Assembly: GCF_008727865.1 (NCBI RefSeq) | Contig: NZ_VTWU01000005.1 | Coordinates: forward strand, 62,001 to 126,000 | DNA: 64,000 bases | Source: Hymenobacter busanensis | GTDB taxonomy: Bacteria; Bacteroidota; Bacteroidia; Cytophagales; Hymenobacteraceae | Direction: 5' to 3' | Shown here: positions 1-64,000 of the stretch, in pieces | Numbering within the stretch: position 1 is the stretch's first letter | Layout: every line of letters begins with the position of its first letter | Notes under the pieces: generated by a model | Told to the model about the DNA's origin: nothing | Seen by the model: the letters and a program-made list of their open reading frames with translations, nothing else | Database searches by the model: none | Position numbers and translations under genes: made by a program

Positions 1-445
1 TGGCCTGGCGTTCCTCGTCGGTGTGGCCGGCGGCTACCAGGCTGGCCCACTGCACCACGGCGGTTTCGGGCAGGCTGGTGGCCGTGTCGGCGTTGAACTC
101 GATGAGCTTCGGGCCCTCGGCGGTGGGGGCGAGGTCGAAGCGGCCGTAGAGGTGCCAGTGCCGGTCGTCGTTCCAGGAGTGGCGCACGGCCGCCCAGAGG
201 TTTTCGGGAATGGCCAGCAGGCGCAGCAAGTCGTCCGGAATGGGGTCGGGAATGGCCTGCACGAGCATGTCGTAGAGCGTGTCGGCGGCGTTGAGCAGCT
301 CCTCGGCCTGGGCCTCGGTGAGCTGCACGGCTTCGCGGGCGAGGTAAGCGGCGCAGGCATCTTCCACGGCCCAGTCCCAGCCCAGTGCCCGAATGGCGGG
401 CGTTACGTCGCCGCCGAGTGGAATCAAGCGAATGGCAGCAGCCAT
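1..445 (-). CDS. YgiC/glutathionylspermidine synthase-like ATP-grasp protein, N-terminal part (cut by window edge)
   Basis: Reading leftward from an ATG at 445, an open frame of 148 codons runs off the start of the window, so only the N-terminal domain is visible. The segment YGRFDLAP...PKLIEFNADTATSLPE closely resembles the conserved block of the glutathionylspermidine-synthase/YgiC family (E. coli YgiC has a matching LDL...PKLLENNADTPTSL stretch). Members are ATP-grasp C-N ligases; the substrate of YgiC-type proteins is not settled, so no reaction is assigned. The gene starts 4 nt after the stop of the upstream lipoprotein gene, so the two are very probably co-transcribed. This pairing matches ygiB-ygiC of enterobacteria. 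The ATP-binding residues lie beyond the edge and cannot be checked. Confidence 0.85.
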   Translation of the reverse strand, partial: MAAAIRLIPLGGDVTPAIRALGWDWAVEDACAAYLAREAVQLTEAQAEELLNAADTLYDMLVQAIPDPIPDDLLRLLAIPENLWAAVRHSWNDDRHWHLYGRFDLAPTAEGPKLIEFNADTATSLPETAVVQWASLVAAGHTDEERQA

Positions 446-449
446 CTGA

Positions 450-1124
450 CTACCCGCCAAAGCCGCGTCCGCCGAAGCCGCCGCGGCTGCCAAAACCACT
501 GCTGCGGCCCATGCGCGGCGCCGAGCTGCGGTAGGCGCCGCGCGAGAACGTGCGGCTTTCCTGCACGCCCGCTGTGCGCGACGAGCGGCTGCCGACAAAA
601 CCGCGCCCGAAGAAGCCGCGGCCCTGGGTTTCCCGTTCGTGGGCAATGTTCTGGCGCCAGCCCTGGTTGCCGGCCAGCAGGCCGGGATTAGCGTAGTAGC
701 TGGGGTTGGGCGTGAGGAAGCGGCCGGCCATGTAGCCGATACCGCTCCACATCAGCACGTCCATCATGCCGCTGTGGCCCACGCGGTTTTCGGGGTGCTG
801 GCGGCTGTAGTCCTGCATCTGCCGCTGCAGGGCTTGGCCTTGAAGCGTGTCGGTCTTGCCGTCGAAATGGTGCAGGATGGCGGCTACTTCTTCCTTGCCG
901 GCAGGGCGCTCGGCCGTGATTTTCCAGTCGTTGGGCTGCACCTCGGTCATTTCGGTAATGACACCTTGGCTGTAGGTTTCTCCGCTCCAGTCGCCGGCTT
1001 CTTCCGTGTCGGTGCGGTTGTCGGACGAGCAGGCGGGCAACACGGCCAGGCCCAGGCTGGCAGCAGCGGCTACCAGCAGCAGGTTGCGGCGCCAGCTACC
1101 GAGCGGGTAGAAGTTCTTTTTCAT
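450..1124 (-). CDS. YgiB-like (DUF1190-type) glycine/serine-rich lipoprotein
   Basis: 224 aa. An Arg-containing N-terminus and hydrophobic stretch end in a lipobox (LPAC, acylated Cys32), so the product should be a lipoprotein of the cell envelope. The middle has a short hydrophobic GIGYMAGRFL segment (about 130-140). The C-terminal 60 residues are rich in Gly, Arg and Ser and end in GFGGRGFGG. E. coli YgiB is similarly long, has a lipobox, a comparable AGYMMGRL segment and a Gly/Ser-rich tail, and is encoded immediately upstream of the ATP-grasp gene ygiC, as here (4-nt gap). I infer a YgiB-like role from architecture and synteny; sequence identity outside these motifs is low. Function in the family is unknown. 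Confidence 0.7.
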   Translation of the reverse strand: MKKNFYPLGSWRRNLLLVAAAASLGLAVLPACSSDNRTDTEEAGDWSGETYSQGVITEMTEVQPNDWKITAERPAGKEEVAAILHHFDGKTDTLQGQALQRQMQDYSRQHPENRVGHSGMMDVLMWSGIGYMAGRFLTPNPSYYANPGLLAGNQGWRQNIAHERETQGRGFFGRGFVGSRSSRTAGVQESRTFSRGAYRSSAPRMGRSSGFGSRGGFGGRGFGG

Positions 1125-1191
1125 AGCGGTAGGAAAAGGAGTGCGGCAGTTTACGGCAAATCGGCGACGAAGCTCAGGAAAAAAGCGCGGT

Positions 1192-1674
1192 TCAGAACCA
1201 GCGGGCCATCAAGCGGGCCAATTCTTCCAGGTGCTGTTGGTCGGTCGCGTCGAAGTCGTCGAGCTGGTCGCTGTCGACATCGAGCACCGCTACCACAGCC
1301 TCGTTCTTCATGATGGGCACCACGATTTCCGACTTCGACGCGCTGCTGCAGGCAATGTGACCGGGAAACTGCTCCACGTCGGGCACCAGCAAGGTGCGGG
1401 CTTCGGTCCACGCGCTGCCGCACACGCCCTTGCCGCGCCGGATGCGCGTGCAGGCCACCGGGCCCTGAAACGGCCCAAGCACCAACTCGTCGTTTTTCAC
1501 GGCATAGATGCCCACCCAAAAGAAGCCAAAGGTTTCCTTGAGCGCGGCCATGGCGTTGGCTAGGTTGGCCACCAGGTCGTCTTCGCCCGTGGTCAGGGCT
1601 TCGATTTGGGGAAGCAGGGTGCGGTATTGTTCGGCTTTGGAAAGCGAACGGTCAATGAGCAGGTCTTCGGCCAT
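1192..1674 (-). CDS. msrC: Free methionine-(R)-sulfoxide reductase (GAF domain)
   Basis: 160 aa, the usual length of this cytosolic enzyme, which reduces free L-methionine-(R)-S-oxide with thioredoxin. The single GAF domain contains the family segments FFWVGIYA, LGPFQG, IRRGKGVCG and SEIVVPI. The three conserved cysteines are Cys75, Cys85 and Cys109 (corresponding to the catalytic/resolving set of the E. coli enzyme). The ATG at 1674 was chosen because the family begins about 45-50 residues before the GxFWVGIY block; the frame stays open upstream to 1908 but that extension overlaps the ribD 3' end. It lies 67 bp before the lipoprotein gene on the same strand. Role: repair of oxidised methionine. 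Confidence 0.93.
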   Translation of the reverse strand: MAEDLLIDRSLSKAEQYRTLLPQIEALTTGEDDLVANLANAMAALKETFGFFWVGIYAVKNDELVLGPFQGPVACTRIRRGKGVCGSAWTEARTLLVPDVEQFPGHIACSSASKSEIVVPIMKNEAVVAVLDVDSDQLDDFDATDQQHLEELARLMARWF

Positions 1675-1813
1675 GAGCAAGAAATCAGGTGGTAAAACCT
1701 GAGGTATACATTGAAGAAGCGTCGCAAAAGTAGCGGCCACCATAACGCCTGCACCCGCCGGCTTGTTCAGCACAAGACAACTAAGGTTGAGGCATTGCGC
1801 ATTCTCGCCGCTG

Positions 1814-2872
1814 TTAAAAGAACACAAACAGCTCGTCGGGGCCGATGGTGCGTTGCTCGCGCAGGCCGGTGAGGCTGAGCGGCGGGGCCACCACGCCGCC
1901 CGCGCCAATGCGCACTGTGGAGGAGCGCAGCACCCGGATTTCGTCCCACAAGCCGGCGTTGAGCAGCATCTGGTGCAGGGCCGGGCCGCCTTCCACCAGC
2001 ACCGACTGCACCTGCCGGGCGTTCAAATCGTCGAGAATGGCGGGCAGCAGGTCATCGGAGCCCGGCACCGAGACGTAGGTGCGGTTGTCGGCATCCTCGG
2101 CCTGGCCGTGGGTGTAAACGACGGTGGGCTGGCTGCCGTCGAGCAAATGGTGCGTGGCGGGCAGGGTCAGGTTGCGGTCGATGACGAGGCGTAGCGGGTT
2201 GGGGCCGGGCCACTCGCGCACGTTCAGCTGCGGGTTGTCGTTGAGGGCGGTGCGGGTGCCCACCATAATAGACTGCTCCTCGGTGCGCCAGCGGTGCACC
2301 AGCATCTTGGCCGCTGGCCCGCTGATGGCCACCGGCTGCCCCTCGGGCCCGGCCACAAAACCGTCCGTCGATTCGGCCCATTTCAGAATGAAGTAGGGCC
2401 GCTGCCGTTCCTGCACGGTGAAAAACCGGCGGTTCAGCCAGCGGCCTTCTTTCTCAAGCAGGCCGGTTTTTACTTCGATACCAGCTGCCCGCAGCTTCTC
2501 GATGCCGCGGCCCGCCACCAAGGGGTTGGGGTCGAGGTTGCACACCACCACGTCGCGCACGCCCTTGGCAATGAGCAAATCGGCGCAGGGCGGGGTTTTG
2601 CCGAAGTGCGAGCAGGGCTCCAGCGTCACGTACACCCGGCACTGGCCCAGGTCCACGTCGGCCGGCACCGCGGCCAGGGCGTTGACTTCGGCGTGCGGCC
2701 CGCCGTATTGGCGGTGCCACCCTTCGCCCACCACGCGGCCGTTGGCATCGGCCACCACGCAGCCCACCATGGGGTTGGGCCGCGCGTATCCCACGCCCAA
2801 CAGGGCCAGGTCGAGGGCGCGGCGCATCAGTAGCACGTCGGTGGGGGAGAAAGAGGGAGCAGGTTCGGCCAT
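1814..2872 (-). CDS. ribD: Bifunctional diaminohydroxyphosphoribosylaminopyrimidine deaminase / 5-amino-6-(5-phosphoribosylamino)uracil reductase
   Basis: 352 aa; carries out the second and third steps of riboflavin synthesis in the cytosol. The N-terminal cytidine-deaminase-like domain has the zinc site HAE (His60, Glu62) and PCSHFGKTPPC (Cys87, Cys96). The C-terminal reductase domain (about 150-352) has FILKWAESTDGFVAG, an IMVGTRTALNDNPQLNVR segment and VLVEGGPALH. Start at 2872 gives the expected N-terminus just before the deaminase domain. It is transcribed divergently from prmC with 67 bp between the two start codons. Other riboflavin genes are not nearby, which is common outside Bacillus-type operons. 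Confidence 0.97.
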   Translation of the reverse strand: MAEPAPSFSPTDVLLMRRALDLALLGVGYARPNPMVGCVVADANGRVVGEGWHRQYGGPHAEVNALAAVPADVDLGQCRVYVTLEPCSHFGKTPPCADLLIAKGVRDVVVCNLDPNPLVAGRGIEKLRAAGIEVKTGLLEKEGRWLNRRFFTVQERQRPYFILKWAESTDGFVAGPEGQPVAISGPAAKMLVHRWRTEEQSIMVGTRTALNDNPQLNVREWPGPNPLRLVIDRNLTLPATHHLLDGSQPTVVYTHGQAEDADNRTYVSVPGSDDLLPAILDDLNARQVQSVLVEGGPALHQMLLNAGLWDEIRVLRSSTVRIGAGGVVAPPLSLTGLREQRTIGPDELFVFF

Positions 2873-2926
2873 AAGCCAAATATAGGCGAGGAAAGAGGTG
2901 CCCGCACCGTGCCTGCGGGCAAGAGC

Positions 2927-2934
2927 TACCTTTG
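2927..2934 (+). promoter_or_regulatory. Putative -7 promoter element (TACCTTTG) of prmC
   Basis: TACCTTTG fits the Bacteroidota -7 consensus TAnnTTTG and ends only 5 nt before the prmC ATG, which would place the transcript start at or beside the start codon. No clear -33 TTTG is seen at the usual distance, so this rests on one motif. Confidence 0.4.
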
Positions 2935-2939
2935 CCTGC

Positions 2940-3800
2940 ATGACCGTTCGCCAGCTCACCGACCACCTCGCGCAGCAATTGCAGGCCGTGTACCAGCCGC
3001 CCGAAGCCGCCAGCATGGCCGCGCTGGTGATGGAGCACCTGCTGCAGTTCGATTCCTTGCAGCGCCGCATGCGCTCGGCCGAGGACGTGCCGGCCGATGT
3101 ACTGGCGCAGGCCGAGGCGCTATTGCCGCGCCTGCTGCGCCACGAGCCGGTGCAGTACGTGCTCGGCACCGCGCATTTCTACGGTCTGGAGCTGGTGGTG
3201 ACGCCCGCCACGCTCATTCCGCGCCCCGAAACCGAGGAGTTGGTGGCGCTGATTGCCCAGGAGCAAGCCGGCCGCCGCGGGCTGTGCCTGCTCGACGTAG
3301 GCACCGGCAGCGGCTGCATTCCCATTGCCCTCAGCCGCGAGCTGCCCGGTAGCCAGGTCTGGGGCCTCGATATATCCACCGAGGCCTTGGCCGTAGCCCG
3401 CCAGAACGGCCAGCGCTACGCCCCGCAGGTGGAGTGGCTGCAAGCCGATATCCTGACCCAGGACCCGCCCCAAATTGAACCCGCCAGCCTCGACGTGCTG
3501 GTAAGCAACCCGCCGTACGTGCGCGAGTCGGAACATGCGCTGATGCGGCCGAACGTGCTCGACTTCGAGCCGCACACGGCCTTGTTTGTGCCCGATGCCG
3601 ACCCGCTGCTGTTCTACCGGCGCCTGGTTACGCTGGGCCGACAATTGCTGCGGCCCGGCGGGGCTATCTACTTTGAAATCAACGAAGCCCTGCCCGCCGA
3701 AACCGTGGCGCTGCTGGAGCAGCAGGGCTACCACACCGCCCGCTCCCTGCCCGACCTGACGGGCCGCCCGCGCATGGTGCGGGCCACCTGGCCGGGCTAA
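2940..3800 (+). CDS. prmC: Peptide chain release factor N5-glutamine methyltransferase
   Basis: 286 aa, normal for PrmC/HemK, which methylates the Gln of the GGQ motif in release factors RF1/RF2 using S-adenosylmethionine. The N-terminal helical domain includes RHEPVQYVLGTAHFYG and IPRPETEELV (about 67-102). The SAM motif is DVGTGSGC at 119-126, and the catalytic NPPY sits at 190-193. ATG 2940 is chosen over an upstream in-frame ATG at 2898, because the longer version would be translated through the promoter-like sequence and adds a non-family Pro/Arg-rich leader. It is divergent from ribD; 80 bp separate it from the next gene on the same strand. Confidence 0.97.
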   Translation: MTVRQLTDHLAQQLQAVYQPPEAASMAALVMEHLLQFDSLQRRMRSAEDVPADVLAQAEALLPRLLRHEPVQYVLGTAHFYGLELVVTPATLIPRPETEELVALIAQEQAGRRGLCLLDVGTGSGCIPIALSRELPGSQVWGLDISTEALAVARQNGQRYAPQVEWLQADILTQDPPQIEPASLDVLVSNPPYVRESEHALMRPNVLDFEPHTALFVPDADPLLFYRRLVTLGRQLLRPGGAIYFEINEALPAETVALLEQQGYHTARSLPDLTGRPRMVRATWPG

Positions 3801-3841
3801 GGCGTGGTATTTTGGCCGGACTTGGTATGCCTGAAAAGGCC

Positions 3842-3849
3842 TACCTTTG
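3842..3849 (+). promoter_or_regulatory. Putative -7 promoter element (TACCTTTG) of the nucleotide-sugar operon
   Basis: TACCTTTG lies 31 nt before the ATG at 3881 and heads a run of six co-directional sugar-nucleotide genes. It matches the Bacteroidota -7 consensus; no convincing -33 element was found. Confidence 0.4.
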
Positions 3850-3880
3850 CCCGCCGCAAACTTCCACTTTACTTCCCCCA

Positions 3881-4483
3881 ATGCCCGACGCTCCCGCTTA
3901 TTTTGCCCACCCCACGGCCATCCTCGACGAAGGCTGCCGGATTGGGGCCGGCACGCGCATCTGGCATTTTTGCCACGTCAGCGGTGGTGCCGAGCTGGGC
4001 GACGGTTGCAGCCTGGGCCAGAACGTGTTTGTGGCCGACGGCGTGAAGCTGGGCCACAACGTGAAGGTGCAGAACAACGTGAGCCTCTACACCGGCGTAG
4101 AATGCGCCGACGATGTGTTTCTGGGGCCGTCGGTGGTGTTTACCAACGTGCGCAACCCGCGCTCGGCTGTGCCGCGCCGCCACGAGTACCAGCCCACCCG
4201 GCTGGGCCGCGGCGTAACGGTGGGGGCCAACGCCACCATCGTCTGCGGCGTGAACTTGGGCGAGTATGCCTTCGTGGGAGCTGGGGCGGTGGTCACGCGC
4301 GACGTGCCAGCCTACGCCCTCGTGTACGGCACCCCGGCCAAGCGCCGCGGCTGGATGAGCCGCCTCGGGCACCGCCTGCAGTTCGACGCCCAGGGCTATG
4401 CCTCCTGCCCCGAAAGCGGCGAGGTGTACAGCCTCGGGCGCAGCGGCACGCTAACTTGTATTACTCCCGCCTCCAACGCGTAA
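3881..4483 (+). CDS. WbpD/WlbB-like N-acetyltransferase (left-handed beta-helix), UDP-amino-sugar type
   Basis: 200 aa. The protein consists of hexapeptide repeats (for example CRIGAGTRIWHFCHVSGGAELG, then NVKVQNNVSLYTGVEC and TVGANATIVCGVNLGEYAFVGAG), predicting a trimeric left-handed beta-helix acetyltransferase. The IWHF...VSGGAELG and VFTNVRNPRS segments are typical of WbpD/WlbB enzymes, which acetylate UDP-2-acetamido-3-amino-dideoxy-glucuronate with acetyl-CoA. ATG 3881 follows the promoter-like sequence and gives the family N-terminus. The next gene, a UDP-HexNAc dehydrogenase, starts 10 nt later, fitting a WbpA-WbpD-type route; the dehydrogenase WbpB and aminotransferase WbpE that would link them are absent here. 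The exact sugar is therefore uncertain. Confidence 0.85.
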   Translation: MPDAPAYFAHPTAILDEGCRIGAGTRIWHFCHVSGGAELGDGCSLGQNVFVADGVKLGHNVKVQNNVSLYTGVECADDVFLGPSVVFTNVRNPRSAVPRRHEYQPTRLGRGVTVGANATIVCGVNLGEYAFVGAGAVVTRDVPAYALVYGTPAKRRGWMSRLGHRLQFDAQGYASCPESGEVYSLGRSGTLTCITPASNA

Positions 4484-4493
4484 CGAACTTCCT

Positions 4494-5789
4494 GTGTACG
4501 AACAGTTATTAACCAAAGAAGCCAAACTGGCCGTTATCGGCCTCGGCTACGTGGGTCTGCCCATTGCTCTCGAATTTGCCCGCAAAATCAGCGTCATCGG
4601 CTTCGACATCAACGCCCAGCGCGTGGCCATGATGCAGAACCGCCAAGACCCCAGCGGCGAGCTGGAAGCCGAGGCGTTTGACGGTTGCGACATCACCTTC
4701 ACCGACTCGCTCGACGTGCTGCGCGAGGCCCGCTTCTTCATCGTGGCCGTGCCCACGCCCATCGACGAGCACGCCATGCCCGACCTGAAGCCGCTCATCG
4801 GTGCTTCTACCTCGGTGGGCAAGGTGCTCAAAGCCGGCGACTACGTGGTGTACGAATCGACCGTGTACCCGGGCTGCACCGAAGACGACTGTATTCCGAT
4901 CCTGGAGCGCGAGTCGGGCTTGAAATTTCCCACCGACTTCAAAGTCGGCTACTCGCCCGAGCGCATCAACCCCGGCGACAAAGAGCACACCCTCTCGCGC
5001 ATCGTGAAAGTGGTGAGCGGCTGCGACGAAGAGTCGCTGGAGGAAATTGCCAAGACCTACGAGCTGGTGGTATCGGCCGGTGTGCACCGCGCCTCGTCCA
5101 TCAAGGTTGCCGAAGCCGCCAAGATCATCGAAAACACCCAGCGCGACGTGAACATTGCGCTGATGAATGAGCTGTCGATGATTTTTGACCGCATGAGCAT
5201 CAACACTTTCGAGGTGCTGGAAGCGGCCGGTACCAAGTGGAACTTCCTCAAGTTTTCGCCCGGTCTGGTGGGCGGCCACTGCATCGGTGTCGACCCCTAC
5301 TACCTGACTTACAAGGCCAAAGAGCTGGGCTACGACGCGAAGGTTATCCTCTCGGGCCGCACCACCAACGACGGCATGGGCGCCTACATCGCGCGCAAAA
5401 CCGTGCAGATGATGATCAAGCAGGGCAAGGACGTGGCCAAGTCGCACGTGCTGGTGATGGGCGCTACGTTCAAGGAAAACGTGGAGGACATCCGCAACTC
5501 CAAGGTGGCCGACGTGATTACCGAGCTGAAGAACTTCTCGGTGAATGTGGACATCGTGGACCCGCACGCCGACTCGGATGAGCTGCACCACGAGTACGGC
5601 TTCCGCCTGACCCCGGAAGACCAGATGCGCACCGACTACGACGCCGTGGTGGTGGCCGTGAGCCACAAGCCCTACACGGAAAAGGACGAGGCTTACTTCA
5701 AGTCGATTACGGCGCCCAACGCGGTGCTCGTCGACGTGAAAGGCATGTTCCGCAACAAGATGGCCGACCTCCACTACTGGAGCCTGTAA
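4494..5789 (+). CDS. UDP-N-acetyl-hexosamine 6-dehydrogenase (nucleotide-sugar dehydrogenase, WbpA/TviB type)
   Basis: 431 aa, full length for the family. It oxidises C6 of a UDP-HexNAc to the uronate with two NAD+. The N-terminal Rossmann motif is GLGYVG (16-21); the central dimerisation domain and catalytic loop GGHCIGVDPYYL contain Cys263; the C-terminal UDP-binding domain has GATFKENVEDIRNSK. The last segment is the signature of the WbpA/TviB group rather than UDP-glucose dehydrogenases. No ATG exists before residue 45, so the start is the GTG at 4494, giving MYEQLLTKEAKLAVIGLGYVG. The gene follows the acetyltransferase by 10 nt and precedes galE by 98 bp, a spacer filled by an inverted repeat. 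Confidence 0.95.
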   Translation: MYEQLLTKEAKLAVIGLGYVGLPIALEFARKISVIGFDINAQRVAMMQNRQDPSGELEAEAFDGCDITFTDSLDVLREARFFIVAVPTPIDEHAMPDLKPLIGASTSVGKVLKAGDYVVYESTVYPGCTEDDCIPILERESGLKFPTDFKVGYSPERINPGDKEHTLSRIVKVVSGCDEESLEEIAKTYELVVSAGVHRASSIKVAEAAKIIENTQRDVNIALMNELSMIFDRMSINTFEVLEAAGTKWNFLKFSPGLVGGHCIGVDPYYLTYKAKELGYDAKVILSGRTTNDGMGAYIARKTVQMMIKQGKDVAKSHVLVMGATFKENVEDIRNSKVADVITELKNFSVNVDIVDPHADSDELHHEYGFRLTPEDQMRTDYDAVVVAVSHKPYTEKDEAYFKSITAPNAVLVDVKGMFRNKMADLHYWSL

Positions 5790-5802
5790 ACTGAATTGTC
5801 AG

Positions 5803-5873
5803 ATGGTTGGATGGCTAAATGGCTGGTCGTGCATACAAGGCAAGAACAAACAGCCATTTAGCCATCCACCCAT
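5803..5873. repeat. Intergenic inverted repeat A1 (ATGGCTAAATGGCT family)
   Basis: Arms 5803-5825 and 5851-5873 are 23 nt each and pair at 22 of 23 positions; the loop is 25 nt. The arms are built from repeats of AATGGCT or ATGGCTAA. The element starts 13 nt after the dehydrogenase stop, and its flank (another TTAGCCATTTG) runs up to the galE ATG. Three related copies lie at 6921, 9177 and 23812. Confidence 0.9.
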
Positions 5874-5887
5874 TTAGCCATTTGACC

Positions 5888-6919
5888 ATGAAAAAGATTC
5901 TCGTTACGGGCGGCGCGGGCTACATCGGCTCGCACACGGTGGTGGCCTTGCAGGAAGCGGGCTTCGAGCCAATTATCGTTGATAACTACGTCAATTCCAG
6001 TGTCTCGGTGTTGGAAGGGCTGCGGGCCATTCTGGGCGCTGAGGTGAAGCACTACGACGTGGACTGCACCGATAAGGCTGCGTTCCGGGGTGTGTTTGAG
6101 GCCGAGCCTGATCTGGCGGGCGTGATTCACTTTGCGGCCTACAAAGCCGTAGGCGAATCGGTGCAGAAGCCGCTGATGTACTTCCAGAACAACGTCGGCT
6201 CGTTGCTGGTGCTGCTGGAGCTGATGGCGGAGTTTAAGGTGACGAACCTGGTTTTCTCGTCGTCGTGCACCGTGTACGGCGTGCCCGACCAACTGCCCGT
6301 AACCGAAGAAACGCCGACCAAGCCCGCCAACTCGCCCTACGGCCGCACCAAGCAGATGTGCGAAGACATTCTGCGCGACCTGGCCCAGGCGCCCGACAAC
6401 GAGGTGAAAACCATTCTGCTGCGCTACTTCAACCCGGTAGGGGCGCATCCGTCGGCCCTCATTGGCGAGCTGCCGCTGGGTGTACCGCAGAATCTGATTC
6501 CGTTTGTAACGCAAACGGCCGCGGGCATCCGGGAAAAGCTCACCATCTACGGCGACACCTACGACACCCCCGACGGCACCAACATCCGCGACTACGTGCA
6601 CGTGGTGGACCTGGCCAAAGCCCACGTGGTGGCCGTGCAACGTCTGCTGCAAGCGCAAAGCACCGCCGTGGAAACCTATAACGTGGGCACCGGCCGCGGC
6701 AACTCGGTGCTGGAAGTGGTGCACGCCTTCGAGCGCGCTACGGGCCAGAAGCTCAACTACGTCATCGGGCCCCCGCGTGCCGGCGACGTGCCGGCCATCT
6801 ACGCCGACGTGACCAAAGCCACGGCCGAGCTGGGTTTCCAAACGACTTCTACCCTGGAAGAGGCACTGGCCAGCGCTTGGCGGTGGCAACAGCACCTGGG
6901 CGAAACGGCCAAAGGCTAA
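5888..6919 (+). CDS. galE: UDP-glucose 4-epimerase
   Basis: 343 aa extended short-chain dehydrogenase that interconverts UDP-glucose and UDP-galactose with bound NAD+. Seen in the sequence: the Rossmann motif TGGAGYIGSH (7-16), VIHFAAYKAVGESVQKP, the SSSCTVYG segment, catalytic Tyr151-x3-Lys155, LLRYFNPVGAHPS and GTNIRDYVHVVDLA. ATG 5888 gives the canonical MKKILVTGGAGYIG start; an upstream in-frame ATG at 5819 lies inside the repeat. It is the third gene of the nucleotide-sugar run. Both flanking spacers carry repeat-A elements, so the mRNA of this gene should be bracketed by hairpins. Confidence 0.97.
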   Translation: MKKILVTGGAGYIGSHTVVALQEAGFEPIIVDNYVNSSVSVLEGLRAILGAEVKHYDVDCTDKAAFRGVFEAEPDLAGVIHFAAYKAVGESVQKPLMYFQNNVGSLLVLLELMAEFKVTNLVFSSSCTVYGVPDQLPVTEETPTKPANSPYGRTKQMCEDILRDLAQAPDNEVKTILLRYFNPVGAHPSALIGELPLGVPQNLIPFVTQTAAGIREKLTIYGDTYDTPDGTNIRDYVHVVDLAKAHVVAVQRLLQAQSTAVETYNVGTGRGNSVLEVVHAFERATGQKLNYVIGPPRAGDVPAIYADVTKATAELGFQTTSTLEEALASAWRWQQHLGETAKG

Positions 6920-6920
6920 C

Positions 6921-6988
6921 TTGTCAAATGGCTGAATGGCTGCTTGTTTTGCTACCCCAGAGCAGCCAGCCATTTAGCCATTTAACAA
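6921..6988. repeat. Intergenic inverted repeat A2 (ATGGCTAAATGGCT family)
   Basis: Arms 6921-6942 and 6967-6988 (22 nt) pair at 20 of 22 positions around a 24-nt loop. The left arm begins immediately after the galE stop codon, and the right end continues as CAATTCAACC before rfbB. The loop core TTGTTTTGCTA...GAGCA is shared with copies A3 and A4, so this is a related sequence family. Confidence 0.9.
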
Positions 6989-7004
6989 TTCAACCAATTA
7001 AGAA

Positions 7005-8060
7005 ATGAAAATCATTATCACCGGCGGGGCCGGCTTCATTGGGTCGCACGTGGTGCGCCTGTTCGTGACCAAGTACCCCGAGTACCAGATTCTGAACCTG
7101 GACGCGCTGACCTACGCGGGCAACCTGGAGAACCTGCGCGACATCGAGAATGCGCCCAACTACCGCTTCGTGAAGGGCGACCTGACCGACCAGGCCTTTG
7201 TCGACCAACTCTTCGCCACCGAAGAGCCCGACGCGGTGATTCACCTCGCCGCCGAGTCGCACGTAGACCGTAGCATCACCGACCCGCTGGCGTTTGTGAA
7301 AACCAACGTGCTGGGCACCGTGCACCTGCTGAACGCGGCCCGCAACCTGTGGCAGCCGCCGGGCTACGAGGGCAAGGTGTTCTACCACGTGAGCACCGAC
7401 GAAGTGTACGGCTCGCTGGAAATGGGCACCGACATGTTCACCGAAAGCACCGCCTACGACCCCCGGTCGCCGTACTCGGCCTCCAAGGCGTCGTCGGACC
7501 ACTTCGTGCGGGCCTGGTACCACACCTACCACATGCCGGTGAAAATCAGCAACTGCTCGAACAACTACGGCCCCAACCACTTCCCCGAGAAGCTCATTCC
7601 GCTGGCCCTGCACCGCATCCAGAAGGGCGAGGCCATTCCGGTGTACGGCAAGGGCGAGAACGTGCGCGACTGGTTGTTCGTGAAAGACCACGCCACGGCC
7701 ATCGACGCGGTGTTTCACCAGGGCAAAGTGGGCGAAACCTACAACATTGGCGGGGTGAACGAGTGGAAGAACCTCGACCTGATTCACCTGCTCTGCGACG
7801 TGATGGACGAGAAGATGGGCCAGCCCCAAGGCACCTCGCGCCAGCTCATCAAGTTCGTCACCGACCGCGCCGGCCACGACCTGCGCTACGCCATCGACTC
7901 GTCGAAAATCATGAACGAGTTGGGCTGGAAACCCTCCGTCACCTTCGAGCAAGGCCTGCGCCAGACCGTCGACTGGTACTTCGACAACCAGGAATGGCTG
8001 CAGAACGTGACCAGCGGCCACTACCAGGATTACTACCGCCAGCAGTACGCGGCTAGATAA
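7005..8060 (+). CDS. rfbB: dTDP-glucose 4,6-dehydratase
   Basis: 351 aa. It converts dTDP-glucose to dTDP-4-keto-6-deoxyglucose, the branch point to dTDP-L-rhamnose and other deoxysugars. Motifs: GGAGFIGSHVVRLF at the N-terminus, LDALTYAGNLENL, LAAESHVDRSI, the catalytic STDEVYG loop, Tyr157-x3-Lys161, and NCSNNYGPNHFPEKLIP, all diagnostic of RmlB/RfbB. The ATG at 7005 directly precedes the Rossmann motif. rfbA lies two genes downstream, but rfbC and rfbD are not in the window, so rhamnose synthesis is incomplete here. Confidence 0.97.
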   Translation: MKIIITGGAGFIGSHVVRLFVTKYPEYQILNLDALTYAGNLENLRDIENAPNYRFVKGDLTDQAFVDQLFATEEPDAVIHLAAESHVDRSITDPLAFVKTNVLGTVHLLNAARNLWQPPGYEGKVFYHVSTDEVYGSLEMGTDMFTESTAYDPRSPYSASKASSDHFVRAWYHTYHMPVKISNCSNNYGPNHFPEKLIPLALHRIQKGEAIPVYGKGENVRDWLFVKDHATAIDAVFHQGKVGETYNIGGVNEWKNLDLIHLLCDVMDEKMGQPQGTSRQLIKFVTDRAGHDLRYAIDSSKIMNELGWKPSVTFEQGLRQTVDWYFDNQEWLQNVTSGHYQDYYRQQYAAR

Positions 8061-8065
8061 TGTGA

Positions 8066-8146
8066 AAATGTGCGGAATGTGGGAAATGTGATGAATGTGC
8101 CGGTCTGGAACTGAGCCGCCATCCATTTTCCACATTCCGCACATTC
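8066..8146. repeat. Intergenic inverted repeat B (AATGTG-type arms)
   Basis: Arms 8066-8088 and 8124-8146 pair at 21 of 23 positions around a 35-nt loop. Both arms are made of iterations of AATGTG; further AATGTG/CACATT copies extend the symmetry to about 8062-8162. The architecture matches the A elements in the neighbouring spacers, but the sequence is unrelated. Confidence 0.88.
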
Positions 8147-8170
8147 ATCACATTCACCACATTAAATAAG

Positions 8171-9178
8171 ATGTACGACTCCCCCTTTCACGAGCAGCCG
8201 CTCGATAACCTGACTTTCCTCGTGACCGGCGGCGCCGGCTTCATCGGCTCCAACATCGTGGAGTACCTGCTGAAGTACGGGGTGAAGAAGGTGCGCACCT
8301 TCGACAACTACTCCAACGGCTTCCGCAAGAACCTGCAGTTGTTCGAAGGCCACCCCGCGCTGGAAATCCTCGACGGCGACATCCGCGACGTGGAGGCCTG
8401 CCGCCGCGCCTGCGAAGGCGTCGACGTAGTGCTGCACCAAGCGGCGCTGGGCTCAGTCCCGCGTTCCATCAACGACCCGATTACCTCGAACGACGTGAAC
8501 GTGGGCGGCTTCGTGAACATGCTGGTGGCCGCCAAGGACGCCGGCGTGAAGCGCTTCGTGTATGCCGCCAGCAGCAGCACCTACGGTGACTCGCCCCACC
8601 TGCCCAAGATTGAGGACCGTATCGGCAAGCCCCTCTCGCCCTACGCCGTCACCAAGTACGCCAACGAGCTGTACGCCGACGTGTTTGGCAAGACCTACGG
8701 CATGGAAATCATCGGGCTGCGCTACTTCAACATCTTCGGCCCGCGTCAGGACCCGAACGGGGCGTACGCCGCCGTCATCCCGCTGTTTATCGACGCGGTG
8801 CTGCAGGGCAAGGCCCCGCGCATCAACGGCGACGGGGGCCAGACGCGCGACTTCACCTTCGTGGAAAACTGCGTGCAGGCCAACATCCGCGCCGCTCTGG
8901 TGCAGAACCCCGAGGCAGTGAATCAGGTGTATAACATTGCCGTGGCCGACCGCACCTCGCTCAACGACCTGTTCAACATCCTGAAGGAAGAGGCCGGCGT
9001 CGACATCACGCCCGAGTACGGCCCCAACCGCGCCGGCGACATCCGCGACTCCCTGGCCGACATTTCGAAGGCCGAACGGCTGCTGGGCTACCGTCCGCAG
9101 ATACGCATCCGCGAAGGCCTGCAGAAAACCCTGGCGTGGTTCCGCGAAAACCAGGAGTTTATTAAAAAAACGAAGTAA
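8171..9178 (+). CDS. UDP-N-acetylglucosamine 4-epimerase-like NAD-dependent epimerase (WbpP/TviC type)
   Basis: 335 aa extended SDR. Motifs: TGGAGFIGSNIVEYLL, DNYSNGFRKNL, VLHQAALGSVPRSI, AASSSTYGD, Tyr158-x3-Lys162, GLRYFNIFGPRQDPNGAYAAVIP and GDGGQTRDFTFVEN. The LGSVPRSI and FGPRQDPNGAYAAVIP segments are characteristic of the WbpP/TviC/Gne group, which prefers UDP-N-acetylated hexosamines (GlcNAc/GalNAc or their uronates). Together with the UDP-HexNAc dehydrogenase upstream it could supply UDP-GalNAcA. Substrate preference is inferred from family; other sugar epimerases share most motifs. Confidence 0.88.
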   Translation: MYDSPFHEQPLDNLTFLVTGGAGFIGSNIVEYLLKYGVKKVRTFDNYSNGFRKNLQLFEGHPALEILDGDIRDVEACRRACEGVDVVLHQAALGSVPRSINDPITSNDVNVGGFVNMLVAAKDAGVKRFVYAASSSTYGDSPHLPKIEDRIGKPLSPYAVTKYANELYADVFGKTYGMEIIGLRYFNIFGPRQDPNGAYAAVIPLFIDAVLQGKAPRINGDGGQTRDFTFVENCVQANIRAALVQNPEAVNQVYNIAVADRTSLNDLFNILKEEAGVDITPEYGPNRAGDIRDSLADISKAERLLGYRPQIRIREGLQKTLAWFRENQEFIKKTK

Positions 9179-9251
9179 TTGCCAAATGGCTGGATGACTT
9201 TGTGGCTGGTCGTTCTGGTAGAGCAATCAACCATTTAGCCATTTAACAATT
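9177..9251. repeat. Intergenic inverted repeat A3 (ATGGCTAAATGGCT family, more diverged)
   Basis: Arms 9177-9196 and 9232-9251 (20 nt) pair at 16 of 20 positions. The left arm overlaps the last bases of the preceding stop codon (TAATT). The right half (CATTTAGCCATTTAACAATT) is the same sequence as in A2 and ends 11 nt before the rfbA start. The loop contains GGTCGTTCTGGTAGAGCAA, related to A1 in inverse orientation. Confidence 0.82.
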
Positions 9252-9262
9252 CAACCCTTCCC

Positions 9263-10141
9263 ATGAAAGGCATCATCCTCGCCGGTGGCTCCGGCACGCG
9301 TTTGCATCCCCTCACGCTAGCTGTGTCGAAGCAGCTCATGCCGGTGTACGACAAGCCGATGATTTATTACCCGCTGTCGATTCTGATGATGGCCGGTATC
9401 CGGGATATCCTCATCATCACCACGCCCCACGACCAGGAGCAGTTCCAGAAACTACTCGGCGACGGTAAAAATCTCGGCTGCAACTTTCAGTACACCATTC
9501 AGGAGGTGCCCAACGGTTTGGCCCAGGCCTTTGTGCTGGGTGCCGACTTCATTGGCAACGACAAGGTGGCGCTGGTGCTGGGCGACAACATCTTTCACGG
9601 CGAAGGCCTAGAAGAGCTGCTGAAAAGCAACAACGACCCCGAAGGCGGCGTGGTGTACGCCTACCACGTGCACGACCCCGAGCGCTACGGCGTGGTGGAG
9701 TTCGATGCCAACAACAAGGCCCTGAGCATCGAGGAGAAGCCCGCCAAGCCCAAGAGCAATTACGCCGTGCCGGGCCTGTATTTCTACGACAACGAAGTGG
9801 TGCAGATTGCCCGCGACCTAAAGCCCTCAGCCCGCGGCGAGTACGAGATTACCGACGTGAACCAGGAGTACCTGCGCCGCGGCAAGCTGAAAGTGGGCAT
9901 CCTGGGCCGCGGCACCGCGTGGCTCGATACGGGTACCTTCGAAAGCCTGATGCAGGCCGGCGAGTTTGTGCGCGTGATTGAGCAGCGCCAAGGCCTGAAA
10001 GTGGGCTCCATTGAGGAAATAGCCTACCGCCAGGGTTTCATCGACGCCGACCAGCTGCGCAAGATTGCCGCGCCCCTGCGCAAGAGCGGCTACGGCGACT
10101 ACCTCATGCACCTGCCCGAAAGCCTGCTGCTGAACCAGTAG
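9263..10141 (+). CDS. rfbA: Glucose-1-phosphate thymidylyltransferase
   Basis: 292 aa, typical RmlA/RfbA length. It makes dTDP-glucose from glucose-1-phosphate and dTTP and supplies rfbB. The N-terminal pyrophosphorylase signature is [17 protein letters not shown]; further family blocks are [46 protein letters not shown] and [19 protein letters not shown]. It is the last gene of the operon and is followed within 12 nt by a 25-bp perfect hairpin. Confidence 0.97.
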
Positions 10142-10152
10142 ACAGTTTCTCG

Positions 10153-10206
10153 CCTACACGCCGAACGCCCGTTGCCACTGTTGGCAACGGGCGTTCGGCG
10201 TGTAGG
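10153..10206. terminator. Very strong hairpin between convergent genes (rfbA and chromate transporter)
   Basis: Perfect 25-bp stem (10153-10177 with 10182-10206) and a CTGT loop. It lies between two convergent stop codons (10141 and 10215), so it can act on both transcripts. No T-tract follows, so it may be a processing or stop structure rather than a textbook intrinsic terminator. Confidence 0.7.
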
Positions 10207-10214
10207 GACGGCCC

Positions 10215-11495
10215 TTATGGCAGCAGCGCGCCCGCCGCCAAAGCCCCCAGCACCAGCACGTAGGAAGGCAGCCGGTCCCAGAGCAGCACCAGAAACGTGA
10301 CGCCCACCAAGATGGGGTTCAGCGGCAGGTCCACGCCGTAGCGACCGGGCAGGTGCCAAGCCGGGCCATCGGGCAGGGGGTGGTAGAGCAGAAACGTAGC
10401 GGCGCACACCAGCCCGGCCGACACGGCGTTGATGCCTTCGAGCGAGGCTTTGACCACGCGGTACTGCTTGAGCTGGTCCCAGAAGCGGATGAGGAAGAAG
10501 ATGAGCAGCGTACCCGGCATGAAGATGCCCGCCGCCCCCACCAGCGCCCCCATCACCTGCCCGCCAATGCCGTAGTCGCGCATGGCCAGGGCACCCACGT
10601 AGGCGGCAAAGGAAAAGTTGGGGCCCGGCAGGGCCTGCGTGAGGCCGTAGCCCGACAGAAACTCGGCCGAGGTGAGGTAGCCCTTGAACTCCACAAACTC
10701 GGTGTAGAAAAGCGGCGCCAGCACCTGCCCGCCGCCAAACACCAAGGACCCATTGCGGTAAAAGTTCTCGAACAAGCGCACCGGCAGCAGGCGCGTGTAG
10801 TGGCCCAGCACAGCCGCGGCTATAAACACCGTCAGCCACAGCACAAAGTTGGCCCACTCGATGCGCAGCGGCTGCTTGTTTTTGATGAGCGGCTGCTTGC
10901 GGTAGCGGAACGTCGTCACCAGCCCGCCGCCCAGCAGCAGCAGCGGCAGCACCCACGGCAGCTGGAAGAAATACGCCGCCCAGGCCGACACCACCAGCAG
11001 CGCCACCGAAGTCTTCGTGTGAATGACCTTCTCGGCAATCTTGTAGGCCGAAAACGCCACAAACCCCACCGCCACCGGCTGCACGAAGCGCACCAGCTGC
11101 GCCACCTGCTCTTTGTCGAGGTAACTCATCGAGAGGCCCGCCACCGTCATGATGCACACGGCCGGCAGCATCCAAATCAGCAGCGTGAGGTAGGCCAGGT
11201 TGGGCCCACCCAGCCGGAAGCCGATTGCGGTAATGGTTTGGGTGGAGGTGGGACCGGGCAGCACCTGGCACAGCGCCATCAGCTCCAGCAGTTCGGCCGA
11301 GGTGAGGTAGCGGCGCTTGTCCACCAGCAGGCGCAGCATCATGGCGGTGTGGGCCTGCGGGCCCCCAAACGCCGTGAGGCCCAGCACGGCCACGTCTTTC
11401 AGAAAAATGATGCCGCGCACGCGCCGGGTGCGCTTGCCGCGCGGCGGGGGAGCCAGCTGTACCGGCGCGTCGGCTTCTAAAGACTGCTGCTGCAC
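10215..11495 (-). CDS. chrA: Chromate transporter (CHR family, duplicated-domain form)
   Basis: About 426 aa integral membrane protein with two homologous halves, as in long CHR proteins, which export chromate. First half: LGLTAFGGPQAHTAMM and LMALCQVLPGPTSTQT; second half: VFGGGQVLAPLFYTEFV and YGLTQALPGPNFSFA. These paired GGP/GGG and PGP motifs mark the two domains. The start is uncertain. No ATG occurs before the first motif; the GTG at 11495 gives MQQQSLEADAPV. The frame stays open to 11783, but that extension is translated repeat DNA (the palindrome at 11589-11869) and is rejected. The actual ion may be chromate or another oxyanion. Confidence 0.88.
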   Translation of the reverse strand: MQQQSLEADAPVQLAPPPRGKRTRRVRGIIFLKDVAVLGLTAFGGPQAHTAMMLRLLVDKRRYLTSAELLELMALCQVLPGPTSTQTITAIGFRLGGPNLAYLTLLIWMLPAVCIMTVAGLSMSYLDKEQVAQLVRFVQPVAVGFVAFSAYKIAEKVIHTKTSVALLVVSAWAAYFFQLPWVLPLLLLGGGLVTTFRYRKQPLIKNKQPLRIEWANFVLWLTVFIAAAVLGHYTRLLPVRLFENFYRNGSLVFGGGQVLAPLFYTEFVEFKGYLTSAEFLSGYGLTQALPGPNFSFAAYVGALAMRDYGIGGQVMGALVGAAGIFMPGTLLIFFLIRFWDQLKQYRVVKASLEGINAVSAGLVCAATFLLYHPLPDGPAWHLPGRYGVDLPLNPILVGVTFLVLLWDRLPSYVLVLGALAAGALLP

Positions 11496-11588
11496 GGGTG
11501 GGCAGGTGGGGTGTATCAGTAAAGAAGCACAATCCGCCCCAAACGGCAAGCCGCTGAGGTGGTGGAAAAGTGACGTTTGCGCAAAACT

Positions 11589-11869
11589 CCCCTCCTTTTT
11601 GAAGGAGGGGACGCCGTGCCGCAGGCGCGGCTGGGGTGGTTCCTCCGTTGCTGAGGTTGAACGGACTGGTAGTAGAATGGCCAAGAAAGAACGGTCATGC
11701 AGAGCGTGAGCGAAGCATCTCGCGTGTTCAATCTGATTACTGCCACACATCAGCACGCGAGATGCTTCGCTCACGCTCTGCATGACGATCTAATGTAAAC
11801 AACGTCAGCAACGACCGAACCACCCCAGCATCGGCAAGCCGATGCATCCCCTCCTTTTTGAAGGAGGGG
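11589..11869. repeat. 281-bp composite nested palindrome
   Basis: Both ends are the same 22-nt self-complementary hairpin (11589-11610 and 11848-11869, identical; CCCCTCC...GGAGGGG). Inside are mirrored GCTGGGGTGGTT (from about 11629) and AACCACCCCAGC (from about 11818) blocks, then a perfect 33-bp inverted repeat around a 27-nt loop. The half-arms are symmetrical in order and roughly in spacing. The element occupies most of the 453-bp stretch between the chromate transporter and the oxygenase; no gene is credible inside it. It looks like a dispersed, non-coding mobile repeat. Confidence 0.88.
11694..11786. repeat. Perfect 33-bp inverted repeat at the core of the composite palindrome
   Basis: Arms 11694-11726 and 11754-11786 match without mismatch (starting GTCATGCAGAGCGTGAGCG). 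The 27-nt loop is TTCAATC...CACATCAG. Translation of the left arm creates the false N-terminus MQSVSEASRV of the chromate-transporter frame. Confidence 0.92.
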
Positions 11870-11898
11870 AGCTTGTCGTTCTTGCGTCTCCCAACAAA

Positions 11899-11927
11899 AA
11901 AAGCCCGGCCGCTGGGGCCGGGCTTTT
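11899..11927 (-). terminator. Intrinsic terminator of the 2OG-oxygenase gene
   Basis: A 12-bp stem (11899-11910 with 11916-11927; AAAAGCCCGGCC) with a 5-nt loop lies 21 bp past the stop codon at 11949. On the minus strand it is followed by a T-run (the A-tract at 11896-11902), a classical intrinsic terminator. Confidence 0.85.
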
Positions 11928-11948
11928 GCTTCACGGCGCAAGCCGGAA

Positions 11949-12935
11949 TTACATCGTCGATTTCTTCTTCAGGCCGAGCTCGATGAGACGCTCGTTGAGG
12001 AACTCGCCGGCCGTGATGTCGGCCTCCTTTTTGGGATTGTCGGGCGTTACGCAGTGCTCCAGGGCCGCCAGGCTCATTTCGGAGCGCGGGTGCATGAAGA
12101 ACGGAATCGAGTAGCGCGAGGTGTTCATCTTCTCGCGGGCGGGGTTCACCACGCGGTGGATGGTGCTCTTGAGCACGCCGTTGGTTAGGCGCTGGAGCAT
12201 GTCGCCCACGTTCACCACAATCTGGTCGGGCAGGGCCGTGATGGGAATCCACTTCCCGTCGCGGCGCTTCACCTGCAGGCCATCGGCCGAGGCCCCCATG
12301 AGCAGGGTAATGAGGTTGATGTCGCCGTGTTCGGCGGCGCGCACGGCGTCGGCCGGTACCGCATCGGGGTTTTCGATGGGGTAGTAGTGGATGGGGCGCA
12401 GGATGGAGTTGCCGTTGCGCACCTTGTCGTCGAAGTAATTCTCGGGCAGGTGCAGGTACAGGGCAATGGCGCGCAGCACGTCTTTGCCGGCCGCTTCCAG
12501 CGTCTTGTAGGTCTGCAGGGCCGTGTCCTTGAACGTGGGAATCTCCTTGGGGAAGATGTTGTCCGGGTACTCGTTCTTGATGGGGTCGTTGGGGTCGTCG
12601 ACCTCCTGGCCCACGTGGAAGAACTCCTTCAGGTCGCCGGTATTGCGGCCCTTGGCGTGCTCCTTGCCCTTGCTGATGTAACCGCGCTGGCCGGCCAGCT
12701 CCGGGTTTTCGTACTGCTGCTTCACCTCGTCGGGCAAGGAGAAGAACGACTGCACGTCGCGGTACAGGGTGGCGGTCTGCTCGTCGTTCAGACCGTGGTT
12801 CTTGAGCGCCACGAAGCCGATGTTCTGGTAGGCTTCGCCCAAGTCTTGCACAAACTTGGCTTTGCGCTGCGCATCGCCCGAGCGGAAGTCCGCGAGGTCG
12901 AGCGAGGGAATTTCGTCCAACAATTTTTCGCTCAT
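11949..12935 (-). CDS. Isopenicillin-N-synthase-like 2-oxoglutarate/Fe(II) dioxygenase
   Basis: 328 aa. N-terminal DIOX_N-type region (IPSLDLADF..., GFVALKNHGL, FFSLPDEVK) followed by the 2OG-Fe(II) oxygenase core. The metal triad is His203-x-Asp205 and His260, and the 2OG-binding Arg274-x-Ser276 (RYS) follows. The substrate cannot be deduced: the family includes isopenicillin N synthase, plant ACC-oxidase-like and many uncharacterised bacterial enzymes, and no biosynthetic partners are next to it. It is divergent from a lipoprotein gene, with overlapping promoter-like sequences between them, and has its own terminator, so it is probably monocistronic. Confidence 0.9.
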   Translation of the reverse strand: MSEKLLDEIPSLDLADFRSGDAQRKAKFVQDLGEAYQNIGFVALKNHGLNDEQTATLYRDVQSFFSLPDEVKQQYENPELAGQRGYISKGKEHAKGRNTGDLKEFFHVGQEVDDPNDPIKNEYPDNIFPKEIPTFKDTALQTYKTLEAAGKDVLRAIALYLHLPENYFDDKVRNGNSILRPIHYYPIENPDAVPADAVRAAEHGDINLITLLMGASADGLQVKRRDGKWIPITALPDQIVVNVGDMLQRLTNGVLKSTIHRVVNPAREKMNTSRYSIPFFMHPRSEMSLAALEHCVTPDNPKKEADITAGEFLNERLIELGLKKKSTM

Positions 12936-12943
12936 AGCGAATT

Positions 12944-12958
12944 CAAAATATACTTTTG
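12944..12958. promoter_or_regulatory. Back-to-back -7-like elements (minus TATATTTTG, plus TACTTTTG)
   Basis: The minus strand reads TATATTTTG at 12952-12944, 8 nt before the oxygenase ATG. The plus strand reads TACTTTTG at 12951-12958 toward the lipoprotein gene starting at 13058. The two overlap by 2 nt, suggesting divergent promoters sharing one site. Consensus match only. Confidence 0.4.
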
Positions 12959-13057
12959 GGGAAACCTTACGTACTGCGGCAAGGTACTCAAAAAATCATT
13001 TTTTTGTTCGGGCATCCCGCCGCTTGCCTGCGCCACGCCTTTTACCCGCCCTCCACC

Positions 13058-13879
13058 ATGAAAAAAGCCATCTGGCTGCTGAGCGCCGCCGTGCTCGGCC
13101 TCTCCGCCTGCGACACCACCCGTCAGCAAGCCGATACCGCTTCGGCCACCGCCGAGCAAGTACGTACCACGGCGGCCGCGGCCACCATGGAAAAAAACGG
13201 CATCCGCCTCACGCCGTTCACCGACTCGCCGAAGTTTCCCTCGGCCGGCCTGCGCCTGAATACGCCGGCCGCCAACTCCACCGTGCCCAGCGGCCCCGTG
13301 GCCTTCGACTACGACCTGACCAACTTCCAGCTCACGAAGATGACCGGGCACCAGCACGGCGAGGAAATGGCCAACTCCATGCAGGGCCAGCACATTCACA
13401 ACATCGTCGACAACGAGCCCTACACGGCCCACTACACCACCGAGTTTACCAAGCCCATTGCCGACGGCCAGCACGTGGTCCTCTCGTTTCTCTCGCGCTC
13501 CTACCACGAGAGCCTCAAGCACCGCACCGCCTACGACCTGCGCGTGATTAGCGTGGGCAAGGTGGCCACCCCGCTGGCGGTGGACCTGGCGGCCCCGCAC
13601 ATGTTCTACAGCCGCCCCAAGGGCGAGTACACCGGCAAAGACGCCCAGAAGGTGATGCTCGACTTCTACCTGGTGAATACCACCCTCACGCCCGACGGCA
13701 ACAAGGTGCGCGCCACCATCAACGGCACCGAGTTCATGCTCGACCAGTGGGCCCCCTACATGATGGAAGGCCTGCCCATGGGCCAGAACACGGTGAAGCT
13801 GGAGCTGGTCGACGGCAACGGCAACCTCGTGCCCGGCCCCTACAACTCGGTAACGCGCACGTTTACACTGGCGCAGTAA
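13058..13879 (+). CDS. Lipoprotein of unknown function with a His-rich GHQHG...QHIHNIVDN segment
   Basis: 273 aa. ATG 13058 opens a signal peptide with lipobox LSAC (acyl Cys18); an upstream in-frame ATG at 12956 lacks a signal sequence and overlaps the promoter-like site. After a Thr/Ala/Gln-rich linker, residues about 60-273 look like one folded beta-rich domain. It contains LRLNTPAANSTVPSGPVAF, GHQHGEE, GQHIHNIVDNEPY, VVLSFLSRSYHESLK and LDQWAPYMMEGLPMG. The His cluster could bind a metal, but no known site was recognised. It is separated from neighbours by palindromic DNA and probably transcribed alone. I do not assign a family. Confidence 0.8.
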   Translation: MKKAIWLLSAAVLGLSACDTTRQQADTASATAEQVRTTAAAATMEKNGIRLTPFTDSPKFPSAGLRLNTPAANSTVPSGPVAFDYDLTNFQLTKMTGHQHGEEMANSMQGQHIHNIVDNEPYTAHYTTEFTKPIADGQHVVLSFLSRSYHESLKHRTAYDLRVISVGKVATPLAVDLAAPHMFYSRPKGEYTGKDAQKVMLDFYLVNTTLTPDGNKVRATINGTEFMLDQWAPYMMEGLPMGQNTVKLELVDGNGNLVPGPYNSVTRTFTLAQ

Positions 13880-13891
13880 CCTCACCCCCGG

Positions 13892-13968
13892 CCCCCTCTC
13901 CAAAGAGAGAGGGGGAGCCACGGCAGCGCGAGCGGCAGTGGTCCTACGACTCCAAGTCGTAGAACCAC
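13892..13968. repeat. Two short palindromic elements after the lipoprotein gene
   Basis: First hairpin: CCCCCTCTC (13892-13900) pairs with GAGAGGGGG (13907-13915), starting 12 nt after the stop codon. Second hairpin: 13938-13951 pairs with 13955-13968 at 13 of 14 positions (GTGGTCCTACGACT). Either could stop the lipoprotein transcript. Their style (perfect short arms in a convergent spacer) suggests dispersed intergenic repeats. Confidence 0.75.
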
Positions 13969-13995
13969 TATCGTTGCACGACCTCCGGCAGCAAT

Positions 13996-14037
13996 GCACA
14001 ACGCCCGCTTTCCGGCAATGGAAGGCGGGCGTTGTGC
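13996..14037. terminator. Strong hairpin between convergent genes
   Basis: A perfect 13-bp stem (13996-14008 GCACAACGCCCGC with 14025-14037) has a 16-nt loop that can itself pair partly (TTCC/GGAA). It lies in the convergent spacer and is followed by a short TTG on the plus side; it is likely to act as a transcription end for the lipoprotein gene. Confidence 0.6.
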
Positions 14038-14049
14038 TTGGTGGCCACC

Positions 14050-14229
14050 GCAACACGTTGCAGTAGCCTTTCGGGGCGTCGGAAGTGGCCCGCAACAGGT
14101 TGCGGTAGGCTTTCGGCACGGCAAAACCCGGGTGCAACGTGTTGCGGTTGGCTTTCGGCCAGCCGAAATGGGCTGGCAACCTGTTGCGGTGCTTTCGGGG
14201 ACAACCGAAAGCCCGTCGCAACGTGTTGC
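14050..14229. repeat. Five-copy array of GCAACnnGTTGC palindromes with an exact 42-bp period
   Basis: Twelve-bp palindromes occur at 14050, 14092, 14134, 14176 and 14218: exactly 42 bp from start to start each time. The two central bases vary (AC, AG, GT, CT, GT). The 30-bp spacers are related, with (G)GCTTTCGG near the middle; in copies 3 and 4 this pairs with a following CCGAAA(G) to form a second hairpin. Forty-two bp equals 14 codons and about four helical turns. The array ends 14 bp before the stop codon of the convergent gene at 14244. With the hairpins just before it, it fills the 364-bp spacer from 13880. Confidence 0.95.
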
Positions 14230-14243
14230 GAGGAGCAAAAGGG

Positions 14244-14948
14244 CTAGGCGGGCGTGGGTGTCGATGGCTTGGCGGCTTTGCCGTTGCGGCCGGCATTGGG
14301 GTTGCGCACCAGCGCGTAGTTGAAGAAGGCGCGGGCTTTTTCGGGGGCGGCGTGAAACTGGGCCAGGGCCACGCAGTGGGTGTGCCAGAGGGCGTCGCAG
14401 AGCTGCTGCCAGCCAAGGCCCAGCTCGCCGATGGTGTCCTGGGTTTGCTTTTGGGCGGTGTCTTTGGCCTTGCCGGCGGCCTGCAGCTCGGCGAGCAGGG
14501 CGCTGGCCTGCTGGGCGGGCTCGGGGCCGAAGTCGGCGGTGTATTCGCCGAGAGTTTTGTGGAAGGCTTCGAGGCGCTTGGGCAGCTGCTGGGTGGCTTC
14601 GGTGAGGCCGGAGAGGCCCTGGGGCAGCAGGGCTTTGAAGTCGGCGGGGCGCTTGCGCAGCTTGGGCACCAGGGTCACGTCGTGCAGCTCGCGCACCCAC
14701 TCGCGGATGGCGGCCGCTACCTGGGCGGCGGTGCGCGTCTGGCGCTGGCGGGTGCCGTCCTGGGCGGTGCGGTCGGTTACGGAGTCTTCGAGGGCCTGCA
14801 GCTGCGCCCCAAACGGGGCGGCCAGGGCCTGGAGGGCGGGGTTGTCGGTTTTCGTCAGCGCCGTATGGGTGTAGCGGGCGAAGGCGAGGAAATCGGGCCG
14901 CGACGCGCGGATGTTGCGGAAATGGTTTTCGTACGCAGCTTCGTACAT
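14244..14948 (-). CDS. Hypothetical protein, predicted all-alpha
   Basis: 234 aa, no signal peptide and no membrane segment. The sequence is rich in Ala, Gln, Leu and Thr with long amphipathic helices: MYEAAYENHFRNIRASRPDFLAF..., AAQVAAAIREWVRELHDVTLVPKLRKRP, and a C-terminal WQQLCDALWHTHCVALAQFHAAPEKARAFFNYAL. The C-terminal tail is Lys/Pro/Thr-rich (AAKPSTPTPA). I do not recognise a family. It is convergent with the lipoprotein gene across the repeat-filled spacer, and its stop codon lies 14 bp from the 42-bp array. The 148 bp upstream (14949-15096) hold nothing I can name. Confidence 0.7.
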   Translation of the reverse strand: MYEAAYENHFRNIRASRPDFLAFARYTHTALTKTDNPALQALAAPFGAQLQALEDSVTDRTAQDGTRQRQTRTAAQVAAAIREWVRELHDVTLVPKLRKRPADFKALLPQGLSGLTEATQQLPKRLEAFHKTLGEYTADFGPEPAQQASALLAELQAAGKAKDTAQKQTQDTIGELGLGWQQLCDALWHTHCVALAQFHAAPEKARAFFNYALVRNPNAGRNGKAAKPSTPTPA

Positions 14949-15096
14949 GGTGGAGGGGTATGAAAGGTGAACAATGGAACGACGAACGATGGGTGGGGTG
15001 GATGGGGTAATCGAGGGGGTAAACTACGCGCTGGCAGCGGTTTGTGCAAGGGGAGCGGCGGCGTAGCCAAAGCTCACGCTACTACACGTTACGGCG

Positions 15097-16659
15097 CTAT
15101 TCCACTACCACTTTGCCGGTGGCGAGCAGGGCGTCGTCGGCGCGCAGCTGGCAGAGGTAGAGGCCGGCCGGCAGCCCGGCCACGGACACGGCGGCCTCGC
15201 GCTGGCCGGGGCGCAGGGGCAGGCGCCGCACCAGCCGGCCGGTGGCCTCGCGCAGCTCCAGGGCGGCGGTGCGGGCCGCGGCGGGCAGCGCCAGCGGCAC
15301 GGTGAAGGCCGTGCGGGCGGGGTTGGGGTAGGCCCTGAGCGAGGCCAGCGGGCGGGCGGCCGGGGTGCGGGCGGGCAGGGGCACGCCGCCGGCCCCCTCC
15401 ACCACGCGCGGCAGGCCCGGCACGCGCAGCCGCGCCACATAGGTAATTTCTGATGCGCGGAGCACGGTCAACAATGTGGAGTCAGAGAGCGGCGCTAGTC
15501 CCACGGGCACTGGAATTTGCTGAGCGGCCAATACAGAGGCAGTTGGCGTGAAGGCGAACTGCTGCTGCAAGGTACCGGTGGGAGAGAAGCGGTATAACCA
15601 GAACGTATTGGCAGGCGAGTTGCGGGTGACGAATACGAGCAGCGAACCGTCGGCCAGTTCGCGCGGGCAGCTGAAGCCGAAAGGACTATTGGGCACCGTG
15701 GGTCGGTGCACATAACGCCAGACCACGTTAAGGTTGGCGTCCACGCGCAGCACGAAGGGACGCGAGACGCTGGACATGGTAGGCGTAATAGAGTCGGTTC
15801 GGCCGGTGAAGATGAATCCTCCATCACGAAGGGCCAGCAATTGGTCCCCACCAAAACCGTAGGCCGACACAAAGGCGTAATTGGGGTGAGCTGGTACTAG
15901 CACGCCGCGTAGCGAGTCGCCCTGCTGGCTTACTTCCAGCAGCTTCAACCGCGACAAGCCAGGTCCCGCCGGGGTTGCTTGTTGGGTCACGATGTCAGCA
16001 AGCAACAGTGTACCGCGTACCGTGTACGCTAAACCAAAAGGAGTTGCGAATCGTCCATAGGGATATGCGCGTCGCCAGAGCACCCGCCCCAAACTGTCGA
16101 GCCGGGTTAGGAAGGGTTGTTGAGCAAACGGGTTCGGGGAAGTAACCATGCCGGCGTGCACATAGGTGCCGCCGTCGGAGCTTTCAAGTAGCTGGGCGCT
16201 GCTTTCCGCGCCGCTTTCCGGTGGCAGCACACGCCGCCAGCGCAGCGCACCGCGCGTCGAGAAGCGCAGTAGGTGTACTCGGGCGCTGTCGAAAGAGGGA
16301 GCCCAGCGTCCGCCGAACTCGGTTGGCGCTAGTAACACACCGCCTCCCCGCAGGGCAAGCGTTTGGGCGTTTTCACGAATGTCACTCACTCCCACACCGG
16401 CCACCGTACCCAAGCGGGCGAAACGAGTCGTGTCGCAGGTGAGCAACAGCCGGGGCATGGTAAAAGCATAGCGTTGGGCGGGGGGGGCACTAAGGCGGGT
16501 GGAGCCCAATAGCAGCAGTGAATCGGGTCCGGTGCGTAACAGGGCATATGAGGCACGGGGCTGACTGGCTGAACCGTAAACCCGCTCGCAGAGCAACTGC
16601 TGGGCGTGGGCGGTAGGAGCACCCAGCAGCAAGCAAACGCAGAGAAAGAAGTATTTCAT
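15097..16659 (-). CDS. Secreted protein with type IX secretion (type A) sorting domain, tandem paralogue 1
   Basis: 520 aa. Signal peptide ending AHAQ (about 1-20), then a long region (about 20-415) of Kelch/propeller-like or hydrolase-free beta repeats. These carry recurrent phrases such as LLRFSTRGALRWRR, FLTRLDSLGRVLWRR and FVLRVDANLNVVWRYVHR; the alternation of 'L.R.D..G...W.R' units predicts a beta-propeller. After a Pro-rich linker comes the C-terminal sorting domain (about 440-520) with LRAYPNPARTAFTVPL, ELREATGRLVRRL and LPAGLYLCQLRA, which directs export through the T9SS and surface attachment. It is followed upstream by a paralogue on the same strand with a 14-bp gap. Molecular role unknown. 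Confidence 0.85.
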   Translation of the reverse strand: MKYFFLCVCLLLGAPTAHAQQLLCERVYGSASQPRASYALLRTGPDSLLLLGSTRLSAPPAQRYAFTMPRLLLTCDTTRFARLGTVAGVGVSDIRENAQTLALRGGGVLLAPTEFGGRWAPSFDSARVHLLRFSTRGALRWRRVLPPESGAESSAQLLESSDGGTYVHAGMVTSPNPFAQQPFLTRLDSLGRVLWRRAYPYGRFATPFGLAYTVRGTLLLADIVTQQATPAGPGLSRLKLLEVSQQGDSLRGVLVPAHPNYAFVSAYGFGGDQLLALRDGGFIFTGRTDSITPTMSSVSRPFVLRVDANLNVVWRYVHRPTVPNSPFGFSCPRELADGSLLVFVTRNSPANTFWLYRFSPTGTLQQQFAFTPTASVLAAQQIPVPVGLAPLSDSTLLTVLRASEITYVARLRVPGLPRVVEGAGGVPLPARTPAARPLASLRAYPNPARTAFTVPLALPAAARTAALELREATGRLVRRLPLRPGQREAAVSVAGLPAGLYLCQLRADDALLATGKVVVE

Positions 16660-16673
16660 GGCAGGACAATGGG

Positions 16674-18257
16674 CTATTGCACGGCCAGTTTCTGGGTGGT
16701 CAGGGTGCGGCCCTGCGCGCGCAGAGTCAGCACGTAGAGGCCCGGGGGCAGGGCGCGCACCTCCAGCGCGGCCGTGCTGCGGGCGGCGAGCAGCGGCAGA
16801 CGGCGCACGAGGCGCCCGGCTAAGTCGTGTAGCTCCAGCGCGGCCGTGCGGGTAGCAGCCGGCAAGCTGTACGCAACGGTGACGGCCGCGCTGGCCGGGT
16901 TGGGGAACAGGGCCAGGGTAGCCAACGGCCGCCCGGCCGAAGCGCGGGCGGGCAGGGGCACGCCGCCGGCCCCCTCCACCACGCGCGGCAGGCCCGGCAC
17001 GCGCACCCGCGCCGTGTAAGTGGCGGTGCCGGAGTTCAGCGCCACCATCAGGGACGAATCCGACAGCCCGGCCAGGCCCACGGGCTGGGTCACTTGTTGG
17101 CCCGCCGTGCCGGCCGGGGTGAAGGCGTACTGGTGGGTGAGGGCGCCGGCCGGGGAAAAGCGGAACAGCCAGAACGTACTGGCGGGGTTGTTGCCGCGCG
17201 TGGCCAGCACCAGCAGCGAGCCGTCGGCCAGCTCCAGCGGGCTGCCCAAGCTGTAGCGGGTGAAGTTGGCGAGCGGGCGGTGCACGTAGCGCCAGACCAC
17301 GTTCAGGTCGCGGTCCACGCGCAGCACGAAGGGGCGCGTGGTGCTGCCTCCGCCGGGCGTGAGCGAGTCGGCCACGCCGGTGAAGACAAAGCCCCCGTCG
17401 CGCAGCGGCCGCAGATGAGGTCCGCTGTCAGTGTCGCGATATATAAGCGGGTAGTTGGGATGAGCCAGCACTAGCACGCGGCGCAGTGAGTCGCCGTGCT
17501 GGCTCACTTCCAGCAGCCGCAGCCGCGAAGCAGGAATTCCACTTATCGGCGGTAGACTTGCCTCACTGATAAGCAGCAGTGTACCGTACGCTGTGTATGT
17601 TGTACCGAATTCGGGACTCCCGTTTCTAAAAGGATAGGTGCGGCGCCACAGCTCGGTCCCTAGGCTGTCGAAGCGGGCCAAGAAAGATTCGGAACGATAA
17701 GTCGTGCCTGAAAAAAAGGCCGTGGAACCGTGTAAGTAAGCTCCGCCACCGGGCGCTGCCAGCACCTGGGCAAATTCCATTCCGCCACGAGCCTGCACGC
17801 GCCGCTGCCAGCGAAGTATACCACGGGCAGAAAAGCGTTGTAGCAATACATGGATGCTATCTATGGGTGGAGTGCCAACCATGCGCCCGCCGCGCTGTGA
17901 GGCTGCCACCAGCATCCCGCCGCGTTCGGCCGCAACTTGTGCATATCCAAAAACATAATACCGGTCGTCGCCAAGACCGGCAACAGGCGAGGAATTCAGC
18001 ATAGCGAATTGAGCAGTGTCACCGGTAGGGCGCAGGCGGGGCATAGAGTAAGTGCGCGTGTAGCTGCCGGGCGCCCCACGGACGGTGGAACCCACTAGCA
18101 ACATTGAATCGGACGCGAGGCGTAACAGCACATGGGAATCAAAGCCGTTGACTCCCGTAGCTCCGCCGTAGACTCGCTGAGTAAGAATTTGCTGGGCGTG
18201 GCCTGTACCTGAACTCAGCAGGACCAGCAACGCCGTTAGGTATAAGAGGCGCATCAA
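16674..18257 (-). CDS. Secreted protein with type IX secretion sorting domain, tandem paralogue 2
   Basis: 527 aa, homologous over its whole length to the protein encoded just downstream. Signal peptide (ends GHAQ), propeller-like repeats (LLQRFSARGILRWQRR, FLARFDSLGTELWRR, FVLRVDRDLNVVWRYVHR), linker, and C-terminal sorting domain (LALFPNPASAAVTVAY, LHDLAGRLVRRLP, LPPGLYVLTL). The linker DNA 16944-17005 is identical to 15367-15428 (62 of 62 bp) although the flanking regions have diverged, suggesting recent conversion. It probably forms a two-gene operon with paralogue 1. Cargo of the T9SS, surface or extracellular; substrate unknown. Confidence 0.85.
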   Translation of the reverse strand: MMRLLYLTALLVLLSSGTGHAQQILTQRVYGGATGVNGFDSHVLLRLASDSMLLVGSTVRGAPGSYTRTYSMPRLRPTGDTAQFAMLNSSPVAGLGDDRYYVFGYAQVAAERGGMLVAASQRGGRMVGTPPIDSIHVLLQRFSARGILRWQRRVQARGGMEFAQVLAAPGGGAYLHGSTAFFSGTTYRSESFLARFDSLGTELWRRTYPFRNGSPEFGTTYTAYGTLLLISEASLPPISGIPASRLRLLEVSQHGDSLRRVLVLAHPNYPLIYRDTDSGPHLRPLRDGGFVFTGVADSLTPGGGSTTRPFVLRVDRDLNVVWRYVHRPLANFTRYSLGSPLELADGSLLVLATRGNNPASTFWLFRFSPAGALTHQYAFTPAGTAGQQVTQPVGLAGLSDSSLMVALNSGTATYTARVRVPGLPRVVEGAGGVPLPARASAGRPLATLALFPNPASAAVTVAYSLPAATRTAALELHDLAGRLVRRLPLLAARSTAALEVRALPPGLYVLTLRAQGRTLTTQKLAVQ

Positions 18258-18316
18258 GGGCTAGAAAGAATAGAAGTTCATTACTAAAAGCAGCGGAAAA
18301 GATACAGGAAAGCTCC

Positions 18317-20350
18317 TCACAACCGCTTTCCGCGCCGCACCTGCCACTCCAGCAGCAGTTCGAAGTAGGGCAGCAGGCGGTCGGAGCGTTGGCGCAGCTC
18401 TTCGGCGGTGTAGCTGGCCCCGGCGTAGGTGCCCTGGCCGGGGCGGTAGCGGTAGCGGTTTTGCAGGCTTTGCAGCCAGAGGCTGCCGGTGAGCGAGAGG
18501 GCCCCGGCGCGGCGCTCGTAGGCCAGCTCGGGGCCGTGCTGGCGGGTGAGGGTGCGGAGGTAGATAAGGGCGGAGGGGCCGGCCTCGTCGGGAATGAGGG
18601 CGGCGCGGTTGTGGGTGCGCTGCTCCAGGAAGCGGTAGCCGGCGCGCAGGCTGCTTTGGCCGCGCAGGCCGCTCCAGCCCCGGCGCAGGCCCACGCTCAC
18701 GTCGTGCACGATGGTGGTGTCGAGGGGGCTTTCGGTGAACTGCGGCCAGCGCAGCAGCCCAATGCGGTTTTCGCGGCGCTGGTAGTCGGCGGTGGCCAGC
18801 CAGCGGGGCGTGAGCTGGTAGCTCAGGTGTTGCTCCAGCTCCAGCACGCGGTTGGCGCGGTTGCGGGCCGCTTCGGTGGGCCGGTCGCGCACCTGGTAGC
18901 TCACCCACAGGTGGTAGGCGGCGCGCCAGCTAAAGGGGCCGGGCGCCCAGGTAAAGCCCGGCTCCCAGTGCAGCAAGCGGTCGGTGTAGTTTTCGGCGCT
19001 CTGCTCGGCCTTGATGAACACAAACTGCCGGTACTCGCCCCACAGGGCCAGCGAAGTGCGGAAGGTGGGGTGCCAGCGCGAGGCCAGGGTGAGGCGCAGC
19101 TGGTGGCTGGCTTCGTCGCGGTCCTGGTTGTTGTCTTCGCTGGGGGTGTTCACGCGCAGCAGCTGGGCGGTGGTGGAGATGCTGAGGGCTTGCTTGGGCG
19201 TGGGCAGCCACGTCAGCTCGCCCTGCCAGAGGGTGGTTTTCTCCAGCACGTCCTTGATTCGCTCCCGGTCGGTGGCGGTGCGCAGGCGGGTGGGGGAGAG
19301 GTTGCGGTTGTTGTCGCGCAGGGCGTAGGTACGGGCGCGCTCGTGGTAGCCAAACACGCCGTGGGCCTGCAGCTTGGGGCGGGTGAGGGTCAGGTCCTGG
19401 CGGGTGTCTACCTCGTACTGCTCGTAGCCCACGTTCTGCAGGGTGTCGGCCGCGGCCGAGAGGCGGCGGTAGCGAAACGAGCGGGTGGGCAGGAGCAGGG
19501 TGTTGTCGGAACGAAACGCGGCCTGGGTGCCCAGCTGGTAGGCCCAGGTGAGCTGCGCGGCGGCCGTGTCGCTCTGAATGCGCTGCACGTTGTTGGCCAG
19601 GTAGTCTTCGGCGCGGTTGCGGCGGTAGCCCAGGCGCAGGGCGGCGGTGGCGTTTTCGTCGAGGCGGTGCTCGTACCAGCTGTCGGCCACGGCCCGTTCC
19701 CAGGTGCGGGGCCCCAGCTGGGTGCGGGTGCCGCTCAGGCGCACACTCACCGGCTGGGCCAGGCCGGGCAGGGGCCGAAAAATAGCCGTGAGGGCCGCGC
19801 CGTAGGTGGGCCCGACATCCTGGATGCCGTTGCGCAGGTCGTGGGTGAGGCCGCCGAGCAGGTAGGCCTGGAGGGTCGAAACGGTGTCGGCGGCGTTGGT
19901 GGGGCGCAGGCGGTGCTGCCAGCCCACACGAGCCAGCCAGGAGGCGGTGCGAATGTGGTTGGCGCGGCTTTCGTCGTAGCGCACCTGCTGGCCCACCTGC
20001 CAGCTGCGGCCCAGGCGCAGGAGGTGCAGCACGTCGGCGTGGTAGTTTTCGAGCACGAAGGGCGGCGCGCCGCGGGTGTCGTACACCCACTCGGAAAACA
20101 GGCGGTAGCGCAGGGTTTGGCGGGCCCCCAGGTTGAGCAGGCCGAAGGCCGCGCTTTGCTGGGCGAAGGTGCTCACGCCCACGCGCCGGGCCCGCAGGCT
20201 CACGCCCACCAGCGTATCGGGCTGCAGGCCAGCGGCCAGGGGGGCCACGGCTACGGGGGCGGCTTGTACATCCTGCGCCACGGCCGCGCCGGCCCGCAGC
20301 GCGAGCCAGCCAACGAAGCAAACCAGAAGCAGGCGGGCAAAGGGGCCCAT
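18317..20350 (-). CDS. Predicted outer-membrane beta-barrel protein, unknown function
   Basis: 677 aa with an N-terminal signal peptide (ending about AVAQD). The mature part is a succession of amphipathic strands with frequent aromatic ends and Arg/Gln/Thr-rich turns (LRYRLFSEWVYD, WQVGQQVRYDESRANH, AALRLGYRRNRAEDYL, WRAAYHLWVSYQVRD). The last strand (LPYFELLLEWQVRRGKRL) lacks the usual terminal aromatic residue. No TonB plug or known barrel signature was found. The barrel prediction is inference from the alternating pattern. It is divergent from the OmpA/PD40 gene. A long antisense frame exists opposite it but is a high-GC shadow. Confidence 0.65.
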   Translation of the reverse strand: MGPFARLLLVCFVGWLALRAGAAVAQDVQAAPVAVAPLAAGLQPDTLVGVSLRARRVGVSTFAQQSAAFGLLNLGARQTLRYRLFSEWVYDTRGAPPFVLENYHADVLHLLRLGRSWQVGQQVRYDESRANHIRTASWLARVGWQHRLRPTNAADTVSTLQAYLLGGLTHDLRNGIQDVGPTYGAALTAIFRPLPGLAQPVSVRLSGTRTQLGPRTWERAVADSWYEHRLDENATAALRLGYRRNRAEDYLANNVQRIQSDTAAAQLTWAYQLGTQAAFRSDNTLLLPTRSFRYRRLSAAADTLQNVGYEQYEVDTRQDLTLTRPKLQAHGVFGYHERARTYALRDNNRNLSPTRLRTATDRERIKDVLEKTTLWQGELTWLPTPKQALSISTTAQLLRVNTPSEDNNQDRDEASHQLRLTLASRWHPTFRTSLALWGEYRQFVFIKAEQSAENYTDRLLHWEPGFTWAPGPFSWRAAYHLWVSYQVRDRPTEAARNRANRVLELEQHLSYQLTPRWLATADYQRRENRIGLLRWPQFTESPLDTTIVHDVSVGLRRGWSGLRGQSSLRAGYRFLEQRTHNRAALIPDEAGPSALIYLRTLTRQHGPELAYERRAGALSLTGSLWLQSLQNRYRYRPGQGTYAGASYTAEELRQRSDRLLPYFELLLEWQVRRGKRL

Positions 20351-20466
20351 GAGAAAAGTAGCGTGAGCACGAAGCTACCCAAAGTAGGCAATTTGCCGGG
20401 CCAGGACAATAAGGCTAATACCTGTCCGTAACATACTTATGTGATGGTTTTACTGGCCACCGGCTG

Positions 20467-20474
20467 TACTTTTG
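20467..20474 (+). promoter_or_regulatory. Putative -7 element (TACTTTTG) upstream of the OmpA/PD40 gene
   Basis: TACTTTTG matches TAnnTTTG in the 235-bp divergent spacer, 111 nt before the start codon at 20586. It overlaps a short hairpin (GGAGCC...GGCTCC, 20474-20492) that would lie at the start of the transcript. No good -33 element. Confidence 0.35.
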
Positions 20475-20585
20475 GAGCCGCCTTTGGGCTCCTGCCGAAA
20501 CTTCCTGTTACTTAAGGACGTCTTGGGGTCGAGCTTGGTCTACGCCAGCCAGCTTCTCGTTTGCACTCTACCACCGTTCACAAGC

Positions 20586-22649
20586 ATGCAGAAACTACTT
20601 CTATCGTTGGGCCTGACCGTGGGGCTAGTGGGGGGATTTTGCAGCAGCGCCCGCGCTCAGCACGCCGTGTGGGCCGCCAAAGTAGTGGCCGTGTCGTCGC
20701 AAAAAGCCGAAGGCAAAGAGCCCTTTTCGCCCGAAAAAGTCCTCGGTGAACCCAATGCCCTGCCGCTGGGTCAGATCAGCAACGACGCCTGGATTCCGAA
20801 AAAAGAAGGGGCCAAGGAATTCATCGAAGTCAAATTTGCCAAGTCGGTCGTGGCCCGGCAGGTAACGGTGGTCGAAAACTTCAACCCCGGCTCCATCATC
20901 CGCATCGAGCTGGTGGACACCCGCAACGAGCGGCACCAGGTCTACGAAAACGACAACCCCGGCCCCATTCCCGACATCTTCCGCACGCTGCAGGTTACGT
21001 TCAGCCCCGGCACCTACCGCACCATCGGGGTCGTCGTCACGATGAACACGGCCAAGGTGAACGGCGTGAACCAAATCGACGCCATCGGCGTGGCCGACGT
21101 GGCCGACGTGATGGTGAAGAAGGAGTTCCGCACCAGCCCCAGCGGTGGCAGCGAAGACGGCGCCGTGGCCTTCGACTCGGCCATGGTGAACCTGGGCCCG
21201 AACGTGAATACCAAGTTCACGGAGGTGCGCCCGGTTATTTCGCCCGACGGCCGCACGCTGTTTTTTGCCCGCCAGAACGCCCCCGGCAACGTGGGCGGCG
21301 CCAAAGACGGGCAGGACGTGTGGTACTCGACGCTGGCCAACCCCAAAACCAAGGCCTGGAACCCCGCCAAAAACCTGGGCGGCCCGGTCAACTCGCCCGG
21401 CCCCAACGGCCTGGCCTCGGTGTCGGCCGACGGCTCTTCGGCGCTGCTCATCAACCGCTACATGCCCGACGGCTCGCTCGACCCCAAAGGCGCCAGCATT
21501 TCGCGCCGCAAGCCTTCGGGCTGGAGCCAGCCCGAAAACCTGAACATCCAGGATTTCTACAACGATGACCCCGAAAACGTCGATTTTTTCCTGACCACCT
21601 CGGGCAAGCAGCTGCTGATGGCCGTGGAGCGCAAAGACAGCAAAGGCCAGCAGGACCTGTACGTGAGCATGCGTCAGCCCGACGGCTCGTGGAGCCGCCC
21701 GCTGAACATGGGCGCCAACATCAACACCAAGAAGGCCGAGTTTGCGCCCTTCCTGGCGTCGGATGGCAAGACGCTGTACTTCGGCTCCGACGGCCACACG
21801 GGCTACGGCAAGAGCGACATTTTCTACTCGAAGCGCCTCGACGACACCTGGACCAACTGGAGCAAGCCGCGCAACCTGGGCCCGAGCATCAACTCACCTG
21901 CCGATGACGCCTACTTCACCCTCTCGGCCGCCGGCAACGACGCCTACCTCGTGTCGGACCGCAACGGCACCGACGGCTCGCGTGACATTTTCCGCATTGC
22001 CCTCACCCCGCGCAACAAGCCCGAGGTAGTGGCCCTGGTGCGCGGCCGCGTGCTCGACGCCGTGACCAAGAAGCCCGTAGCGGCTACCGTGCGCTACGAA
22101 AACCTGATAACGGGCGAAGAAGTGGGCGTGGCCGAAACCAACCCCGCCGATGGCTCCTACACCATTGTGCTGCCCGCCGGTGCCCACTACGGCTACCGCG
22201 CCGATGCCAAAGGCTACCTGGCTGAAGACCAGAACCTCGACATCACCGACCGCCGCACCTACTCCGAGGAAACCCAGGACTTGTTCCTGATTCCGTTTGA
22301 GGTGGGCCAGAAGATCAAGCTGAACAATATCTTCTTCACCCAGAGCAAGTACTACCTGCGCGAAAGCTCCTACCCCGAGCTGGGCCGCCTGGTGAACATC
22401 CTGAAGAACTACCCGCAGGTGGAAATCAAGCTCGAAGGCCACACCGACAACCAGGGCGACCCGGGCCTGAACCTGAAGCTGAGCATCGACCGCGTGAACG
22501 AGGTGAAGAAGTACCTCGTGAGCAAGGGCGTGGCCGGCAACCGCATTACCACCGAGGGCTTCGGCGACACCAAACCCATTGCCCCGAACGACCAGGAAGA
22601 AACCCGCAAGCTCAACCGCCGCGTGGAATTCGTGATTACCAAGAAGTAA
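20586..22649 (+). CDS. OmpA-family protein with PD40 beta-propeller and carboxypeptidase-like domain
   Basis: 687 aa. Signal peptide (to about ARAQ, residue 24), then an N-terminal domain about 30-175 resembling a discoidin/F5-8-like module (EPNALPLGQ, FIEVKFAKSVVARQVTVVEN, VNGVNQIDAIGV). PD40 propeller repeats follow (about 200-475; SPDGRTLFFAR, LASDGKTLYFGSDG, NLGPSINSPADDAYFTLS). A carboxypeptidase-D-regulatory-like domain comes next (about 480-570), and a C-terminal OmpA domain (about 580-687) carries the peptidoglycan-binding pattern LEGHTDNQGD...NLKLSIDRVNEVKKYL. It should link the outer membrane to peptidoglycan. PorE of the T9SS has a related order (propeller, CRD, OmpA) but a different N-terminus. 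Start ATG 20586 chosen for the signal peptide. Confidence 0.92.
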   Translation: MQKLLLSLGLTVGLVGGFCSSARAQHAVWAAKVVAVSSQKAEGKEPFSPEKVLGEPNALPLGQISNDAWIPKKEGAKEFIEVKFAKSVVARQVTVVENFNPGSIIRIELVDTRNERHQVYENDNPGPIPDIFRTLQVTFSPGTYRTIGVVVTMNTAKVNGVNQIDAIGVADVADVMVKKEFRTSPSGGSEDGAVAFDSAMVNLGPNVNTKFTEVRPVISPDGRTLFFARQNAPGNVGGAKDGQDVWYSTLANPKTKAWNPAKNLGGPVNSPGPNGLASVSADGSSALLINRYMPDGSLDPKGASISRRKPSGWSQPENLNIQDFYNDDPENVDFFLTTSGKQLLMAVERKDSKGQQDLYVSMRQPDGSWSRPLNMGANINTKKAEFAPFLASDGKTLYFGSDGHTGYGKSDIFYSKRLDDTWTNWSKPRNLGPSINSPADDAYFTLSAAGNDAYLVSDRNGTDGSRDIFRIALTPRNKPEVVALVRGRVLDAVTKKPVAATVRYENLITGEEVGVAETNPADGSYTIVLPAGAHYGYRADAKGYLAEDQNLDITDRRTYSEETQDLFLIPFEVGQKIKLNNIFFTQSKYYLRESSYPELGRLVNILKNYPQVEIKLEGHTDNQGDPGLNLKLSIDRVNEVKKYLVSKGVAGNRITTEGFGDTKPIAPNDQEETRKLNRRVEFVITKK

Positions 22650-22678
22650 TGTGTTGAAGTGCTGATGCGCATTTCACC

Positions 22679-22723
22679 AAAAGCAACAGGCCCTTCCGAA
22701 AACCGGAAGGGCCTGTTGCTTTT
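22679..22723. terminator. Intrinsic terminator after the OmpA/PD40 gene
   Basis: A 20-bp perfect stem (22679-22698 with 22704-22723) begins with AAAA and ends with TTTT around a 5-nt loop. It lies 29 nt after the stop codon and, being symmetrical, could also serve the convergent floA transcript. Confidence 0.88.
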
Positions 22724-22794
22724 GAAGTCGGTATGAACGCCTCGAGGCCATTAGCGCTTAGCGGATCAGACTCTGCACACCAGCACATTAAACA

Positions 22795-23796
22795 TCACGT
22801 CAGCCGGGTTTCGTCGCGGCCGGGCTTGGTGCTGCTGCTCTGGCCGCCGGGGTTGGCAATGGAGTCGCGCATGTCGGTGTCGGCCTGGATGTTGCGCATT
22901 TTGTAGTAGTCCATGATGCCGAGGTTGCCGGAGCGGAAGGCTTCGGAAATGGCCTTGGGAATTTCGGCTTCGGCTTCCACCACGCGGGCCTTGGCCTCCT
23001 GGGTTTTGGCGCGGTTTTCCTGCTCCACGGCCACGGCCATGGCGCGGCGCTCTTCGGCTTTGGCTTCGGCTACTTTCAGGTCGGCGTTGGCTTGGTCAAT
23101 CTGCAGCTTGGCCCCGATGTTTTCTCCTATGTCCACGTCGGCAATGTCGATGGAGAGAATTTCGAAGGCTGTGCCGGCGTCGAGGCCTTTCTGCAGCACC
23201 AGCTTGGAAATCTTGTCGGGGTTTTCGAGCACTTCCTTGTGCGAAAGCGACGAGCCGATGCTGGTTACGATGCCTTCGCCCACACGGGCCAGAATGGTTT
23301 CTTCGCCGGCGCCGCCCACGAGCTGCGAGATGTTGGCGCGCACCGTTACGCGGGCTTTGGCAATGAGCTGAATGCCGTCTTGGGCCACGGCGGCCACGTT
23401 GGGCGTGTTAATCACCTTGGGGTTTACCGAGGTGGTAACGGCCTCGAACACGTCGCGGCCGGCAAGGTCAATAGCCGTGGCTTGGTTGAACGAGAGCGGA
23501 ATACCGGCTTTGTCGGCCGAAATCAGGGCTTTGATGACGGTGGGGACGTTGCCGCCAGCCAGGTAGTGCGTTTCTAAGTCGTTGGCCGTCAGGTTCAGGC
23601 CCGCCTTGGTGGAGGTGATGAGCGAGTTGACGATGAGCGACGGCGGCACCTTGCGCACTCGCATCAGCACCAGCTGAAACAGCCCCACGCGCACCCCCGA
23701 GAAGATGGCCGTAATCCAGAGGCTGATGGGGAAGAAATACAGAAACACCAGGAGCAGCACGGCTCCCAGGGCAACGGGTATCAGGGGGAAATTCAT
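22795..23796 (-). CDS. floA: Flotillin-like protein FloA
   Basis: 333 aa. N-terminal membrane hairpin/segment (about 5-40), SPFLOT core with [57 protein letters not shown] and [11 protein letters not shown], then an Ala/Glu-rich coiled coil (about 225-290, [41 protein letters not shown] in outline). The short tail ends in a non-conserved Ser/Gly-rich stretch. FloA forms oligomeric membrane microdomains. It lies downstream of nfeD, the usual partner, with an 87-bp spacer containing repeat A4. Confidence 0.96.
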
Positions 23797-23811
23797 GGCT
23801 GAAAGTAAGGG

Positions 23812-23887
23812 TTAAATGGTTGAATGGCTAAATGGTTGTTTGTTCTGCTATCGGAGCAACCAGCCATTTAGCCATTGAGCCATTTAA
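23812..23887. repeat. Intergenic inverted repeat A4 (ATGGCTAAATGGCT family)
   Basis: Arms 23812-23838 and 23861-23887 (27 nt) pair at 24 of 27 positions; the 22-nt loop contains TTTGTTCTGCTATCGGAGCAAC. The right arm includes the bases of the nfeD stop codon (TTA at 23884-23886 on the plus strand). It is located more than 14 kb from copies A1-A3 and in a different operon, again between two co-directional genes. Confidence 0.9.
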
Positions 23888-24348
23888 GCGGCCGCTACCA
23901 CAATGCGGTTCTGCTCGATGCGCAGCACCTGCACCGTGGCGCCGGCGCCCACAAACTCGCCCAGCGTGGTGGCTTCGCGGCGTTCGTCGCCGAAGAGCAC
24001 CGTGCCGGCCGGGCGCAGGGCCGAGAGCGTGCGGCCCAATTGGCCGGGGGCCACATCGGGCCGGCGCACGTCGTCGACGCGGGCGGTGTTTTTGGTGGTG
24101 AGGGCAAAGCGGTTGACCGACTGGGGCCGCAGACCAATCCAGACGACGGCCGCCACCAGCACCGTTGCCGAGCCCAGCAGCACGTGGCCGGCGGAGGTGC
24201 CCAGGTCGCGGTAGCTGAGCCAGATGCCCACGGTGAGCATGATGAAACCGGCCAGTCCCACGATGGTAGTGCCGGGAATCAGCAGCACTTCGGCCACCAC
24301 AAACAAAGCGCCGAAGAGCAGCAAAACGACAATCAGTAGCCAGTCCAT
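23884..24348 (-). CDS. nfeD: NfeD-like membrane protein
   Basis: 154 aa, the short NfeD form without a protease domain. Three N-terminal membrane segments (about 3-22, 28-46, 52-72: MDWLLIVVLLLFGALFVVAEVLLIPGTT in outline) precede a C-terminal OB-fold domain (about 100-154; LGRTLSALRPAGTVLFGDERREA...VLRIEQNRIVV). NfeD proteins assist or anchor flotillins. It is directly upstream of floA. ATG 24348 was chosen because it starts the first membrane segment; an earlier in-frame ATG at 24423 lies across the promoter-like sequence. The stop codon falls inside repeat A4. Confidence 0.93.
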   Translation of the reverse strand: MDWLLIVVLLLFGALFVVAEVLLIPGTTIVGLAGFIMLTVGIWLSYRDLGTSAGHVLLGSATVLVAAVVWIGLRPQSVNRFALTTKNTARVDDVRRPDVAPGQLGRTLSALRPAGTVLFGDERREATTLGEFVGAGATVQVLRIEQNRIVVAAA

Positions 24349-24405
24349 GAGGGTAAGAGCAAAGGGGAAGTTTCCCGGCGGCTCTGCCGAGCGGGCGCCG
24401 GATTG

Positions 24406-24489
24406 CGAAAATATACGGTACAATGGCCCGGTTTGACGCCCGCTCGGGCGGTATATTCAAGCCGGCTAAGCGGCCGGGCGCAAGCCCGG
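24406..24489. promoter_or_regulatory. Divergent nfeD/crp control region with palindromes
   Basis: The minus strand carries TATATTTTCG (24415-24406), a -7-like element for nfeD. On the plus side are a 14-bp palindrome CGCCCGCTCGGGCG (24437-24450), a following TATATTC, and a hairpin CCGGGC-GCAA-GCCCGG (24474-24489) in the leader of the Crp-family gene. The palindrome could be an operator; this is inference from symmetry and position. Confidence 0.35.
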
Positions 24490-24517
24490 GCCGGTTGGGC
24501 CCAGCCGATTCTCGCCC

Positions 24518-25123
24518 ATGCTGAATTTCGCCAACTTCACCCAGCCCGAGCCCGGTTCGCCGGCCCTCACCATGCTGGCCGCCATGATGAGCCAGGTGCC
24601 CAGCCTCACGCCCGCCGACATCGAGCAGATGATGCCGCTCTGGAACCGGCAGGTGCGCCTGAAGCGCGGCGACTTTCTCATTGGCGAAGGGCAAACGGAG
24701 CAGCACCTGTACTTTGTGGTCGATGGCACCATGCGCATTTACCTGCCCACGCCCGACGAGGACATCTGCGTGGGCTTTGCCTACGCCAACACGATGGTGA
24801 CATCGGTGCCCTCGTTTCTGGGCAACAAGCCCTCCGAGTACTGCATTCAGGCCCTGCGGCAGTGCGAGCTGCTGGCCATTGGGCGCACCGATTGGCTGAA
24901 CCTGACCGAGCAAAACGACAACTTCGCCCGCTTCTGGCGCAAGGAAATGGAGCGGTCGGTGCTGGGCCTCATCGAGCGGCAAATCGACCTGCTGTTGCCC
25001 GAGCCCCAGCAGCGCCTCGACCGGGTACGCAACCGCAGCCCGCGCCTGTTTCAGCTCATTCCCAAGAAATACATTGCCTCCTACCTGCGCATGACGCCCG
25101 AAACGCTCAGCCGGCTGCGCTAA
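24518..25123 (+). CDS. Crp/Fnr-family transcriptional regulator (cyclic-nucleotide-binding-like domain)
   Basis: 201 aa. Residues about 35-145 form a cNMP-binding-like beta-roll (LKRGDFLIGEGQTEQHLYFVVDGTMRIYL, VGFAYANTMVTSVPSFLG). It is followed by the dimerisation helix and a short C-terminal helix-turn-helix with FQLIPKKYIASYLRMTPETLSRLR at the very end. This arrangement (HTH ending in PETLSRLR/K) is the common Bacteroidota 'Crp/Fnr' type; its ligand and regulon are not known. It is divergent from nfeD and is followed by a DinB gene after 63 bp. Confidence 0.92.
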   Translation: MLNFANFTQPEPGSPALTMLAAMMSQVPSLTPADIEQMMPLWNRQVRLKRGDFLIGEGQTEQHLYFVVDGTMRIYLPTPDEDICVGFAYANTMVTSVPSFLGNKPSEYCIQALRQCELLAIGRTDWLNLTEQNDNFARFWRKEMERSVLGLIERQIDLLLPEPQQRLDRVRNRSPRLFQLIPKKYIASYLRMTPETLSRLR

Positions 25124-25186
25124 ATCTTGATTCCAGTCAATGGAAACCGCGGCGCGTGGTGGCCACCTTTGTCAAAACGAAACGCC

Positions 25187-25759
25187 ATGACTACCAACGC
25201 CTTTATCCAACAACTGCAAGCCGCCGTGCGTCGCCTGCAAACCGTCGTCGAAACCGAATTGCAGCCGCTCAGCAACGAAGCGCTGAACTTCAAAGCCCGC
25301 CCCGACAGCTGGAGCGTGCTGGAATGCCTGGAGCACCTGAACCGCTACAGCCGCTACTACAACCCCGCCTTCGCCAAGGCCTTGCAATCGGTCGGCCGGC
25401 CGGCTTCGGTAGCTGACATCGGTTACAGCTGGTTGGGCCGCAAGTCGCTCGACATTGTGCGGCCCGGCAACGGCAAGCCCAGCAAAACCGTGAAGCACAT
25501 GAACCCCGCCGGCAGCCAGCTCGGCCGCACCGTGCTCAATGAGTTTCTGCTGAACCAGCGCGAATTGTTGCGTCTGCTGGACCAGGCCGCTGCCACCGAC
25601 CTCAACCGCAAAGTAGTGCCCGTGGAGTTCTTCCGGCTGCTGAAGCTGCGCCTCGGCGAGGCGCTGGAGTTTGTGGTGCTGCACGAAACCCGCCACGTGC
25701 AGCAGGCCCAGCGCGCCGCGCAGCTGGCCCAGGCCACCGCCCCGGTACTGGTTGTCTGA
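25187..25759 (+). CDS. DinB-like metal-binding four-helix protein
   Basis: 190 aa, typical for the DinB_2/YfiT-like group. The putative metal ligands are His50 (ECLEHLNRY), His166 and His170 (LHETRH). The Trp/Pro-rich turn FKARPDSWSVLECLEH is characteristic. These proteins are often thiol-dependent (bacillithiol or mycothiol) transferases or stress proteins; the specific activity here is unknown. ATG 25187 yields the family N-terminus; an upstream in-frame ATG at 25127 is less likely. It follows the Crp-family regulator, whose product may control it. Confidence 0.88.
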   Translation: MTTNAFIQQLQAAVRRLQTVVETELQPLSNEALNFKARPDSWSVLECLEHLNRYSRYYNPAFAKALQSVGRPASVADIGYSWLGRKSLDIVRPGNGKPSKTVKHMNPAGSQLGRTVLNEFLLNQRELLRLLDQAAATDLNRKVVPVEFFRLLKLRLGEALEFVVLHETRHVQQAQRAAQLAQATAPVLVV

Positions 25760-25814
25760 ACCAAAAAGCCGCTTCGTCGCTCACCAAGACCCTGCGCGTG
25801 CGTATCAGTGGGGC

Positions 25815-26057
25815 ATGATGAAACAACGCGAAGTAACCGACCAACACGGCACCACCTGGACGTGCGTGCAAGCCTACGCCGGCGTCGATAGCGCCGCGGC
25901 CGAGCAAGCCACCGAACTGGCCCAAGCCGCCGACGGCAGCGTAACCGTGGTATGCACACCCAGCGGCGGCGCCCAAACCAAGCGCCTCGACCTGGCCGCC
26001 GACTGGCTCGACAGCCTCACCGACGACGAGCTGAAAAATGCCCTCGACGCGGCTTGA
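25815..26057 (+). CDS. Small hypothetical protein
   Basis: 80 aa, acidic, no signal or membrane segment. It starts at the first of two adjacent ATGs (25815, 25818), giving MMKQREVTDQHGTTWTC. It contains two phrases that look conserved in style (GTTWTCVQAYAG and VTVVCTPSGGAQTKRLDL) and a helical tail DWLDSLTDDELKNALDAA. I do not recognise the family. It lies 55 nt after the DinB gene and is followed 19 nt later by an intrinsic terminator, which supports it being a real, last gene of the unit. Confidence 0.72.
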   Translation: MMKQREVTDQHGTTWTCVQAYAGVDSAAAEQATELAQAADGSVTVVCTPSGGAQTKRLDLAADWLDSLTDDELKNALDAA

Positions 26058-26076
26058 CCCAGCCAAATGACATAAC

Positions 26077-26113
26077 AAAAAGCCCCGCCGTGAGTACCAC
26101 AGCGGGGCTTTTT
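26077..26113. terminator. Intrinsic terminator between convergent units
   Basis: AAAAAGCCCCGC (26077-26088) pairs perfectly with 26102-26113 around a 13-nt loop, ending in TTTTT. It serves the small gene at 25815 and, symmetrically, proS. Confidence 0.88.
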
Positions 26114-26174
26114 GATTGAAAATCAGTCGTTGGCAATATTCGGGGAATCCGAAAGATTCGCCGGAATCCGCGGT

Positions 26175-27650
26175 CTAGTACGCCTGCGCGAAGTACACGC
26201 GGCGCTTGCTCGGGCGGCCCGTTACCATGCACACGCCGTCCTCGTCGGGCTCGTTGAGCGCGATGCAGCGGATGGTGGCCTTGGTTTCTTCCTTGATGCG
26301 CTTCTCGGTTTCGGAAGTGCCGTCCCAGTGGGCCACCACAAAGCCGCCCTTGTCGTTGAGCACCTGCTTGAACTCGTCGTAGCTATCCACGCGGGTCGTG
26401 TGCTCTTCGCGGAAGCTGCGGGCGCGGTTGTAGATGTTCTGCTGGATGTCGTTGAGCAGCAAGGCCACGCTGTTCACAATGTCGGCCAGCGGCAGGTTCA
26501 TCTTCTCCTTGGTGTCGCGGCGGGCTACTTCCAGCGTGCCGTTGTCCAGGTCGCGGGCGCCCACAGCAATGCGCACGGGCACGCCCTTCAACTCCCACTC
26601 GGCAAACTTGAAGCCCGGCCGCTCGGTGTCGCGGTCGTCTATCTTCACCGAAATGCCGCGCTCGATGAGGCCCATCTGGATAGGCCGGATGCGCTCCAGC
26701 AACTCGTCGAGCTGGCCAGTTTTATAAATGGGCACGATAACTACCTGAATCGGAGCCAGCTTGGGCGGCAGCACCAGGCCTTCGTCGTCGGAGTGCGCCA
26801 TTACGAGGGCGCCCATGAGGCGCGTGCTCACGCCCCAGGAGGTGCCCCATACGTGTTCCTGCTGGCCCTCCTTGTTGGTGAACAGCACGTCGAAGGCCTT
26901 GGCGAAGTTTTGGCCGAGGAAATGCGAGGTGCCTGCCTGTAAGGCCTTGCCGTCCTGCATCATGCCTTCGATGCAGTACGTTTCGATGGCGCCGGCAAAC
27001 CGCTCGTTTTCGGTTTTCACGCCTTTCACCACCGGCAAGGCCAGCCATTCTTCGGCAAACTCGGCGTACACGTCCAGCATCTGGCGGGTTTCGGCTACGG
27101 CTTCCTGGGCGGTGGCGTGGGCCGTGTGGCCTTCCTGCCACAGGAATTCGGCGGTGCGCAAAAACAGGCGCGTGCGCATTTCCCAGCGCACCACGTTGGC
27201 CCACTGGTTGATGAGCAGCGGCAGGTCGCGGTAGCTTTGAATCCAGCCTTTGTAGGTACTCCAGATAATGGCTTCCGACGTGGGGCGCACCACCAGCTCT
27301 TCTTCCAGCTTGGCCTCGGGGTCGACGATGAGCTTGCCCGGCCGCTCGGGGTCGAGCTTGAGGCGGTAGTGCGTGACGACAGCGCATTCCTTGGCAAAGC
27401 CTTCGGCATTTTGCTCTTCGGCCTCAAACAGGTTTTTGGGCACAAACAACGGGAAGTACGCGTTCTGGTGGCCGGTGCGCTTGAACATGTCGTCGAGCGT
27501 CCGCTGCATCTTTTCCCAAATGGCGTAGCCGTAGGGTTTAATGACCATGCAACCCCGCACGGCGGAGTTTTCAGCCAACCCGGCGCGCTTCACCAATTCG
27601 TTGTACCACAGGGAATAATCCTCGCTGCGCTTGGGCAACTGTTTGCTCAT
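26175..27650 (-). CDS. proS: Prolyl-tRNA synthetase (short, eukaryote/archaea-type)
   Basis: 491 aa class II synthetase of the type lacking the editing insertion. Blocks seen: [18 protein letters not shown] (motif 1 region), [46 protein letters not shown] (motif 2), [44 protein letters not shown] (motif 3), an anticodon-binding domain, and the short C-terminal Pro-type domain ending in FAQAY. ATG 27650 gives [20 protein letters not shown], the usual start; the frame is open further upstream but that part is not conserved. Charges tRNA-Pro in the cytosol. Confidence 0.98.
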
Positions 27651-27843
27651 GTTGGAGTATCTTAGAGAAGGAAAAAAGGTTCCTGAAATTGGTATAAGAT
27701 TTGAGTACCAAAACCGGGCACCGTTTCGGCCCCAAAATACGTTATTAAACCGGAGCATTCCGCCCTTGTCTTGCTGGGTGGACAGCCGCCGGTTCAGCAC
27801 CCGGCTCCTCCGTATCGATCTTACCTTTCCGCCTCAGCCTGCC

Positions 27844-29205
27844 ATGAAATCCTTTTCAACCACCCTTCTGCCCGCCTTGGCCCTGCTCACGCTGGGTGGC
27901 TGCGCAGGCACCTCCGGGCTCACGAGCACCGAGCCCGACGGCGTGTATTATTCCTCCAAAGATCAAACGACTGAGGTGGTTACGGCCTCCGTCGGCTCGA
28001 ACCCGGCCGCTGACGTGGCCGCCGCCGATGACCAGGGCAGCGTAGCCAACCCTGAGTACCAAGATGACAGCAAGTATGGCAATGGCAATGCGTCGGACGA
28101 ATACTACGACGACGATTACAGCTACTCGGCCCGGATCCGCCGCTTTCACCAGCCGTACTACCGCGGCTTGGGCATGGGCTACTACGACCTGGCTTACGTG
28201 GACCCGTACTGGTACAACCCCGGCGCGGCGTTCTACGGCTACGATGTGTATGGCTACCCCTACTACGGCGGCTACGCCTACGCCCCGTACTACGGCGGGG
28301 TATACAGCCCTTACTGGGGCTACGGTGGACCGTTTGTGAGCATCAGCATTGGTTACGGCTGGGGCAGCCCGTGGGGCTACCGCCCCTACGGTTACCGGTA
28401 CGGCGGCCGTTACGGCGGGTACTACGACAACTACTACGGTGGCGGTTACTACGGCTCGGGCTATGCCTGGGGCGGCTACCGCAACGGCAACCGCAACGTG
28501 CACTACGGCCCGCGTCGCGACCGTAGCAGCGACGCCGTTACCTCGGGCGGCCGCACCAACGGCGGGCGTCCGGTTATCGACAATACGGGCGGCCGAATGG
28601 CTTCCGGCGGCAACGACAACCTTGCTTCGCCGGCTACCACTACCCGGCGGCCGCGCATTGTAGAAGAAGCCGGCTCGAACCGAGGGCAGGCCATCGAAAA
28701 CAACGGTGGTGGCGTCACCAACGGCACCGGCTGGGGCCGCATCACGCGGGCCGACGATGCGCCGAGCCTGGAAACGCAGCCCTCGACGGGCCGCGGCAAG
28801 CTCTACCGCATAGTGGACACTGAAACCGCCCCGGAAAACCAGACGGGCGGTGTACGTACCGGCGCTTCGCAAAACAACCGGGGCGAAGCGCTGGAAATGC
28901 CCACGCGCCGCCAGCGCCTGACCGAGAATACGGCACAGCCGGAACTGGCGGGCGAGTCGGGTGCAGTGCAGCCGCAGCGTCAGCGCCGCGAGCGGGCCGT
29001 CGAATACGGCCAGCCGCAGCAACAGGCCCAGCCCGCTCAGCAGTACGAGCGGCCGGTTCGCCGCGAGCGGACGTACGAATCGGCCCCCAGCCGTTCGTAT
29101 GAAGCGCCAGCTAGCCGAGGCTCCAACTACGGTGGTGGTAACTCGGGCGGTGGCAATTCCGGGGGCGGCAGCTCATCGGGCGGTCGGGGCCGGGTGCGCG
29201 AGTAG
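27844..29205 (+). CDS. Tyr/Gly-rich lipoprotein of unknown function
   Basis: 453 aa. Lipobox LGGC with acyl Cys20 (ATG 27844 chosen for this signal). Residues about 95-215 are extremely rich in Tyr and Gly, with many YGYPYYGG-, YAPYYGG- and YGGRYGGYY-like units. The rest is a low-complexity Arg/Gln/Gly/Ser-rich region (about 215-453), ending in GGGNSGGG repeats. Similar Tyr/Gly-rich 'prolin-rich/vitellogenin-like' envelope lipoproteins are common in Hymenobacter-type genomes; none has a known role that I can name. Composition suggests a disordered, perhaps adhesive, surface protein. It is followed by a terminator and the FadL-like gene. Confidence 0.85.
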   Translation: MKSFSTTLLPALALLTLGGCAGTSGLTSTEPDGVYYSSKDQTTEVVTASVGSNPAADVAAADDQGSVANPEYQDDSKYGNGNASDEYYDDDYSYSARIRRFHQPYYRGLGMGYYDLAYVDPYWYNPGAAFYGYDVYGYPYYGGYAYAPYYGGVYSPYWGYGGPFVSISIGYGWGSPWGYRPYGYRYGGRYGGYYDNYYGGGYYGSGYAWGGYRNGNRNVHYGPRRDRSSDAVTSGGRTNGGRPVIDNTGGRMASGGNDNLASPATTTRRPRIVEEAGSNRGQAIENNGGGVTNGTGWGRITRADDAPSLETQPSTGRGKLYRIVDTETAPENQTGGVRTGASQNNRGEALEMPTRRQRLTENTAQPELAGESGAVQPQRQRRERAVEYGQPQQQAQPAQQYERPVRRERTYESAPSRSYEAPASRGSNYGGGNSGGGNSGGGSSSGGRGRVRE

Positions 29206-29241
29206 TCGAACAATCCAGAGTAGCAGCTTCTTTATCGATCT

Positions 29242-29268
29242 AAAGGCCGCTCCGGCGGGGCGGCCTTT
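29242..29268 (+). terminator. Terminator after the Tyr/Gly-rich lipoprotein gene
   Basis: AAAGGCCGC (29242-29250) pairs with GCGGCCTTT (29260-29268), followed by TT. It lies 36 nt past the stop codon and only 15 nt before the next ATG, so the next gene would depend on its own promoter or readthrough. Confidence 0.75.
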
Positions 29269-29283
29269 TTCCCTCCCAACTTC

Positions 29284-30807
29284 ATGAAAAACGCGCCTTT
29301 CTGGCTGGGCTTGGCTCTCATGGGCCTCGCTAGCCACAGCTTTGCCCAAACCGCCACCGATGCCCTGCGCTATTCGCAACTGCAATTCGGCGGCACGGCC
29401 CGTACCCTCGGCATCGGCGGGGCCAACGCCGCATTGGGTGCCGACCTCGGCAGCCTCAGCGCCAACCCAGCCGGCCTGGGCCTGTTCCAACGCTCAGAGG
29501 TTTCGTTTTCGCCCGGGTTTGGCACCAACAACACCAACACCAGCAGCGAAGGCCCCAAACTGGCCGACTCGCGCAACAGCCTGCACGTGGCCAGTTTCGG
29601 CGCGGCCTTCACCACCCGCCGGCCCGACAGCGACAACGACGATTGGCGCAGCAGCGTGATTGGCATTGGTCTGACGCGCGTCAACGACTTCAACCAACGG
29701 TTTCACTACACCAACAAGGTCGACGACAACCGCTCCCTTTTCCAGTACCTGCGCGAGTCGCCGGCGTCGAAAAGTGCGTTGGAGGACGAATACGGTACCA
29801 ACGGCGACAACATCAGCACGCTCGACGGGCTGGCTTACGCGGCCTACCTGACCGATGTAGACGAAACCAAGCAACCGGGCCAGGCGGGTTATATTACTAC
29901 CCGCACCCGCAAAGGGCTGATTGACCAAAACGAAACCGTGCTGACCACCGGCGCCCAAACGCAGTTCGATATTGCCTACGGCGCCAGCTACCGCGACAAA
30001 CTGTACCTCGGAGGTGGGTTAGGCATTGTGGGACTGCGCTACCGCGAGGTAAAGGATTACCAAGAAGCAGAAAACGACCCGACCACCGCCTTCAGCAAGT
30101 TGGCCCTGCGGGAGGAGTCGGAAACCACGGGCAACGGCCTGAACCTGCGCTTAGGGGCCATTTTCCGTCCTGCCGATTGGATTCGGGTGGGTGCCTCGAT
30201 TCAGTCGCCCACGTTCTATTCGCTGACTGATCAGTATTCCTCGTCGCTGAAAGCCGACTACAACCCGGGCCTGAACAGCGGCGCCATTACCAGCGGCTCG
30301 GCCAAAACCCTGCCCAGTGAGTACCAATACCGCCTGACCACGCCCTGGCGCGCTACCGGCGGCGTGGCTACCATTCTGGGTAAGTATGCCTTCGTAACAG
30401 CCGACGTGGAGTACGTGAACTACTCGCAAGCCCGCTTTGCCGAAGACGCCAATGCCGACGCTGTGGCTCCCGACTTTAGCGGCACCAACCAACGCGTGAG
30501 CGACCTGTACCAATCGAGCGTGAACCTGCGCGTGGGTGCCGAAGGCCGCTTTGATATTTTCCGGGTGCGGGCCGGCTACGCCCGCTACGGCGACCCGTAC
30601 GTCAACAGCGACTTCGACCGCACGCAGCAGTTCTACACGGGCGGGGTGGGGCTGCGGCAGAAAAACACGTTTTTCGACCTGGCCGGCGTGTACACCAAGG
30701 CCGACCGTTTTTACCAGCCCTACACGCTCAACAACGACTCCCAGCCGCGGGTACAGGCACAAGGCAGCCGCTTCACCACCACTTTCACCGTGGGGCTGCT
30801 GTTTTAA
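29284..30807 (+). CDS. FadL/TodX-type (OmpP1) outer-membrane transporter
   Basis: 507 aa. Signal peptide MKNAPFWLGLALMGLASHSFAQ, then the N-terminal hatch region LRYSQLQFGGTARTLGIGGANAALGADLGSLSANPAGLGLFQRSEVSFSP in outline, where the GGA...GAD...S.NPAGL pattern is the OmpP1/FadL/TodX signature. The barrel follows and ends with a phenylalanine (TTTFTVGLLF). Such proteins pass hydrophobic substrates (fatty acids, aromatics) across the outer membrane. In Bacteroidota this subgroup is uncharacterised, so the substrate is open. It follows the Tyr/Gly-rich lipoprotein gene by 78 bp. Confidence 0.9.
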   Translation: MKNAPFWLGLALMGLASHSFAQTATDALRYSQLQFGGTARTLGIGGANAALGADLGSLSANPAGLGLFQRSEVSFSPGFGTNNTNTSSEGPKLADSRNSLHVASFGAAFTTRRPDSDNDDWRSSVIGIGLTRVNDFNQRFHYTNKVDDNRSLFQYLRESPASKSALEDEYGTNGDNISTLDGLAYAAYLTDVDETKQPGQAGYITTRTRKGLIDQNETVLTTGAQTQFDIAYGASYRDKLYLGGGLGIVGLRYREVKDYQEAENDPTTAFSKLALREESETTGNGLNLRLGAIFRPADWIRVGASIQSPTFYSLTDQYSSSLKADYNPGLNSGAITSGSAKTLPSEYQYRLTTPWRATGGVATILGKYAFVTADVEYVNYSQARFAEDANADAVAPDFSGTNQRVSDLYQSSVNLRVGAEGRFDIFRVRAGYARYGDPYVNSDFDRTQQFYTGGVGLRQKNTFFDLAGVYTKADRFYQPYTLNNDSQPRVQAQGSRFTTTFTVGLLF

Positions 30808-30829
30808 ATCAGCTTGTTGAGGCATAATT

Positions 30830-30865
30830 CAAAAGGCCGGCTCCTTCATGGGGGCTGGCCTTTTG
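30830..30865. terminator. Terminator after the FadL-like gene
   Basis: CAAAAGGCCGGCTCC (30830-30844) pairs with GGGGGCTGGCCTTTTG (30850-30865) through two G-T wobbles around a 5-nt loop. It lies between convergent genes and can serve both. Confidence 0.8.
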
Positions 30866-30880
30866 TATTATGGTAGCAGC

Positions 30881-31771
30881 CTACCGAACGACTTTGACGT
30901 TGAGCGTCAGCTCGGTGCGGGCATTTACCTCCGAGATATACAGCGCGCCGGGCTGGCCTTCGGCGGTGCGAAACACAACTACCCGCTCTTTGGCCAGTGG
31001 GGCTGTGCGGGTGTCGAGCGGGCCTGCCGCTGCCACTGCCGCCTCAATGGCGCCAGCGGTAGTCAGGTTATTGAAGTCGTTCAGGCTAAGGCTAGTGGCC
31101 TTCAGACCAGTGGCACGCTTGGTGGCCCAGCGCCCGACACGCAGTATGCGGTTACGCCGGGCAGCGGTATCGACGGGGGAAGCCAGCGTGGGGCTGCCGG
31201 CCGCATTGGGTAAGTAGAAGAAGTCCACGATTTGCTGGAAGCCCGCTTGGTCGGCGGCGTGGGCCGGAATGGGCGTGCCGATACCTACAACGAGCAGCGC
31301 CCGGCTGGCAACGGTACGGGGCGGCTGCAACAATGTGGTGTAGCTGTGCACGGCCTGGAGCGAGTCGGGCTGGCGGACGATGAGGCGGTATTGGCGGGCG
31401 GCGGTGCGGCCTTCGGCGTCGGTGGCTTCGTAGCGCCAGATTTCCCGGCCGGAATTGGTGCTGGCCACGAAGCGGTTGTTCCACAAAAAGCTCTGTCCGC
31501 TGATGGTGGAGTCGAGGTACGTGAACGGGACTATGTTTTCGCCTTCGCCGTACTGCACCGTAATGCGGAAGCGGCGCAACGGGGCCGCGTCGGCGGCGGT
31601 TTCGGCGAAGGCACGCGTGGTGAGGGTGTCGCCGGGCTGCACCACGCGGCTGACGGTTTGCAGGTTGCCGTCGGAAATCAGGTCGAGGCGCGGGGAGGGC
31701 ACGGGGTCGGTGCCGCAGCCGGCCAGCGCCGCGAGGGTAGCAAACAGTGCGAACGAAAACAGGTGACGCAT
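30881..31771 (-). CDS. Hypothetical lipoprotein with Ig-like beta-rich region
   Basis: 296 aa. ATG 31771 gives a signal peptide with lipobox ALAGC (acyl Cys19); the frame is open further upstream without a signal. After the Cys come PDPVPSPRLDLIS and a region about 40-140 of beta-strands (VVQPGDTLTTRAFAETAADAAPLRRFRITVQYGEG, RREIWRYEATDAEGRTAARQYRLIV in outline), like an Ig/cadherin-like domain. The C-terminal part (about 150-296) includes FYLPNAAGSPTLASPVD, LNDFNNLTTAGAI and ERVVVFRTAEGQPGALYISEV. No family recognised. Convergent with the FadL-like gene, divergent from the DPP4 gene. Confidence 0.75.
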   Translation of the reverse strand: MRHLFSFALFATLAALAGCGTDPVPSPRLDLISDGNLQTVSRVVQPGDTLTTRAFAETAADAAPLRRFRITVQYGEGENIVPFTYLDSTISGQSFLWNNRFVASTNSGREIWRYEATDAEGRTAARQYRLIVRQPDSLQAVHSYTTLLQPPRTVASRALLVVGIGTPIPAHAADQAGFQQIVDFFYLPNAAGSPTLASPVDTAARRNRILRVGRWATKRATGLKATSLSLNDFNNLTTAGAIEAAVAAAGPLDTRTAPLAKERVVVFRTAEGQPGALYISEVNARTELTLNVKVVR

Positions 31772-31918
31772 AACAATGGCAAAGGTGGAGCGGAAATCCG
31801 AATGCGGCGCTCCGTCCGCGGAATTAGTAGCCCAAACCCGGGGTTGAAAGGCCGGATGGCTAACTGAAGCTGGCCCGGCCTCGTCGGGCCCCATTCGGTA
31901 CCTGACGCCCGCCGTGCC

Positions 31919-31926
31919 TACCTTTA
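31919..31926 (+). promoter_or_regulatory. Putative -7 element (TACCTTTA) of the DPP4 gene
   Basis: TACCTTTA, one base from TAnnTTTG, lies 23 nt before the ATG at 31950. Confidence 0.35.
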
Positions 31927-31949
31927 ACGGCGCCAACCGAATTTTTTGC

Positions 31950-34226
31950 ATGTTTTCCCCTTTCCCTTCATCGTTGTCCACTTCTTTTTCTTCTGCATTC
32001 CGGCGCGTAGCCACGGCCGCGCTCCTGAGCACCACGCTTCCCGCCATCGGTCTGCTGATGCCGACCGCGGTGGTGGCCCAGCAAAAACAAGCCATTACGC
32101 TCGAAGACATCTGGTCGAAGGGCACGTTTGCCGCCCGCAGCGTGCCCGGTTTCAACTGGATGCACGACGGCCGCTACTACTCCGCCCTCGATAAAGGCGA
32201 AGTGGTGCAGCACGACGTGACGACCGGCGCCGCCGTGCAAACCCTTGTGCCGCTGGCCGACCTGAAACCCGCCGGCCAAAGCCAGCCCATCAACGTCGAC
32301 GGCTACGATTTCAACGCCGACGAGCAGAAGCTGCTGCTGACCACCGACACCGAGCCGATTTACCGCCACTCCACGAAGGCCGTGTTTTTCGTGTACGACC
32401 GCGGCACCCACAAGCTCACGCCGTTGTCGAGCGGCAAGCAGAGCTACGCCACCTTCTCGCCCGACGGGCAGCGCGTGGCTTTCGTGCGCGACAACAACCT
32501 GTTCATCACCGATCTGGGTACGATGCAGGAAAAAGCCGTGACGAGCGACGGCGCCTTCAACCGCATCATCAACGGCTCGACCGATTGGGTGTACGAGGAG
32601 GAATTTGGCTTCGCGCAGGGCTTCTTCTGGTCGCCCGACTCGCGCCAGGTGGCCTACTACACTTTCGACGAAAGCCAAGTGCCGGAGTACAACATGCAGC
32701 TCTGGGGCGACCTGTACCCGAAGGACTACCGCTTCAAATACCCCAAAGCGGGCGAGAAAAACTCGGTGGTGAGCGTGTCGGTGTACGACGTGGCGGCCGG
32801 CCGCGCCACCAAGATGGACGTGGGCCCCGAAACCGACCAGTACATCCCGCGGGTGATGTGGACGCAGACGCCCAACCTGCTCAGCATTCAGCGCCTGAAC
32901 CGCTTGCAAAACAAGCTGGAGATTCTGCACGCCGACGCTGCCACCGGCAAAAGCAAGGTGGTGCTGACCGACACCAACAAGGCTTACGTGGAAATCAACG
33001 ACGATTTGCGTTACCTCGCCGGCGGCAAGCAGTTTCTGTTCACGAGCGAGAAAGACGGTTACCAGCACCTCTACCTGCACGACATCAACGGCAAGGAAGT
33101 ACGCCAACTGACGAAAGGCCCGTGGGAAATCAGCCAGATCAACGGCTTCGACCCCAAAGCCGGCGTGGTGTACTTTACCAGCACCGAAGGCTCGGCCCTG
33201 CAGCGCCACCTCTACCGCATCGACCTGAAAGGCAAAAACAAAGCCCGCATCAGCGACGCCGGCAACGGCACCGACGTGGTGAACATGAGCCCCGACTGCC
33301 GCTATTTCCTGAACTACCACACCTCGGCGGGCGTGCCGGCCGTGGTGAGCTTGCGCGAAGGCAGCTCGGGCAAGGTGGTGAAAGTGCTGGAAGACAACGC
33401 CAAGCTGCGTCAGACGCTGACCCAGTACGACCTGGGCAAGTTCGAGTTCTTCACCTTCAAAACCTCCGAAGGCCTAGACCTGAATGCCTGGATGATCAAA
33501 CCTTCCAACTTCGACGCCAGCAAGAAATATCCGGTGCTGATGTACTGCTACGGCGGCCCCAGCTTCGGCAGCGGCAGCACCCAAACCGTGCTCGACAACG
33601 CCGGCGGCGGCGTCGATTTCAACCGCTACATGTGGTACCAGATGCTGGCTCAGAAAGGCTACATCGTGGTATCGGTGGAAGGCCGGGGCTCGTCGGGGCG
33701 GGGCGCGGCGTGGCGCAAAGCCACCTACGCCAACCTGGGCAAACTCGAAACCGTCGACCAGGGCGAAGGCGCCAAGTACCTGGGCACCCTGCCTTACGTC
33801 GACAAAAGCCGCATTGGTATGTGGGGCTGGAGCTACGGCGGTTTCCTCACAGCCCTGTGCATGACCAAGGAAGCCGACCTGTTTAAGATGGGCATTTCGG
33901 TGGCACCCGTAACCAACTGGCGCTACTACGACACCGTGTACACCGAGCGGTACCTGCGCACGCCCCAGGAAAACGCCGCCGGCTACGACGACAACTCGCC
34001 CGTGCAGCACGCCGACAAGCTCAAGGGCAAGTTCCTGCTCGTGCACGGCACCGGCGACGACAACGTGCATTTTCAGAACTCCACGGCTTTTGTAGATGCG
34101 CTGGTGAAGGCTAACAAGGATTTTCAGACCCTGTACTACCCCAACCGCAACCACGGCATTTCAGGCGGCAACACGCGCCTGCACCTCTACCGGCAGATGA
34201 CCAACTTCATTCAGCAGAACCTATAA
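31950..34226 (+). CDS. Dipeptidyl peptidase IV-type S9 serine peptidase
   Basis: 758 aa. N-terminal signal-like segment (about 15-45, ending VVAQQK), an eight-bladed propeller (DPP4N; STDWVYEEEFGFAQGFFWSPDSRQVAYYTFDES), and a C-terminal alpha/beta-hydrolase domain. The catalytic triad is Ser628 (GWSYGG), Asp703 (GTGDDNVH) and His735 (NRNHGI). The EE motif in EEEFGF is the substrate N-terminus-binding pair. Removes X-Pro/X-Ala dipeptides from peptides; exported, probably periplasmic. ATG 31950 was chosen to start the signal. The peptide supply has no obvious dedicated partner here. Confidence 0.95.
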   Translation: MFSPFPSSLSTSFSSAFRRVATAALLSTTLPAIGLLMPTAVVAQQKQAITLEDIWSKGTFAARSVPGFNWMHDGRYYSALDKGEVVQHDVTTGAAVQTLVPLADLKPAGQSQPINVDGYDFNADEQKLLLTTDTEPIYRHSTKAVFFVYDRGTHKLTPLSSGKQSYATFSPDGQRVAFVRDNNLFITDLGTMQEKAVTSDGAFNRIINGSTDWVYEEEFGFAQGFFWSPDSRQVAYYTFDESQVPEYNMQLWGDLYPKDYRFKYPKAGEKNSVVSVSVYDVAAGRATKMDVGPETDQYIPRVMWTQTPNLLSIQRLNRLQNKLEILHADAATGKSKVVLTDTNKAYVEINDDLRYLAGGKQFLFTSEKDGYQHLYLHDINGKEVRQLTKGPWEISQINGFDPKAGVVYFTSTEGSALQRHLYRIDLKGKNKARISDAGNGTDVVNMSPDCRYFLNYHTSAGVPAVVSLREGSSGKVVKVLEDNAKLRQTLTQYDLGKFEFFTFKTSEGLDLNAWMIKPSNFDASKKYPVLMYCYGGPSFGSGSTQTVLDNAGGGVDFNRYMWYQMLAQKGYIVVSVEGRGSSGRGAAWRKATYANLGKLETVDQGEGAKYLGTLPYVDKSRIGMWGWSYGGFLTALCMTKEADLFKMGISVAPVTNWRYYDTVYTERYLRTPQENAAGYDDNSPVQHADKLKGKFLLVHGTGDDNVHFQNSTAFVDALVKANKDFQTLYYPNRNHGISGGNTRLHLYRQMTNFIQQNL

Positions 34227-34251
34227 GCAGCCCTTTTTGCTATTTGCTACC

Positions 34252-34284
34252 GAGCCTCGCCCGAACCCGTTTCCGGCGGGGCTC
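34252..34284 (+). terminator. Possible terminator after the DPP4 gene
   Basis: GAGCCTCGCC (34252-34261) pairs with GGCGGGGCTC (34275-34284) with one wobble. No T-run follows, so it is a weak call. The rest of the 258-bp spacer to 34485 shows nothing I can name. Confidence 0.4.
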
Positions 34285-34484
34285 ACGCGTTATCAAGAGT
34301 GGATTTTGCCAGCTCAGCCAGCCACCGGAAGCTCCGCTGTGCGCCCTTTTTCGCCGAGGTGTGCAACCTCCGTGGGTGCCGGGTGTAATGTTTTATGCTG
34401 ATATTCAGTGCATAATTGCGGGCCGGGTGCGAAAACAACTACCGCAGGCGTTCGGCTGGCTGAATTTCTACGTAGAGGCTTGTC

Positions 34485-35948
34485 ATGCGTACACGTCGAC
34501 TCTTGCTGGGCGTAGTAACCGGGGGCTTGCTGGGATGGGGGAGTAGTGGATGCCACCGCGAAAACGTAGCCCGCACCGAACCGCCCGCGCCCGCCGCTGC
34601 CGCCCCGGCTGCTTCCGAAGAGCTAGCCGCCAGCCCTACGCGGCCTGCCCCCGCCACCACCTGGCACCGCTTGCACCGGCTCACCCGCCGCAGCGCGCCG
34701 CTTGTGCGCTACTACGCGGTGCGGCACCCCGCCGCACCCGATACGGCCGCGCCGCCCGCCGACGCCCGCCTCTTCGACCTCACGCTGAAAGCCAGTGAGT
34801 TTTTCCGCATCGACCCCCGCCAGGCTGCCGAAGTGCGCGGGCGCGAAGGCACCATCGTCCGCATTCCGGCCCGTGCCTTGGTGGATGCCCGGCAGCGCCC
34901 CGCCACCAGCGAAGTGTGGGTGGAGCTGAAGGAGTGCTATTCCCTAGCCGATCTGGTGCTGTCGAACCACGTGAGTGCCACGGCCGATGGCACGCCGCAG
35001 CAAACGGCTGGTATGCTGCTGGTGCGGGCTACGGCGCCCGGCGGCCGGGCTTTGCAGCTAGCTGCCGGCACCGCGTTGGAAGTAGAAATGCCCGAGGACA
35101 AGCCGTTTCAACCCTCGTGGCAGCTCCACTATGGCCTGGCCCGCCGCCAGCAAACCACCCGCTGGCTGGCGGCGCAGCCCGTGGCCCTGCCCGCCGACCG
35201 CGTGTACACCACGGCCGAAACCATGCCCGCCTTCGGCAGCGGCCCCGCCGACCTCAACGCCCTGATGCGCTACCCCGACGCCGCGCTCCAGAAACACACC
35301 AAGGGCTTGGTTTTCGCTTCGTTCGTTGTCGATGAAGACGGGCAGGTGCTCAACCCGCACATCCTGCGCGGCCTCGGCGACGGGTGCGACGAAGAAGTGC
35401 TGCGGGTGCTGCGCTACACCTCGGGCCGCTGGGTGCCAGGCCGCCGCAACGGGCAGCCCGTGAAAGTGAAAATGACGCTGCCCATCCGTTTCGCGCCCGA
35501 CGCCGGCCTGCTGGCCAGCACCGACACCGCCGTGCTACCCAACGAAGCAGGCCTTACCGAGGCCGAAGATGCGCCCACCGGATTGCCCGTGCCCAGCCCC
35601 CGCGGCTACGCCAGTGCCCAACTCGGCTGGCTGACGTGGCTGCGCCCCTTGCATACCGCCGAACACGCGCCCCTAACCGTGGCCGTGGAACCCGACGAGC
35701 ACACCTCGATGCGGCTGGTGGTGCCCGGGGCGCCCGCCGTGCTGCAGGCCGAGGCCGAAGACGGTCAGTACGTTTTTCTGCAGGCTCCTGCCCGACAGCG
35801 GGCGTGGCTGGTGGGGCTGCGCTTCACCAACGGCACGCCGTTTCTGGCCCTGCGTGAAGTAGTAGCCGGCCAAAGTCAGGCCGAGGAACTGGAGTTCCGC
35901 GAAACAACGCTGGCTGATTTAGAATCCGCTTTGGCCCGCCTGCGGTAG
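34485..35948 (+). CDS. Lipoprotein with a TonB C-terminal domain and extra C-terminal region
   Basis: 487 aa. Signal with lipobox GSSGC (acyl Cys23), then an Ala/Pro-rich stretch (about 32-58). Next is a region about 95-240 (LFDLTLKASEFFRIDPRQAAEV, TIVRIPARALVD, WVELKECYSLADLVLSNH). A TonB_C-type domain follows at about 244-336 (MPAFGSGPADLNALMRYPDAALQKHTKGLVFASFVVDEDGQVLNPHILRGLGDGCDEEVLRVL in outline). A further 150 residues lie beyond it. Classical TonB is anchored in the inner membrane by a helix; a lipid anchor with the TonB fold in the middle is unusual. It therefore may not be an energy transducer. Preceded by 258 bp without genes, followed by a membrane protein gene. Confidence 0.82.
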   Translation: MRTRRLLLGVVTGGLLGWGSSGCHRENVARTEPPAPAAAAPAASEELAASPTRPAPATTWHRLHRLTRRSAPLVRYYAVRHPAAPDTAAPPADARLFDLTLKASEFFRIDPRQAAEVRGREGTIVRIPARALVDARQRPATSEVWVELKECYSLADLVLSNHVSATADGTPQQTAGMLLVRATAPGGRALQLAAGTALEVEMPEDKPFQPSWQLHYGLARRQQTTRWLAAQPVALPADRVYTTAETMPAFGSGPADLNALMRYPDAALQKHTKGLVFASFVVDEDGQVLNPHILRGLGDGCDEEVLRVLRYTSGRWVPGRRNGQPVKVKMTLPIRFAPDAGLLASTDTAVLPNEAGLTEAEDAPTGLPVPSPRGYASAQLGWLTWLRPLHTAEHAPLTVAVEPDEHTSMRLVVPGAPAVLQAEAEDGQYVFLQAPARQRAWLVGLRFTNGTPFLALREVVAGQSQAEELEFRETTLADLESALARLR

Positions 35949-36010
35949 AGTCCAGCTTGCGGCGGCCCGCAGCCAAACGGCTAATTTGCCGGCTGTTTCT
36001 GCGTTCCGCT

Positions 36011-37366
36011 ATGCTTCTTTCCCCTCCTGCTCCGCCGGCACGCCGGTGGCTGGTACTGCTCGTCTGGCTGGCTTTTCTGCTGGAAGTGGTCTTGTTCACC
36101 TTCGGCCGAAACGTCATTGGCCCGTATTGGAGCCCGGTGGCGCTGCTGCTCTGCGGGCTGACTCTGGCCGGAGCCGCGGCCGTGTATACCACCAACTGCC
36201 ACTTGACGTGGGCACCGGCCGGGCAGCCAAGCCGGCTGGTTCGGTGGGTGGTAGGCAGCGGCGCGGTGCTGCTGAGCGCCGTGCTGACGGGCGGCGTAGT
36301 GGCCAAACAGATTGGTCGGCAGCCGTTGAGCGAGCTGCTGACGCATTCCGACATCGTGCCCGCGCTGCAGGTTTACGTGTCGCGGTGGTTGAGTGGCGCG
36401 CAGGTATACCAACGTATTGAGCTGGGCGGCTACAGTTTTCTGCCCAATTACCCGCCGCTGCAGTGGCTGCCCTTCGTGCCCGCCGAGTTACTTGGCATCG
36501 ACTACCGTTGGTGGGCGGCCGGGGCATTGCTGCTGGCCCTGGCGGCCTATCAAATCTTGGTAGCCCGGCTGGGCTTGTCCTGGGGCGAGTGGCTGCTGAA
36601 AGCCTTGGTGCCGGTGCTGGTGGTGCACTTTGTAGTCCTCACCGAGCGCAACCTCATGGGCCTGACGGTGGAAAGCTTGGCGTTTGGCTACTACGCGCTG
36701 CTGGCGCTGGCCATTTTGCACCGTTCGGCGGCAGCCCGCGCTATTGCCCTGGTTTTTTGCGTGCTGTCGCGCTATTCTTTGGCGCTGTGGCTACCGCTCT
36801 ATGCCGTGTTGCTCTGGTACGAAAGCCCGAAGCAAGCCCGGCGCACAATTGGCTTGGCCCTGGCCCTGACAGGCGCGATTTTGGTGGCGTTTCTGTGGCA
36901 CGACCCGTCCATTTTCCTGCGGGCGCAGCTCGAAAATTTCGACGTGACGGTGGGGGAGTGGCAGAATCACGTGGAGGATACGTTGCACGGCTGGCCGCGG
37001 CACGTATTCACCGGCACGGGCCTGGCGCCGTGGTGGTACCACGGCCCGGCGGCGGCGGCCGAAAGCATCCGTAGCCTGCAAACGGTGCACTTTGCTGTGT
37101 GCGCCGCCGTGCCGCTGCTCTGGGGCCTGTGGTGGTGGCCCCGCCGGCACCGTCTCGATGTGCGGTTGGTAGCCCTGTTCAGCCTGAAAGCGTATCTGGC
37201 GGTTTTCTACGCGTTTCTGATTCTGCCCTACGTGTACCTGGCTATCCTCAGCTTGGTCTGGTCGTGGTTCGTGGTGGCCGTCGTCAGCGGTTCCCCGCAG
37301 CGTTTCCTGCAGCCGATAGCCTTACCCGCTGCGCCCAACGCCGGTAGCGCTACGCCTACAGCTTGA
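36011..37366 (+). CDS. Multi-spanning membrane protein, GT87/DUF2029-like, paralogue of the gene at 47042
   Basis: 451 aa with about ten predicted membrane segments and the lumenal or periplasmic loops of a GT-C-type glycosyltransferase. It shares with the product at 47042 the segments 'SDIVPALQVYVSRWLSGAQVYQ', 'PNYPPLQWLPFVPAELLGIDYRWW', 'SRYSLALWLPLYA' and 'VTVGEWQNH', so the two are paralogues. Function would be transfer of sugars from lipid-linked donors, inferred from fold. The ATG at 36011 is preferred to the start at 35957 because it begins just before the first membrane segment. Its 3' end overlaps the convergent ALDH gene by 11 bp. Confidence 0.75.
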   Translation: MLLSPPAPPARRWLVLLVWLAFLLEVVLFTFGRNVIGPYWSPVALLLCGLTLAGAAAVYTTNCHLTWAPAGQPSRLVRWVVGSGAVLLSAVLTGGVVAKQIGRQPLSELLTHSDIVPALQVYVSRWLSGAQVYQRIELGGYSFLPNYPPLQWLPFVPAELLGIDYRWWAAGALLLALAAYQILVARLGLSWGEWLLKALVPVLVVHFVVLTERNLMGLTVESLAFGYYALLALAILHRSAAARAIALVFCVLSRYSLALWLPLYAVLLWYESPKQARRTIGLALALTGAILVAFLWHDPSIFLRAQLENFDVTVGEWQNHVEDTLHGWPRHVFTGTGLAPWWYHGPAAAAESIRSLQTVHFAVCAAVPLLWGLWWWPRRHRLDVRLVALFSLKAYLAVFYAFLILPYVYLAILSLVWSWFVVAVVSGSPQRFLQPIALPAAPNAGSATPTA

Positions 37367-38798
37367 CCGTAATGCTCTGTGGTTCGGTGAAGAAGCGCAG
37401 CGCCTCCACGCCACCTTCGCGGCCCACGCCGGAGTTTTTCATGCCTCCAAAAGGCGTGCGCAGGTCGCGGTGCAGCCAGGTATTAATCCAGACGATGCCC
37501 GAGTGCAGGGCGTGGGCCACGCGGTGCGCCCGGTTCAGGTCGCGCGTCCAGATGGTGGCGGCCAGGCCGTATTCGGTGCCGTTGGCCCAGGTCAGGGCTT
37601 CTTCTTCGGTGTCGAATGGCGCCAGCGTAACCACGGGCCCGAAGATTTCCTCGCGGTTGGTGCGGCAGTCGGGCGCCAGGCCTTCAAACACCGTGGGCTG
37701 CAGGAAATAGCCGCCGGCGCAGCGGCCCTCCAGCTGCACCCGTTGACCACCAGCCAGCAGTCGGCCACCTTCCTGTTGGGCCAACTCAATGTAGCTCATT
37801 ACTTTCTGCAAGTGCGCCTCGCTCACCAACGCTCCTTGGCGGCTCTCGGCCCGTTGCGGGTCGCCGACGGTAAGGCCGGCCACGCCCGCCAGAAACCGCT
37901 CTTTGAAAGGCTCGTAGATGCTGCGCTCAACCAGAATGCGCGAGCCGCACAGGCATATTTGGCCCTGATTGGCGAAGGAGCTGCGCAGGCTGGTGCGCAC
38001 GGCCTCGTCCAGGTCGCAGTCGGCGAAAATGAGGTTGGGGTTTTTGCCGCCCAGCTCCAGCGAAAGTTTCTTGAACATGGGCGCGGCCGTGCGGGCAATA
38101 TGCTCGCCGGTTTTGGTGCCGCCCGTGAAGCTGATGGCCTTGATAGCCGGGTGCTCGATGATGGGCTGGCCCGCGCCCGGCCCGGTACCGTGCACGATGT
38201 TGAGCACGCCCGCTGGCAAGCCCGCCTCGATGCACAACTCGCTCAGCAGGAAAGCCGTGTAGGGTGTTATTTCCGACGGCTTGGCCACTACGCAGCACCC
38301 AGCGGCCAGGGCTGGGGCAATTTTCCAGGTAAAGAGGTACAGCGGTAGGTTCCAGGGCGATATGCAGCCCACCACGCCCAGCGGGTGGCGCACGGTGTAG
38401 TTCAGCGCCACGCCTTCCTGAAAGTGCGTTTCGGAGGCAAAATGCTGCGCCGCAGTGCCAAAAAAAGCAAAGTTGCTGGCCGCCCGCGGAATGTCCACCG
38501 CCCGGGCGAGGCTCACGGGCTTGCCGTTGTCTTGGCTTTCGGCCTGTGCCAGGCGTTCCAGGTCGCGCTCAATCAGCTCCGAAATGCGCACCAGCAGGCG
38601 GCCGCGCTCTTCGGCGGGCAGCAGGCGCCAGGCGGGTAAGGCCGCCTCGGCAGCGGCCACGGCCTGTTGCACGTCGTGGGCATCGGAGTCGGGAATGCGG
38701 CTGAACACTTGCCCGGTGGCGGGTTCGGGGTTGTCGAGGTAGCGGCCGGCGTGGGGAGCCACCAGCTGGCCGCCGATGTAATTGAGCAAGTGCAGCAT
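37356..38798 (-). CDS. Aldehyde dehydrogenase, probable 2-aminomuconate-6-semialdehyde dehydrogenase
   Basis: 480 aa NAD-dependent ALDH. Cofactor and catalytic motifs: PWNLP (Asn150), TGGTKTGEHIA, Glu248 (LELGGKNPN), Cys282 (NQGQICLC). The NQGQICLC, ISPWNLPLYLFTWKIAPALAAG and HLEKV-like stretches resemble the 2-aminomuconate/2-hydroxymuconate semialdehyde dehydrogenase group (human ALDH8A1 has NQGEICLC). Because ACMS decarboxylase, kynureninase, kmo and 3-hydroxyanthranilate dioxygenase are all within 25 kb, the likely role is oxidation of 2-aminomuconate semialdehyde in kynurenine catabolism. Substrate specificity is inferred from family and context. ATG 38798 starts the family N-terminus; overlaps the neighbour's 3' end by 11 bp. 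Confidence 0.87.
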   Translation of the reverse strand: MLHLLNYIGGQLVAPHAGRYLDNPEPATGQVFSRIPDSDAHDVQQAVAAAEAALPAWRLLPAEERGRLLVRISELIERDLERLAQAESQDNGKPVSLARAVDIPRAASNFAFFGTAAQHFASETHFQEGVALNYTVRHPLGVVGCISPWNLPLYLFTWKIAPALAAGCCVVAKPSEITPYTAFLLSELCIEAGLPAGVLNIVHGTGPGAGQPIIEHPAIKAISFTGGTKTGEHIARTAAPMFKKLSLELGGKNPNLIFADCDLDEAVRTSLRSSFANQGQICLCGSRILVERSIYEPFKERFLAGVAGLTVGDPQRAESRQGALVSEAHLQKVMSYIELAQQEGGRLLAGGQRVQLEGRCAGGYFLQPTVFEGLAPDCRTNREEIFGPVVTLAPFDTEEEALTWANGTEYGLAATIWTRDLNRAHRVAHALHSGIVWINTWLHRDLRTPFGGMKNSGVGREGGVEALRFFTEPQSITVKL

Positions 38799-38830
38799 GA
38801 GGCGCGGGCGAGGAAAGTAGGGGACGCCGG

Positions 38831-38864
38831 CAAAGGTAGGCAACGCGGCAAAAAGCTACTTTCG
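38831..38864. promoter_or_regulatory. Divergent -7-like elements between the ALDH gene and the 38976 gene
   Basis: Minus-strand TACCTTTG (38838-38831) lies 32 nt before the ALDH start, and plus-strand TACTTTCG (38857-38864) points to the gene at 38976. Both match TAnnTTYG. Confidence 0.4.
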
Positions 38865-38975
38865 TGGCTGGGCACGCCCGCTGGTTGGCTGCAAAGCCGG
38901 GTTGCCGTCTGTTGCACGGCGCCGCCGGCCGTGGTGCGCCCGCGTAGTGGTGCTGCCTTCTGATCCTGGTTGTCT

Positions 38976-40727
38976 ATGAAATTTACTGTTTCCTGGCGGG
39001 AGCTGCTGTTGAGCGCCGCGTTCTTCGTGCTCCTCTTTGTGTGGTACAGCTGGCCCCTGGCAGCGCAGTTCACCACGGCCTTCGCAGGCGTGGCCGGCAA
39101 CGACGCCAACCAGTACGTGTGGAACGCCTACAACTTTCACCGGGCCGTGGCCGAAGGCAGTAGCCCTTTCCACACCGACCTGCTGCTGTACCCGCAGGGC
39201 TCTTCGCTGGTGATGCACACCTACACGCCGGTCATTGGCCTGCTGAATGTGGTGCTCAATCAGGAAATTCTGGCCGTAAACGTGGCGTTGCTGCTGAGCT
39301 TCGTGCTGTCGGGCGTGGGGGCCTACCGTCTGTGCCGGCGCTGGGTAGCCAACCCGGTGCTGTGCGCATTGGCCGGCTTGGTATTCGCGTTTTCGCCCTA
39401 CAAGCTGGCGCATCTGCCCGAGCACTACCACCTGCTGCTCACCGCGCCGGTGCCGTTCTACATCTATGCGTTTCTGGAGGCGTTCGGCTTCGAAAACGGC
39501 CGCCTGTGGCCGCGCGTGCGCCGCTGGAGCCAGGTGCTGCTGTGCGTCGGCCTGGGGCTGGTGGCCCTGCTCAGCGACTATTACACGCTCTTCGGCCTGA
39601 TTTATTTTTCCGCTGGTTACGCGCTCTACTACGCCCTGCGGCTGGGACAAGTCAACTGGCGGCAGTGGCGGCCCTGGGCGGTGCTGGCGGCCGTGCTGGT
39701 CGTCAGCCACGTTGCGTCGCGCCTGCTGAACAAGGCCCGGGTGTTCGACAACGACGGTTTTTGGTGGGGCGGCGACGTGGCCGGCTACCTGCTGCCGCCG
39801 CTCAACAGCCGTTGGCTCAGCACCGCCGCCACCGAGGCCCTGCACCGTAACGGGCGCGTCTTCAACACGCCCGGCTCGGTCGAAAACGTGATGTTTCTGG
39901 GCTACGCCCTGCTGCTCCTCACGCTGTGGTGGCTGGTGCGCGGGCGCCGCCACTCCGCCCTCAACGACCAGCGCGCCGACCAACCCGGCGGCGCCCTGCC
40001 GTGGCTGACGCTGCTGTTTGTGATGCTCACGCTGCCCGAGCTGCGGGTATTTGGGAAGCACCTGCTGCGCCTGCCCACCGGGCTGCTGCACTACGTGCCG
40101 TTTATCAACAACATCCGCTGCCCCACGCGCTTTGTGTCGATGGTAGCACTGCTGCTGCCCATTGTGCTCTTCGCCGCCCTCGACCCGTGGCTGCGCACCC
40201 GCCTGCAGCCGGCCGCGCGCACGGCCGCTTCGCTGGGGTTGCTGCTACTGGTGGCGCTGGAGTTTCAGCCGCAGGCTCCGCCGCTCATCCACGCAGCCGA
40301 CGTGCCCCGCGTCTACCAGGTAGTGGCTCAACTGCCCGGCGACGTGCTGTTTCCTGTGCCCTTCGGCCTGCTCGACGGCTTCCATAAGAAAGGCCAGCCC
40401 GACCCCAGCGACCTGTTTTACCAAACCCGCCACCACAAGAAAGTACCCGGCGCCTACATTTCGCGCCTGCCCCAGAGCACTTTCGATGCCTTCGACCGCG
40501 ACCCGGTGATGCACCACTTGCTCACCCTGCAAGACCACCCCAATACAGTGCTTGCCGCGCCTTCGGCTGCGGCTGTGGCCACGTTTCTGCGCGTTTATCA
40601 CCCCGCGGCATTCGTAGTAGCGCCGGCTTTCCGCCACACGCCCGTGCACCAGTACTTGCGCCAAACCATGCTGCCGCTGGGCTACCGCGAAACGGCCATC
40701 GGCAACTACGTGCTGCTGCAGCGGTAG
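38976..40727 (+). CDS. Multi-spanning membrane protein (GT-C-like, YfhO/mannosyltransferase-type)
   Basis: 583 aa, about 11-12 predicted membrane segments and a periplasmic C-terminal domain of about 130 residues (VPRVYQVVAQLPGDVLFPVPFGLLDGF...). The first loop has GNDANQYVWNAYNFHRAV, an acidic motif where GT-C transferases keep their catalytic Asp. SDYYTLFGLIYFSAGYALY and INNIRCPTRFVSMVALLLP recall the bacterial PMT/YfhO-like proteins that glycosylate cell-surface polymers. Acceptor and donor are unknown. The ATG at 38976 was chosen; TTG two codons earlier is possible. Convergent with the DUF2079 gene (25-bp gap). Confidence 0.78.
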   Translation: MKFTVSWRELLLSAAFFVLLFVWYSWPLAAQFTTAFAGVAGNDANQYVWNAYNFHRAVAEGSSPFHTDLLLYPQGSSLVMHTYTPVIGLLNVVLNQEILAVNVALLLSFVLSGVGAYRLCRRWVANPVLCALAGLVFAFSPYKLAHLPEHYHLLLTAPVPFYIYAFLEAFGFENGRLWPRVRRWSQVLLCVGLGLVALLSDYYTLFGLIYFSAGYALYYALRLGQVNWRQWRPWAVLAAVLVVSHVASRLLNKARVFDNDGFWWGGDVAGYLLPPLNSRWLSTAATEALHRNGRVFNTPGSVENVMFLGYALLLLTLWWLVRGRRHSALNDQRADQPGGALPWLTLLFVMLTLPELRVFGKHLLRLPTGLLHYVPFINNIRCPTRFVSMVALLLPIVLFAALDPWLRTRLQPAARTAASLGLLLLVALEFQPQAPPLIHAADVPRVYQVVAQLPGDVLFPVPFGLLDGFHKKGQPDPSDLFYQTRHHKKVPGAYISRLPQSTFDAFDRDPVMHHLLTLQDHPNTVLAAPSAAAVATFLRVYHPAAFVVAPAFRHTPVHQYLRQTMLPLGYRETAIGNYVLLQR

Positions 40728-40752
40728 CGGTTTTGGGCGGTTGTGTAGTTGA

Positions 40753-42282
40753 TTATGGCGTTGCGGGGTCGTTGATGCGGCGGGCGAAGTAGCGGCGCGG
40801 CGGAGTGGGTAGCGGCTGTACCCGTTCCAAAATCAGCAGGGTTTCCTGGTCGAAGCGCACCCGCCACTCCGGGGAGGCTCGGAACGCGGCTATCTGCGTC
40901 TGGTATTCGGCTTCCGAAAGCGGGGTGGCGCCGTCGTTGAGCAGCAGCGCCACGTAGTTGGCCCGCGCTACGTCTTCGGGGAAGCAGAAAATGTACGGCC
41001 GGGCGGTAAGGTGCGGTACCAGCGCCGACGAAGCCGTGACGGCTGCCGTGTCGGGAATCAGCCGCAGGGCCCGGTGTACTGTGCCCACATCGAAGCCCCG
41101 GCGGTAGTGGCGGGGCAGATAGAACTGCGAGGCGCTTTTGTCGTGCCACTTCGACACGCGCACCTCCAAAGACGTGATGGTGGCCGCCAGCGTGAGCAGC
41201 GCGGCGGCCGCACCCCATTGCCCCGCCCGCCGTGGCCGGGCCTGCAGCAGCCAATGGCCCAGCGCCATGTTCAGCACCGGCACAAACTCGATGGAGTACT
41301 GGTAGTTGAGTCCCCAGTGCACAAACTGCGACGAGAGCAGTTTCTGGGCAAAAATGGGCGCCACCATCAGCAAATACGCCGGACGCCGCAGCAGCGCTAG
41401 CCCGCCCGATAGCAGCACCATCAGAAACAGTTCCAGCTTGATGCCGTCGGCCTCGGGGGTGTTGGGCAGCGTGTTTTGAAACACCAGTTGGAACAGCTGC
41501 GCCGGGTGAGTCAGGAGGTTGCCGATGATGGCGGCTGGCGAACTACCCAGCGCGGCGTAGCTGTGCTGGTGGTAGTAGGGGCGGCCTTCGCTGAAAGCAG
41601 GAATGACCCACTTGATGACCACTGCGGCATACAGCACGCCCACCACGGCCAGCCCCAGCGCCAGCCACCGGCGGCGCGGCACCCGCCAGTGCAGCCACGC
41701 TAGTCCGGCGCAGACAAATGCCAGCCACAAGGCCATGTTCTCTTTGCAGAGCACCATTGCGGCAAACACCAGCAGGGTAGGAGTGCGGCGGTCCTGCTCG
41801 AAGAAGTAGACCAGCCAGGGCAGCAGCATGGCGGCTACTACGTTGTCGTGGAAGTCGAAAGCCAGGGCCGAGAAAATGCCCCAAATGCTCAGAAACTGCG
41901 CCATTTGGGCCACGGCCGCCGCGGGTTGCTGGCCCGCCGAGCGCAGCACATGCAGGCGGTAGGCGCCGTAGCCGCCCAGCAGCACGGCCGCTAGTTGCAC
42001 CAACAGCAGGGAGTAGGAGCCGAAAAGCCGGTACAGCGGTGCCCACGCCAACTGCAGCACCATAAAATGGTCGCCCAGCAAGTTGTTGTAGCGCAGCACC
42101 GAATTCACGTTCAGCCGGCCGTGGGCATAGTCCCACTGCGCCTGGTTGAAAATGCCCAGGTCGAAGGCGTAGGTGCGGAACGCGTAGTGGTTGTAGAGGG
42201 CGAGCAGCGCGTAGCACACTGCAAAAAAGCCCAACACCGCCGCGGCCCAGCGCCGGTAAGAAGCTACCGAAGAATTGGCCAT
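40753..42282 (-). CDS. DUF2079 integral membrane protein
   Basis: 509 aa with about 12 predicted membrane segments. The opening 'AVCYALLALYNHYAFRTYAFDLGIFNQAQWDYAHGRLNVNSVLRYNNLLGDHFM' (in outline) is the DUF2079 signature: FDLGIFNQ in the first loop followed by a conserved GDHF. The family is GT-C-like, of unknown substrate. It is the last gene of a minus-strand unit: methyltransferase (43358), GT2 (42313), then this gene with a 30-bp gap. Confidence 0.88.
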   Translation of the reverse strand: MANSSVASYRRWAAAVLGFFAVCYALLALYNHYAFRTYAFDLGIFNQAQWDYAHGRLNVNSVLRYNNLLGDHFMVLQLAWAPLYRLFGSYSLLLVQLAAVLLGGYGAYRLHVLRSAGQQPAAAVAQMAQFLSIWGIFSALAFDFHDNVVAAMLLPWLVYFFEQDRRTPTLLVFAAMVLCKENMALWLAFVCAGLAWLHWRVPRRRWLALGLAVVGVLYAAVVIKWVIPAFSEGRPYYHQHSYAALGSSPAAIIGNLLTHPAQLFQLVFQNTLPNTPEADGIKLELFLMVLLSGGLALLRRPAYLLMVAPIFAQKLLSSQFVHWGLNYQYSIEFVPVLNMALGHWLLQARPRRAGQWGAAAALLTLAATITSLEVRVSKWHDKSASQFYLPRHYRRGFDVGTVHRALRLIPDTAAVTASSALVPHLTARPYIFCFPEDVARANYVALLLNDGATPLSEAEYQTQIAAFRASPEWRVRFDQETLLILERVQPLPTPPRRYFARRINDPATP

Positions 42283-42312
42283 AGCCGAAGGAGTGGGCGC
42301 CGCCCGAAACGA

Positions 42313-43281
42313 TTAATGCCCCGCCGTCAGCGCCTCGGGCGAAATCGTGACAGGAATGTTGGTGTCGGAAATGATGTAGAGCGGCCGGCGGCGCACGTTG
42401 GTGCTCAGGCGGGCAATGTACTCGCCAATCAGGCCCACCGAAATCAGCTGCACGCCGCCCAGAAACAGGATGCTCACCATCAGGGAAGGCCAGCCGGGCT
42501 GGTAGTCGTGGGCAATGAAGCGGGCGTAGAGCGTGTAGAGCAGCACCAGAAACGCAATGCCCGACACCACAAAGCCCATGAGCGTGGCGGCTTTCAAGGG
42601 CACGTCGGAGAAGGCCGTAATGCCGTCGAGGGCCAGGCGCATCATTTTGCGGTAGGTGTAGCCGGTTTCGCCGCCGGCCCGCTCGGCGCGGTCGTACTCC
42701 ACGTAGGTCTGGCGGTAGCCAATCCACGAAATCTGGCCGCGCAGAAACTTATTCTGCTCGGGCATCTGCTTGAGGGCTTCCACCACCTTGCGCGAAATAA
42801 TGCGGAAGTCGCCGGTGTCGACGGGAATGGAAATGCTGGTGATGCGCGCCAGAATGCGGTAGAACAGCTTGGCCGTGAACAGCTTCATGGCGCTTTCGCC
42901 CTGGCGGCGGCGGCGCTTGGCGTACACCACCTCGTAGCCCTCGCGCAGCTTCTGGTAGAGCGGCACAATTAGCTCGGGCGGGTCCTGCAGGTCGGCGTCG
43001 ATGATAACCACGGCCGCGCCCTGCGACAAATCCAGCCCGGCCGTCACGGCAATCTGGTGGCCGAAGTTGCGGCTGAAGTCGATGTAGCGCACGTTGGCGT
43101 GCCGGGCGGCCAGCTCGTGAATCAGGGCCAGGGACCGGTCGCGCGAGCCGTCGTTCACGAAGATGTACTCGCAGCTCACGCCCATCGGCTCAACCACGCC
43201 GCGCAGGCGCTGGTAGAGCGTGGGAATGTTGGCTTCTTCGTTGTAGATGGGAATGACGATGGAGAGGTCCAGAGTGGGCAT
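42313..43281 (-). CDS. GT2 glycosyltransferase of the DPMS/GtrB type (polyprenyl-phosphate glycosyltransferase)
   Basis: 322 aa. N-terminal GT-A domain: LSIVIPIYNEEANIP, EYIFVNDGSRDRSL, DADLQDPPELI (metal-binding DxD-like) and GDFRIISRKVVEAL. The C-terminal part (about 235-285) has two membrane segments. This architecture is that of enzymes that load a sugar onto undecaprenyl phosphate (GtrB, ArnC, DPM1), which in turn feeds GT-C transferases such as the many encoded around it. The sugar cannot be told. Downstream gene DUF2079 is 30 bp away; upstream methyltransferase 76 bp. Confidence 0.92.
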   Translation of the reverse strand: MPTLDLSIVIPIYNEEANIPTLYQRLRGVVEPMGVSCEYIFVNDGSRDRSLALIHELAARHANVRYIDFSRNFGHQIAVTAGLDLSQGAAVVIIDADLQDPPELIVPLYQKLREGYEVVYAKRRRRQGESAMKLFTAKLFYRILARITSISIPVDTGDFRIISRKVVEALKQMPEQNKFLRGQISWIGYRQTYVEYDRAERAGGETGYTYRKMMRLALDGITAFSDVPLKAATLMGFVVSGIAFLVLLYTLYARFIAHDYQPGWPSLMVSILFLGGVQLISVGLIGEYIARLSTNVRRRPLYIISDTNIPVTISPEALTAGH

Positions 43282-43357
43282 GCGGGAAGAATGGGGGCCA
43301 AATAGGGCAGAAAACGCAGCGGGCAGCCGCCGACCTGCCGACGGATGCAGGAACAGC

Positions 43358-44104
43358 CTACGCCGCGGGGCGCTTGGCTACAATGAACGTGCTGACTCCC
43401 ACTGGCAAATCCATAAACCGCAGCATGCGGTTTTCGGTGCGCAGCAGCGTAAGCAACGCCTTGTTGAGCCCGCCCGGAATAACCTGCAAGTCGCCGGAAG
43501 GAGCCGCTTTCTTTTTGGGCAGCACCGACTGCAGCAGGCGCATGGCGGCTACCGGCAAAAACAAGGTGCTGTTCCAGTACGACGTCCGCTCGATGGCAAA
43601 GCGGCCGCGCTCGAGCGTGGCCCGCAGGCGCTTGGCCGAGTAGCGGCGGTAGTGGTGGTTTACTTCGTCGTGCTGGCTCCACAGAAACTGAAACGCGGGC
43701 ACAAAAACGATGAGCTGACCGCCGGGGCGCAACACCCGCAGCCACTCCCGCACGGCCTGGTCCTCGTCTTCGATGTGCTCCAGCACGTCGGACGCAATAA
43801 GCAAGTCGAAGCTCGCATCGGGGAAGTCCAGCTTGGCGCCGTCCATTACCTGCACCGAGTCCAGCCCACGCCGGCGGGCCAGCGCAATGCCGGTTTCGCT
43901 CACGTCGATACCCGTCAGGTTGGAGTAGCCGGCGGCGCGCAGGTCCAGCAGCAAGGGCCCGCCCGAGCAGCCAATTTCCAGAATAGCCGTGTCGGGCGAC
44001 GGGGCATACTGCCGGATGAGGTTGAAGACAATATTGCGGCGCGCCGCAAACCACCAATGGTTTTCTTCCAGTTGGTGGTAATGGGCTTCGTACGTGGTAT
44101 CCAT
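43358..44104 (-). CDS. Class I SAM-dependent methyltransferase
   Basis: 248 aa. The SAM motif I is ILEIGCSGGPLL (about 43-54), followed by GIDVSETGIALARRRG, LDFPDASFDLLIASDVLEHIEDEDQAV (the DVLEHI segment) and VLRPGGQLIVFVPAFQFLWSQHDEVNHHYRRYS. The HHYRRYS region is typical of methyltransferases encoded in surface-polysaccharide loci next to a DPMS-type GT2. Acceptor unknown. A TATCTTTG element lies 7 nt before the ATG. First gene of a three-gene unit with the GT2 and DUF2079 proteins. Confidence 0.9.
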   Translation of the reverse strand: MDTTYEAHYHQLEENHWWFAARRNIVFNLIRQYAPSPDTAILEIGCSGGPLLLDLRAAGYSNLTGIDVSETGIALARRRGLDSVQVMDGAKLDFPDASFDLLIASDVLEHIEDEDQAVREWLRVLRPGGQLIVFVPAFQFLWSQHDEVNHHYRRYSAKRLRATLERGRFAIERTSYWNSTLFLPVAAMRLLQSVLPKKKAAPSGDLQVIPGGLNKALLTLLRTENRMLRFMDLPVGVSTFIVAKRPAA

Positions 44105-44111
44105 AATCCCT

Positions 44112-44119
44112 CAAAGATA
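44112..44119 (-). promoter_or_regulatory. Putative -7 element (TATCTTTG) of the methyltransferase unit
   Basis: TATCTTTG on the minus strand ends 7 nt before the start codon at 44104, consistent with a very short leader. Confidence 0.4.
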
Positions 44120-44195
44120 ATTGACGCCCGGCGGATGCGTGGGCGCGGGTGACGGGCGAACCTGAAATAGTGCACAAAACCCCACGCGAAATCAT

Positions 44196-44203
44196 TACTT
44201 TTG
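44196..44203 (+). promoter_or_regulatory. Putative -7 element (TACTTTTG) before a small open frame
   Basis: TACTTTTG lies 17 nt before the ATG of a 42-codon frame at 44221 and 161 nt before the GTG of the gene at 44365. It points away from the methyltransferase promoter, 77 bp upstream. Confidence 0.35.
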
Positions 44204-44220
44204 AGCCAAATTACTCCGGC

Positions 44221-44349
44221 ATGTCGCGCTTTTTTTGGGTTGTTTCGCCGCTTTATGCCCTTCTCGCAAAAGGCAAAAACAGCGTGCCGGTGCTGGCCTC
44301 GCTTACGTTGGGTACAGCCAGCAACGAACTGTTTTTGAGCCATAGCTAA
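44221..44349 (+). CDS. Possible small protein of 42 aa
   Basis: ATG 44221 to TAA 44349 encodes MSRFFWVVSPLYALLAKGKNS followed by 21 residues rich in Ser, Leu and Ala. It has a hydrophobic N-terminal stretch. It follows a TACTTTTG element by 17 nt and ends 15 nt before the GTG start of the next gene, the right spacing for a leader peptide or a small membrane protein. No homologue recognised; it could also be untranslated leader sequence. Confidence 0.3.
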   Translation: MSRFFWVVSPLYALLAKGKNSVPVLASLTLGTASNELFLSHS

Positions 44350-44364
44350 CACGATACCGACGAG

Positions 44365-45771
44365 GTGAATAGGACTTTACGCGAGCGTAGCTCCACCTTA
44401 GTGTTTGTGCTGCTCTGCGCGCTGGTGCTCATCGGCCCGGCTCTCTACAACGGCTTCCCCCTGGTTACGTCCGATTCGGGGGCCTACATCAACAGCGGGT
44501 TTCACGCCGACGTCCCCGACGACCGGCCCGTAACCTACGGCCTGTTTATTTGGGCCAGCAGCCTCACGTTTTCGTTGTGGTTTGTGATACTGGCGCAAGC
44601 GTTGGTGTTGGCCGCGGTGCTCCTGCGGTGCCTGCGGCTGTTGGCGCCGGCCGGCTTGCCCCTGGGCTGGCAGCTCCTGCTCACTTTGCTGACCCTGTGG
44701 GCTACCGGAGCCGGCTGGTTCTGCAGCCAGCTCATGCCCGATATCTTCACTGCCATCGGCCTGCTCACGCTGGCTTTGCTTCTGCTCGATGGCGAGCTGC
44801 GGGGCTTCTGGCGCGGGGCGGCGTTGCTGCTGCTGCTGGCCAGCGCCATGATGCACTCTTCCAACCTGCTGATTTACACCTTGGTGGTGGCTGTGCTCTT
44901 GGTGTGCGTATTTAGCCAGCACTTGGTGCGGCGGCAACTCATTCGCAAGGCGGCCTTGGTGCAGGTAACCAGCATGGTGCTGCTCAGCTGGGTGGCGCTG
45001 CCCAGCTTGCACGCCGCTCTGGGTGGTGGTTTTGCCGTATCGCGCAGCTCGTACATGTTTGTGATGGGGCGGCTGCTGGAAAGCGGCGTGCTCGATAAAT
45101 TTCTGACCAAAAACTGCACCGCCGAGTCCCAGTACCGGCTGTGCCAGTTTCGCGACAAGCTGCCCAACGACGCTATTACTTTTTTGTGGGATGCCAACAG
45201 CGTGCCGGGCCAAACCGGGGGCTGGGAGGCCAACCGCGCCGAGTACGAGGAAATCATTCGGAACGTGCTGACCCACCCGCGCTACTATCCCGCCCTGGCC
45301 TCCGAGGCCGTGCAGGCCACGCTGCGCCAACTTGCCAGCAACAGCCACGGCGACGGGCTTTTTGCCTACCGCGAAAACTCCAACCCCTATTGGAAGGTGC
45401 AGGAGTATTTCAACTACGAACTGCGCGAGTACCTCTCGTCGCTCCAGCAAACCAGCCGCCTCACCTTCACCGACCTCAACGAACGCCTGAACCTGACGCT
45501 GCTGCTCACAACTGCCGCCTTGCTGCTGCTGCTGGGCACGCCCCTGCGCCAGCACCTAAGCCCCACGGCCCGGCTGTGGCTGGTCATCTGCCTGACGGGC
45601 GTGGTGGCCAACGCCGGCGTCACGGGCGGACTGGCCAACGTGCTCAGCCGCTTGCAAACCCGGGTGGTGTGGGTGCTGCCGTGGTCGGTGCTGCTGATAG
45701 TAGCCAGCCACGCGCCGGCACTGGTGGCCGCGCAGCGGCGTAAGTTCAAGCTGTTTCAAAAAACACTCTGA
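44365..45771 (+). CDS. Multi-spanning membrane protein (GT-C-like)
   Basis: 468 aa, about 10 predicted membrane segments. The first periplasmic loop contains LVTSDSGAYINSGFHADVPDDRPVTYGLF, with an Asp-Ser-Gly-x-Tyr arrangement where GT-C enzymes carry their catalytic acid. Another loop (about 250-360) is large and hydrophilic (CTAESQYRLCQFRDKLPNDAITFLWD, SNSHGDGLFAYRENSNPYW). The only start in range is a GTG at 44365. Two lipoprotein genes follow on the same strand (23-bp gap to the first). Assignment to a numbered GT family is not possible by eye. Confidence 0.7.
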   Translation: MNRTLRERSSTLVFVLLCALVLIGPALYNGFPLVTSDSGAYINSGFHADVPDDRPVTYGLFIWASSLTFSLWFVILAQALVLAAVLLRCLRLLAPAGLPLGWQLLLTLLTLWATGAGWFCSQLMPDIFTAIGLLTLALLLLDGELRGFWRGAALLLLLASAMMHSSNLLIYTLVVAVLLVCVFSQHLVRRQLIRKAALVQVTSMVLLSWVALPSLHAALGGGFAVSRSSYMFVMGRLLESGVLDKFLTKNCTAESQYRLCQFRDKLPNDAITFLWDANSVPGQTGGWEANRAEYEEIIRNVLTHPRYYPALASEAVQATLRQLASNSHGDGLFAYRENSNPYWKVQEYFNYELREYLSSLQQTSRLTFTDLNERLNLTLLLTTAALLLLLGTPLRQHLSPTARLWLVICLTGVVANAGVTGGLANVLSRLQTRVVWVLPWSVLLIVASHAPALVAAQRRKFKLFQKTL

Positions 45772-45794
45772 TTTCTTTTTCTGTCTTTCTTCTC

Positions 45795-46325
45795 ATGAAA
45801 AACGCTTTCCTCCTCCTGGCTCTGGTGGCCCTGGTGTCCTGCAGCAAGTCCGACGACCAAAGTGCCAACGCCAACGCCATAACGGCTACCAACTTCGACG
45901 ATTACGAAGGCTGGGTGCCGGAAAATGCCAGCCTCACACGCGAGCGGGCGCATTCGGGCAAGTTTTCCATCAAGGTCGACGGCAACTCCGAGTTCAGCAT
46001 GGGATACGTCAACTTGCTGGGCAAAATCAGCCCGCGCAAAATGCGTAAGCTGCATTTGAAGGCTTGGGCCTTTTTGCCGAGCAACAAGGCGGCGGCCAAG
46101 CTGGGCATGCAGATTACGGATCCGTCGACCGGGCAGGAGATTTTCGGCGACGGTATCAAGCTGACCGACCAAGTGACCAGCTTCAACAAGTGGGTGGAAG
46201 TGGAGAAAGACATTACCCTGCCCGATAACATTGCTCCCACGCAGCTGCTGAAGCTGTTTTTGTGGCGCGATTCGGCCAGCGAACCGGCGTACATCGACGA
46301 CCTGAGCCTGACCATTGTTGAATAA
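45795..46325 (+). CDS. Small lipoprotein with a carbohydrate-binding-like beta-sandwich (paralogue 1)
   Basis: 176 aa. Lipobox LVSC (acyl Cys16) after a 15-residue signal. One domain (about 30-176) with the pattern NFDDYEGW, ERAHSGKFSIKVDGNSEFSMGY, LHLKAWAFLP and a closing LKLFLWRDSASEPAYIDDLSL. This is a jelly-roll/CBM-like arrangement. The paralogue at 46469 and the C-terminal domain of the membrane protein at 48425 share the pattern (HSG..S/A..VD...EF, AW.YLP, LKVFLWR, YLDD). Surface attachment and sugar binding are inferred. Confidence 0.78.
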   Translation: MKNAFLLLALVALVSCSKSDDQSANANAITATNFDDYEGWVPENASLTRERAHSGKFSIKVDGNSEFSMGYVNLLGKISPRKMRKLHLKAWAFLPSNKAAAKLGMQITDPSTGQEIFGDGIKLTDQVTSFNKWVEVEKDITLPDNIAPTQLLKLFLWRDSASEPAYIDDLSLTIVE

Positions 46326-46356
46326 AGGCCCGCTGCCGGGAATGGATCAAGGCAAG

Positions 46357-46388
46357 CCGCCTGCTCGAACTGGAGCAGGCGGATTTTT
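46357..46388 (+). terminator. Intrinsic terminator between the two small lipoprotein genes
   Basis: CCGCCTGCTC (46357-46366) pairs perfectly with GAGCAGGCGG (46373-46382), followed by ATTTTTG. It lies 31 nt after the first lipoprotein gene and probably separates its transcript from the next. Confidence 0.82.
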
Positions 46389-46468
46389 GGCCGGTATTCT
46401 CTTGCATCAAGTGCAGCAGACACGGCTTTCCCGATCGGTCCTCCGGCCGACACTCAGTTTTACATACT

Positions 46469-46999
46469 ATGACTAAGGCATTTGGGCTTTTGCTGCTGAC
46501 GGCCGTTTTGGCAACGGCTTGTTCCAAAAACCAACAAACTGTAGACGGCGACGTCATCACACGCAACGATTTTGAATCGTACGTCGGCTGGTTTCCGGAA
46601 ACTGGCAATGTGGGGCGCGACCACGCCCACTCGGGCCAATTTGCGGTGAAAGTGGACCCACAACACGAATTTGGGCCTACCTATAAAGGCATCATCGGGC
46701 AAATCAGTGTGCACCAACTCAAGGGCGTGCACGTGGAAGCCTGGGTCTATTTGCCCAATCCCCAAGGCGCCAAGCTGGGCGTAGTAGTCAGCACTCCCGA
46801 TGAGAAAACCCAAATTCTGGGCGACGGCATCGACCTCAACCAGGACGTGAAGGAGTACAAGAAGTGGGTGAAAATTCAGAAGGACATTGCCTTCCCGGCT
46901 ACCGTCAACGCTACCCACATGCTCAAGGTGTTCCTGTGGCGCGGCGGTGCGACCGAGGCGGTGTACCTGGACGATATCAGCATTTCGGCGCTCGAATAA
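46469..46999 (+). CDS. Small lipoprotein with a carbohydrate-binding-like beta-sandwich (paralogue 2)
   Basis: 176 aa, the same length as its neighbour. Lipobox ATAC (acyl Cys18). The domain has NDFESYVGWFPE, DHAHSGQFAVKVDPQHEFGPTY, VEAWVYLPNPQGAKLGVVVS, KKWVKIQKDI and MLKVFLWRGGATEAVYLDDISI. It differs enough from paralogue 1 that duplication is not recent. Probably an outer-membrane or periplasmic lipoprotein. It starts a co-directional run with the membrane proteins at 47042 and 48425. Confidence 0.78.
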   Translation: MTKAFGLLLLTAVLATACSKNQQTVDGDVITRNDFESYVGWFPETGNVGRDHAHSGQFAVKVDPQHEFGPTYKGIIGQISVHQLKGVHVEAWVYLPNPQGAKLGVVVSTPDEKTQILGDGIDLNQDVKEYKKWVKIQKDIAFPATVNATHMLKVFLWRGGATEAVYLDDISISALE

Positions 47000-47041
47000 G
47001 CGCGGCGGCGTTTCTTTTCGCTTTACTTAACCCGGCCTGTC

Positions 47042-48373
47042 TTGTCTTCGTCTACGCTCGCGGCTTCTCCTGATTTGAGCACGGCGCCCTCGGCTTGGCG
47101 CACGTGGCGGCCGCGCCTGTGGCAGGCCGGCGCGTGCCTAGCGTTCTGGGCCGAAGTGCGCCTGTTTACCGACTTGCGCAACTACTACGGCCCGGAGGTT
47201 TCGCCGGCGGTGTTCTGCCTGACTTCCATTTTGCTGGGGCTGTTTGTGCTGCTCTACTGGCTCGAAGACGACACCGCATTGCCCACCACGCCTAGCGCCC
47301 GGCGCTACGACGTGCTGCTGCTGGCCGTGGTGCTGGGCGGCGTGGTGTTGGCTCTCAAGCAAGGCCCCATCATCGACAGCATTGCCATTGACCTGAAGTC
47401 GTCGGACGTCATTCCTATTCTGCAGACGTACGTCAGTCGCTTCCGTACCGGGGAGGTGGTGTACAAGTACATCTACTTTAGCTACCCGCTGTTTCCCAAT
47501 CACTTGCCCATGCAGTGGCTGCCCTACGTGCTGGCCGACAGAGCAGGCGTAGACTACCGCTGGTGGGGCCTGATGACGCTGATTGTGGTGGGTTTTGGGG
47601 CGTATCAGTGGACGCTGATTCGGTGGGTTGCCAACTGGGGCGAGCTGCTGCTGAAAGCGGCGTTGCCGGCGTTTCTGTTCTGGTGGATTATCGACCACGA
47701 CCCGCACCTCTACGGCGAAACCATCGAAACCACCATCATTGCCTACTACTGCCTGCTGGCGGCGGCGGTGCTGAGCCGTTCGCCGGTGCTGCAGGCCGTG
47801 GCGCTGGTGTGCTGCCTGCTTTCGCGCTACTCGGTGGTGCTGTGGGTGCCGCTGTACATGCTCATTCTGTGGTTTGCGGCTGGCAAGCGGCACGCCGTTA
47901 CCGTGGCCCTGCTGACGTTGGTCGGCATTGTGGGCATCTACGTGTGGCCGTTCCTGTCGAAAGACTGGACGATATTCGGCCACGCCCTGCGCGAGTACAA
48001 GATTGCCACCGTGGGGGAATGGCAGCGCGAAAACCACCTGTTCAACGGCGTGGGCTTCGCCGGCTGGTTCCTGAAAAACACGTCGGGCACCATCCTCGAG
48101 AAAATCAACCTGATGCAGAAGGTGCACCTGGGGCTGTCGGGCGTGGTGGTGGCGCTGTGCGGCGCGTTGTGCTGGCGCCTGCGCCGCCGCGTCGACCACC
48201 GCGTGCTGGCGCTCATCACGCTCAAGTGGTATCTGGTGGTGTTCTACGCTTTCCTGCAGATTCCCTACACCTACCTCACGTCGCTGGTAGTATTCATGTC
48301 GCCGTTTGTGCTGCTGGTGTTGCCGTTTGTTCGCCGGGCCGTTCGGCCAGTGGCGGTAGCGGCACCCGTTTAA
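47042..48373 (+). CDS. Multi-spanning membrane protein, GT87/DUF2029-like, paralogue of the gene at 36011
   Basis: 443 aa, about ten predicted membrane segments. Shared with the 36011 product: SSDVIPILQTYVSRFRTGEVVYK, PNHLPMQWLPYVLADRAGVDYRWW, SRYSVVLWVPLYML, and ATVGEWQRE. No ATG precedes the first membrane segment, so a TTG at 47042 (MSSSTLAAS...) is the likely start; this is uncertain. It is followed 51 bp later by the GT-C-like gene at 48425. Function inferred as polyprenyl-linked sugar transfer or flipping; not proven. Confidence 0.72.
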   Translation: MSSSTLAASPDLSTAPSAWRTWRPRLWQAGACLAFWAEVRLFTDLRNYYGPEVSPAVFCLTSILLGLFVLLYWLEDDTALPTTPSARRYDVLLLAVVLGGVVLALKQGPIIDSIAIDLKSSDVIPILQTYVSRFRTGEVVYKYIYFSYPLFPNHLPMQWLPYVLADRAGVDYRWWGLMTLIVVGFGAYQWTLIRWVANWGELLLKAALPAFLFWWIIDHDPHLYGETIETTIIAYYCLLAAAVLSRSPVLQAVALVCCLLSRYSVVLWVPLYMLILWFAAGKRHAVTVALLTLVGIVGIYVWPFLSKDWTIFGHALREYKIATVGEWQRENHLFNGVGFAGWFLKNTSGTILEKINLMQKVHLGLSGVVVALCGALCWRLRRRVDHRVLALITLKWYLVVFYAFLQIPYTYLTSLVVFMSPFVLLVLPFVRRAVRPVAVAAPV

Positions 48374-48424
48374 GCATCCTGCGCCGGCTGACGCGGCGGT
48401 TTTCATCGTTTATTTTCTTCGCTC

Positions 48425-50287
48425 ATGCGTCGCATTGCTTCTCCGTACTCCCTGCTGGCCGTGCTGGTGCTCATGGTGCTCATGATCCAGGCCCGGCTGT
48501 GGGCGCCGTACTGGGACACGCGCAACGTGCAGGCCATTCTGACCTGGGACGCCATGGGGTACTACCTCTACCTGCCGGCCCAGTTCATTTACCACGACCT
48601 CTCGCACATGGCCTTCATCGGCGACATCATGCGCGAGTATGCTCCTACGGGCTCGTTCTACCAAGCCTATCAGGTGCCCGGCGGCCCGGAGGGAGACTTG
48701 GTAATGAAATACACCTGCGGCCTTGCGGTGCTGCAGTTTCCGTTTTTTTGGCTGGGTCATTGGGCCGCGGCGCTATTTGGCTACCCACAGGACGGCTTTT
48801 CGGCGCCCTACCAAATAGCCATTGCCTTTGGCGGCCTGGCCTACGCCTTGCTGGGGCTGCTGGTGTTGCGCCGCGTGCTGCTGCGCTACTTCTCCGATGC
48901 CGTGACGACGCTCACGCTCGTAACCATTGTGCTGGGCACCAACTATTTCCAGTACGTGGTGTTCGACGGAGCCATGGCGCACAACTACCTCTTCGCGCTC
49001 TACGCCATTCTGCTCTGGCTCACCATTCGGTGGCACGAAACGCCCAAGAAGTGGCTGGCGGCGGCCATCGGCCTCACGCTGGGCCTGCTGGTGCTCATCC
49101 GGCCTTCCGAAGCCGTGGCGGTGGTTATTCCACTGGCCTGGGGCATCGACTCGGTAGCGGCGGCGCGCCGGAAAGGGGAGTTGCTGCTGCGCCATTGGCC
49201 GCACGTGGTGCTGCTGGCGGTATTTGCCATTTTGGGGGGCTTGCCGCAGCCGCTGTACTGGAAATGGGCTACCGGCCATTGGCTGGTGTACAGCTACGGC
49301 GACCAGAAATTCAACTTCGGGCACCCGCACCTCTACCAGGTGCTGCTGAGCTACAAGAAGGGCTGGCTGGTGTACACGCCGCTGATGGCGGGTGCCCTGG
49401 CCGGTTTTTTCCTGCTTTGGCGCCAAAACCGGGCGGTGGCCATTACGGTGCTGCTGTACTTCCTGCTCAACCTGTGGGTGGTGTCGGCCTGGGACATTTG
49501 GTGGTACGGCGGCAGCATTGGCCAACGGGCCTTGGTGCAGTCGTACGCGGCACTGGCGTTGCCACTGGCGGCCATGCTGGCCTGGGTGTTGCGGCTCACG
49601 CAGCGGCAAAGCACCTGGATGTATTTCGCCTGGCCGGCTTTCGTATGGCTGGTGTGTTTCAACCTGTTTCAGCACTGGCAGTACATGCGCGGCATCATTC
49701 AGACGGAGGAGATGAACAAGCAGTATTACTGGGCCATCTTCGACAAAACCATGCCGCAGCAGCGCGACTTCGCGCTGATTGACATTCCGAAGCGGCTGCC
49801 GGGTACCGATAAAGAATACGACTTCCGGCAAATTGCCCGGTTGGACTTTGAAAACCAGCCTACCCAAGAAAAAGTGGGCGTGAAGGGGGGCCGAGGCCAC
49901 GACAGCGGCCAGTCATACTACATCGATGCCTCGCAGAACATCGGGCCCACCATTGCCGTGCCCGTCAGCCAAGCCAATGTGCAGCCTGGCCAGTGGCTGC
50001 GGGCCTCGGTGTGGGTGTTTGCCGACTGGGGCGCGTGGGGCAATAAGCTGGTAATGTCGGTGGAGCGCAACGGCCAGAACCTGTTCTGGCATGGCTTGCG
50101 CCTGCACAACAACCTCACCACCGAACGTCGCTGGAACTACCTGAACTTTGACTTCCCGGTGCCCAACGACATTCAGCCCGGCGACATCATCAAGGTGTAC
50201 CCCATCAACGAAGGCGGCGCCGGCTGCTACCTCGACGACATGCAGTTGGAAGCCGTAACGCCCAAAGCGGGCTGGGCCAAAAACTAG
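48425..50287 (+). CDS. GT-C-like membrane glycosyltransferase with C-terminal beta-sandwich domain
   Basis: 620 aa. Residues 1-440: about 11 membrane segments; first loop TWDAMGYYLYLPAQFIYHDL with Asp42, then LGLLVLIRPSEAVAVVIPLAWGI, YSYGDQKFNFGHPHL, KKGWLVYTPLM and WWYGGSIGQRALVQSYAALALPLA. The proteins at 51844 and 53263 match this layout block by block. Residues about 470-610 form a beta-sandwich like the two small lipoproteins (RLDFENQ, HDSGQSYYID, ASVWVFADW, IKVYPINEGGAGCYLDDMQ). Such a lumenal domain on a GT-C enzyme may bind the acceptor glycan; inference only. Confidence 0.8.
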   Translation: MRRIASPYSLLAVLVLMVLMIQARLWAPYWDTRNVQAILTWDAMGYYLYLPAQFIYHDLSHMAFIGDIMREYAPTGSFYQAYQVPGGPEGDLVMKYTCGLAVLQFPFFWLGHWAAALFGYPQDGFSAPYQIAIAFGGLAYALLGLLVLRRVLLRYFSDAVTTLTLVTIVLGTNYFQYVVFDGAMAHNYLFALYAILLWLTIRWHETPKKWLAAAIGLTLGLLVLIRPSEAVAVVIPLAWGIDSVAAARRKGELLLRHWPHVVLLAVFAILGGLPQPLYWKWATGHWLVYSYGDQKFNFGHPHLYQVLLSYKKGWLVYTPLMAGALAGFFLLWRQNRAVAITVLLYFLLNLWVVSAWDIWWYGGSIGQRALVQSYAALALPLAAMLAWVLRLTQRQSTWMYFAWPAFVWLVCFNLFQHWQYMRGIIQTEEMNKQYYWAIFDKTMPQQRDFALIDIPKRLPGTDKEYDFRQIARLDFENQPTQEKVGVKGGRGHDSGQSYYIDASQNIGPTIAVPVSQANVQPGQWLRASVWVFADWGAWGNKLVMSVERNGQNLFWHGLRLHNNLTTERRWNYLNFDFPVPNDIQPGDIIKVYPINEGGAGCYLDDMQLEAVTPKAGWAKN

Positions 50288-50307
50288 GCGGCCCGCCCCA
50301 GAAAAGA

Positions 50308-51099
50308 CTACAGGCTCCCGGTGCGGCCGCCGTCAACGGGCACATTGATGCCGTTGATGTAGCCCGCCATCGGCGAGGCCAGGAAAGCCACGGCGGCGGC
50401 CACTTCCTCGGCTTCGGCAAAGCGTCCGGCCGGAATCATCCGGCGCATATTTTCCTCCAGAGCTTCCACCGGCTGGCCGGTGCTGGCGCTGCGCGCTTCT
50501 AGCAGGCTGTGGTGGCGCTGGGTGAGCGTGGCGCCCGGCAGCACGTTATTCACCGTAATGCCGTGCGGGGCCAGTTCCGTTGCCAAGGTTTTGGCCCAGT
50601 TGGCCACTGCCCCGCGCGTGGTGTTCGACACGCCCAAATTAGGCAGCGGCTGCTTCACCGAGGTGCTGATGACGTTGATGATGCGCCCGTAGCCTGCGGC
50701 CTGCATGCCCGGCACGAGGGCCTGCGCCAGCAGATGGTTGCAGATGACGTGCTGCTCGAAAGCTGCCCGCAACGCATCTACCGAAGCGGCCAGCAGCGGT
50801 CCGCCGGCCGGCCCGCCGGTGTTGTTCACCAGAATATGGGCGGGGCCGTGCTGCTGCACCCACGCACCCATGCGCTCCGCTACTTCGGCGGGACGGCTGA
50901 AATCGGCCACTACGAAGTCGTGGGTTTGGCCGGCCGGCGTGGGCAGCGCGGCCAGCACCTCGCGCAGCTTGGCTTCGTCGCGGGCCACCAAGGTAACGGT
51001 GGCGTGGCGGGCGGCGAGGAGTTCGGCCACGGCGCGGCCAATGCCTTGGGTGCTGCCGCACACCACGGCGCGGCGGGAGGAAAGAAGCTCGGTTAGCAT
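50308..51099 (-). CDS. Short-chain dehydrogenase/reductase
   Basis: 263 aa classical SDR. Cofactor motif AVVCGSTQGIGRAVAELL (about 11-28), LVNNTGGPAGG, catalytic Ser-Tyr-Lys region replaced in sequence: the segment IINVISTSVKQPLPNLGVSNTTRGAVANWAKTLATELAPHG has Ser and Lys but Asn-Thr-Thr-Arg where Tyr-x-x-x-Lys is expected. Thus Tyr is missing from the canonical position, which makes a normal oxidoreductase activity doubtful. Similar SDRs with this substitution exist in the family of 3-oxoacyl-ACP reductase-like proteins. It sits beside the kynurenine genes, divergent from 3-hydroxyanthranilate dioxygenase, but any role in that pathway is a guess. The ATG at 51099 lies 4 nt after a -7-like element. 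Confidence 0.85.
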   Translation of the reverse strand: MLTELLSSRRAVVCGSTQGIGRAVAELLAARHATVTLVARDEAKLREVLAALPTPAGQTHDFVVADFSRPAEVAERMGAWVQQHGPAHILVNNTGGPAGGPLLAASVDALRAAFEQHVICNHLLAQALVPGMQAAGYGRIINVISTSVKQPLPNLGVSNTTRGAVANWAKTLATELAPHGITVNNVLPGATLTQRHHSLLEARSASTGQPVEALEENMRRMIPAGRFAEAEEVAAAVAFLASPMAGYINGINVPVDGGRTGSL

Positions 51100-51103
51100 G
51101 GCC

Positions 51104-51111
51104 CGAAAGTA
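51104..51111 (-). promoter_or_regulatory. Putative -7 element (TACTTTCG) of the SDR gene
   Basis: TACTTTCG on the minus strand ends 4 nt before the SDR start codon, a leaderless-type arrangement; motif match only. Confidence 0.38.
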
Positions 51112-51166
51112 CGCAAAAACGCTACCCAGCCAGCCGCGGCCTCTCTGCCGTATGCAGGCTTTTGCG

Positions 51167-51174
51167 TAAGTTCG
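51167..51174 (+). promoter_or_regulatory. Putative -7 element (TAAGTTCG) toward 3-hydroxyanthranilate dioxygenase
   Basis: TAAGTTCG fits TAnnTTYG and points toward the gene starting at 51301, 126 nt downstream. The 201-bp divergent spacer contains nothing else I can name. Confidence 0.3.
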
Positions 51175-51300
51175 ACGCAGAAAAAAGGATTAGGCAAACC
51201 GGTTTCAAGCCCCTTCAACGGCAGTCTGAGTGGGCGTTTGGCGTAGTTGTATTCCGGTCTAATCACCATTGCCCTACTCACTTAATCTCCACCCGCACCC

Positions 51301-51834
51301 ATGCCCGTTTCCCGCCCTTTCAATTTCCAGCAGTGGATTGACGAACACCGGCACCTGCTTAAGCCGCCCGTCGGCAACCAGCAGGTGTTCAAAGGCAACG
51401 ACGACTTCATTGTGATGGTGGTGGGTGGCCCCAACGCCCGCAAAGACTACCACGTGGACGACAGCGAGGAGTTCTTCTTCCAAATAGAGGGCGACATGAC
51501 GCTGAAAATCATTGAAGACGGCAAGCCGGTGGACGTGCCCATTCGGGCCGGCGAAATTTTCCTGCTGCCGGCCGGCGTGCCGCACTCGCCGCAGCGCCCG
51601 GCGGGCACCGTGGGCATGGTGGTGGAGCGCTACCGCAAGCCCGGCGAGCTGGACGGCTTTCAGTGGTACTGCGAAAACTGCGGCACCAAGCTCCACGAGG
51701 AGTTTGCCGAAGTCACCGACATCGTGCAGCAGCTCCCCGTCATCATGGGCAACTTCTGGCAGAACCAGGAGCGCCGCACCTGCCCCAGCTGCGGCACCGT
51801 GATGCAGCCGCCCGCGCCGGTGGTCGGCCAGTAA
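51301..51834 (+). CDS. nbaC: 3-hydroxyanthranilate 3,4-dioxygenase
   Basis: 177 aa, the bacterial length. It opens the ring of 3-hydroxyanthranilate with O2 to give 2-amino-3-carboxymuconate semialdehyde (ACMS). Catalytic iron ligands His51, Glu57 and His95 occupy exactly the positions known in the Cupriavidus enzyme; substrate residues Arg47, Arg99 and Glu109 are present. The bacterial-type C-terminal rubredoxin-like iron site is formed by Cys124/Cys127 and Cys161/Cys164 (CENC, CPSC). It begins a co-directional series: two GT-C-like genes, then the ACMS decarboxylase and kynureninase genes. The next start is 9 nt after its stop. Confidence 0.98.
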   Translation: MPVSRPFNFQQWIDEHRHLLKPPVGNQQVFKGNDDFIVMVVGGPNARKDYHVDDSEEFFFQIEGDMTLKIIEDGKPVDVPIRAGEIFLLPAGVPHSPQRPAGTVGMVVERYRKPGELDGFQWYCENCGTKLHEEFAEVTDIVQQLPVIMGNFWQNQERRTCPSCGTVMQPPAPVVGQ

Positions 51835-51843
51835 AGCTTGGGC

Positions 51844-53190
51844 ATGCGTTCGATTTACGTCTTCTGGCTGACGGCCCTTCTTCTCGTATTTGCCACGTTT
51901 CAGGCCCGCCGCTGGTCCAATCTGGCTTTGTTCGATTTCGACGGCGGCGGTTACTACGCCTACCTGCCCAGCGCCTTCATCTACCACGACCTAGGCCGCG
52001 CCGACTGGATCGAAACCAAGCAGCAGCACTACCGGCCCGGCACCCACCACAGCATCGGCATCACGCCCTTGCCCAATGGCAACGTGGTACCGAAATACCC
52101 CATGGGCGTGGCGGTGGGCGCGCTGCCGTGGTTTGTGGCAGCCCACTGGTACGCGCCCGTAGCCGGGTTTGCTGCCGATGGTTTCACCCGCCCCTACCAG
52201 CGCGCCATGGTGCTGGCGGGCCTGGCCTACGGGCTGCTGGGGCTCTGGGTGGTGCGCAAGCTGCTGCTGCGCTATTTCTCCGACGGCGTGACGGCCTGGG
52301 CACTGGCTGGCGTGGGCCTCGGTACCAATTTTTTCTGCTACGCCTCCTACGAGGCCAATATGTCGCACGCGCCGCTGTTTCTGTGGCACGCGTCGCTGCT
52401 CTACTGCACGGTGCTCTGGTACCACACGTTTCGGTGGCGCTACGCCGTGGGCCTGGGCTTGTTTATGGGCCTGATTTGCCTGACGCGTTTCTCGGAAGCC
52501 CTGTACGCACTCATTCCGTTGCTGTGGGGCATACAGCGCGCAGCCGATGTGCCGCTACGCCTGCATGCCTGGTGGCAGCACCGCAGCCAGGTGCTGGTGG
52601 CCGTGGTGCTGGCGGCGGCCGTGCTCAGCCTGCAGCTGGTGTTCTGGCGCGCTACCAGCGGCCACTGGCTGCTCGACACCTACGTAGGCGAGCGGTTCGA
52701 CTTTGCGCACCCGCATATACTTGACGGACTCTTCAGCTTCCGCAAGGGCTGGCTGCTCTACACGCCCATGATGGCGCTGGCGCTGCTGGGCTGGCTGGTG
52801 CTACGCCGCTATGTGCCCGCTGCCTGGCTGCCCACGCTGGCGGTGCTGCCGGTGGCGTGGTACATCACGTTCAGCTGGGGGCAATGGTGGTACGGCGGCG
52901 GCTTCAGTGCTCGGCCGCTCATCAGCCTCTACCCGCTGCTGGCATTGTCGCTGGCTAGCTTGGTGGCCTACGTGGGCGCCCACTACCGACCGTGGCGCCC
53001 GGTTTTGCGCGGGCTGATGGTGGTGTTCATTCTCCTTAACTTTCTGCAAACCTGGCAGTACCGCCACGGCATCCTGCACTGGGACAGCAACACCCGCGAG
53101 CTGTACATGCGCAATTTCTTTGCCGTGCGCCGCGACCAAATGTGGCTGCCGCCGGGGCAGCCAAACCCCAGCGCCGCGCCCCGCGACTAG
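51844..53190 (+). CDS. GT-C-like membrane glycosyltransferase (paralogue of 48425 and 53263)
   Basis: 448 aa, about 11 membrane segments. Key blocks: LFDFDGGGYYAYLPSAFIYHDLGRADW (Asp33), LTRFSEALYALIPLLWGI, DTYVGERFDFAHPHILDGLFSFRKGWLLYTPMM and [26 protein letters not shown]. It lacks the C-terminal beta-sandwich of the 48425 protein. It begins 9 nt after the 3-hydroxyanthranilate dioxygenase stop, so it is almost certainly co-transcribed with that gene. ATG 51844 is preferred to a TTG two codons earlier. Confidence 0.8.
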   Translation: MRSIYVFWLTALLLVFATFQARRWSNLALFDFDGGGYYAYLPSAFIYHDLGRADWIETKQQHYRPGTHHSIGITPLPNGNVVPKYPMGVAVGALPWFVAAHWYAPVAGFAADGFTRPYQRAMVLAGLAYGLLGLWVVRKLLLRYFSDGVTAWALAGVGLGTNFFCYASYEANMSHAPLFLWHASLLYCTVLWYHTFRWRYAVGLGLFMGLICLTRFSEALYALIPLLWGIQRAADVPLRLHAWWQHRSQVLVAVVLAAAVLSLQLVFWRATSGHWLLDTYVGERFDFAHPHILDGLFSFRKGWLLYTPMMALALLGWLVLRRYVPAAWLPTLAVLPVAWYITFSWGQWWYGGGFSARPLISLYPLLALSLASLVAYVGAHYRPWRPVLRGLMVVFILLNFLQTWQYRHGILHWDSNTRELYMRNFFAVRRDQMWLPPGQPNPSAAPRD

Positions 53191-53262
53191 CGGCCGCCAC
53201 CGCCGCCGAGCTGCCGGACTTGCGCTGGTATGTTGCGGGCCGGGATTGTTTCTTTGTGACTT

Positions 53263-54633
53263 ATGCAGCACACTTCTACTATTTCACCGCCCGCTACTCG
53301 CTCCTCCGGCGTGGTGGCTTGGTTCCGAACCTGGTCGCACACCACGGCGGTGTGGCTGTGCGTTTCGCTGATTGGGGTGGTGGCCATTTTCTACGCCGCC
53401 GACTGGACCAAGCGCGACGTTATCATCGACGACGTGGCCGGCTACTACGACTACCTGCCCTCGGCGTTCATCACCCACGACCTCGGCGACCCACAGTACC
53501 TGGCCGAGCTGCACGGCCAAACCCGCCCCGACCGCGAAAAAACGTACGGCCAGCTGCACCTGCCCAACGGCCGCATCGTTTTCCGCTACCCCATTGGCAT
53601 GGCCATCCTGTATTCGCCGTGGTTTGCCATTGCGCACGGCTACGAGTTGGCGAAAAACCAGGATGCGCTGGGGCTAAGCGCCAACTACCAGAAAATGCTG
53701 CAGTTGGGGTGCTTTGTCTACGCCATGCTGGGGTTGTGGCTATTGGGGCGGGAGTTGCGCCGCTACTTCCCCGATACCACGGCCGGGCTTGCGCTGCTGG
53801 GCATTGGGCTGGCAACCAACTTCTTCTGCTACGCCACCTACGAGTCGCCGATGACGCACGGCTGCCTGTTCCTGCTCAACGTGCTGCTGCTCATCTGCAC
53901 CCGCCGCTGGTACGCCAACGGCTCGTGGCGCAACAGCGCAGCCCTGGGCATGACGCTGGGAATGATGGCCTTGGTCCGGCCTTCGGAAATGATGATGGTG
54001 CTGGTGCCCGCGCTGTGGGGCCTCACCAGTTGGGCGGCCGTGCGCGAACGGGGCCAATGGCTGGCGCGTCATTTGGGCCAGGTATTGCTCGTGGGCCTAT
54101 GCATGGGCTTGGTAGGCAGCATCCAGCTGCTGTTCTGGCGCATTGTGGGCGGCTACTGGGTGCTCGATACGTACCCCGGCGAAAACTTCAACTTCAAAGA
54201 CTCGCACCTGCTCGACGGACTGTTCAGCATCCGCAAGGGCTGGCTGTTCTACACGCCTATCATGGCGCTGGCGCTGCTGGGTATCTTCTTTGTGCGTCGG
54301 TACGTGCGCCCGGCGCTGCTGCCGCTGCTGGTAGTGGTGCCGTTGGTAGTGTACGTCACCTTCTGTTGGTGGGACTGGGGCTACGGCGGCAGCTTCAGCG
54401 CCCGGCCGCTCATCAGCCTCTACCCGCTGCTAAGTTTGGCGCTGGCCAGCTGCTTCCAGCGCGTGGTGGGCGTGAGCGGGTTGCGCTGGATACTGGGCCT
54501 GCTGCTGCTGGTACTGGCGCTGCACAACCTCAAGCAAACCCACCAGTACTACCTCGGCCTGATTAACTGCTGCGAGGAGAACTGGGAGAACTACAAGAAG
54601 TATTTCTTCGATTTGGAGTGGCCGAATCCGTAA
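53263..54633 (+). CDS. GT-C-like membrane glycosyltransferase (paralogue of 48425 and 51844)
   Basis: 456 aa, about 11 membrane segments after a 30-residue cytoplasmic N-terminus. Key blocks: [27 protein letters not shown] (Asp57), [51 protein letters not shown] and [27 protein letters not shown]. It is closest in these blocks to the neighbouring paralogue at 51844. Position between the dioxygenase and decarboxylase genes of kynurenine degradation (72 bp after the former paralogue, 22 bp before the latter gene) is odd for a glycan enzyme. Confidence 0.8.
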
Positions 54634-54655
54634 TTTTAGCGGACCCCACCCTGCC

Positions 54656-55744
54656 ATGTCTTCCATTCCCTCGTCCTTTTCCCCTGTTGCCGCGCCGCCC
54701 CCGGGCGGCCTGCGGCTGGCCGTGCCCACCGTCGACATCCACACCCACATCCTGCCCAAGCAGTGGCCCGACTTGCGCGAGCGGTACGGTTACGGCGGCT
54801 TTATCCGGCTGGAGCACCACAAGCCCTGCTGCGCCCGCATGATGCAGGACGACAAGTTCTTCCGCGAAATACAGGACAACTGCTGGGACCCGGCCGTGCG
54901 CCTGCGGGAGTGCGGCCATTTCGGCGTCGATGTGCAGGTGCTGAGCACCGTGCCCGTTATGTTCAGCTACTGGGCCAAGCCGCTCGATGCCCTCGACCTG
55001 AGCAAGCTGCTCAACGACCACATTGCCGGTGTGGTAGCCGACTATCCCGACCGTTTCATCGGCCTGGGCACCGTGCCCCTGCAAGCCCCCGATCTGGCCG
55101 TGCGCGAGTTGGAACGCTGCGTGAAGGAGCTGGGGCTGGCTGGCATTCAGATCGGTTCCCACGTGAACGACTGGAACCTCGACGCACCCGAGCTGTTCGA
55201 GGTGTTTGCGGCGGCCGAGGAGCTGGGCGCCTGCGTGTTTGTGCACCCTTGGGACATGATGGCCCAGCAGAAAATGCCTAAATACTGGCTGCCGTGGCTG
55301 GTGGGCATGCCCGCCGAAAGCACCCTGGCGCTTTGCTCGCTCATTTTCGGGGGCGTGCTGGAGCGCCTGCCGCGGCTGCGCGTGGCCGTGGCCCACGGCG
55401 GCGGCACGTTTGCCTCCACCATCGGCCGCATCGAGCACGGCTTTCAGGTGCGCCCCGACCTCTGCGCCGTCGACAACCCGGTGAACCCGCGCGAGTACCT
55501 GGGCCGGTTCTGGGTCGATTCGCTGGTGCACGACCCGCTGATGCTTGATTACCTGGTGAAAACCCTCGGGGCCGACAAAATCACGCTCGGCACCGACTAC
55601 CCTTTTCCGCTCGGTGAGCTAGAGCCCGGCCAGCTCATCCGATCCATGAGCTACAGCGACGACCTGAAGGCCCGCATGCTCGGTCAGAACGCCTTCGACT
55701 GGCTGGGCATCGGTGTCGAGCAGTTCGTGAAAGCCCGCGTCTAG
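54656..55744 (+). CDS. nbaD: 2-amino-3-carboxymuconate-6-semialdehyde decarboxylase (ACMSD)
   Basis: 362 aa metal-dependent amidohydrolase-fold decarboxylase. It removes CO2 from ACMS, steering the pathway away from quinolinate/NAD towards 2-aminomuconate. Zinc ligands: His29 and His31 (DIHTHILP), His197 (FVHPWD) and Asp314 ([10 protein letters not shown]); the catalytic His247 lies in VAHGGG. Other family phrases are [26 protein letters not shown] and [22 protein letters not shown]. It follows the GT-C-like gene by 22 bp and precedes kynU by 52 bp, so the pathway genes are close to each other but the unit also contains membrane proteins. Confidence 0.97.
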
Positions 55745-55755
55745 CCCCGCCGCGC

Positions 55756-55763
55756 TACCTTCG
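55756..55763 (+). promoter_or_regulatory. Putative -7 element (TACCTTCG) upstream of kynU
   Basis: TACCTTCG matches TAnnTTYG and lies 33 nt before the kynU ATG, so kynU may be transcribed from its own promoter as well as from upstream. Confidence 0.35.
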
Positions 55764-55796
55764 TGCCGGGCCGCTGCCGGCGGCCGACTTTTGCGT

Positions 55797-57086
55797 ATGC
55801 CTTCCATGCCCTACCAGAATTCCCTCGATTTCGCCCGCCAACTCGACGCGCAAGACCCGCTGCGCGCCTTTCGCAGCCAGTTTCTGATTCCGAAAGGCCC
55901 CGACGGCCAACCCTGCACCTACGTGTGTGGCAATTCGCTGGGCCTGCAGCCCACATCGGCCCGCGCCGCCGTCGAAGCCGAGTTTGCGGCCTGGGAAGAG
56001 CACGGGGTGGAAGGCCACTTCCGCGGCACGGCCTGGATGCACTACCACGATACCCTTACCGAGGCCACGGCCCGGCTGGTGGGCGCCAAGCCCGTGGAAG
56101 TGGTGGTGATGAACAGCCTGAGCGTGAATCTGCACCTGCTGCTCATCTCGTTTTACCGCCCCACCGCCACGCGCTACAAGCTGCTGATGGAAGGCGGCGC
56201 GTTTCCGTCCGATCAATACGCGGCCGCCTCGCAGGCCAAGCTGCACGGCCTGAACCCCGACGAGGCCGTAGTGGAGCTGGTGCCGCGTCCCGGCGAGCAT
56301 ACCCTCCGCACCGAAGACATCGAAGCCAAAATCCAGGAGTTGGGCGACTCGCTGGCGCTGGTCATGCTCGGTGGCGTGAACTACTACACCGGCCAGGCTT
56401 TCGACATGGCAGCCGTAACGCGGGCCGGCCACGCCGTGGGCGCCACCGTGGGCTTCGACCTGGCCCACGCCGCCGGTAACCTGCTGCTGCACCTGCACGA
56501 CTGGGACGTGGATTTTGCCTGCTGGTGCACCTATAAGTATCTGAACTCGGGACCCGGCGGTACCTCCGGCGTGTTTGTGCACGAGCGGTTTGCCAACCGT
56601 CCCGACCTGCCGCGCCTCGCCGGCTGGTGGGGCCACGACCCGTCGGACCGCTTCCAGATGAAAAAAGAGTTTCGGCCCATGCCCGGCGCGGCCGGCTGGC
56701 AGCTCTCCAACGCCCAGGTGTTCCCGATGGCCATTCACAAAGCGTCGCTGGCCATTTTCGACGAAGCCGGCGGCATGCCCGCGCTACGCCAGAAAAGCGA
56801 GCAACTCACCGGCTACCTCGAGTGGCTGCTGCGCGAACTGAACCTGCCTGCCGACGAGCTGGAAATCATCACGCCCGCCGACCCCGCCCAGCGCGGCTGC
56901 CAACTCTCACTGCTGCTGCGCCGCCGCGGCCGGGCCTTGTTCGAGCACTTTGCCGCGCGCGGCATTATGGCCGACTGGCGCGAACCCAACGTCATCCGCC
57001 TTTCGCCGGTGCCGCTCTACAATTCGTTTGAAGATGTGTGGCGCATTGGGCAGGCCGTAGCCGAATGGGGCCAACTTCCCGTATAA
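55797..57086 (+). CDS. kynU: Kynureninase
   Basis: 429 aa PLP-dependent fold-type-I hydrolase that cleaves kynurenine or 3-hydroxykynurenine to anthranilate or 3-hydroxyanthranilate plus alanine. The PLP lysine is Lys247 (CTYKYLNSGPGG). Family blocks: VCGNSLGLQPT, WEEHGVEGHF, VMNSLSVNLHLLL, LGGVNYYTGQAFD, GFDLAHAAGN, GWWGHDPSDRF and GIMADWREPNVIRLSPVPLYNSFEDVW. ATG 55797 is chosen; a TTG two codons earlier is not needed. It lies between the ACMSD gene and a small membrane protein gene (58 bp later). Confidence 0.98.
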   Translation: MPSMPYQNSLDFARQLDAQDPLRAFRSQFLIPKGPDGQPCTYVCGNSLGLQPTSARAAVEAEFAAWEEHGVEGHFRGTAWMHYHDTLTEATARLVGAKPVEVVVMNSLSVNLHLLLISFYRPTATRYKLLMEGGAFPSDQYAAASQAKLHGLNPDEAVVELVPRPGEHTLRTEDIEAKIQELGDSLALVMLGGVNYYTGQAFDMAAVTRAGHAVGATVGFDLAHAAGNLLLHLHDWDVDFACWCTYKYLNSGPGGTSGVFVHERFANRPDLPRLAGWWGHDPSDRFQMKKEFRPMPGAAGWQLSNAQVFPMAIHKASLAIFDEAGGMPALRQKSEQLTGYLEWLLRELNLPADELEIITPADPAQRGCQLSLLLRRRGRALFEHFAARGIMADWREPNVIRLSPVPLYNSFEDVWRIGQAVAEWGQLPV

Positions 57087-57145
57087 CAGCGAGTATGGCC
57101 CTGCCGACCGGCAATAGCGGAAGTGGCGGAGCCGAACGAAAAATC

Positions 57146-57829
57146 ATGGAAGATTACGCGGCCAAAATGGCCGGCAAACCCGACGCCGAACTGCTCCGAT
57201 ACCTGACGCACCGCGCCGAGTACCGCGAAGTAGCCGTGTTGGCTGCCCTCAACGAGTTGGCCCGCCGTGGTCAGGCCCACCCCGACGACGCCCGCCTCCG
57301 GCCCGAACTGGAAGCGGCCGCCAAGTCCCAAGCAGCGCAAGAGGACGCTGCACGGCCCGAGGCGCCAGAAACAGCCTCAGCTGCAGCTCCGGAAACCGCC
57401 CCGGCTCTGTATTCGCCGCTCGCCATTGCCATGTTCTCCATCCTGCCCATGTCGACCATGATTGGCGGCGGGGTGTTGTTGGGAATCAACCTGTTCCGGC
57501 TACGGCGCCTGCGGGCCCTGCTGGGGCTGGTGGTGTTTGTGGTGGGCTACTTGCTGATCGGGTCGCAGCTGCTCACCTGGGCCATTGTACAGCAAGGTTT
57601 TAACCCGTATCTGGGCTCGTTGCTGTTCAATATTCCGGCTGTGCTGGCTTACCTGCTGTGGTTCTGGCCGCGCTACATTACCACGCCTGCGTACCGCACC
57701 CGCAGCCTGCTGATTCCGGTGGTGGTATGCTTTGCCGTTATCTGGGGTATGCAGAAGCTCATGCCCTACCTCATCGAGCAGCAACCCAAAGAAGTACGCG
57801 CCGAAATAGAGCGGCTGATGAAGCGCTAA
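57146..57829 (+). CDS. Membrane protein of unknown function with N-terminal helical region
   Basis: 227 aa. Residues 1-55 form a hydrophilic helical segment (MEDYAAKMAGKPDAELLRYLTHRAEYREVAVLAALNELARRG in outline), then an Ala/Glu/Pro-rich linker. From about 90 there are four membrane segments (LAIAMFSILPMSTMIGGGVLL, ALLGLVVFVVGYLLIGS, LLFNIPAVLAYLLWFWP, IPVVVCFAVIWGMQ). I do not recognise the domain. The start at 57146 fits the helical motif; a start at 57095 (MALPTG) is possible. It lies 59 bp after kynU and 24 bp before the AlkB-like gene, in one co-directional series. Confidence 0.68.
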   Translation: MEDYAAKMAGKPDAELLRYLTHRAEYREVAVLAALNELARRGQAHPDDARLRPELEAAAKSQAAQEDAARPEAPETASAAAPETAPALYSPLAIAMFSILPMSTMIGGGVLLGINLFRLRRLRALLGLVVFVVGYLLIGSQLLTWAIVQQGFNPYLGSLLFNIPAVLAYLLWFWPRYITTPAYRTRSLLIPVVVCFAVIWGMQKLMPYLIEQQPKEVRAEIERLMKR

Positions 57830-57853
57830 GCCCGGTCTTTCGTCCCACTTGCC

Positions 57854-58450
57854 ATGCCGCTCACGCTGCTGCCGCTTCCCGCCGCGGAGGTTCTGCTCAA
57901 CCCCGATTTTCTGGCCCCAGCTGACGCCGCACACTACTTGACTGACCTGAACGCCGCCATTGCGTGGCGGCAGGAGCCCATTCGCCTGTTTGGGAAAGAG
58001 GTGCTGCAGCCCCGCCTCACCGCCTGGCACGGCGACGAAGGTGCGGCCTACCAATACTCCGGCCTGCGGCTGAGCCCTGCCCCGTGGACGCCCGCGCTGC
58101 AAGCCCTGCGCCAGCGCGTGGAGCAGGCAGCTGGTACCAGCTTCAACAGCGTGCTGCTGAACCTCTACCGCTCGGGGCAGGATAGCATGGGCTGGCACGC
58201 CGACGACGAACCTGAGCTGGGGCCTGAACCCGTCATTGCCTCGGTCAGCATAGGTAGTGCGCGGCGGTTTCGGTTGCGGCCCCGGCCCGGCGTAGGGCCA
58301 GCCCACCCGCCGCTCACGCTGGAATTGCCCGGTGGTAGTCTGCTAATCATGCGCGGCCTTACGCAGCGCAACTGGCAGCATGCCGTGCCCAAAACGGCGC
58401 AAGCCGTTGGCCCGCGCCTCAACCTCACGTTCCGGCACGTCATTTCCTAG
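57854..58450 (+). CDS. AlkB-like 2-oxoglutarate/Fe(II)-dependent dioxygenase
   Basis: 198 aa, compact AlkB form. The metal triad is His115-x-Asp117 (WHADDE) and His176 (QHAVPK); 2OG-binding Arg188 and Arg194 (RLNLTFR) follow with the usual spacing. The N-terminus (LFGKEVLQPRLTAWHGD) forms the nucleotide-recognition lid. Likely substrate: alkylated bases in DNA or RNA. It is the last gene of the kynU unit, followed 8 nt later by a strong terminator. Any link to kynurenine metabolism is coincidental as far as can be seen. Confidence 0.93.
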   Translation: MPLTLLPLPAAEVLLNPDFLAPADAAHYLTDLNAAIAWRQEPIRLFGKEVLQPRLTAWHGDEGAAYQYSGLRLSPAPWTPALQALRQRVEQAAGTSFNSVLLNLYRSGQDSMGWHADDEPELGPEPVIASVSIGSARRFRLRPRPGVGPAHPPLTLELPGGSLLIMRGLTQRNWQHAVPKTAQAVGPRLNLTFRHVIS

Positions 58451-58458
58451 AAATGCCC

Positions 58459-58504
58459 CCAATGCAAAACGCCCAGCTCTTGCGAACCGGGCGTTTTGCA
58501 TTGG
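58459..58504. terminator. Strong terminator between convergent units (AlkB-like and TonB-dependent receptor)
   Basis: A 16-bp perfect stem (58459-58474 with 58489-58504) surrounds a 14-nt loop; the stem contains AAAA and TTTT. It is 8 nt past the AlkB-like stop codon and 15 nt before the receptor's stop codon on the other strand. Confidence 0.85.
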
Positions 58505-58519
58505 AGCGGGTTGCTCGTC

Positions 58520-61222
58520 TTACTTGATGTCGACCAACAGGCCTACGTAGGCCAGACGGCCAATCTGCGGGCCGCCATAGATCTGCACGTTGTTGTTGTC
58601 GAGCACGTTGGAGGCACCGGCTTGTACCGTGGTTGCCAGCTTGGTGAGTGTGTAGCCCACAAACAAGTCGAGGGAGCTGTAGTCATCCAGTTGCCCCACG
58701 GCAAATGGGGTTTCGTAGAGGTGGCCCTGGGCCCAGCGGTAGTTAGCCGAGTAGCTCAGGTTGCCGGTGGTGCCGTTGGCGCCCACGTTGTACTTGTGCT
58801 TGGGCGTGTTGAAGAAGGTCTGAAAACCGGCGTCCTTTATGTTGGACCGGTCGAGCACGTTCAGGCTGTAGTTGCCGGTTAGGGTCAGCGGTTTCGCAAT
58901 GTTGTAGCTCAGGCCCAGGGCCGTACCCTGGGTGCGTACTTCCTGCTGCTGGTTGTACCACACCTGCAGCACCCGCGTGGGCAGTGCCTTGTTTTGGTAC
59001 AGCGGGCCGGCGGCCTGCAGTTGCGCATCCGATGGACGCGAACCGTCGGTGTTGCCGATGAAGCGGCGGGCCCCAATGAAGTCGTTGTAGTAGCTGCGGA
59101 AGTAGTTCACGTCCACGTACAGCTTGTTGGCCAGATTGCCGCGGTAGCCCACTTCGTAGGTGTTCACGCGTTCCAGGTCCAGCGGCGCCAGGTCAATGGC
59201 GGCCGAAGGCGAGGTGCTGGTCGGCAGGGTGTAGCCCTGGAAGCCGTTGCCCACGTTGCCCAGCAACAGCACCTGGCCCACATCGAGGCGAACGTACTGG
59301 TCGAGTTGGGTGGGGGAGCGGAAGGCGCGGCCGAAGCTGGCCCGGAAGCTGTGCTGCTTGTTGTCGCCGGCCGAGTATACCACTGACGCGCGGGGCGACA
59401 CGGCCGGGTCGAAGTTCTTAAACTCGTCGATGCGGGCGGCCAGGGCCAGCTTCAGGCGGTCGTCCAGCATCTGGTGCGTCAGCTGGCCGTAGGCGCCCAG
59501 CTCGTGGTTCTGAATCCGCTCGTTGTCGTCGGAGAAAAACTGCCCGTTGGAGCCCAACCGGAACTTGCGGTAGGCCCCACCCACAATAAGGTCCGACTTC
59601 TCGCCGAGGCGGAAGTTGTACTGCGCGTTGCCTTCGTTCAGCAACGAGCTGGGGTTCAGGCGGGCGCCCAAACCCGGCCGGGTGTCGTTGATGATGCTCG
59701 TGCGCAGGTCCCCAAACCGGGCGCTGGCGGGGTCAAGCTGCGTAGCGTCGGCGGCTTGTTTGGCCGTTACGAGAGCCTGCTCCGGCGTTTGGCCAAACCC
59801 ACCTGCCGATATCGGCGCGCGGGCTTTCTTGTAGGTGCCGTTGTAGGTGGCAAAGTACTGAGTGGCGTAGGTCGTGGTAGTGCCTTCGGCTACCGGCGAG
59901 TTTTGGATGAAGCCGCCCAGAAAGCCCAGGTCGTAGGAGTCGTTGCCGAAGTCTTGGGTAGAGGAGCCGCGCAAAAACCACCGTTCGCCTTTCAACTCGC
60001 CGCGGTACTGGTTGGTGCCGAAGTCGCGCAGGCGGTAGCGGCTGGAGCTTTGGTAGCTGCCCGTGCCCCGGTTGATGCTGGCCGCCACGGTGGCCTTGAT
60101 TTTATCCGTCAGCAGGTACGAAATGGTGGGTACCACTTTAAAAGCCTGCGCCTTGTCGTCGTTGCCAACCAGGGTTTTCTCGGTGAAACCCGGCATGAAC
60201 ACCGTTTTGTCGACCAACTCGCCGCTAACGCCGCCGGGGAACGGTTGGTTGGCCTTGAAGGTGTTAGCCACGTCGCCGTAGCGGTTCACGGCGTCGTAGC
60301 CCTGCACCGAGCCCACGGCGTTGTTGGTGGGTACCAGGCGCGTGCTGGTGGCGTCGTAGTTTTCCGGCAGCCAGTCGGTAGCCGTCAGGTAGCTGCCCGT
60401 AATCTTAAAGGCAAATTTGTTGCCCAGCTTCTGCGCGTAGCGGAACTGCCCGTCGAAGTACGACCGTTCGCCGCCGCGCACGCGGGCCGAGAAGCCCTCG
60501 GTCACGAACGGGTCCTTGGAGTTCAGCAGCACCACGCCGTTGAAGGCGTTGGCACCGTACAGGGCCGAGGCCGGGCCGTGAATCACTTCGATGGAAGCAA
60601 TGTCGAGTTCGGGAATGCCCGTGAGGTTGCCCGAGTTGATGTTCAGGCTCGGCGACTGGGTATCGAAGTAGTCGACCAGCTGAATCACGCGCTCCGACTT
60701 GGGCGAGTTGAAGCCGCGCGTGCTCAGGCTGCTCATCACCATGCTCGTCGAGTTCACGTCGATGCCCTTGAGCTGGTTGAGGCCGGCCAGTACATCGGGC
60801 GGCGGCGTGCGCATGATTTGCTGCGCGCCCACTTTCTCGATGGTTACCGGTGCTTCCTGCAAGGATTCTTCCACGCGGGAAGCGGCCACTACCACTTCGT
60901 TCAGTGTCACGGCTTCGTTGAGCGTCACCACAATGTCGGGGGTGGGCTTGCTCAGCTCCAGCTCCCGCGACTCGTAGCCCAGAAACGAAATGGAAATAAC
61001 CAGCGGACCGCGGCTAAAATCGGCCGGCAGCGTGAACTGCCCTTCGCGGTTGGTGCCGGTGCCAATGAGGGTGCCTTTGATGAAGACCGTAGCGCCGGGA
61101 ACAGGTTCGCCGGCTTCGTTGCGCACCACGCCTCCTATGCCAGCGGCCGATTGCTGCGCCCAGGCGGGCGTACTGCATGCCAATACACCCGCCAAAAGCG
61201 GGTAGAGTAAGGGTTTTTGCAT
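58520..61222 (-). CDS. TonB-dependent receptor with carboxypeptidase-like N-terminal domain
   Basis: 900 aa. Signal peptide to AWAQQ (about 23), then a CarboxypepD-regulatory-like domain (about 27-105: GIGGVVRNEAGEPVPGATVFIKGTLIGTGTNREGQFTL in outline). The plug (about 115-225) has IEKVGAQQIMRTPPPDVLAGLNQLKGIDV and VIHGPASALYGANAFNGVVLLNSK. A 22-strand barrel follows and ends LAYVGLLVDIK. No SusD partner follows, so it is not a SusCD pair. It is divergent from kmo (643 bp), which makes uptake of a tryptophan-related compound possible but unproven; siderophore or cobalamin receptors have the same domain order. Confidence 0.94.
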   Translation of the reverse strand: MQKPLLYPLLAGVLACSTPAWAQQSAAGIGGVVRNEAGEPVPGATVFIKGTLIGTGTNREGQFTLPADFSRGPLVISISFLGYESRELELSKPTPDIVVTLNEAVTLNEVVVAASRVEESLQEAPVTIEKVGAQQIMRTPPPDVLAGLNQLKGIDVNSTSMVMSSLSTRGFNSPKSERVIQLVDYFDTQSPSLNINSGNLTGIPELDIASIEVIHGPASALYGANAFNGVVLLNSKDPFVTEGFSARVRGGERSYFDGQFRYAQKLGNKFAFKITGSYLTATDWLPENYDATSTRLVPTNNAVGSVQGYDAVNRYGDVANTFKANQPFPGGVSGELVDKTVFMPGFTEKTLVGNDDKAQAFKVVPTISYLLTDKIKATVAASINRGTGSYQSSSRYRLRDFGTNQYRGELKGERWFLRGSSTQDFGNDSYDLGFLGGFIQNSPVAEGTTTTYATQYFATYNGTYKKARAPISAGGFGQTPEQALVTAKQAADATQLDPASARFGDLRTSIINDTRPGLGARLNPSSLLNEGNAQYNFRLGEKSDLIVGGAYRKFRLGSNGQFFSDDNERIQNHELGAYGQLTHQMLDDRLKLALAARIDEFKNFDPAVSPRASVVYSAGDNKQHSFRASFGRAFRSPTQLDQYVRLDVGQVLLLGNVGNGFQGYTLPTSTSPSAAIDLAPLDLERVNTYEVGYRGNLANKLYVDVNYFRSYYNDFIGARRFIGNTDGSRPSDAQLQAAGPLYQNKALPTRVLQVWYNQQQEVRTQGTALGLSYNIAKPLTLTGNYSLNVLDRSNIKDAGFQTFFNTPKHKYNVGANGTTGNLSYSANYRWAQGHLYETPFAVGQLDDYSSLDLFVGYTLTKLATTVQAGASNVLDNNNVQIYGGPQIGRLAYVGLLVDIK

Positions 61223-61865
61223 GGGGGAAATAAAAAGGTGTGGGGGAAGTAAAAGCGCTGATGCTTAATAGCAATGGACCTGCAAGATGCGAATTTATGC
61301 TGCTTGCGTAACAAATTATCCGTTACTTTATTTAAAAGATGCAATTTAAACCGGCATATGTTAAGATATTGGTAATTAGTGAGCTAGCCCGGCAAGCACA
61401 GGGTGGCTGTATAAAATTCGGGTTTGCTGAATCAGTAACGGATGCCCGGTGCCCCAAACAAGTACGGGCAGTCGATTTCGCCCACGGCATAGTTGCCGAT
61501 GTACATGTGTTCCTTGCCTGATGCCACCGGCTCCTGACGATGGTGCGGCAAAGGCAGCGCCCGCACTGGCAACCGTTTCTTCTGGTGCAGTGGACAAGCT
61601 AAAAATGCGGGATGCGAGCAACGACACATAAAAAGCACAGGTAACGGATTGAGCCTCAGTAAAAGCAAAACGTTTAGCATGTATTCGCGTGGTGCTATTA
61701 TTTATTGCTTTGGTTCAAAAATACGCGTGACAATTGCGCAGGATTGTATTTTTAGACCAACCAATAGTGCTCCTCGCCAAACAAGTCCATTGAAGCGTTG
61801 AGCGCACACGCGCAAAGGCACTACCTTAGTCGTCTACTACTCGTTTTTAGTTTGGCCGTTTCTCT
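61223..61865. other. 643-bp AT-rich divergent spacer between the TonB-dependent receptor and kmo
   Basis: Markedly more AT-rich than the flanks, especially 61240-61420 and 61640-61800. I see no gene with family features: open frames of 60-86 codons occur on both strands but have no signal, domain or recognisable similarity. Near the right end, TACCTTAG (61822-61829) precedes kmo. The spacer must hold both promoters; no obvious operator palindrome, riboswitch or repeat-family element was found. Confidence 0.7.
61822..61829 (+). promoter_or_regulatory. Weak -7-like element (TACCTTAG) upstream of kmo
   Basis: TACCTTAG differs from TAnnTTTG at one base and lies 36 nt before the kmo ATG. Confidence 0.3.
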
Positions 61866-63254
61866 ATGTCGTTTCCCCCCCGTGCTGCCGCCGAACCCCT
61901 AACCGTGATGGGTGCCGGTTTGGTGGGCTCATTGCTTTCCTTGTACCTGGCCCGCCGCGGCCACACCGTAAACGTATTTGAGCGCCGACCTGACCCGCGC
62001 CGCGCCGGCGCCGACGTGGGCCGTTCCATCAACCTAGCGTTGTCGGACCGGGGCTGGCGGGCCCTCGAAGGCGTGGGCGTGGCCGAAGCCGTGCGCGAAG
62101 TAGCCATTCCCATGTACCGCCGCGTGATGCACGACGTCAAAGGGCAGCTCACGCACCAGCCCTACGGCCTGCCCGGTCAAGCCATCTATTCGGTGTCGCG
62201 GGGCGGGCTGAACCGCCGCTTGCTGGAGTTGGCCGAAGCCGAGCCCGGCGTAACGCTGCAGTTTCAGCAGCAATGCCTCGACGTGAACCTGCGCCAGCGC
62301 GAGCTGCACCTGCGCGATGCGGAAACCGGTGCCGAGCAGCACGTGGCCTTCCGCCGCCTGTTTGGTACCGACGGCGCTTTTTCGGCCGTGCGCGGCGCGC
62401 TGCAGAAGACCGACCGTTTCAACTACTCGCAGTCGTACCTGGAGTACGCCTACAAAGAGCTGACTATTGCGCCGGCTGCCGATGGCGGCTGGGTGCTGGA
62501 AAAGAACGCGCTGCACATCTGGCCGCGCGGGCGCTACATGATGATTGCGCTGCCCAACCTCGACGGCTCGTTCACCTGCACCCTGTTTTTCCCCTTCGAA
62601 GGCGAAGAGTCGTTTGCCGCGCTGCCGACGCCGGCCGACGTGGAAGCCTTTTTCGGGCGGGTGTTTCCCGATGCCTTGCCGCTGATGCCCGAGCTGACCG
62701 AGGATTTCTTCCACAATCCCACCGCTTCGCTGGTCACGGTTAAGTGCTTTCCCTGGGCCTTCGGCGACGAGGCGCTGTTGCTCGGCGACGCCGCCCACGC
62801 CATCGTACCGTTCTATGGGCAGGGCATGAACGCCGGTTTCGAAGACTGCACGGTGCTCAACCAGCTGATGGACCAGCACGGCGACGACTGGGAAACCATT
62901 TTCGAGGCTTTTCAGGAGCAACGCAAGCCCAACGCCGACGCCATTGCCGAAATGGCGGTGTACAACTTCGTGGAAATGCGCGACCGGGTAGCCGACCCGC
63001 GTTTTTTGCTGCAGAAGCAGATTGAAAGCAAAATCACGGCTCAATACCCCGGCCAGTGGTTGTCGCTCTATTCGCAGGTCACGTTTTCGCACACGCCCTA
63101 CCACGCAGCTTGGACCAACGGCCAGCGGCAGGATGCCATTATGGCGCGCATCATGCCGCACATTCAGCGCCCCGAAGACTACGACCGGCCGGAAGTGCAG
63201 GACCTGCTGCAACAGGAAATGACGGCTAACCCGGCCGTTGCGGTGCCTGCATAA
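61866..63254 (+). CDS. kmo: Kynurenine 3-monooxygenase
   Basis: 462 aa FAD-dependent aromatic hydroxylase that turns kynurenine into 3-hydroxykynurenine with NADPH and O2. FAD motif GAGLVG (16-21), VGRSINLALSDRGW, PMYRRVMHDVKGQL, YSVSRGGLNRRLLELAE, FGTDGAFSAVRGAL, LLLGDAAHAIVPFYGQGMNAGFEDC and the C-terminal helical region, all in KMO order. The C-terminal membrane helix of eukaryotic KMO is absent, as usual in bacteria. It supplies kynureninase (4.8 kb upstream). Divergent from the TonB-dependent receptor, convergent with a PAP2-like gene. Confidence 0.98.
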   Translation: MSFPPRAAAEPLTVMGAGLVGSLLSLYLARRGHTVNVFERRPDPRRAGADVGRSINLALSDRGWRALEGVGVAEAVREVAIPMYRRVMHDVKGQLTHQPYGLPGQAIYSVSRGGLNRRLLELAEAEPGVTLQFQQQCLDVNLRQRELHLRDAETGAEQHVAFRRLFGTDGAFSAVRGALQKTDRFNYSQSYLEYAYKELTIAPAADGGWVLEKNALHIWPRGRYMMIALPNLDGSFTCTLFFPFEGEESFAALPTPADVEAFFGRVFPDALPLMPELTEDFFHNPTASLVTVKCFPWAFGDEALLLGDAAHAIVPFYGQGMNAGFEDCTVLNQLMDQHGDDWETIFEAFQEQRKPNADAIAEMAVYNFVEMRDRVADPRFLLQKQIESKITAQYPGQWLSLYSQVTFSHTPYHAAWTNGQRQDAIMARIMPHIQRPEDYDRPEVQDLLQQEMTANPAVAVPA

Positions 63255-63345
63255 CCCAACTTGTTCTGGTCAGCCCAAGCGTCCGGTCAGCTCCCAAAGC
63301 GGCCGGACATTTGGCGTTCTGGCGGTGCCGGTTTCCCCATCCGCG

Positions 63346-63978
63346 CTAGAGCAGCCCCCCGCTAGCCAGTGCCACGGCGCAGCCTGCCAGCAAGCCTGCC
63401 ACCACTTGTGCCGGCGTATGGGCCCGCAAATACAATCGCGCCCAGGCCACGGCAATGGCTAGCGTCGCCGTGGCAAACAGCCAATAGATAGTGGCAGAAT
63501 TCCCAAGGGCCGGCCGCAGCTGCAGCCACAGTAACATTCCCACCGCACCGCCCATGCCCACTCCGTGGGCGCTTATCTTCCACCACAGCGTGACCAGTAG
63601 CGTGAGCAGCAGGGCCGCGGTAATGCCGCCCAGCGCCTGCACCAGCACCGGGGCATACAACGCCGGATGCCACCGCACCAAGAGCGTAGCGGCCAAGAAA
63701 CCCAACCCCGCCAGTGCCAGCGGCAAGGGGCGCTGGCGTCTTTCGTACAGTTCAACCGAGCTGATTCGGCCGGCGCGCAACAACAGCCACGTGCCTAGAG
63801 CGGGTAGGCCAAATGTGAGCAGAGCCACCACACTCAGCACCCACGGCCGCGCTGCAGAAGCCAGCGGCACCACCGCTGGGGAAAGGCCGAAGAGCAGCAC
63901 GGCAATCAAATAAGCAGGAACCAGCAGCGGGTGCAGCACCACCGAAAGCCCACGTGCCAGCCACCGGAATTGGGACAT
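63346..63978 (-). CDS. PAP2-superfamily-like integral membrane protein
   Basis: 210 aa with about six predicted membrane segments. Two motifs resemble the C-terminal phosphatase motifs of PAP2 enzymes: KISAHGVGMGGAVG (SAH...G) and ARLYLRAHTPAQVVAGLLAGC (R-x5-HTPxQVVAG). The N-terminal KxxxxxxRP motif appears only in altered form (ERRQRPLPLAL). Many Bacteroidota have this short PAP2-like protein, perhaps an undecaprenyl-PP or lipid phosphatase; activity is not certain. ATG 63978 is chosen over a TTG at 63984. Convergent with kmo; 22 bp remain to the window edge. Confidence 0.75.
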   Translation of the reverse strand: MSQFRWLARGLSVVLHPLLVPAYLIAVLLFGLSPAVVPLASAARPWVLSVVALLTFGLPALGTWLLLRAGRISSVELYERRQRPLPLALAGLGFLAATLLVRWHPALYAPVLVQALGGITAALLLTLLVTLWWKISAHGVGMGGAVGMLLWLQLRPALGNSATIYWLFATATLAIAVAWARLYLRAHTPAQVVAGLLAGCAVALASGGLL

Positions 63979-64000
63979 AAACAAGGAAGAGTCTTCCCAA

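Follow-up and report, generated by a model that had tools for sequence, protein, structure and literature searches.

Intercistronic stem-loops with near-tandem arms in Hymenobacteraceae operons, putative linkers between adjacent genes

Intercistronic palindromic repeats are familiar from enteric bacteria, whose ERIC and REP/BIME elements have a fixed consensus per family. REP/REPIN elements carry a foot of the GTAG- or CGTC-type tetranucleotide, and the attC sites of integrons, which also lie between genes, are marked by RYYYAAC ... GTTRRRY ends and an integrase. Like ERIC, REP and BIME repeats, the hairpins described here, which we call linkers, are short palindromes dispersed in many copies per genome through intercistronic gaps, which in the present case are predicted to be transcribed; 28 of the 29 places found for one family are co-directional junctions. 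They differ from those elements in that many unrelated units follow one plan with near-tandem 7-8-mer arms, run from stop to start and differ entirely between close species.

REP/REPIN sequences with their RAYT genes are also dispersed palindromes (PMC3116915), and they share with the linkers an occurrence in Bacteroidota genomes, where one study places RAYT subclass 2.6 with "atypical secondary structures" (PMC6006769). The genome studied here has a RAYT-like gene with a YIHQNP motif, but it is flanked by AGTGGTACTACGACT palindromes and not by tandem-arm hairpins. Around the two Pfam Y1_Tnp matches of the genome (L008, L009) no tandem-arm hairpin was found within about 1.5 kb, L008 being flanked by another palindrome and L009 having none of the tandem-arm type, so that, judged by the flanks of its Y1 genes, the genome gives no support for RAYT mobilisation. 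By eye, the GTAG or CGTC tetranucleotide is absent from the outer ends of the 16-copy and 24-copy consensus.

Direct repeats of the heptamer TAACTGA have been described from Beggiatoaceae, Cyanobacteria and five Bacteroidetes (PMC4679880). They resemble the linkers in having 7-mer units in intergenic positions upstream of and near start codons, with a suggested role in translation, but they consist of a single directly repeated unit, and in the accessible part of that paper a complementary second arm is not described, although one inverted case is mentioned. Linker units are imperfect, family-specific and inverted on the other side, and so are not repeats of the TAACTGA type. Hairpin-dependent translational coupling has been explained by an RNA unfolding model, in which upstream translation opens a structure over the start region of the next gene, as in the proposal made below (PMC12548453); in the part of that review available to us the cases are individual gene pairs, whereas the linkers form a dispersed, interchangeable class with putative coupling. 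Among the matches listed, at the level of titles and abstract openings, the open-access literature gave no account of tandem-arm hairpin linkers, and the accessible part of PMC12306157 does not mention Hymenobacter. Rfam release 15 returned six matches in positions 1-30000 of the window (the 64,000-nucleotide stretch of Hymenobacter busanensis DNA analysed here), none reaching its gathering threshold, including 28.8 bits against a threshold of 90 over 23812-23887, and no match in seven of the 80 loci from relatives.

Hairpin elements at the junctions of a sugar-nucleotide operon

Table 1. Operon genes and elements in the window. R1 is a covariance model built from 16 rows; shuffles are 1000 dinucleotide shuffles per element.
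Feature	Position	Strand	Evidence
Nucleotide sugar dehydrogenase (TviB-like), operon gene 1	4494..5789	+	NCBIfam TIGR03026 above cut-off; top match NF011729 TviB under its own cut-off; order same in relatives
A1, AATGGCT-unit hairpin, fills tviB-galE spacer	5803..5873	+	arms 22/23 paired; 0/1000 shuffles; R1 75.9 bits
galE, operon gene 2	5888..6919	+	TIGR01179 above cut-off
A2, AATGGCT-unit hairpin, fills galE-rfbB spacer	6921..6988	+	arms 20/22 paired; 0/1000 shuffles; R1 73 bits
rfbB, operon gene 3	7005..8060	+	TIGR01181 above cut-off
A4, AATGTG-unit hairpin, fills rfbB-tviC spacer	8059..8163	+	score 68; 0/1000 shuffles
NAD-dependent epimerase (TviC-like), operon gene 4	8171..9178	+	top match NF011728 TviC, under its cut-off
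A3, AATGGCT-unit element, fills tviC-rfbA spacer	9177..9251	+	arms 16/20 paired; R1 64.1 bits
rfbA, operon gene 5	9263..10141	+	TIGR01207 above cut-off
Further AATGGCT-family copy	23812..23887	-	score 82; 0/1000 shuffles; R1 88.7 bits

The initial annotation had reported related inverted repeats, A1, A2 and A3, at three junctions of one operon. All three are present at the positions given there, their outer-arm pairing was reproduced without gaps (Table 1), and they end close to the next gene, with 14, 16 and 11 nt left up to its start codon. The list of junctions was incomplete: all four carry an element of one plan, and the rfbB-tviC hairpin A4, which is built on another unit and has two more near-full-length matches and some partial ones elsewhere in the genome, had been overlooked. 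An inverse orientation had also been assigned to A1, which we could not support; the element is nearly palindromic, and R1 scores it similarly on the plus and minus strands (75.9 and 73.2 bits).

A3 is the exception among the four. Its 3' arm is regular but its 5' arm is poorly matched, and its pairing is no better than chance, 238 of the 1000 shuffles reaching its self-complementarity. It belongs to the family by sequence, with a 3' arm 92% identical to that of A2 over 37 nt and its R1 match. The R1 scores of A1, A2 and A3 are not independent evidence, since all three are among the rows from which the model was built, as is the copy at 23812-23887. The latter lies between minus-strand genes called at 23884-24348 and 22795-23796 and overlaps the upstream stop codon.

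Dispersal, confinement and turnover

A search with the covariance model, which the initial annotation had suggested for finding further copies, revealed many more. The AATGGCT family occupies at least 29 places in the genome, of which 28 are co-directional junctions, one is convergent and none divergent. The supposed restriction to intercistronic sites thus turned out stricter than could have been known from the window. These counts are lower bounds because only part of the first-look candidates was scored with R1 (150 of 1166 in this genome, 32 per genome in the family survey), and weak matches may belong to other families. Gene starts come from our own codon-model caller; one of the 29 elements overlaps a called start by 36 nt, the called upstream gene of another is 760 nt off, and several long distances from element to start probably reflect misplaced start calls.

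Among congeners, 16 of 17 loci are co-directional and one is convergent. Matches occur in all eight genomes of the genus and in 108 of 150 genomes of the family; across the order R1 matches were obtained in 16 of 148 genomes, nine of these outside the family. Eleven of the order-wide loci were read and nine are tandem-arm hairpins; of the six from outside the family four are and two are not, so counts in distant genomes are upper bounds. Four genomes that belong to the order but not to Hymenobacteraceae also have hairpins of this plan. A strict GAATTATG-family pattern had no match in 395 genomes of the phylum, but the pattern is too strict for this zero to carry meaning.

In a set of 63 loci offering 609 co-directional, 139 convergent and 141 divergent regions, 55 tandem-arm hairpins were distinguished by an ad hoc lag threshold (99% of the null at 0.52). 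Forty-nine are co-directional, 36 of them in the operon that served for fetching the loci, while three are convergent, three "coding" and none divergent; the 55 include two GC-rich repeats of a different type (L123, L152). In a separate set of nine intergenic tandem-arm hairpins two (L157, L162) look like terminators. Palindromes of the GTCAT type (GTCATGCTGAGC-type) are less confined, with 12 copies co-directional, 11 convergent, one divergent and one at a sequence end.

The gene order of the operon is conserved in relatives, and its spacers turn over. Of 229 spacers tested from this operon in the Hymenobacter group, 132 form hairpins beyond shuffles; Rufibacter, Pontibacter and Adhaeribacter contributed 71 spacers, of which 54 are shorter than 40 nt. 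Up to six labelled tandem-arm families occur at one junction across species and twelve over the four junctions, as assigned by regular expressions that left 18, 27, 29 and 31 spacers as "?" at the four junctions of 80 loci and the window. In two sister species whose flanks are 95-99% identical the entire hairpin differs from the stop codon to the ATG; such whole-hairpin replacement was judged by eye, as spacer identities from gapped alignment (0.69-1.00) are no measure of it. Families thus share plan and position but not the unit, a feature the initial annotation had missed. The outcomes that it had named as refuting did not arise in general: many more copies exist, and orthologous spacers often hold other sequences of one plan. 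Some junctions do keep the same family across congeners, namely five of the 24 loci of this genome that were set against 23 from other genomes.

Homologous recombination from other species may be a route of exchange: at tviB-galE in L076/L078, flank identity drops from 0.97-0.98 to 0.90 over the final 60 nt of the gene upstream, but it drops at many junctions. A GTTCTG core lies mid-spacer in the ATGGCT (2/9), GGTGAA (5/17) and CAGTTGT (2/7) families, whereas the remaining eleven labelled families lack it there; a core common to all families was not established.

Geometry, folding and base pairing

The plan shared by the many unrelated unit families, of which at least AATGGCT is dispersed through the genome, is an element of about 70-120 nt that begins a few nt past the stop codon and leaves roughly 5-20 nt free ahead of the next start. 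Near-tandem 7-8-mers make up both arms, which contain more G on the 5' side and are G-poor (C/A/T) on the 3' side. Over 125 operon spacers (score 36 or more, without a GTCAT or GGCGCC label) the medians are 3 nt from the stop to the first pair and 12 nt from the last pair to the start, compared with 7 and 20 nt in 41 GTCAT spacers. G exceeds C in the 5' arm of 77 of 88 tandem-family spacers, against 18 of 41 GTCAT spacers and 19 of 111 short non-tandem hairpins; in the TTAGCTG family this holds for only 7 of 13 spacers. The opposite polarity of the short hairpins agrees with the early impression that the arms are unlike ordinary terminators. Forty-eight spacers have no hairpin, and the seven that keep a periodic tract always keep the 3' arm (six at galE-rfbB, one being A3).

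Folding was calculated for 85 spacers; placing a footprint on the stop codon raised the unpaired fraction of positions -20 to -1 by 0.143, compared with 0.001 for shuffled spacers; it was higher in 61 of the 85. The start codon was also more open than in shuffled spacers. These results follow largely from the stop-to-start geometry. Within the window the footprint raises openness in the tviB-galE and galE-rfbB spacers, but the rfbB-tviC spacer goes the opposite way (0.522 to 0.439).

Covariation among copies amounts to 61 two-sided changes, where shuffles give 33 +/- 5 and none of 500 reaches the observed count; it covers 24 of the 29 places, two of ambiguous orientation and three long ones being omitted, with the structure taken from one perfect copy. 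The copying of intact palindromes would be expected to give such covariation too. Orthologous spacers were compared in 39 pairs, 27 of them not labelled GTCAT, and these 27 contain 71 changes between Watson-Crick and G.U, 62 to or from A.C and 82 other single changes, with only 15 double changes from one Watson-Crick pair to another. The pattern does not suggest that RNA pairing is under selection, since pairs are lost and seldom compensated. Sense-strand G.U mismatches show no excess over A.C (171 against 228 in 76 spacers, 48 against 73 in 22 copies of this genome), although this test lacks power, as terminator-like control hairpins show no G.U excess either (40 against 44).

Proposed translational coupling and competing explanations

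We tentatively propose, as the leading reading although one that is somewhat less likely than not, that A1-A3 are members of a Hymenobacteraceae class of intercistronic stem-loop linkers that couple the translation of adjacent genes. Bacteroidota ribosomes scarcely use Shine-Dalgarno sites. We infer that the linkers act as RNA: a hairpin in the polycistronic mRNA would keep the stop and the next start near each other and would partly mask the downstream gene's G-poor leader. On terminating at the stop, a ribosome could then cover the outer 5' arm and free the 3' arm beside the start, by which translation of the second gene would be coupled to that of the first. The concentration at co-directional junctions, the geometry, the average effect of the footprint in folding, the arm polarity, the retained 3' arm tracts and the covariation among copies fit this proposal, whereas the decay of pairing between orthologs and the folding of the rfbB-tviC spacer do not. 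Convergent copies also exist, to which coupling cannot apply. A review reports a library screen in which coupling was reduced by structure immediately following the stop codon, which likewise counts against it (PMC12548453).

Non-autonomous mobile palindromes of a REPIN- or MITE-like kind, lacking host function and kept inside operons as the least harmful place, would be near-perfect when young and then decay; we consider this unlikely, though a serious contender. Near-perfect palindromes (L069, L074, L212) do coexist with decayed ones, the stems of orthologs decay as described, copies are numerous in this genome and widespread in genus and family, and one short spacer (L111 compared with L112) resembles, by eye, a deletion derivative. 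On this explanation convergent gaps should be the least harmful, yet they hold one copy in 29, while another palindrome family of these genomes uses such gaps freely. Nor does it account for unrelated units on one common plan; a cognate enzyme was not found, and neither of the two Y1/RAYT genes detected has elements within about 1.5 kb.

In enterics, intercistronic BIMEs set segment stability along a polycistronic message, and stems of 20-35 bp could similarly be mRNA processing or stability signals that are cut by RNase III or stop 3'-5' exonucleases. We think this quite improbable. Stem length, the position past stop codons, the elements at a few convergent 3' ends and a plan independent of any one sequence all agree with such a role, but it leaves unexplained why the elements end so near the next start, why so few lie at convergent ends and why the arms are polar, and compensation between orthologs is weak. 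Intrinsic terminators or attenuators are very improbable, for although the hairpins come after stop codons, they lie inside an operon of conserved gene order, their polarity is the reverse of that of short non-tandem hairpins, and A1-A4, by eye, have A/C-rich sequence from the 3' arm to the start codon, with at most three T in a row and hence no T-run. Ordinary conserved leader DNA is hardly credible and already contradicted by unrelated sequences in orthologous spacers and a single family at 29 places, even though the 30 nt before the start contain little G both in spacers with a hairpin (10.7%) and in those lacking one (10.9%) and an identical 87-nt element at atpA-atpG is common to three genomes.

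Both ideas of the initial annotation, a role in the polycistronic mRNA and a miniature element dispersing among intercistronic sites, survive. As a long shot, the coupling proposal may extend to Cytophagales operons at large, where unrelated tandem-arm hairpin families would be interchangeable stop-to-start linkers, swapped or written whole, that set coupling without Shine-Dalgarno sites: a modular, evolvable operon part rather than junk or a fixed leader. If so, nature would provide a large set of matched operon junctions with the same genes and different linkers, a direct readout of how intercistronic structure affects translation. Even if purely selfish, the linkers would be a class of palindromes that is confined with unusual strictness to the interior of operons and is replaced as entire elements, a combination that would call for an unknown copying or exchange mechanism.

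The sugar-nucleotide operon and copies of its hairpins

The operon lies in contig C7 of a 4.89-Mb genome of 11 contigs and encodes, in order, a TviB-like nucleotide-sugar dehydrogenase, GalE, RfbB, a TviC-like epimerase and RfbA. In a 79-row tree of the operon proteins the closest named relatives are Hymenobacter sp. CRA2 and 15J16-1T3B, H. edaphi, H. jeollabukensis and Solirubrum puertoriconensis. The three spacer hairpins A1, A2 and A3 reported in the initial annotation are present as described, with two corrections. A1, thought to be inverted, has no distinct orientation, as the covariance model of the AATGGCT family (R1) scores it at 75.9 bits on the forward and 73.2 bits on the reverse strand. 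The three junctions named are indeed occupied, but so is the fourth, rfbB-tviC, whose overlooked hairpin (A4) follows the same plan with a score reached by none of 1000 shuffles. Pairing in A3 is not above shuffles (238 of 1000 match or exceed it); judged by sequence, it is an AATGGCT family member with a poorly matched 5′ arm.

Of the 16 copies used to build R1, four come from the window, four from other parts of the genome and eight from congeners. At an E cut-off of 0.01, searching the H. busanensis genome yielded 55 matches, or at least 29 distinct places with 150 of 1166 candidates scored; being palindromic, the element is matched on both strands at most of them. According to our own gene calls, 28 places are co-directional, one is convergent and none is divergent or intragenic, with one overlapping a called gene start by 36 nt. 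Among the co-directional places, 21 start 3-10 nt past the called stop and 15 finish 8-16 nt ahead of the called start. Similarly, 16 of 17 loci from seven congeners are co-directional and one is convergent. A looser cut for tandem-arm hairpins (arms of near-tandem short units), applied to 464 kb of contig C7 including the window, retained 11, two of them resembling terminators: eight co-directional, one convergent, two coding and none divergent, with 239 co-directional, 60 divergent and 60 convergent junctions available. Their units besides AATGGCT and AATGTG include GTATTGAG, TTAGCTGTTGGC and AGTGCTTGG.

Coordinates of elements in the window and in fetched loci (L-numbers, mostly of relatives)
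Feature	Location	Description
A1	window 5803-5873	AATGGCT-unit hairpin
A2	window 6921-6988	AATGGCT-unit hairpin
A4	window 8059-8163	AATGTG-unit hairpin, rfbB-tviC
A3	window 9177-9251	AATGGCT family
GTCAT-type palindrome	window 11694-11786	perfect 33-bp inverted repeat
AGTGGTACTACGACT palindrome	window 13937-13969	
AGTGGTACTACGACT palindrome	L008 1249-1281, 1924-1957	
AGTGGTACTACGACT palindrome	L170 18732-18764	
42-nt repeats	window 14046-14191	three imperfect direct repeats (GCAAC..GTTGC.GTAG.CTTTCGG) in a convergent gap; also form long inverted repeats
Small gene	L080 9053-9409	118 aa, between tviC and rfbA

Spacer hairpins in relatives and other palindromes

Gene order is conserved in the 80 Hymenobacteraceae loci retrieved with TviC, a few of them being incomplete. 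In the Hymenobacter group, which takes in the window, Solirubrum and a family MAG, we read 245 spacers (12 under 40 nt, four over 260 nt, 229 tested), and 132 of the 229 exceed all 100 shuffles in self-complementarity (33/53, 22/60, 43/59 and 34/57 at the four junctions). Spacers are mostly shorter than 40 nt in Rufibacter, Pontibacter and Adhaeribacter (54 of 71); 14 of the 17 tested pass, including 12 at rfbB-tviC. At this junction the Rufibacter stems look terminator-like by eye, and two Adhaeribacter loci (L117, L131) carry tandem-arm hairpins, as they do at tviC-rfbA. The rfbB-tviC spacers of Rufibacter L121, L122, L129, L130, L135, L136, L140, L142 and L149, 189-241 nt and the sole long junction in this genus, hold, by eye, a GCGTTT..AAACGC-like stem, often with a T-rich tail, perhaps an internal terminator. 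Three relatives have a small gene between tviC and rfbA; the tviC-rfbA spacers of L089 and L096 begin similarly to that of L080, whose product presumably resembles a 'four helix bundle'/23S intervening-sequence protein.

Regular expressions, which left many spacers without a label, recognized twelve tandem units in all, with at most six at any one junction (tviB-galE and rfbB-tviC have six each): AATGGCT, GGTGAA, CAGTTGT, TTAGCTG, GAATTATG, AATTTTTAATT, ATGTGCT, ATGAGTG, TTAAGAG, CAGTTAACAGT, TTTCGCGAAG and AGTAACTGAG. Non-tandem GTCAT-type palindromes also occupy operon spacers. Both arms are periodic in 55 hairpins from 63 loci (period 7 in 33, period 8 in 17); 49 are co-directional, 36 of these within the operon itself, three convergent, three called coding and none divergent, from 609 co-directional, 139 convergent and 141 divergent regions. 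Outside the operon this leaves 13 co-directional, three convergent and three coding.

The GTCATGC(A/T)GAGC...GAAGCATCTC palindromes form a second family, frequent in Hymenobacter spacers and not restricted to co-directional junctions. Outside the operon they lie at 12 co-directional, 11 convergent and one divergent junction, and once at a sequence end, versus 40 co-directional and four convergent junctions for tandem-arm elements (Fisher p = 0.0003), a set combining relatives' elements outside the operon with the 29 H. busanensis places, three of them within the operon, and leaving out three 'coding' elements. The 5′ arm holds more G than C in 77 of 88 tandem-family spacers (TTAGCTG family, 7/13), versus 18 of 41 GTCAT spacers and 19 of 111 short non-tandem hairpins, which include convergent ones with arbitrarily chosen strand. 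Three convergent tandem-arm hairpins have 5′ arm G:C counts of 20:6, 24:1 and 13:12. Whether or not a hairpin is present, G is scarce in the 30 nt ahead of the start (10.7% with, 10.9% without; outgroup 13.2%), and a periodic tract is retained in seven of 48 non-hairpin spacers, in all seven as the 3′ arm (six at galE-rfbB, plus A3). Both fit a 3′ arm serving as leader of the next gene.

AATGGCT-type matches occur in all eight genus genomes (DNA query), and R1 matches in 108 of 150 family genomes (E up to 0.001) and 16 of 148 order genomes (E up to 1e-6), nine of the 16 outside the family. Tandem-arm hairpins account for nine of 11 loci read from the order search, their units including ATGACTGA and ATGATTGA, and for four of the six from outside the family. 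In H. busanensis a RAYT-like gene (NHFH, YIHQNP motifs) is flanked by the AGTGGTACTACGACT palindrome, perhaps the REP family of this genome, and within about 1.5 kb not by tandem-arm elements. Neither the titles and abstract openings surveyed in the open-access literature nor Rfam scans of the sequences examined gave a match to the hairpin class. Among what was found in print, TAACTGA heptamer arrays that precede starts (PMC4679880) and the 'atypical' structures associated with RAYTs in Bacteroidetes (PMC6006769) come nearest. We therefore class the hairpins with dispersed intercistronic palindromes, as a new form.

Proposed translational coupling, and decay and exchange of the hairpins

The stop-to-start geometry suggests, tentatively, that the hairpin linkers serve translational coupling of adjacent operon genes: an upstream ribosome at the stop codon would open the region ahead of the next start. 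A modeled footprint covering the last 15 nt up to the end of the stop codon and the 13 nt beyond it raises the predicted openness of positions -20 to -1 by 0.143 in 85 hairpin spacers, against 0.001 for shuffled ones, with 61 of the 85 rising more than their shuffles, and the start codon is more open than in shuffles (0.566 vs 0.470). In the window, openness rises at tviB-galE (0.451 to 0.571) and galE-rfbB (0.690 to 0.750), but rfbB-tviC runs opposite (0.522 to 0.439). The predicted opening agrees with the RNA-unfolding model of coupling described in a review (PMC12548453), although this review also describes a screen where structure directly past the stop reduced coupling.

In favor of selection on the RNA structure, the arms covary across the 24 of 29 R1 places compared, with 61 two-sided changes versus 33 ± 5 in shuffles that ignore relatedness (0/500) and covariation at 22 of 35 pairs (reached in 4/500). 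Sliding the partner by 1-3 columns lowers pairing from 80.5% to 19-41%, and in a consensus fold computed from 16 copies, 10 of 26 pairs show two-sided changes. Evidence against such selection comes from 39 ortholog spacer pairs, 12 GTCAT and 27 without this label, the latter including a few unlabeled GTCAT-like or other hairpins and one pair from Rufibacter. Single changes in the 27 are 71 Watson-Crick/G.U, 62 Watson-Crick/A.C and 82 other, and double changes 10 to or from non-pairs and only 15 Watson-Crick to Watson-Crick; the GTCAT counts in this order are 27, 20, 27, 1 and 7. G.U mismatches show no excess over A.C, nor do they in terminator-like control hairpins. In the 27 pairs, paired sites changed in 320 of 2383 cases and unpaired sites in 118 of 620. 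On these alignments, copies appear to start out with matched arms whose pairing is then lost with little compensation. This decay is our main argument for a mobile-palindrome origin and also speaks for a mobile element without host function, which we regard as less likely than coupling; a processing or stability signal appears somewhat less likely again.

Between H. jeollabukensis (L076) and H. edaphi (L078) the genes around tviB-galE are 95-99% identical (last 60 nt of tviB, 0.90), but where one spacer holds an AATGTG hairpin, its counterpart holds a GTGAAATG hairpin, the difference being confined between stop codon and ATG. Thirteen hand-picked alignments of close species show a different element in seven (one being long vs short) and the same family in six, and when 24 of the H. 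busanensis loci were set against 23 from other genomes, five proved to have an orthologous AATGGCT element. At atpA-atpG, an 87-nt element is the same at every base in three congeners (L051, L056, L057) although the flanking coding DNA is 82-95% identical, reflecting either strong constraint or recent spread; four other congeners carry a CAGTTGT hairpin instead. A linker can therefore be strictly kept or fully exchanged. Dispersal as the origin of the linkers is compatible with the translational role that the coupling reading proposes.
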